Below are positions 1 to 20,463 of a DNA stretch of 20,463 bases, piece by piece. Numbering within the stretch: the first letter of the stretch is position 1; each line of letters opens with the position of its first letter. The notes under the pieces were generated by a model. The model was given only the letters and a program-made list of their open reading frames with translations, had not been told where the DNA came from and did no database searches. The stretch spans positions 1 to 20,463 of the IMG/VR virus record IMGVR_UViG_3300035670_001463; one strand, given 5' to 3'. The translations under genes were made by a program, and so were the position numbers. Origin of the DNA: a virus.

Positions 1-115
1 GAGCCCATCCACCACCAACACGACTGGCCTCAGCAGCGGCTCTCTCTTGCATCGCTGCCTGCCTTGCCTGCATTATCTGCTCTGGGCTATAACCGAATAA
101 AGGTTGCTGTGCCAT
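1..115 (-). CDS. Partial virion protein, 5' end only
   Basis: Only the first 38 codons are in the window; the gene runs off the left edge. The protein begins MAQQPLFGYSPEQIMQARQA and continues with a glutamine-, arginine- and alanine-rich stretch. The ATG at 115 follows the stop of the 407-aa gene by 9 bases, and AAGGAATAAAC in front of it is a reasonable ribosome binding site. The composition resembles the N-termini of internal virion or DNA-ejection proteins that follow the tail genes in short-tailed phages. That is inference from place and composition; no domain can be recognised in so short a piece. Confidence 0.7.
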   Translation of the reverse strand, partial: MAQQPLFGYSPEQIMQARQAAMQERAAAEASRVGGGWA

Positions 116-124
116 GTTTATTCC

Positions 125-1348
125 TTAATCAATGAATCCTGCGTTTTGCATTCTAAGCATATCGGCCTGTGACATCCCTGAAGGGCCAACAGTGCTTACT
201 TGGTAGGGGCTAAACATACCGCCAACACCAAATGGGTTAGATATGTTTGAGCCTCTTAATTGGCCTAAAACATCTCTGAATGCACCGTATTGTGTTCCTA
301 GCGCCACTTGCTGACCGCCTAAGCGTGTAGACGCAGCGTCTAAGCCACCACGTAGTAGTGCTTGCCCTGCGGCTGAACCAGCAGTAGCAGTTCTACCACC
401 CAACTGTGCGCCAATGTCAAGCGGTTGTTGACCAAGGTTCTCAATCGTCTGAGCAAGACCAAGTTGAGTTTGGATCGGAGCCATTGCCTGAGTTTGGTAC
501 TGAGGAATAAGGCCAAGCAACTGAGCACCTGTACCAAACAACCCTGTACCAAGTTGAATATCTTCAGCAAGCCTAGCCCTAGCAAGATTCTCTGCTTGTT
601 GACGAGCAGTGATACCAGCAGCACCCAACTGAGTACCAAGGCCAATATCCTGTTGCAACTCTTGACGAGCACGTTCACGAGCCTGTGCAGCCAATGCCAA
701 ATCTTGTTGACCACGGGCTTGCGCCAATGAGAACAACTCTGGCTGACCCATATCACCAACACTAAGACCAGCCCTCCCACGACCAAACACTGAGGATGCT
801 AGACGCTGTTCTTCACGCTGACGGACAGGATCTAACATTGCTTGCTGTTCAGCAAAGTAACTCTGAGCAGCGGCAGTAGGATCATATGATGTCGGTGTTA
901 CCTGCTGGCCTAACATCCCTAGTTGCTGTGCGTAAGCAAGTTCCTCTGGGGATGCTTGCCTTGATACATCCCTAGGTAACAGTTGACCAGCAAGGCCAAA
1001 CAACCCTGGTACAGCGCCTCTGATAGCACCTAACTCAGCACCAGCGCCAAGAGCAGTTTCGAGCGACCCTGGAGCAACACCGAGTAGCCTCTCCTGTAGT
1101 GCTTGTAACTCAGGCGAGACGGTGTAACCAGCGCTGGTAAGTCTACCCTGGTCATCAAAGCCAAATTGACTTTGACCAAATCGGGTTGTTATACCTACTG
1201 GTCTAAATCGAGCTTCTTCGGCAGCGATTCGTGCTGCTTCTAACTGAGCATCGGCGGCAGTACCAGCGGCTCTTTCAGCGGCTTTACCAGCCTGTCTGCT
1301 TGCGAGCATTGAACCACCGGCAATAATTGCGGCTGCTGCGATTGGCAT
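125..1348 (-). CDS. Virion-associated protein, possible internal/DNA-ejection protein
   Basis: This 407-aa protein has a short hydrophobic Ala/Ile/Gly N-terminus (residues 2-17), then a mostly helical Ala/Gln/Leu/Gly-rich body with many QQ and ARxR segments and few cysteines, and a Gly/Pro/Phe-rich C-terminus. The ATG at 1348 has a strong AAGGAG ribosome binding site that overlaps the last codons of the upstream cupin gene, so the two are translated from one message. I do not recognise a named family. The place (after the nozzle and fibre genes), the Q/A-rich composition and the hydrophobic N-terminus fit internal virion proteins that leave the capsid with the DNA. A minor tail protein is an alternative. 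Confidence 0.6.
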   Translation of the reverse strand: MPIAAAAIIAGGSMLASRQAGKAAERAAGTAADAQLEAARIAAEEARFRPVGITTRFGQSQFGFDDQGRLTSAGYTVSPELQALQERLLGVAPGSLETALGAGAELGAIRGAVPGLFGLAGQLLPRDVSRQASPEELAYAQQLGMLGQQVTPTSYDPTAAAQSYFAEQQAMLDPVRQREEQRLASSVFGRGRAGLSVGDMGQPELFSLAQARGQQDLALAAQARERARQELQQDIGLGTQLGAAGITARQQAENLARARLAEDIQLGTGLFGTGAQLLGLIPQYQTQAMAPIQTQLGLAQTIENLGQQPLDIGAQLGGRTATAGSAAGQALLRGGLDAASTRLGGQQVALGTQYGAFRDVLGQLRGSNISNPFGVGGMFSPYQVSTVGPSGMSQADMLRMQNAGFID

Positions 1349-1352
1349 AATA

Positions 1353-1646
1353 TTACTCCTTAATTAAAACTTTGTCTACTACATCAGGATCTGTTTCGGA
1401 TGTAGCGTGGATACAGTACCAAACACAATCTTCTAGTGCTATAACCCCATGATGCTTGTTTGCTTCTATATTTAAACAAGCAGGGGCAGTTACTTCAAAT
1501 TCTTTATCATCAACTAAAACAAGAACTTTACCTTTAGCAAGAATACTTAAATGATCATAGTTATGTTTATGTTGAATAAGCCTGGTTCCTTTTTCAAACA
1601 TAACTTCTTTTGCGTACAAACCAGAAGAAAAATGATGATTTATCAT
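1353..1646 (-). CDS. Cupin-fold protein
   Basis: This 97-aa single-domain protein looks like a small cupin. The first motif has His26 and His28 (QHKHN), a third histidine at 32 where cupins often have Glu, and Gly39 before a beta strand. The second motif has His65 and His66 in NKHHGV. These could bind one metal ion. The ATG at 1646 overlaps the stop of the gene before it (TAATG), so translation is probably coupled. Cupins in phage genomes have no fixed role; they may be dioxygenase-like enzymes, sugar binding or isomerising proteins, or structural. Its place between chaperone-like genes and a virion gene does not decide this. Catalysis is not shown, as the Glu of the classic motif is absent. 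Confidence 0.65.
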   Translation of the reverse strand: MINHHFSSGLYAKEVMFEKGTRLIQHKHNYDHLSILAKGKVLVLVDDKEFEVTAPACLNIEANKHHGVIALEDCVWYCIHATSETDPDVVDKVLIKE

Positions 1647-1828
1647 TAAGAATACCTTGCTTTTATCTCAGCAACTTTATCTAACCAAACTTGTATATCT
1701 ATTTCACCACGTTGTGCTTTGAAGAACAACGGATCTGCTTCATTTAAGTATGCGGTTTTCCTTTGTTGCTTAACCAATTCTTCTTTTAGTTGATTTGCTT
1801 TTGTCTCGTCTACTTTAATTAAACTCAT
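1646..1828 (-). CDS. Small conserved phage protein, possible tail-fibre chaperone partner
   Basis: I place the start at the ATG at 1828 (MSLIKVDETK, 60 aa), not at an upstream in-frame start at 1849, because GGAGGGGAATCAA lies directly before 1828. The product is charged and helical, with the motif EADPLFFKAQRGEID and a C-terminal VWLDKVAEIKARY. It overlaps the end of the 79-aa gene by 14 bases. Pairs of small proteins like these often follow fibre genes in phages and help fold or assemble the fibre. The 'DPLFFKxQRGE...VWLxKVxEIKxRY' pattern is one I associate with phage genomes, but I cannot name its family with certainty. Confidence 0.6.
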   Translation of the reverse strand: MSLIKVDETKANQLKEELVKQQRKTAYLNEADPLFFKAQRGEIDIQVWLDKVAEIKARYS

Positions 1829-2054
1829 TTGATTCCCCTCCAACACCATCAGTTAGATCGTTTTCATTAACATCCCAAGCCTCTTGAGGAACATTCAAAG
1901 GCAGGTCTGAGTAATCAATTATTTTAAACTTCTTACCGTAAGGAACATCCTTAATTGCAATTTCCATTAAGGTATGGGTTTGTAGTGCGTCCTCTGATGG
2001 GATTACAACAGCAACAACACCGTTATCTTGTTTGTATATAACAACTTGGCTCAT
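1815..2054 (-). CDS. Fibre-associated small protein (tail-fibre assembly-like)
   Basis: This 79-aa protein begins MSQVVIYKQDNGVVAVVIPS and ends with the acidic, Gly-rich WDVNENDLTDGVGGESNEFN. The N-terminal part alternates short beta strands (VVIYKQ, VVAVVIP), with KFKIIDYSDLP in the middle. Proteins of this kind usually sit directly behind a phage fibre gene, as here behind the 325-aa fibre, and are thought to act in fibre assembly. The ATG at 2054 has an AGGTGACTT ribosome binding site. The family role is inference from position and general likeness; no catalytic residues are seen. Confidence 0.55.
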   Translation of the reverse strand: MSQVVIYKQDNGVVAVVIPSEDALQTHTLMEIAIKDVPYGKKFKIIDYSDLPLNVPQEAWDVNENDLTDGVGGESNEFN

Positions 2055-2061
2055 AAGTCAC

Positions 2062-3039
2062 CTATCTAAAGAAAGCAACGCAAACATATTCTGCGTTATT
2101 TAAAATACCTAAAGAACCAACACCACCACCAGTAGAAATATACATTCTACAAGCACCTGTTGTTGGAGCAACATTATAAGCGATTCCAACAGAAAGTGCT
2201 TGGTGTTGTTCGTTACCAGAAGAACTTGTGACTACAGCATAGTTAGTATCAGGCATTGCTGTTGTAAAGTTAATTGTGAAGTCACCAGAACCATTAGCAG
2301 TAAAACTAGATACATTACCGCTTGCTCTAATTGTTGATCCTTGACTTTGCCATATATTAGCCCAAGCCCTTGCTGAATATGACGGAGCAGATCCAGATGC
2401 TGTTGATAACTTTGCAGGACTACCAGATGACCAAGTAGTACCGTTAGACACCAAAGCATTTCCGCTAGTTCCTGGTGCTATTGAGGTTATAGCAGATGTC
2501 CCATTACCAACTAGAACATTGTTAGCGGTGTGTGTTGTAGCACCAGTACCTCCTTTACTAACAGGAAGAGTGCCAGTGGTGTCAGACTGATCTAAACGAA
2601 CTGTAAGAGTATTACTAGCACCGCTGATTGTTTTACCAGTTATTGTCCCTGTTGCTGTCCTTTCAGTTGTAATAGCGCTTGTTACAAAAGCAGTGGTAGC
2701 TATTTGTGTTGTATTAGTGCCAGCAGACGCTGTTGGTGCGGCAGGTGTGCCGGTAAAAGTGGGAGACGCTAAGGGGGCTTTCTCGGCGATATCCTGAGCA
2801 ATACGATTAACTACATAAGCAGTGCTAGCAATTTGAGTATTGTTAGTAGCAGTAGATGCTGTTGGTGCTAAAGGAGTACCAGTAAAAGTAGGACTATCAC
2901 TTTCTGTTTTAGAAGCAATAGCAGATGCAATAGCATTAAACTCTGTATCTATTTCAGTGCCTTTAACAATCTTTGCAGGATTACCACTGGCAAGTGAATC
3001 CTTTACAGCAAAGTTAGTGGCTTTGACATAATTTGCCAA
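2062..3039 (-). CDS. Tail fibre-like structural protein with internal repeats
   Basis: This 325-aa protein starts at a TTG (3039), chosen because AAGGAG lies 7 bases before it and MANYVKATNF with DTEFNAIASAIASK is a typical attachment N-terminus of phage fibres. Two repeats follow, SPTFTGTPLAPTAS (49-62) and SPTFTGTPAAPTAS (92-105), each ending in NTQIA(S/T)TA(Y/F)V. Residues 158-185 carry the KGGTGA...NVLVGNGTSAITS element common in fibre shafts. The C-terminal part, from IRASGNVSSF (237-246) through MPDTNYAVV (262-270), looks like a receptor-facing beta domain. It probably forms a trimeric fibre or tail spike on the virion surface. Ser/Thr/Ala bias is strong. Confidence 0.75.
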   Translation of the reverse strand: MANYVKATNFAVKDSLASGNPAKIVKGTEIDTEFNAIASAIASKTESDSPTFTGTPLAPTASTATNNTQIASTAYVVNRIAQDIAEKAPLASPTFTGTPAAPTASAGTNTTQIATTAFVTSAITTERTATGTITGKTISGASNTLTVRLDQSDTTGTLPVSKGGTGATTHTANNVLVGNGTSAITSIAPGTSGNALVSNGTTWSSGSPAKLSTASGSAPSYSARAWANIWQSQGSTIRASGNVSSFTANGSGDFTINFTTAMPDTNYAVVTSSSGNEQHQALSVGIAYNVAPTTGACRMYISTGGGVGSLGILNNAEYVCVAFFR

Positions 3040-3050
3040 TTTAAATCTCC

Positions 3051-4676
3051 TTAGATTATTGTACGACCTTGTTTAATACCAACATCAATCTTCTGTATAG
3101 ATAACGGATTGCCTGCAATGTCACTCTCAATACCTAATTGCATTATAGCACCATTACCAGAAGCATTGACAAAGAATTTCTCTAAGATAATACCACCAGC
3201 GTACTCAGCGATGTTATATTCACCAACACCATATTCATAACTAGTGCCACCAGCAAGTACCTTAGTCTGTGCAAAGAAGTTTTCAGAATAGTCAAAACCA
3301 TACTTCACTGCAACCTCAGCACCAGAACCACCAATAACAACCATGCCTATTTTCTTTAGTATCTTTAGTTGGTTTGGTTGCTCAAAGTCAAAATGGTTAG
3401 TAAAATACTCCATACGATATGACGAAGCATTATCGTAGTGACCAAAATACTTACCAATGTATCCAGGCTTGCCTATAAGTAGCTCTTTAGCATCATTAAC
3501 TACAAAGGCCCTAGGATCAATACTATTCCATTGTGTTACTCGATACGAACCATCTTGCATCGGTGCTCTGGTGTCAAAGCAATACACAATATTAGATGTT
3601 GGTAACGCTAACAGATAGAAAGCATCTCTACTATAGTATACACCTTTAATTGCAGCAGTGTTACTCTCTGATGCAACATTAGCAATCAAATCGTCTCGTA
3701 CATTCTTAGACAAGTCTCTAAATGGTAGTGATTTCTCTTGAATGATTCGTGTCAAACTACGAACACCAGTGTCAGACAAGAAGATAATGTCAGTACCGGT
3801 AGAAACTACAGAATCCCTAGCGATACAACCAACATTAGGAATATAATCAGCAAGAGTCAACTGAGTTACATCGATAGGGTTAGCATAGACAGCAATGTTA
3901 TTCCTACCAAAGATAATCAAGAATCCGTTATGTGCTGCTAATGCTACAATCTTATCGTTGTTAGGGAAGACAGCATTGAGTGACAAAGAGCCACTATCAC
4001 CGCCTTGGAAGTCAGAACCATCAAGCAATCTACTAAAGTATACAGTCTGTCTATCGTTAGCCATATCAGCCAACCATATACGACCATACGCTGCTAATGC
4101 ACAGTTAGGTACAAAGTCAGTAGTAGTGTATCCTGCTGGTAATGTTCCAATATCACCTAAGCGTTGGAATCCAAAAGTACCACTGTCATGTGAATGTGGA
4201 TCAGCACTGCCAGAGACAGGTAACTCATGATAAACCAGCACCGGATGGTTTGCCTGTGCTAAGTACACATGAGGCTCTGCCGCTGCTCCATCACCATAAG
4301 GCAACGACGCCCCTTGCCAGTGGTTAGCAGTGATGGTTACTGATACATTAGCATTGTTAGCAGCATTACGGATGGTAGCGGTAGTCATTGTCGTAGTACC
4401 GGTAAACAACTTATTGTTACCAGCACTAAGAAGAACATTACCACCAGTCTTAACCATCTCAAACAAGAACTGTACAGGGTTAGCACTACCAAGATCAGTG
4501 TTGACTGTGGTGTTTACAGGAGTCCAACCACGCCTAGAGCCGATACGACCATACTGATCGATAACACAATTGTTAGCAGTTAAAGCAAACCCTGAAGATA
4601 GTTGAACACTGCTGTCTTGAGTGTTTAACCCAAGAAACCCTGGAGCAGAGATACTACCTGTCTGTAATGGTCTCAT
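3051..4676 (-). CDS. Tail nozzle / tubular protein B-like (probable beta-propeller)
   Basis: I start at the ATG at 4676 (MRPLQTGSISAPGFLGLNTQ, 541 aa) because it overlaps the stop of the upstream adaptor gene as TAATG. An in-frame ATG at 4691 would extend the protein backwards into that gene. The sequence has repeated beta segments and loops typical of a propeller: NNCVIDQYGRIGSRRGW near the N-terminus, then GRIWLADMANDRQTVYFSRL, FLIIFGRNNIAVYA, SDTGVRSLTRI and YCFDTRAP. Proteins of this size and N-terminus, placed after an adaptor of about 220 aa, form the nozzle or stabilisation complex of short-tailed phages (T7 gp12- or P22 gp10-like). The assignment rests on these features and gene order, not on a search. 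Confidence 0.75.
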   Translation of the reverse strand: MRPLQTGSISAPGFLGLNTQDSSVQLSSGFALTANNCVIDQYGRIGSRRGWTPVNTTVNTDLGSANPVQFLFEMVKTGGNVLLSAGNNKLFTGTTTMTTATIRNAANNANVSVTITANHWQGASLPYGDGAAAEPHVYLAQANHPVLVYHELPVSGSADPHSHDSGTFGFQRLGDIGTLPAGYTTTDFVPNCALAAYGRIWLADMANDRQTVYFSRLLDGSDFQGGDSGSLSLNAVFPNNDKIVALAAHNGFLIIFGRNNIAVYANPIDVTQLTLADYIPNVGCIARDSVVSTGTDIIFLSDTGVRSLTRIIQEKSLPFRDLSKNVRDDLIANVASESNTAAIKGVYYSRDAFYLLALPTSNIVYCFDTRAPMQDGSYRVTQWNSIDPRAFVVNDAKELLIGKPGYIGKYFGHYDNASSYRMEYFTNHFDFEQPNQLKILKKIGMVVIGGSGAEVAVKYGFDYSENFFAQTKVLAGGTSYEYGVGEYNIAEYAGGIILEKFFVNASGNGAIMQLGIESDIAGNPLSIQKIDVGIKQGRTII

Positions 4677-5338
4677 TAGTAACCAACCCAAGTGATTTCA
4701 TCAGGATAACGGTTAGCCTCAGCAGCGATGTGATCTGACAGCGACTGTAGATACAACTGATATGCTTCAGTGCTGTTGATACCAGAATCCTCACCACGCT
4801 CTAACAATGCCTTGGAATAGGCCAAAAACTCGATAGGTTCGGCTGGCACAATAATTTGATCTGTGCTAGCAGACAAAGGCAGCGTAGGCTTGATGACGTT
4901 AAAATACAGGTTATAGACGCCATCAGGAACAGGATAGACATCTACCAATGTATCACCATCAGCAGTAACACCATTAAAGTTAAATAACTCTGGAGCACCA
5001 CGCTGTACAGGATTACCAGCGTTAAGAAACAACTCGTTCATCTTAGTGGTTGTTTCCATCGTCATTGTCCAGTTACTTTGCTCATTGATTACATCAATAA
5101 GACGAAAGCGTTGACCAATGCCTTGTAGAACATAGGTAAACAAATCAGCAGTGGTTTGAACAGGAATAGTCTCTGATAACGCATTCCAGTTATAGGCATC
5201 CTCTACTTGACGCTTTGCATCATTAACAAACCTACCAATCAACTTAGAGTAGGAAGTGTCAGTAACAGCAGTAACTTCGTTCTCACGAAGCCTAATCAAT
5301 ACATTATTAACTGTTTCAAGATAAGTTTGGTTAGCCAT
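4676..5338 (-). CDS. Head-tail adaptor (tail tubular protein A-like)
   Basis: This 220-aa protein begins with a helical segment (YLETVNNVLIRLRENEV) followed by LIGRFVNDAKRQVEDAYNWN, which is characteristic of T7 gp11-like tubular protein A, the adaptor binding beneath the portal. A central beta-rich part contains RGAPELFNFNG and DVYPVPDGVYNLYF, and helices return at the C-terminus (EPIEFLAYSKALLERGED). It forms the ring linking portal and nozzle in short-tailed virions. It abuts the stop of the previous gene and shares TAATG with the next, the nozzle-like gene, as expected for products used together. Confidence 0.8.
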   Translation of the reverse strand: MANQTYLETVNNVLIRLRENEVTAVTDTSYSKLIGRFVNDAKRQVEDAYNWNALSETIPVQTTADLFTYVLQGIGQRFRLIDVINEQSNWTMTMETTTKMNELFLNAGNPVQRGAPELFNFNGVTADGDTLVDVYPVPDGVYNLYFNVIKPTLPLSASTDQIIVPAEPIEFLAYSKALLERGEDSGINSTEAYQLYLQSLSDHIAAEANRYPDEITWVGY

Positions 5339-5584
5339 TTAGCAATCCCATTTCTTTAGTGCCAGTGCCTTCCTTGTAGGTCTGCCTTTCTCGTCCTTCA
5401 TTGGACCAGACACACCTGACATCCTTGCACAGAATGATTTCCTTCGTTTAGCAGCAGTGGGTGACTTTGCTGCTTCCTTGGCTGATACTGGTGGTTTAAG
5501 ATTAGCACCTTCAGTACGCTTGAAGTAATCTCGACCCTTCTGGTTCAAACCACCTTCTTTGTTCTGATATGCCTTCTTAACCAT
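5339..5584 (-). CDS. Small basic conserved phage protein (DUF6321-like)
   Basis: This 81-aa lysine-rich protein has the pattern KKAYQNKEGGLNQKGRDYFK, GANLKPPVSAKEA, RRKSFCARMSGVSGPMKDEK and a C-terminal KALALKKWDC. I recall this as a short conserved phage family (DUF6321) of unknown function; the name is from memory. It has two cysteines, at 52 and at the very end. It starts at 5584 inside the TAATG overlap with the 64-aa gene. The strong positive charge suggests binding to nucleic acid or to an acidic virion surface, but this is inference. Confidence 0.7.
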   Translation of the reverse strand: MVKKAYQNKEGGLNQKGRDYFKRTEGANLKPPVSAKEAAKSPTAAKRRKSFCARMSGVSGPMKDEKGRPTRKALALKKWDC

Positions 5585-5778
5585 TATGTTTGATCCTTTT
5601 TACTGATAGGAAGACAAACACCTTCAATCATATCTACTTCTATTTCTGATTCAATCTTATGTATAGCCCTCATAGCAACAGATTGACACTCTCGTTCGCT
5701 GTAGAAGTTTTCATCAGACTTCCAGAAGGCACATTGACCATCAATACAGAAAACAACCACAGCGATAAAGAATTTCAT
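5584..5778 (-). CDS. Small Cys-containing protein, possibly exported
   Basis: This 64-aa protein begins [18 protein letters not shown], a short basic start followed by a hydrophobic stretch (residues 3-12) that could be a signal peptide or weak membrane anchor. Cysteines at 11, 16, 31 and 55 could form disulfides if exported. The rest is charged, and [14 protein letters not shown] is probably helical. The ATG at 5778 overlaps the TGA of the 44-aa gene (ATGA) and its stop overlaps the next start (TAATG), so translation is coupled both ways. Function is unknown. A spanin-like or periplasmic role is conceivable given the holin-like gene nearby, but nothing shows it. Confidence 0.6.
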
Positions 5779-5909
5779 TTTTTCTTCTTAGCCTTCCTTG
5801 CTGTTGACAAAGCAATTGCGATTGCTTGCTTTTGAGGCTTCCCTGACTTCATTTCCTTACGGATGTTCTCAGAGATCGTCTTCTTAGAGTATCCTTGCTT
5901 CAGCGGCAT
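5775..5909 (-). CDS. 44-aa basic conserved phage microprotein (DUF6496-like)
   Basis: The translation starts [20 protein letters not shown] and continues [24 protein letters not shown]. The pattern 'PLKxGxSxKTISxNIRxEMxxGKPxKQAxAIALSxAR' is a recurrent phage microprotein that I recall as DUF6496; the number is from memory. It is extremely lysine-rich with one amphipathic helix, so nucleic acid binding or virion packing is possible but unproven. The ATG at 5909 overlaps the TAA of the 52-aa gene (TAATG) and its TGA overlaps the next ATG. At 45 codons it is below the length cut-off of many gene finders. Confidence 0.75.
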
Positions 5910-6067
5910 TACTTCTTCCTTTTCTTTGCTGTCTTAGCAGCGTCTTTGAAGTCTTGTGCCGATGGAGCGCCTTTGCTACCTACCTTACGCATACGCTCAC
6001 CAGAACCCTCAGCAATGCGCTTACGCTTGGCTTGGATGTTAGCGTACAGTCCTGGTTTAGTAGCCAC
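5909..6067 (-). CDS. 52-aa basic conserved phage microprotein (GTG start)
   Basis: The gene starts at GTG 6067 and encodes [20 protein letters not shown] followed by [20 protein letters not shown] and [12 protein letters not shown]. The '[37 protein letters not shown]' pattern is one I associate with environmental phage genomes, usually beside the 44-aa protein above. It is highly positively charged. The GTG lies within the last codons of the 36-aa gene (11-base overlap), and AAAGAGAAGAAG in front may serve as a ribosome binding site. Function is unknown. It was found by reading the frame directly, as it is short and lacks an ATG start. Confidence 0.7.
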
Positions 6068-6167
6068 GCTTCACCTTCTTCTCTTTCATGCCACCAGACT
6101 TCTTCATACACTTACCAGCTTTCTTACACTTTGCAGGACTAGGACAACCAGGACAAGGTTTAAACAT
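6057..6167 (-). CDS. 36-aa Cys-rich basic microprotein, possible metal binder
   Basis: The protein is MFKPCPGCPSPAKCKKAGKC followed by [16 protein letters not shown]. Cysteines at 5, 8, 14 and 20 (CPGC, C-x5-C) could bind one zinc ion. The rest is mainly Lys and Gly. The ATG at 6167 has a strong AAAGGAG ribosome binding site starting right after the stop of the 116-aa gene, which supports real translation. The gene overlaps the next (52 aa). The function is unknown; a tiny zinc knuckle in a run of basic microproteins could bind nucleic acid, which is inference. Confidence 0.65.
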   Translation of the reverse strand: MFKPCPGCPSPAKCKKAGKCMKKSGGMKEKKVKRGY

Positions 6168-6177
6168 AGTAACTCCT

Positions 6178-6528
6178 TTAGGTATTAAACTGAACTGCTA
6201 ACTTAGGATCTAACTCTAGTGATACAATGAAGGTAAAAGTAGTAAGGTTATCTTGCTGTTCTACTCGAATCTCATCACCTTCTTCTAATACTACATAAGC
6301 ACCGCCATTCCACTGTACCCATTCACCAGCATTGAATGTTTTACTTACTATTCCATATTCTTCGTTAGTGGTTTTATCATACCAATACACTGAAGCAGTT
6401 TTATTGTTAGCACCTACGTTAGCAACATAGAGTAGGTTCCATAATGCTGTCTGGTGCGTAGGAACAGTATAAATAGTTTCCTTAGCAGCAGTGGCTTTAG
6501 TCTTGCCTTTACTAATCTTTCTTGACAT
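6178..6528 (-). CDS. Beta-rich small protein, probable virion component
   Basis: This 116-aa protein has a basic Ser/Thr N-terminus (MSRKISKGKTKATAAKETIY) and then alternating strands: TALWNLLYVANV, TASVYWYDKTTNEEYGIV, EWVQWNGGAYVVLEEGDEIRV and TFTFIVSLEL. That is compatible with one beta-sandwich domain. The ATG at 6528 has AGGAAAGAACA before it and overlaps the end of the holin-like gene by 17 bases. I do not recognise a named family. Similar short beta proteins in this part of phage genomes are often minor virion or tail proteins, so that is the most likely role. Confidence 0.6.
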   Translation of the reverse strand: MSRKISKGKTKATAAKETIYTVPTHQTALWNLLYVANVGANNKTASVYWYDKTTNEEYGIVSKTFNAGEWVQWNGGAYVVLEEGDEIRVEQQDNLTTFTFIVSLELDPKLAVQFNT

Positions 6529-6700
6529 TGTTCTTTCCTAACCAGCCTCTTACTGTGTCGGTTTCGTAGATGCGAAATAAAGTCCACACAATCGTTAGTA
6601 AAGCCGCTATAGCCGGTAACACTTCTGCTAGTGTCCCTACCACAGTTACCAGTGATACTGCATCACCAGCAGCTTTAGCAGTTTCATGTTGCATTGCCAT
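6512..6700 (-). CDS. Small membrane protein, putative holin
   Basis: This 62-aa protein has one strong hydrophobic segment (about residues 17-45, ending AIAALLTIVWTLFRIYETD), a short polar N-terminus (MAMQHETAKA) and a basic C-terminus (RGWLGKNNVKKD). Small size, one membrane helix and charged tail are usual for phage holins, which make inner-membrane holes at the end of infection. The motif VGTLAEVLPAIAALLTIVW...RIYETDTV resembles holin-like proteins of short-tailed phages. No endolysin gene is in this window, so the pairing cannot be tested. AAAGGATTAAGT precedes the ATG at 6700. The role is probable, not shown. Confidence 0.6.
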   Translation of the reverse strand: MAMQHETAKAAGDAVSLVTVVGTLAEVLPAIAALLTIVWTLFRIYETDTVRGWLGKNNVKKD

Positions 6701-6702
6701 AC

Positions 6703-7755
6703 TTAATCCTTTGTCATCTCTAGTAGGTTGGTTTGTAGTCTAGGATCATCAGGGGAGAACTCTAACGCTTTCTTGCACAGTTCAATGGCTTGGTCTTTGT
6801 AACCAAGATTCCATGCCGCTATGCTTGCTAGGTCGTATGGCTTTGCTCCCCATACACTTGGGTCCATTGTGTAGACCTCTTCTTTTTGGACAATCTCTAA
6901 TGCTTTCATGGTAGATGAATAACAATCTAGCCACTGTTGTTTCATGTAACAACTTAACGATAACTCAACCCAAGGCTCTCTAGTGTTAGGCGCTTCAGCA
7001 CAGGCCCGACGATACCACTGGATTGCTGTACCACCCTGGCCTAGTTCATCGTAACACTTACCTAGTAACCGCATTGCATAACAACGCTCATTAGGCCATG
7101 TAGCCTCTGGCATACTTAGGTATTTGTTCAGTGCTTCTATCGCTTCCTGCCACTTACTATAGAATGTCAGTTCTCTAGCATAGTAAAAGGCATTGCGAGG
7201 ACACCGTGGATCTTCTGTTACCGCTACCTTCAGTAAGTCTAAATACTGCCCCCTAGACTTAGTAGGATCAGGCATATGAACAACTAACAACTTATCTGTC
7301 CATGCCCATACTTCGTTAGTTCTTATATCTGGTACTGGATACTCATGACAAGGATGATGCCAGTGATAGCCTTTCCTATGGTGTATCTTTTCATAGTAGA
7401 AGGCGATACCACAACCCCAGTCAAACTTATATCGTAACCTAGTGGTGTCGTCCTTCCAGACTCTTTCAATTTCTTCACGCCACCCAGGTTGTAATACTTC
7501 ATCTAAATCTAAACTAACACAAACATCAACATCAGAAGGTATTAGTGCTAGTGCTGCATCCCTGGCTTTATCAAACCTCCAAGGATTTATACATATGTTA
7601 TATACCGTTGCTCCACACTGCTTTGCTAGTTCAACAGTATTATCAGTAGAACCTGTGTCTGCTATCAGTATTACATCAGCATCTTTGGCAGATTCACAAA
7701 AACGCTCTACAAACTGTTCTTCATTCTTACTGATTGCATACACTGCTATTTTCAT
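6703..7755 (-). CDS. Family 2-like glycosyltransferase with C-terminal TPR repeats
   Basis: I start at the ATG at 7755 (MKIAVYAISKNEEQFVERFC, 350 aa), because the AGAGG ribosome binding site is 6 bases before it but touches the alternative ATG at 7761. The N-terminal half is a GT-A fold: NEE at 11-13, ADTGSTDNT (32-40) for the nucleotide sugar, WRFDKARDAAL (59-69) and the DLDE (83-86) metal-binding DxD-type motif. The C-terminal half (about 190-345) has tetratricopeptide-like helical pairs (KWQEAIEALNKYL, GKCYDELGQ, YKDQAIELCKKALEFSPDD). It probably transfers a sugar from a nucleotide sugar to a cell-surface glycan or a protein. The target is unknown. A sigma70-type promoter lies directly upstream. 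Confidence 0.85.
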   Translation of the reverse strand: MKIAVYAISKNEEQFVERFCESAKDADVILIADTGSTDNTVELAKQCGATVYNICINPWRFDKARDAALALIPSDVDVCVSLDLDEVLQPGWREEIERVWKDDTTRLRYKFDWGCGIAFYYEKIHHRKGYHWHHPCHEYPVPDIRTNEVWAWTDKLLVVHMPDPTKSRGQYLDLLKVAVTEDPRCPRNAFYYARELTFYSKWQEAIEALNKYLSMPEATWPNERCYAMRLLGKCYDELGQGGTAIQWYRRACAEAPNTREPWVELSLSCYMKQQWLDCYSSTMKALEIVQKEEVYTMDPSVWGAKPYDLASIAAWNLGYKDQAIELCKKALEFSPDDPRLQTNLLEMTKD

Positions 7756-7778
7756 AGGCATCCTCTAAAATAACTATC

Positions 7779-7807
7779 AGGATACCAAATTTTTACTACT
7801 TTGTCAA
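7779..7807 (-). promoter_or_regulatory. Sigma70-type promoter upstream of the glycosyltransferase
   Basis: On the minus strand, TTGACA (7802-7807) is followed after exactly 17 bases by TATCCT (7779-7784). The -35 box is a perfect consensus match and the -10 matches at four of six. The expected start near 7772 is about 17 bases from the glycosyltransferase start at 7755, leaving just room for the AGAGG ribosome binding site. It sits in the only sizeable gap between 8272 and 6178, so it could give the glycosyltransferase and holin-like genes their own transcription. Confidence 0.65.
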
Positions 7808-7811
7808 GTAT

Positions 7812-8258
7812 TTAATCAATGTTTCCTGAAATAATTTGTTCTGGTGTTGCAGGTAACTCAACATTAGGGAAGTTAGGGTCTTGAGGGAGATTACGCAATG
7901 CTTGACGATAAGCAGCCCAAGCAGTACGATCAACAGGAGCATCTAATACCTGTGTCCAGTCACTATTCATCAGAGCAATATCACGCTGTCTACGCAACTG
8001 TGCTGCTTTGGTATCAACTTCAGCAGCAAGGTCTTCTGCTGTTTTGTCAGCAACCTGTACCACATAAGCCCAACCATTCTGAATGTAAGGCTCGGCTGGT
8101 ACTAGCTTCTGTGTCTCACGGTTATGCGGTATAAAAGCATTAACTTTATATGCACCTTGCTCTTCCAAGAACTCATTACTAGGACCAGTGGCAGAGAAAG
8201 ACACTTGCGGAAACATATCTTTGTAATGAGCGATAACACCATCTTTGTAAATCTGCAT
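7812..8258 (-). CDS. Tail/fibre assembly chaperone-like protein
   Basis: In this 148-aa protein the C-terminal third has RRQRDIALMNSDWTQVLDAP (89-108) followed by DRTAWAAYRQALRNLPQDPN and FPNVELP. This matches the phage tail assembly chaperone pattern 'RdxxLxxsDWTqlpDap...WaxYRqaLRdlpxqxxFP' (Phage_tail_APC type). The N-terminal half (MQIYKDGVIAHYKDMFPQVS) is beta-rich. It follows the two long adhesin genes directly and probably helps fold or trimerise them. AGGAGTAAACA precedes the ATG at 8258. Confidence 0.75.
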   Translation of the reverse strand: MQIYKDGVIAHYKDMFPQVSFSATGPSNEFLEEQGAYKVNAFIPHNRETQKLVPAEPYIQNGWAYVVQVADKTAEDLAAEVDTKAAQLRRQRDIALMNSDWTQVLDAPVDRTAWAAYRQALRNLPQDPNFPNVELPATPEQIISGNID

Positions 8259-8271
8259 TGTTTACTCCTAG

Positions 8272-10287
8272 TTATAGATCGGGGAATGCTTTAGTAGGGG
8301 CGGTAAAGTTAGCGGTATACCTAGCCACACCTTTGGTAATGCGAAGATCGTCTATGAAGCCGTCGAGTGACGCTACTCCTGCTGTAGTTGCACCTATCGC
8401 ATAAGCCGTTGGGACATATGAGTTAGTGTCTGTATATGTGGAACCAGTTTGCGTACCATTAATATAAAGTTTTGTTGACCCAGAAGATCTTACAAGCGCA
8501 ATGTGATACCAAGTAGATGTAGACAAAGAAGATCCTGTAATGCGAACTGCACCATCTGCAAACCAGCGAATTGTTCCTTGGTTATAGTAAATCGTACAAG
8601 TTCCTGGCCCAGTCCAAGCAACAAACCATTGCTCTAATGTTGATCTTAGGTACAACCAAAACTCTATTGTGAAGTCACCTGTGCCAAAAGCAAGTTCTGT
8701 TAATGATCTTGGAACAAGATAATCCGCAGTGCCATCAAACTCCATAGACCCTGTACCAAACTTCTTAGTAGTGGTGTCTATCTGAGCATTGCCGACTGTC
8801 TCTAGTACGTTCTTGCCTGTGTTGTCGAATATGCCAGCGTTGGTGAAGTTGCAGAGAAGGTTGGTGTTGGTTACCGCAGTCAATGGCGCTGTCGGTGGAG
8901 TAAAAGCGGCTGTGTAGACCGCAGTGCCCTTTACGACTCGTACATTAGAAAGATACCCTGTTATTAAAAGCTGAGGAGTTCCTGCTGTAAGTGTACCAGT
9001 CGCACCAACAAATAAATTATTACCGCTGCTCGCAGTGCCAGAAAGCGTTCCTGTTGCTACGCTTATTCCATTAACATAAATCGTTACTGTTGTACTAGAG
9101 CGAACAACAGCAATATGATTCCATGAGTTAGTTGTCCATGCGCTACCAGAAGACTGTGCAACTGTTGTGTTTCCAAAATAAAAGACAACATCCCTTGCGT
9201 TTGTTACATTAACTGCAACACCCCATCCAGTAGACGCGCTACCGTAGTTCCCAATAGGGTCTTGTCGAGTTGTGCCGTTACTGGTGTAGAGCCAAAATTC
9301 TACGGTAAAATTAGCATCAAAAGAAAATGCTGAGTTGTTAGGTAAACTTAGATAATCCCCCGTACCATCGAAGTACCCACTCCCGCCATTAGTGCTTGCA
9401 GAGTAAGCAGCAGAGGGTGCGAAAGGACTGAAAGGGGTTACCTTTACATCACCGTTGCGAGTGATGGTTTTTGGCGATGAGGAATTGTCTACAAAGCGAT
9501 TGGATTGACAGGTAAGCAATATTGTGTTTGTAATATCACTAAGTGGAGATGTGCTAGGCGTAAACCCAGTTGTATAAACCGCGCTTGTAGTCACCCTAAT
9601 ATTTGATGAATATCCCGTTTGTTTTGCGTAGTTATTTGCCCCAATAGCAAAATTCCCAATTGTGCCACTGCGGTTAGTTAATGTCGTTGTGCCATTCATA
9701 GACTCCGCAACGCCATTGACATACATTTGTATTGATCCTGCATTGACAACGCAAGCAATGTGATACCAAGTATTTAATGCTAATGTTGTTGAGCCATAAC
9801 AAACTTTGCCCGCCCCATCAAACCACCGAAGATATAAAACACCCGATTGATCTGGGCCAAAACAGAGGTAATTAATAATCCCCGCTGGCTCCCCATCGAG
9901 CGTTACAAAAGCAACAACCTTGTTGGCAAAATTTGTTGAAGACGATGTGTTAATAGTATAGGCTGTCATATAAATCCAGCCTTCAACAGTAAAAGTAGAT
10001 ACATTCTGCGTAATTAGTGCAGTCGATGTATTACCTAAATAATCCCCATTCCCATCAAAAAAGTTACTCCACTCCCCCGCACCTACACTAAATGGGCTAA
10101 ACGTGCCTTGAGTAGTGTTGCCATTGCGGGTAATGGTGAAGTTGTTGGTAGAGCCATCTAGGAACGTGTTGTTCTGCGCTCCGTTTGTGCCATCTCCATG
10201 CAATAGCAATACTGTTTGCTTGAAGTTGGGATCGGTCTCAGCAGAGACAGCGCCACCCCTAGATAGCATCTTCAATACATTACTCAT
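8272..10287 (-). CDS. Tail adhesin with three tandem LamG (concanavalin A-like) domains
   Basis: This 671-aa protein contains three homologous lectin-like modules at about 75-245, 303-465 and 514-665. Each repeats the same landmarks: a first strand (FTVEGWIYM, FTVEFWLYT, FTIEFWLYL), a middle W-(Y/N)-H-I-A motif (TWYHIACVV, SWNHIAVVR, TWYHIALVR), a Y-(V/I)-N-G turn, and a closing (N/D)(I/V/L)R(V/I)...Y(T)...FT.P segment. Such jelly-roll domains bind carbohydrates or proteins, so this is probably a host-binding fibre or spike. The N-terminus ([12 protein letters not shown]) would be the virion anchor. The ATG at 10287 overlaps the stop of the collagen-like gene (TAATG), suggesting coupled synthesis and perhaps one composite fibre. 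Confidence 0.85.
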   Translation of the reverse strand: MSNVLKMLSRGGAVSAETDPNFKQTVLLLHGDGTNGAQNNTFLDGSTNNFTITRNGNTTQGTFSPFSVGAGEWSNFFDGNGDYLGNTSTALITQNVSTFTVEGWIYMTAYTINTSSSTNFANKVVAFVTLDGEPAGIINYLCFGPDQSGVLYLRWFDGAGKVCYGSTTLALNTWYHIACVVNAGSIQMYVNGVAESMNGTTTLTNRSGTIGNFAIGANNYAKQTGYSSNIRVTTSAVYTTGFTPSTSPLSDITNTILLTCQSNRFVDNSSSPKTITRNGDVKVTPFSPFAPSAAYSASTNGGSGYFDGTGDYLSLPNNSAFSFDANFTVEFWLYTSNGTTRQDPIGNYGSASTGWGVAVNVTNARDVVFYFGNTTVAQSSGSAWTTNSWNHIAVVRSSTTVTIYVNGISVATGTLSGTASSGNNLFVGATGTLTAGTPQLLITGYLSNVRVVKGTAVYTAAFTPPTAPLTAVTNTNLLCNFTNAGIFDNTGKNVLETVGNAQIDTTTKKFGTGSMEFDGTADYLVPRSLTELAFGTGDFTIEFWLYLRSTLEQWFVAWTGPGTCTIYYNQGTIRWFADGAVRITGSSLSTSTWYHIALVRSSGSTKLYINGTQTGSTYTDTNSYVPTAYAIGATTAGVASLDGFIDDLRITKGVARYTANFTAPTKAFPDL

Positions 10288-11567
10288 TATGGCTTACCAA
10301 CTTCAGTTGCGTAGATAGTGGTACTAACCTTCCACAAGAGTATCCAAGTATAACCAGTGGTAGCTAATGTTGGTGCTGAACCAGTACCACCAACCTTAAC
10401 CCAAGTAGGATTAACAGTGGACCAAGTAATAGTGTAAGCAGTACCATCATCAATACCAAGCAACACTACTTGACCTGCTTCAAAGTTAGTTGCTGCTGGT
10501 GTACGGTTAGCACCTAGAGTTACTACTTGAATTGAACCATTACCAGGATCAATCTCAAAGCCAACACCGTCAGTGATGGTATGAACAGTATCTTTTAGTT
10601 CTTTGAAGGTTTGTTGTGCTGTCCAAGTCTGTGCTACATCTAACTTAGCAGTGTCAGCATCATAGGCTTGTACATCAGTACCAATAACTAAACCTAGTGT
10701 GGTACGCTGTGCAGCAGCATCAGCATCATCAAGGATAGCCCTACCAGCAGCAGTAAGATCAGTAACAGCATAAGTATCAGATGCTGTTGTATAGATCATC
10801 TTATTTGCTGCTGTGGTCAGTCCAGCAATAGACTGTAAACCAGCATCATAAGCCTGTATCGTTACTCCAATAGCAGCAGGAGCAAGATAATCAGTACCAG
10901 CAGTAGCAGTTGTAATGGCACTAGATCCGTTACCCATTAACAACGCACCAACAGTAAACGATGCAGCACCAGTACCACCATAAGGCACAGTAATCTCTGT
11001 ACCTTTCCACACACCTGTGGTTACTTCGCCACTATCGTTTACAATTAATGAACTATTCTGAATTAGTTTACCGGTGGTACTGTCAAACCTAGCAACCGCA
11101 TTATCAGTGGACGACGCTGGCCCCAAAACATCACCAGTACCACTACCACTAGCCCCGGTAGGACCGGTAGGACCAGCAACGGTAGAAGCAGCCCCAGTTG
11201 GTCCTGTAGGGCCGGTCGGTCCTGTTGGTCCTGCTACGTTAGAAGCAGCGCCAGTAGGCCCAGTAGGACCGGTAGCGCCGGTTGGTCCTGCAACTGTTGA
11301 AGCAGCACCAGTTGGTCCTGTTGGTCCTGCACTGCCGGCAGTTCCGGTAGGTCCGGTAGGGCCAGCAGCGCCTGCAACGCCAGCATCTCCTGTGGGACCG
11401 GTTGGGCCTATAGCCCCTGTTGGGCCTGTTGGTCCAGGAGGGCCGCCGCTAGGACCAGTAGCACCAGTTGGGCCTGTCGGACCTGATCCAGTTGGGCCAG
11501 TAGGTCCGTTTGGGCCTGTTGGTCCTGAAGGTACACCGTAGATTGTTTCGCCGCGAAATATGGCCAT
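10287..11567 (-). CDS. Collagen-like tail fibre protein
   Basis: Residues 15-144 of this 426-aa protein are mainly Gly-X-Y triplets, mostly GPTGPTG, interrupted by three nearly identical spacers AAS(T/N)VA that divide the region into blocks. Bacterial and phage collagen-like segments form stiff trimers. After it come a shaft element ([20 protein letters not shown], 185-204; then [11 protein letters not shown]) and a C-terminal domain that probably binds the host receptor or starts trimerisation. The N-terminus ([10 protein letters not shown]) is the likely virion attachment point. The gene begins after the terminator of the decoration gene and has AAAAGGA as ribosome binding site. The triplet DNA is repetitive and prone to slippage or assembly error. 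Confidence 0.9.
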
Positions 11568-11612
11568 TTATTTTTCCTTTTACAGTTTTCTTAAATACTC
11601 TCAACGAAAACA

Positions 11613-11636
11613 CTTAAGAAAAGCCCCCGAAGGGGC
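11613..11636 (-). terminator. Rho-independent terminator after the decoration gene
   Basis: Read on the minus strand, GCCCC-TTCG-GGGGC (11623-11636) makes a perfect 5-bp GC stem capped by a stable TTCG tetraloop, followed at once by TTTTCTTAAG. It lies 4 bases after the stop of the 107-aa gene and before the collagen-like gene. It should lower transcription of everything further on in this operon unless it is read through or antiterminated. Confidence 0.85.
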
Positions 11637-11640
11637 AACA

Positions 11641-11964
11641 CTACACCAACTTACCTACAACAACTGTAAAGGTAGCAGATCCGAGGTTAATTGCATCACC
11701 ACTAAGGTTGTTAGCACGAATGGTAACAGTGTTAGCAGCAGTAACATCAGCAGTGACAACCAAACCACCAGCACTGATGCTAGAAGTAACACCAATAACC
11801 ATATCACCTAAAGCAACACCAGGGATAGTAATGGTATCAGAAGCAGAAGCACCATTGGCGATAGAATCAAAATCCTTAACACCAGATGCTACAGTAATAT
11901 TAGAGAACACGCCAGGAAACTGCTGACGAGCATTAGACTTAATTTTTACAGAAGAAAGTGCCAT
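11641..11964 (-). CDS. Small beta-rich virion protein, probable capsid decoration protein
   Basis: This 107-aa protein has no Cys or Trp and alternates strands rich in Val, Thr, Ala and Gly (TITIPGVALGDMVIGVTSS, GLVVTADVT, TVTIRANNL, ATFTVVVGKLV). The basic N-terminus is MALSSVKIKSNARQ. Its place directly after the capsid gene, its size and its composition fit a head decoration or cement protein. The gene is framed by two terminators, giving it its own short message end. AAAAGGAATCTATC precedes the ATG at 11964. The family is not recognised with certainty. Confidence 0.6.
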   Translation of the reverse strand: MALSSVKIKSNARQQFPGVFSNITVASGVKDFDSIANGASASDTITIPGVALGDMVIGVTSSISAGGLVVTADVTAANTVTIRANNLSGDAINLGSATFTVVVGKLV

Positions 11965-11980
11965 GATAGATTCCTTTTAA

Positions 11981-12014
11981 GTTAAAATAGGGATGACCCT
12001 AATGAGCCATCCCC
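11981..12014 (-). terminator. Rho-independent terminator after the major capsid gene
   Basis: On the minus strand a 10-bp stem (12004-12013 with 11990-11999, including two G.T pairs) with an ATTA loop is followed by TATTTTAAC. It begins 11 bases after the capsid stop codon and ends before the decoration gene's ribosome binding site. It probably trims the very abundant capsid message and lets only part of transcription continue. Confidence 0.7.
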
Positions 12015-12024
12015 GTGACGGATC

Positions 12025-13542
12025 TTAGGCAGGTACGGCAATAGCAACTGCACTTGAGTCACGCAACTCACCAACACCGTACAACGTATCAGCGGTGAGC
12101 AGCGTTGCAAGGTACTCTTGCTTGTACTGAGTCTGAACACGAACACCAAGTTGCTCAACCAACACAGCAAACTCAGGATGTGCCATCACAGCAATACGAG
12201 CACCACCAGTAGCAGTAGCGCAGTTGGTAGAGACATATACCTTAACACCGTATACATCACCAATCTGACCATTGCGAATGGAGTCGCCAGAGCCAACAAA
12301 CGCTTGCTCAGTAAAGCGGCTAAGACCAAGCAGAGTGTTACGAGCAACAGGAGGAATGATCATGAAACGACCATCCATCGGTACATCCTGGTCATCAAGC
12401 GTCTGAATCACTTTACGAATACCAGCATCCGTAAGCGCAGAAGCATTGTTAGCACCAGAGGTGTACGCAGTCGTACCATCACCACCGATAACAGCAGTGT
12501 TGTACGCAGCCGTACCGTTACCACCCTGAGCCTTAGCAGCCTGGGCAAGCACATCGGTATCAATGCGGGTCGACAGAGCATAACCAGCATCATCCGTGTA
12601 GAAGCGACGCAGCGAAGACTGTGCCTGAACTTCCGTGATGTCCTCAATCAGACGACTATACTCATAATGCTGGTCAATCGACACAGACAGCGAAGTGCCA
12701 GATTCAGCAATCAGAGTCACCTGTGCTTGAGCAGTTTTGCTCTTTGCAGAAGCAGAACCACGAACAGGAGCAGGGAAGTAGACTTTATCGCCTTTCTTAC
12801 CCTTGAAGTTCATCTTCTTGATGAGGTTAGCAGCAACAAGATTCTTCTTGTAAGCAGCCACAATTTCGTCAGCTTAGGATATTACAATCCTTTCGACTAT
12901 AGCTTCCCAAGAGAGATAAAATTCTTTCTTGAGCCGTTTCACTTAGTCTGTGCGGGTCACGCTTCATTAGCTTAAACTCTTCTCGAACGGCATCCAACAC
13001 ATCTTGCTGGAGTCTTGTTCCTTTTAAGTTTGTCTCCATCCAAAGACAAAACCGAGCTTGTTCCCTCTTCAGGAAAAGATGATTGATTACATTTCTGAGC
13101 ACAGGACAAGATTGTTTATATCCTGACAGTACCCATCCTGTGCTATCTTGATGATTAGGTTGTTTAGAAACCCTTTCTTCAAGATGCCCACCAAAGTTCA
13201 TTTGACACATTACTAATAAAAACCTACTTGGTTTTACTAGTGCAATTCTTAGCCTAGGCTGAATGTAGAATTGCTCATTTACTTTAGTGGTTGCGAGATC
13301 TATACAACCCTCGCCATCAATCAATCCTGCTAAATACTTCCAACTTACTCGCTTCATATAACCTCCTGGTTATGAACTGCGTTATTGGTATTTCGTGTTC
13401 CCTCTGATTAGCCCTTTCTAGTTGGCTTTCCAGTTATTCAGAAACGGTTTTACTTTGGCCTGTCTTACGATAACCAAACTTCCGGCACAAAGCCAGCGGT
13501 TTTAGCCTGTCCAACTAGAACGTGATCGGTACCCATACCCAT
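12025..13542 (-). CDS. Major capsid protein, gene split by a group I intron
   Basis: Exon 1 is 13473-13542 and exon 2 is 12025-12872; together they are 918 bases, or 305 aa plus stop. Exon 1 encodes MGMGTDHVLVGQAKTAGFVP-EVW and one base of Ser24; exon 2 supplies the other two and continues DEIVAAYKKNLVAANLIKKM. The joined F-V-P-E-V-W-S-D-E-I-V-A-A-Y-K-K-N matches the usual N-terminus of this class of phage capsid proteins, in which FIPEIWSDEI is common. Without splicing, exon 1 stops two codons past the junction, and exon 2 has no good start (only a GTG at 12861 lacking its N-terminus). Later segments (KGDKVYFPAPVRG, IDQHYEYSRLIEDITEVQ) also fit a capsid shell protein, probably HK97-fold. AAAGGATATTATC precedes the ATG at 13542. 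It follows scaffold, as expected. Confidence 0.9.
12869..13357 (-). CDS. LAGLIDADG homing endonuclease encoded inside the intron
   Basis: This 162-aa protein carries one LAGLIDADG motif, YLAGLIDGEG (residues 8-17), whose acidic residue Asp14 would be catalytic. It continues with CIDLATTKVNEQF and RLRIALV, the beta-strand pattern after the first helix in such enzymes. A single motif and this length suggest that it works as a homodimer, like I-CreI. It should cut intronless alleles of the capsid gene near the splice junction so that repair copies the intron in. The start at 13357 has a strong AGGAGG ribosome binding site inside a hairpin. Its 3' end is unusual: codons for the last 30 or so residues are also the ribozyme core, and the stop TGA lies within exon 2. 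Confidence 0.9.
   Translation of the reverse strand: MKRVSWKYLAGLIDGEGCIDLATTKVNEQFYIQPRLRIALVKPSRFLLVMCQMNFGGHLEERVSKQPNHQDSTGWVLSGYKQSCPVLRNVINHLFLKREQARFCLWMETNLKGTRLQQDVLDAVREEFKLMKRDPHRLSETAQERILSLLGSYSRKDCNILS
12873..13472 (-). ncRNA. Group I self-splicing intron in the capsid gene
   Basis: The 600-nt element folds by eye into the group I order. P1: exon UUUGGU (13473-13478) with guide GCCAAA (13454-13459), U.G at the 5' splice site. P10: guide CAG (13460-13462) with CUG at the start of exon 2. P3: CCGUUUC (13441-13447) with GAAACGG (12934-12940). P4: CUGG (13430-13433) with UCAG (13404-13407). P5: GCC/GGC (13424-13426/13411-13413). P7: GACUA (12944-12948) with UAGUC (12895-12899). P8: CUCAAGA (12927-12933) with UCUUGGG (12906-12912). 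P9: GGAU/AUCC (12887-12890/12877-12880). The last intron base is G (12873). The endonuclease gene fills the P6-side space between P4 and P7. P2 and P6 were not resolved. Confidence 0.88.
13358..13373 (-). promoter_or_regulatory. Hairpin hiding the endonuclease ribosome binding site
   Basis: On the minus strand ATAACC-AGGA-GGTTAT forms a perfect 6-bp stem directly before the ATG at 13357. The AGGAGG ribosome binding site is in its loop and right arm. An alternative fold pairs TTCAT with ATGAA across the start codon, with a 2-base bulge. Hiding the start of an intron endonuclease is known from phage T4 introns, where it keeps translation low or limits it to late infection. Confidence 0.6.
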
Positions 13543-13570
13543 GATAATATCCTTTATGTAAAGTTAAATT

Positions 13571-14359
13571 TTATCGAACCCGTCCCTCTCGATAAGCGCT
13601 CATAATTTCAGGTTGAAGAGCATCATAACGATCAGGATCGGTCTGCATCAGTTTGATAATATCCGCACGACGATAAATCTTCTTAGAAGGTGCTTCGTCA
13701 CTTCCTTTTGCCGTAGTAGCAGTAGCGCTCTTAAGAACTCGTTCACGGTCTTGCTTTTCAGCCTTGACTGTAGCATCAGCAACTTGCTTACGCTCTTTCC
13801 AAACACTAAGTAACTCATCAGCGGCATCAAAGTCATAGTTATTTGCTGCTGCAAACAACTGTACTCGTACCTTAGACGACTTTACCCACTCTTGGAAAGA
13901 TGTGTCACCAGCAATATCCATAAAGTCTGGATGCTTTTGCTTCAACATCGATACCGTTTCTGCGATTCGCATCTGAAGGGCAGCTTGTTCAGCTTGCTTG
14001 ATCTTCGGATGGTTCTCAATTGCTTTTGATACTGCTTTTTCGGGATCAGCAAAGAAGTCAACTTCTTCGACAGGTTCCTGCGGTTGCTGTTTACTTAATG
14101 CTTGGGCCTTGATAAAGTCATCAACAATCTTGCGTAGTTCACCAACTTCAGAGCCTTGACGACCGATTAGCTTTTCAGCTTCTTGATGCATCCTGGCAAT
14201 TTCTTTGAGGCTTTTACCCTTATACTTCTCAGGAACCTCATCTTCTTCTGGTGCTTCAGTGTTATTTTCAGGTACAATCTCTTGCGCCTGCTCTAACTCC
14301 TGAACTACTTCGTCTGATTGCAATGCTTCTTCTTGACCTTCATCAATAAATTCAGCCAT
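13571..14359 (-). CDS. Capsid scaffolding protein
   Basis: This 262-aa protein is strongly acidic at its N-terminus (residues 6-45) and has YKGKSLKEIARMHQEAEKLI (46-65) followed by GRQGSEVGEL, a signature of scaffolding proteins in short-tailed phages. A helical, Gln/Lys/Glu-rich middle and a basic C-terminal helix pair (KKIYRRADIIKLMQTDPDRY, then AYREGRVR) follow; the C-terminus usually binds coat protein. It directs assembly of the procapsid and then leaves. The gene is immediately before the capsid gene, as usual. AGAGGAATTAAT precedes the ATG at 14359. Confidence 0.85.
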   Translation of the reverse strand: MAEFIDEGQEEALQSDEVVQELEQAQEIVPENNTEAPEEDEVPEKYKGKSLKEIARMHQEAEKLIGRQGSEVGELRKIVDDFIKAQALSKQQPQEPVEEVDFFADPEKAVSKAIENHPKIKQAEQAALQMRIAETVSMLKQKHPDFMDIAGDTSFQEWVKSSKVRVQLFAAANNYDFDAADELLSVWKERKQVADATVKAEKQDRERVLKSATATTAKGSDEAPSKKIYRRADIIKLMQTDPDRYDALQPEIMSAYREGRVR

Positions 14360-14421
14360 ATTAATTCCTCTGAGCGTTTAGCTTTATAGAAAGAATACTA
14401 TTACTACTTACGGAGATTCCT

Positions 14422-14670
14422 TTATCCGTTTACTTCTGACCTTCCGGTCTTTCTTTCCCACTTGATGTGAGATTCCCTGCGTTGTTCCCACTTTGCAGCG
14501 GCACCAGGGAAATGTCCAGTAATACCTTCCAGAGATATTACCGGCGTACTAATGATTCTGGAAGCATCATTACCGCAATGAGGGCAAGTAATAACTCTTT
14601 CAGACTCATCAATATACTTTTCTGAGGTGTGTCCTTTGACACAGGTAAACTCAAAGATTCTTTTCGCCAT
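14422..14670 (-). CDS. FmdB-like zinc-ribbon protein
   Basis: This 82-aa protein starts MAKRIFEFTCVKGHTSEKYI. Cys10, His14, Cys29 and Cys32 (FTCVKGH...ITCPHCGNDA) are placed to hold a zinc ion, as in FmdB-type putative regulatory proteins, where Cys often replaces the His. The C-terminal half has the motif GHFPGAAAKWEQRRESHIK, seen in phage versions that sit between portal and scaffold. The role is unknown; transcription control or an assembly accessory are possible. It overlaps the previous gene by 20 bases and has GGAGATAATAG before the ATG at 14670. Confidence 0.75.
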   Translation of the reverse strand: MAKRIFEFTCVKGHTSEKYIDESERVITCPHCGNDASRIISTPVISLEGITGHFPGAAAKWEQRRESHIKWERKTGRSEVNG

Positions 14671-14896
14671 CTATTATCTCCTGATATACTTGCTCGGATA
14701 GTTGGTGCAAGTTCAGAATATAATCAAGAACCTCTATCTTACCTTTGGCTTTCCAGAGATCCTCAACGCTGTTGATAATATCAACTCTAGCGTATTCGTC
14801 CCTAGCCTCTTTTAAATCATCCATCAGCTCTTTCCAACCAACTGATGTACAAAGATCAAATCTATTCTCGTAATACTTCTGTATCTGTTCGTCCAA
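14651..14896 (-). CDS. Conserved small head-module protein (TTG start)
   Basis: This 81-aa helical, acidic protein starts at TTG 14896 (MDEQIQKYYENRFDLCTSVG-W). The ATG at 14900 is in another frame, an in-frame stop lies two codons upstream, and GGAG sits 7 bases before the TTG, so the TTG is the best start. Proteins with this opening (xYFExRFDLFxxxGWKxLxxD) and a central INSVEDLWKAKGKIEVLDYI are common between portal and scaffold genes of podovirus-like phages. Their function is unknown. It is the first gene after the internal promoter at 14952-14980. Confidence 0.7.
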   Translation of the reverse strand: MDEQIQKYYENRFDLCTSVGWKELMDDLKEARDEYARVDIINSVEDLWKAKGKIEVLDYILNLHQLSEQVYQEIIDGEKNL

Positions 14897-14909
14897 GCAT
14901 TATCTCCAA

Positions 14910-14943
14910 TGAGTGCTTTTGAGTGTAAGTGCTTACTAACTTA
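14910..14943. promoter_or_regulatory. Operator-like inverted repeat downstream of the internal late promoter
   Basis: GTAAGTGCTTAC (14925-14936) has arms GTAAG and CTTAC around TG, and TAAGTGCTTACTAAC (14926-14940) closely resembles two sites in the divergent region (19129-19145 and 19183-19194). A degenerate extra copy TGAGTGCTTTTGAG begins at 14910. The main site covers about +5 to +20 of the transcript from the promoter at 14952-14980, a classic position for a repressor. The binding protein is not known from this window. Confidence 0.5.
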
Positions 14944-14951
14944 ATACTACC

Positions 14952-14980
14952 ATTGTACCATTTTTTTATTAACTTGTCAA
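14952..14980 (-). promoter_or_regulatory. Sigma70-type promoter between portal and head genes
   Basis: On the minus strand TTGACA (14975-14980) and TACAAT (14952-14957) are separated by exactly 17 bases, which are AT-rich. The -35 is perfect and the -10 matches five of six. It lies in the 102-base gap after the portal gene and points to the 81-aa, zinc-ribbon, scaffold and capsid genes. It would let the capsid block be made at a higher level than terminase and portal. The host RNA polymerase is the likely user. Confidence 0.8.
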
Positions 14981-14998
14981 TACCTTTTTAAAATATTT

Positions 14999-16942
14999 TT
15001 ATCTTTGCTTAGATGCAATGACCTGTAGACGAGCAATATCAGCCTTGGTGTCAATATCTTTGTTCTTCAGGGCCAAATCTGCTATCTTCATCCGACGATC
15101 AAACTCTTTGTTAGGATCAGCAGCGTCACCAAGGTACTTAGATGAGGCAGCAGCGATCTTTGCTTGTAACTCTGCTGGTGCAAGTTGAATATCAACAATC
15201 TCTTTCTGTGCTTTTGCTTGCTTGAGTTGAACATCTGCTTGTTTATCAGCCATTTCTAGCTGTGCTGCTTGCATTTGCATCTGCTGCATCTGTTGTTCTT
15301 GCTCTGAAGGCTGATTTACCTGTTGTAACTGCTGAATCAGTTCTTCACGATTCTCTAAACCACTGTTTTCAATGATGGCAGACAGAATAATAGGAGCAAT
15401 CTTGGAATCAGGCCCAAGTGTCTTCAACAAGTTAATAAATTGTACTTGTTCAAACTCTCTTGCGATGATGCCAAGGTGACTGGTAGGAATAAATACAAAG
15501 TCTTGGACAGGATAACGCTCAGGGTCAAACTGCATATAACGATGAGCAGCTTTGGTAATAAAAGGAATCAAGAATTGCTCTTGGAAGTTCACCAAAGTAC
15601 GCTTAGACTTCTTGATAATAGCCATCAGAGCAGGATTAGTACCGTAAGACTCTGGTGTCCCTGCTGGAGCACCGTAAGAGGCACTGTCAATGGTTCCAGT
15701 GGCTTGCAGGAGCATCCGCTCAAACTCTTTAGCCGTGGCAAGGTTAGCAGGATCTAGGTTACCAAACTTAAATGGTTGTAGAATCTCTGCTGGATTACCG
15801 TTGGTAAGGATAGTTTTACCAGGACGAACCTCAAACTTAGCACCACGAGGCAACCTTGTGGCATCCATAGCCATCATAGGTACAGTGGTGAGGGCAAGGC
15901 TATCTAAGTGAGCACGAACTTGTGCATCAATAGCCTTCTGCATGTTGTAGCCCTTCTCAGCGATACCACGACCCCAGAACCGATTAGGCATAGAGTCATT
16001 CTGGAAGGCAACAACAGGGCGATCCTTCATCATATAAGGATTCTCTTCTGCCTTAAGCAGCACACCGTCGTTGGCGATAACAACAATGGCCTCAACCAAC
16101 TCTGAAAACTCAGCCATTTCGTTAGATTCTTCGTCGCCTGACTTAGAGAACAGGTCTACATACTTGTCACTATCGACATTGTCAAGCAATTCCTTAGGTA
16201 CTAAGCCGTAATAACGCAGTAACTTTACTTTGTCTTGCTGATAATCAACTTCTTCCTGTGTTGGCTCAAGGTCAGTTTCACTGGCAGCAGGGCCGATATT
16301 AGCCTTCTTGTAGGTTCCATTCTCCATTGCCTGTACTACGCTATGGATAGAGACGAAATCCTCTACAGCACATCCTAAAGCCTCTGCAATAGTGCTTGCA
16401 TTGGGGTCAATAAGGAAGTTGCGTGGGTTTACTGGTCGTAACTCAACAGCAACACGGTCTTTTTCAGTGACACCGATAGCAGCCAACCCCATGTTAGGCA
16501 TTGGTTGCGTTGTTGGAATCAGTTCTGTCTTCTTGGTAAGGACGATTTCACCGATACCAGTACCATAAACAGCAGCAAGTAAGACAATATCAGAGACAGA
16601 CTTGCGTACTTGATCCTTCTTGAAGTCCTTGGTTAGTATCTTCTTCATTACTTCTACATCTTGAGGGGTGTCATCCTCGTCAACGATGTCAAAGAACTTC
16701 TCACCGCGGCCAAAAATAGCCTCATCAATCTCAGCAGAGAAGGTTTCAATGGCTTGTTGGAGCATCGGAGTAACGATCCTGGCTCGTTCAGACTCACGGG
16801 TACGGTCTTCTCCAGACCAAATACCACGCCAGAGACGCTCATACCTGTCCCAGTCTTCCATGTAATTTGTCTCTTTGTGCGCCCGCCACTGCTCACAACG
16901 CGCTGTTACCCACTCTACCAGTTGGTTATTGGTTTGTGCCAT
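14999..16942 (-). CDS. Portal protein
   Basis: This 647-aa protein has the size and layout of podovirus portal (head-to-tail connector) proteins. The N-terminal part contains EDWDRYERLWRGIWSGEDRT and ARIVTPMLQQAIETFSAEID, followed by LAAVYGTGIGEIVLTKK, usual in this family. The central part has RPVNPRNFLIDPNA and PNRFWGRGIAEKGYNMQKAI. From about residue 530 it becomes Gln-, Met-, Ala- and Lys-rich (EQEQQMQQMQMQAAQLEMA) and is predicted helical, like the crown/barrel of long portals. Twelve copies form the DNA channel at one capsid vertex. AAGGAACCAAG precedes the ATG, 12 bases after the large terminase stop. Confidence 0.88.
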   Translation of the reverse strand: MAQTNNQLVEWVTARCEQWRAHKETNYMEDWDRYERLWRGIWSGEDRTRESERARIVTPMLQQAIETFSAEIDEAIFGRGEKFFDIVDEDDTPQDVEVMKKILTKDFKKDQVRKSVSDIVLLAAVYGTGIGEIVLTKKTELIPTTQPMPNMGLAAIGVTEKDRVAVELRPVNPRNFLIDPNASTIAEALGCAVEDFVSIHSVVQAMENGTYKKANIGPAASETDLEPTQEEVDYQQDKVKLLRYYGLVPKELLDNVDSDKYVDLFSKSGDEESNEMAEFSELVEAIVVIANDGVLLKAEENPYMMKDRPVVAFQNDSMPNRFWGRGIAEKGYNMQKAIDAQVRAHLDSLALTTVPMMAMDATRLPRGAKFEVRPGKTILTNGNPAEILQPFKFGNLDPANLATAKEFERMLLQATGTIDSASYGAPAGTPESYGTNPALMAIIKKSKRTLVNFQEQFLIPFITKAAHRYMQFDPERYPVQDFVFIPTSHLGIIAREFEQVQFINLLKTLGPDSKIAPIILSAIIENSGLENREELIQQLQQVNQPSEQEQQMQQMQMQAAQLEMADKQADVQLKQAKAQKEIVDIQLAPAELQAKIAAASSKYLGDAADPNKEFDRRMKIADLALKNKDIDTKADIARLQVIASKQR

Positions 16943-16954
16943 CTTGGTTCCTTG

Positions 16955-18211
16955 TTAATAAGCGGATTCAACATCCATTGGTGTCCAATCTTCCTCTTCA
17001 TAGTCATCAGTGGACACTGTTGTTGCTACTTGTGATACATATGATAGTGCGTCAATTAAGTCATCATGCACTTGTGTTGATGGAAACATGAGGTACTGGT
17101 CAATAAACTCAGCCCATTTTTCTTCTTTGTTAAGAATGATACGACCATGCTCGAAATTGCCTTGTAAAGACCACATAATCCGGTCTGTCTTCTTCTGGTT
17201 ACCGTGTGTTAGTTCCATCACATGAAAGTAAGTATTGTACTCACGCATCAACTTCTCTAATGGTCCTAACACTGCCTGCCTTGCCATTCCTTTTTCTAAA
17301 CCAACAGCCACAGGTTGATACTCATTCACATTCTTGATGATACGCATGGCAGTTTCATCGATACCCCAACGACCATACTCTATCTTCTCTACAAACCATG
17401 TACCATCATCAGTAGCCTTTACAACACAGATAGCAGACTGGTCTAGTCTCTTGTCAGCAGCAGAGGTAGCGTTACTAACCTCCTTGAAGCCAGCAAGGTC
17501 AATAGCGATATACCAAGAACCATCAGCAGGTTCTGTTCCATACTTTAACCATTCTTCTTTGAACAACCCAGTACCACTGTTGGTAAAGGATGCTAGAAAC
17601 TCTTGGTTAAAGTGGAATGTACTTAGTGTCTTCTTTGCTGCTTCTAATTCTTCTGGATCAATCGTAGGATTATCGTAAGTAGTTAAATGCCACGATTTCC
17701 AGTCTTTGCTTTTACCACTTTCACCAGTTTTAAAAGCATCGTAAAACCATGTCCTACCGTCAGGGGTACTGATCAACACTGCTTCGCCTTTTAAGTCTGC
17801 TAAAGCAGGTCTAAGAATTTTTGTAAATACTTCTTCTTTAACAAAAGCAGCTTCATCGATAACAGCAAAGTACAACTTCAATCCACGAAGTGTATCTGGG
17901 TTTTCTGCTGACCTTATGTGTATCTTTCTTCCTGTTACTAATGTAATGTCTAAGTTATTCACATGGGCTTGCTTAATAACACTCCTACCTTGCGTTAAAA
18001 GAGCATCCCAGGCGATCTGCCTTGCCTGTCCTAGGGTAGGTGCTACATACACCACAGCAGAGCCTTCAGGAGCCTCTAAAGCCTTTGCAAGAAGCATTTT
18101 GATAGCAAGGTTACTCTTACCACATCGACGACCAGCAGCGATAACCTTAAATCGTGACTTGTCCTGCCAGACCTCTATCTGCCAAGGAAGCAAAGACCAA
18201 TTAAGTTCCAC
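16955..18211 (-). CDS. terL: Terminase large subunit
   Basis: This 418-aa DNA-packaging motor has an N-terminal ATPase with Walker A GRRCGKS (27-33), Walker B YFAVIDEAA (114-122; Asp119, Glu120) and the coupling motif STP (148-150). The C-terminal nuclease shows Asp238 in YIAIDLAG, Glu305 in VGLEKG and Asp383/Asp384 in VHDDLIDAL, which would bind metal. It pumps DNA into the procapsid through the portal and cuts it. The start is GTG at 18211, with GGAG 7 bases upstream; it overlaps terS by 11 bases, so translation is coupled. All key residues are present. Confidence 0.95.
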   Translation of the reverse strand: MELNWSLLPWQIEVWQDKSRFKVIAAGRRCGKSNLAIKMLLAKALEAPEGSAVVYVAPTLGQARQIAWDALLTQGRSVIKQAHVNNLDITLVTGRKIHIRSAENPDTLRGLKLYFAVIDEAAFVKEEVFTKILRPALADLKGEAVLISTPDGRTWFYDAFKTGESGKSKDWKSWHLTTYDNPTIDPEELEAAKKTLSTFHFNQEFLASFTNSGTGLFKEEWLKYGTEPADGSWYIAIDLAGFKEVSNATSAADKRLDQSAICVVKATDDGTWFVEKIEYGRWGIDETAMRIIKNVNEYQPVAVGLEKGMARQAVLGPLEKLMREYNTYFHVMELTHGNQKKTDRIMWSLQGNFEHGRIILNKEEKWAEFIDQYLMFPSTQVHDDLIDALSYVSQVATTVSTDDYEEEDWTPMDVESAY

Positions 18212-18671
18212 TGCTTTGCTCCGAATCTACATCGATAACATCATCACTTGTCTGTATCTGTGGTGCAGTGATGCCTGAAATATTAATAGTGATTCCTTGT
18301 CCACCAGCACTTCCTGGTTCTTTATTTTCAAAGTAACTAATAGGTAATGCTCGATCTAAGACCATCTTTAAAGCAGCTATCTGAGACGGATGACCATCAG
18401 TAAGTGCTAGACGCATGACCTCCTGCAACATTCTGTCAGAGTTAGCAACTAACATCCTTGCACATAGTTCTCTTGCAAGTGTGTAGTCACCTTTCGGACG
18501 ACCACGCTTCCCAGGCTTTAACTTAGCCTCGATGTCTGCCTTTTTAGGTCTGCCGCCCTTTCTCTTTAAGACAGGCTGTCCTGATTCAGAGACGGGACCG
18601 GCTGTCTTATTAGAGACAGACAACCCTAAATCAATAGACTGGGTAACTGTCTTAGTATGTTGTTCATCCAT
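18201..18671 (-). CDS. terS: Terminase small subunit (putative), with two AT-hook motifs
   Basis: This 156-aa protein precedes and overlaps terL, the usual place of terS. It has two AT-hook-like minor-groove binding motifs, KRKGGRPKK (36-44) and GKRGRPKG (54-61). A helical region follows (YTLARELCARMLVANSDRML, about 63-82, to LKMVLDRALPISYFE), then a Gly-rich linker and an acidic tail (SDDVIDVDSEQSS) that may contact terL. The role would be recognition of the phage DNA packaging site. The assignment rests mainly on position and DNA-binding motifs. Its leader is long, about 185 bases from the predicted promoter. Confidence 0.75.
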   Translation of the reverse strand: MDEQHTKTVTQSIDLGLSVSNKTAGPVSESGQPVLKRKGGRPKKADIEAKLKPGKRGRPKGDYTLARELCARMLVANSDRMLQEVMRLALTDGHPSQIAALKMVLDRALPISYFENKEPGSAGGQGITINISGITAPQIQTSDDVIDVDSEQSSGT

Positions 18672-18863
18672 TAAAAATTATCTTCTTTAGAAGGTTTTAT
18701 TCTTAGCACTACTTTATTAGTGATAAGTTATATCAACAGTATCTTAATATTAACATCACCGGTCAGATAAGGGTTGCGTTAAAACTTAATTCCGAAGGAA
18801 TAATCTTCTTCTTTAAAACCTACTTCTTATCTGTTGCTGTGATGTCCTATATTATAGGTGTTT

Positions 18864-18892
18864 ATTGTAGCATATTTTTGTTAAAAAGTCAA
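18864..18892 (-). promoter_or_regulatory. Sigma70-type promoter for the structural operon (terS)
   Basis: On the minus strand TTGACT (18887-18892) and TACAAT (18864-18869) are exactly 17 bases apart, five of six matches in each box. The start would be near 18857, where CCTAT-AAT-ATAGG (18844-18858 region) forms a short inverted repeat that could be a regulator site. The transcript would have about 185 bases of leader before terS. Confidence 0.75.
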
Positions 18893-18910
18893 GTTATTTG
18901 TTTACTACTT

Positions 18911-18957
18911 AGCCCTTCGCAGTGCTTGTTATTGGTCAACATTGCCCTTCGCAATGC
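18911..18957. repeat. Paired CCCTTCGC repeats, one a perfect small hairpin
   Basis: AGCCCTTCGCAGTGC (18911-18925) and ATTGCCCTTCGCAATGC (18941-18957) share GCCCTTCGCA and TGC. The second forms a perfect 6-bp hairpin CATTGC-CCTTC-GCAATG (18940-18956). They lie just upstream of the terS promoter's -35 box, 19-30 bases apart, which fits a bound activator or a replication/packaging element. The function is unknown. Confidence 0.5.
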
Positions 18958-19111
18958 ACGGTTTGCATTATTATCCAGCACAGATCAATATTGTAATGTT
19001 ATCAACAACTTAGTTAATGCTAACTTGCTTCTTTTTTTCATAGATAATATTGACTTTTTTTACTTTTTGTGAATTGAAGTTGGTTCAACAAAATTATCAC
19101 AACCATCACCA

Positions 19112-19123
19112 CCCCCTCCCCCC
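19112..19123. other. C-tract (G-tract on minus strand)
   Basis: Five C, one T and six C in a row, next to CATCACCA repeats, form an abrupt strand-biased block in an AT-rich region. The minus strand (GGGGGG-A-GGGGG) could join in a G-quadruplex or bind a specific protein. It is unlike anything else in the window. Confidence 0.5.
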
Positions 19124-19128
19124 ATCAA

Positions 19129-19145
19129 TGTTAGTCAGCACTAAC
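19129..19145. promoter_or_regulatory. Operator-like inverted repeat
   Basis: GTTAGT-CAGC-ACTAAC (19130-19145) is a perfect 6-bp inverted repeat. Read on the minus strand it is TTAGTGCTGACTAAC, which matches TAAGTGCTTACTAAC at 14926-14940 in 13 of 15 places. ACTAACTTA (19144-19152) beside it is also found beside that site (14935-14943). A shared binding protein is the simplest reading. Confidence 0.5.
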
Positions 19146-19161
19146 TAACTTAGGCACTATT

Positions 19162-19181
19162 AATAGGGACAGAACAATGTT
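19162..19181 (+). repeat. 20-bp direct repeat, copy 1
   Basis: AATAGGGACAGAACAATGTT is identical to the copy at 19206-19225, 44 bases away. The preceding CACTATT and the AATAGGGA core have a loose likeness to initiation parts of promoters for single-subunit phage RNA polymerases, but no such polymerase gene is in the window. Binding sites for an initiator or regulator are equally possible. Confidence 0.7.
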
Positions 19182-19182
19182 A

Positions 19183-19194
19183 GTGAGTGCTTAC
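19183..19194. promoter_or_regulatory. Operator-like site between the direct repeats
   Basis: GTGAGTGCTTAC differs in one base from GTAAGTGCTTAC at 14925-14936 and is likewise followed by T(A/T)A. It starts 2 bases after direct repeat copy 1. It supports a common regulator of the divergent region and the internal head promoter. Confidence 0.45.
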
Positions 19195-19205
19195 TTAGTA
19201 AATTA

Positions 19206-19225
19206 AATAGGGACAGAACAATGTT
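19206..19225 (+). repeat. 20-bp direct repeat, copy 2
   Basis: This is a perfect second copy of the element at 19162-19181. The flanks differ (TTAA before and GTGTAAAG after), so the duplicated unit is only the 20 bases plus at most one or two, which suggests selection for the element itself and not a recent tandem duplication. Confidence 0.7.
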
Positions 19226-19469
19226 GTGTAAAGTTGGCATGGATGTTGCTGTGGGACCACTATAGACGCCACTACAGAGCACCAATGCCTAGCACAATCT
19301 ATGCCAGTTAGCATCTACTAACATCCAATATTGCCCTGGAACGGCTTGTCACTGTGACTAAGGGTTTTTCCTAGGGTATTCCTGACTATATTACTATGGC
19401 ATTGTATGTTGTTGATTTTATAGCGTTATCGAGTTTTATAGGCCTGAAATAATAACCTTACAATTAATC

Positions 19470-19478
19470 TGGTATGAT
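19470..19478 (+). promoter_or_regulatory. Possible extended -10 promoter for rightward genes
   Basis: TGGTATGAT (19470-19478) is an extended -10 element (TGn plus TATGAT, five of six). No good -35 is found 17 bases upstream, which such promoters can lack. The start would be near 19485, giving about 78 bases of leader before the 81-aa gene at 19563. Repeats of TTTTATAG(C/T)GTTA(T/C)C lie on each side (around 19416 and 19509). Confidence 0.35.
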
Positions 19479-19562
19479 TCTCTCGCCTATATATTATGAA
19501 AGGGTCAGTTTTATAGTGTTACCATTCTTAACAGTAGTAAAACCAATAAAGGAAACTAGATC

Positions 19563-19808
19563 ATGATTAAAGAATACGACACCTACACCATCGCTAGCCA
19601 CTTCGTTACCGCTATCGAGTACGGAGACTATAGCGGCCTAGAAGAAGGCGAAGAAGAGGCCTTAGAATCGTTTCTAGACACTCTGCCGAGGGGTTATCAC
19701 ACTTGGCAATGGTCTGATGATGGCGAAGAGTTTGCCACTGACGAAGTTACAGGCTTGAAGGCTTCATGTATTACCGCTACACTGTACGTTGATTCCGCTG
19801 TCGCTTAA
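19563..19808 (+). CDS. Small acidic hypothetical protein (DUF6926-like)
   Basis: This 81-aa protein starts MIKEYDTYTIASHFVTAIEY and continues GDYSGLEEGEEEALESFLDT. The pattern 'Y-x-(V/I)-(A/S)-SHFx-x-AIEYGDYSGLxxxEExxLxxFL' is one I have seen in small phage proteins (recalled as DUF6926). It is very acidic and ends in a short beta-rich part with one Cys. AAAGGAAAC precedes the ATG. As the first rightward gene next to the control region it is a candidate early host-takeover gene, which is inference from position. Confidence 0.7.
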   Translation: MIKEYDTYTIASHFVTAIEYGDYSGLEEGEEEALESFLDTLPRGYHTWQWSDDGEEFATDEVTGLKASCITATLYVDSAVA

Positions 19809-19838
19809 CCATTAACAACACACTAGGAGAATTACATC

Positions 19839-20135
19839 ATGAGCAACACAACCTACAACGGCTGGACTAACTACGCAACTTGGCGTGTCAATCTTGAGAT
19901 TTTTGACGGCATGACTGTCAGAGATGTTACTGGAAGGTCTATTGTGCCTGTCAGTGATCTTAGAGACTATCTACAGAAATATGCTGAGGAAATGATCGAA
20001 ACGACCTCATCTGAGGGGCTTGCTCGTGACTATGCCCTGGCTTTCTTGTCTGAGGTCAATTGGTGGGAAATTGCCAACGCAATGCTGGCTGATGAAGAAG
20101 CGGAAGAAGATGAAGAAGAATCAGAGGAGGCTTAA
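19839..20135 (+). CDS. Small acidic hypothetical protein with NGWTNYATW motif (DUF7249-like)
   Basis: This 98-aa protein starts MSNTTYNGWTNYATWRVNLE. The NGWTNYxTWxVNLW/E motif is widespread in phage and plasmid-encoded small proteins of unknown function (recalled as DUF7249). Residues 40-77 are probably helical (DLRDYLQKYAEEMIE, then ALAFLSEVNWWEIANAML), and the C-terminus is almost all Glu/Asp (residues 83-98), resembling DNA mimics in charge only. TAGGAGAATTACATC precedes the ATG. The function is unknown. Confidence 0.75.
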   Translation: MSNTTYNGWTNYATWRVNLEIFDGMTVRDVTGRSIVPVSDLRDYLQKYAEEMIETTSSEGLARDYALAFLSEVNWWEIANAMLADEEAEEDEEESEEA

Positions 20136-20138
20136 ACA

Positions 20139-20300
20139 ATGAAACGTAACAATCAATTCTACCAAGACCCAATAGATCAATGGTTCGACGATGTAATGGG
20201 TAACCCTGTCTATGCAGTGATTATGTGCATTCTAGGCGCTATTGGATTTTATGGTCTAATCTGGTTTGCTTTAGCTGCAGGTGTTTTACTTGATCTATAA
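20139..20300 (+). CDS. 53-aa single-pass membrane protein
   Basis: Reading from the ATG at 20139 gives MKRNNQFYQDPIDQWFDDVM, then GNPVYAVIMCILGAIGFYGL and IWFALAAGVLLDL. The last 30 residues are a long hydrophobic segment (about 24-51) with small residues; the N-terminus is polar and would stay in the cytoplasm. GGAGG at the end of the previous gene is the ribosome binding site, only 3 bases separate the genes, and the two are probably translated together. The function is unknown; such early membrane proteins may act in superinfection exclusion. Confidence 0.65.
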   Translation: MKRNNQFYQDPIDQWFDDVMGNPVYAVIMCILGAIGFYGLIWFALAAGVLLDL

Positions 20301-20321
20301 CTTTACTAGGAGAATTTAACC

Positions 20322-20463
20322 ATGTTGATCGTTTACAAACTTATGTCTCTCGTTGTGTTCCTTATGTCTGCGCTGTCTTTGGTTTACATTAACACCTTTA
20401 ACCTATTCAGCGCTGCACAGGCGATTGTGCTATCTGCAGGCTTTGTAGTGTCTTTGGTTTATG
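20322..20463 (+). CDS. Partial small membrane protein
   Basis: The ATG at 20322 follows TAGGAGAATTTAACC, a ribosome binding region almost identical to that of the 98-aa gene. The 47 codons in the window give MLIVYKLMSLVVFLMSALSL, then VYINTFNLFSAAQAIVLSAG and FVVSLVY, two hydrophobic helices joined by a short polar turn. The gene continues past the right edge. The function is unknown. Confidence 0.6.
   Translation, partial: MLIVYKLMSLVVFLMSALSLVYINTFNLFSAAQAIVLSAGFVVSLVY

Follow-up and report, generated by a model that had tools for sequence, protein, structure and literature searches.

The window (the whole 20,463-nt stretch of DNA analyzed here) is part of the genome of an uncultured tailed phage. 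The genes are on the minus strand and include those for terminase (phrog_2), an SU10/P22-like portal, the scaffold, the major head protein and the tail. Two other minus-strand genes are worth recording: 10287–11567, in the virion gene region, encodes a 426-aa protein with collagen-like GPTGPTGP repeats in its first third, and 6703–7761, in the phage structural region, encodes a glycosyltransferase family 2 domain fused to TPR repeats. The capsid frame is interrupted by 600 nt between T13473 and C12872. The insert and its surroundings are organized as follows.

13473..13542, minus strand: capsid exon 1, encoding MGMGTDHVLVGQAKTAGFVPEVW and base 1 of a Ser codon; it ends in U, and 76 of the 80 close relatives encode it without a break from exon 2.
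12873..13472, minus strand: group I intron of 600 nt with a terminal G; exact empty site in the relative L001, covarying core.
13465..13467, minus strand: UAA stop codon, read in the exon 1 frame; all 48 introns carry such a stop within their first 9 nt.
13358..13373, minus strand: hairpin AUAACC-AGGA-GGUUAU, with the Shine-Dalgarno sequence in the loop and 3′ arm; it adjoins the endonuclease ATG.
12869..13357, minus strand: LAGLIDADG homing endonuclease, 162 aa (PF00961, LAGLIDADG_1, E 7e-6, over the cut-off).
12025..12872, minus strand: capsid exon 2; it matches phrog_267 (major head protein, E 5e-46) and PF19821 (E 3e-9).

Joined together, exons 1 and 2 encode a 305-aa capsid protein that contains VPEVWSDEIV; the score of exon 2 against the N4-gp56 family is under that family's cut-off. 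The closest relative, L001, possesses an uninterrupted capsid gene with the exact empty site. It is 95% identical to the window upstream of the insertion and 91% downstream, and the capsid proteins are 98% identical. In the alignment, the surplus of the window over L001 is exactly 13472–12873, 600 nt; since the letters at the two ends differ, the boundaries of the insertion are fixed. The split and the restored frame that the original prediction had proposed are therefore correct to the base. Among 80 close capsid relatives, all of them assembled metagenome contigs, 76 encode an N-terminus that is continuous over both splice sites, two carry an intron (L043 and L045) and the remaining two (L027 and L052) are truncated contigs. 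This comparison, which had been suggested as a check, rules out relatives whose capsid protein truly begins within exon 2.

The intron belongs to a family of at least 48. A search of viral contigs with the endonuclease identified 43 loci, all 43 at the capsid gene between the scaffold and exon 2, and a search with a 20-nt core motif identified 78 contigs; together with other loci, these gave 57 distinct stretches. In 52 of the 57, the splice sites could be located, and 48 of the introns are distinct. The introns occupy two neighbouring positions. Site A, directly after ..GTTTGGT, is used in the window and its nearest relatives within the family; site B, after ..ATCCCT and 10 nt upstream of site A, is used in most other members.

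As the original prediction had claimed, P1, P3, P4, P5, P7, P8, P9, P10 and the final G are all present in the window, whereas P6 and P6a had been overlooked. The RNA elements are located as follows.

13473..13478, minus strand: P1 exon strand UUUGGU; 6 of 6 pairs with the guide, terminal U.G.
13460..13462, minus strand: P10 intron strand CAG, which pairs with exon 2 CUG (12872–12870).
13454..13459, minus strand: internal guide sequence GCCAAA, the P1 intron strand; site-B relatives have GGGGAU, GGGAAU or GGGGAC, matching their own exon.
13441..13447, minus strand: P3 5′ strand CCGUUUC; all 40 introns retain the 7 pairs, with many different stems.
13404..13433, minus strand: P4 (CUGG/UCAG) around P5 (AGCC/GGCU); the weak RF00028 match has the same span.
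13394..13402, minus strand: 5′ strands of P6 (GGG) and P6a (CACG); P6a has 5 distinct stems, fully paired.
12954..12961, minus strand: 3′ strands of P6a (CGUG) and P6 (CCC), pairing in relatives.
12944..12948, minus strand: P7 5′ strand GACUA, invariant.
12934..12940, minus strand: P3 3′ strand GAAACGG, inside the endonuclease frame; it pairs in 40 of 40.
12906..12933, minus strand: P8 (CUCAAGA/UCUUGGG), read by eye from the sequence; its length varies among relatives.
12895..12899, minus strand: P7 3′ strand UAGUC, with J8/7 AAGCUA directly before it.
12876..12891, minus strand: P9 hairpin; 48 of 48 introns have a hairpin here, differing in sequence.

P3, P4, P6, P7 and P8 are in group I order (P8 by eye), with P3 and P7 interleaved. 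The spacing from P7 to P3′ is 3 nt, which argues against subgroup IA. When 40 distinct introns were aligned by sequence alone, 920 of 920 pair cells of P3, P4, P6, P6a and P7 were paired, and 8 pairs showed double changes. Covariation is 0.194, compared to 0.074 (sd 0.006) upon shuffling, and none of 500 shuffles reached 0.194; relatedness inflates covariation counts, and in a control that retains relatedness, with the partner slid by 1–3 columns, only 33–42% were paired. P6, P7 and P4 are nearly invariant, and the covariation comes from P3, P6a, P1 and P10. For P3, there are seven different 5′ strands and ten strand combinations, counting G.U variants.

P1 is 6 bp in length in 47 of 48 introns and is always closed by U.G; P10 is 3 bp in 46 of 48. 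The terminal U of exon 1 and the terminal G of the intron are found in 48 of 48. The exon and guide strands of P1 occur as UUUGGU/GCCAAA, AUCCCU/GGGGAU, AUUCCU/GGGAAU and GUCCCU/GGGGAC. At site A, P10 is compensatory, being CUG/CAG in 3 introns and CAG/CUG in 4. Codon choice next to the splice site follows the guide: in the 31 site-B exons scored, the Pro codon ahead of the site is always CCT, versus 36 of 68 for genes that lack the intron. The empty site, the covariation over 40 distinct relatives and the tracking of exon changes by P1 and P10 all support the group I reading.

The original prediction had also expected a covariance hit with Rfam RF00028. Formally there is none: the intron is below the gathering score, which is a detection threshold and not a defining property of group I introns. 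With gathering and relaxed thresholds, RF00028 was not over threshold anywhere in the whole window or in the two intron halves, and the other Rfam matches in these sequences were chance matches to unrelated families only. The sole RF00028 signal in the record (9.1 bits, E 0.14) is at 13404–13433, which is exactly P4-P5-P4′. When the same model was run over 15 related records, none of the family introns scored over threshold, and one unrelated second intron was found. The low score is probably due to the reading frame of ∼490 nt, which splits the core. Introns of Bastillevirinae phages likewise give partial model matches and have nuclease frames splitting the core (PMC11878797). The RF00028 miss is outweighed by the family-specific covariation.

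The endonuclease frame, which had gone unmentioned in the original prediction, fills most of the intron. Its gene starts within the P6a loop, and its stop codon (12871–12869) is inside exon 2; the 3′ end of the gene also encodes P6a′, P6′, P7, P3′, P8, P7′ and P9. The AlphaFold model of the protein, built from 12 relatives, has a mean pLDDT of 88, and its best PDB matches by Foldseek are I-CvuI (E 3e-8) and I-CreI (E 2e-7); the predicted fold is I-CreI-like. Asp14 and Glu16 of the motif are invariant in 12 endonuclease sequences. I-CreI and I-CvuI come from algal organelles. Like the endonuclease of the window, they are of single-motif LAGLIDADG fold and are encoded by group I introns; different from them, it shares only about 20% identity with these enzymes and its target would be the capsid gene. 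Neither the endonuclease nor its alignment found relatives in the genome collection, which thus pointed to no host or cellular source, and annotated phage records contain relatives of up to about 36% identity only, in Gordonia and Streptomyces phages. The endonuclease also matches PHROG 5046, labelled HNH. PHROG 5046 and several GenBank records name such LAGLIDADG proteins 'HNH endonuclease', which is apparently a misnomer.

Between the window and L045, the endonuclease has a dN of 0.026 and a dS of 0.68 (dN/dS about 0.04), and therefore it has been kept functional under strong purifying selection. This bears on the reading of the insert as a decaying element, namely a group I intron that splices poorly or is immobile in this phage. 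Although the weak Rfam score would fit decay, the core helices of the window are all intact, the endonuclease frame is open with this low dN/dS, and an essential capsid gene depends on the intron; we consider decay very unlikely. In the last 32 codons of the endonuclease, which overlap the core, dS is 0.05 for the same pair. Such synonymous constraint, located exactly at the overlap of gene and core, speaks against a free-standing homing endonuclease gene that landed in or broke the capsid gene, with the capsid protein made from an internal GTG (12861) in exon 2 and the helices present by chance. The LAGLIDADG gene of the insert does have its own ribosome site, and no Rfam intron is over threshold; however, the covarying P3 and P6a are far from chance, the guide and P10 track exon changes, the ends are always U for the exon and G for the intron, and joining restores the frame, making this reading highly improbable. 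An intein or a group II intron, which the split essential gene and the nuclease frame might suggest, has a negligible probability, the former being rejected by the stop codon that the exon 1 frame meets within 9 nt and the latter by the lack of a reverse transcriptase and by ends and core order that are those of group I.

The insert that splits the major capsid gene of this uncultured tailed phage is almost certainly a group I intron, and a mobile one. As is typical of homing introns, it is patchily present, has empty alleles and is transferred faster than its host gene. The introns of L086 and L094 are 99.2% identical, versus 77.5% for capsid exon 2; between the two phages, the endonuclease gene has a dS of 0.03, against 1.33 for the capsid gene. 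The presence of near-identical introns in diverged capsid genes therefore indicates recent movement between these phages. The introns of L139, L156, L164, L172, L189 and L196 are in capsid genes that are hardly alignable with that of the window. Exon differences between the window and L001 amount to 7 of 40 within 20 nt of the insertion versus 36 of 1310 at greater distances (binomial P 1e-4), an excess that is confined to a short flank, was found post hoc and comes from this single allele pair. At one of the flank differences, L001 has GTA and the window has GTT; GTA would mismatch P1. Both the excess and this P1 mismatch fit co-conversion, in which short flanks would enter together with the intron. 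The mobility of the intron is evident from sequence comparison, and cleavage of intronless alleles probably accounts for it.

On the endonuclease tree, eight site-A members lie within a group of 22, of which the other 14 are site-B members (support 98/93), and one to three site changes are needed. In the simplest reading, site A would have arisen from site B by re-coding of the guide and P10, with the endonuclease staying. We lean towards the view that one lineage moved its splice site by 10 nt (guide GGGGAU to GCCAAA, P10 re-coded) with no change of endonuclease family and probably none of DNA target; we infer the direction of the change from the sequences. The 10-nt site shift is the most interesting feature of the family.

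Several members show additional features. In L139 (8850–9790), the capsid gene apparently contains two tandem introns of the same family, with an exon of ∼30 nt between them. The second of these encodes a duplicated two-motif LAGLIDADG protein (PF00961, two stretches, E 4e-18), and by eye it has P3 UUUCUUC/GAAGAGA and P6a CUG/CAG. L198 (2350–2620), which is from the same record as L156, contains a second group I intron (RF00028, 81 bits) ∼70 nt downstream of the family intron in the same capsid gene. The G+C-rich phage L123 possesses a same-family intron with a G+C-rich P9, which suggests adaptation to another genome composition.

Based on the conserved structure, the capsid transcript is probably spliced. 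The end of exon 1, UUUGGU, would pair with the guide GCCAAA, and the P3–P8 core would cut after that U; P10 (CUG/CAG) would position exon 2 for ligation, resulting in a seamless capsid mRNA. Splicing would then presumably be required for each virion, as the original prediction had proposed. On unspliced RNA, ribosomes coming from exon 1 would stop within 9 nt and stay out of the core, which may be the purpose of the stop codon. In-frame stops of introns are thought to aid folding by stalling the ribosome (review PMC3984707). The endonuclease gene sits behind the ribosome-site hairpin, its 3′ end doubling as the 3′ half of the ribozyme. The stem of the Shine-Dalgarno hairpin is retained with changing sequence in most relatives; by analogy, it may have a regulatory role and delay translation of the endonuclease, delayed translation having been described for I-TevI of T4 (in work that PMC3984707 cites). 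The I-CreI-like endonuclease would most likely cut intronless capsid alleles near the PE(V/I)WSDE codons, and repair of the cut allele would copy the intron in.

The introns of T4 reside in nucleotide-metabolism genes, and their enzymes are GIY-YIG or HNH-type, not LAGLIDADG. Like the intron of the window, those of T4 td, nrdB and nrdD are group I introns of a phage that contain homing endonuclease frames, and in-frame stops and delayed endonuclease translation have been discussed for them (reviews PMC2988022, PMC3984707). The Bastillevirinae introns are also group I introns in phage genes, with nuclease frames that overlap and split the core; unlike in the present case, the word 'capsid' is absent from the text of that paper (PMC11878797). 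The original prediction had regarded the capsid gene as an unusual host, but a capsid intron with a LAGLIDADG frame has been published. The major capsid gene of mycobacteriophage LittleE contains such an intron, whose splicing was proven by RT-PCR and N-terminal sequencing (PMC3706429). It resembles that of the window in its major capsid host, exon-end U, intron-end G and internal LAGLIDADG frame, whereas it is about 819 bp in length and its endonuclease is on the opposite strand. It was found in one of six related phages, and its authors left the type open, as 'most likely a group I' (PMC3706429). An intron in a capsid subunit gene is also known from lactococcal phage Tuc2009, as cited in PMC3706429. 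Further literature on capsid introns and phage Milano contained nothing new, and a description of the window's intron family was not found in the literature searched. Thus, the kind is already known from LittleE; what is new is the well-populated family itself, its pair of adjacent splice sites, the way in which the gene overlaps the core and the evidence of transfer.

These observations add a large, clearly mobile family of group I introns to the few cases known from structural genes that are expressed late and at a high level, here in environmental phages. With a gene 3′ end that is also the ribozyme 3′ half and a stop codon borrowed from the exon, the intron lends itself well to studying how constraints on RNA and on protein overlap. 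Sites located 10 nt apart, and guides that follow synonymous exon changes, offer tests of how introns shift their insertion site, and the two-site family lets one ask whether the guide or the endonuclease sets the range. If the 10-nt shift did take place as proposed, nature would have preserved a case in which the splice site was re-targeted independently of the endonuclease target.
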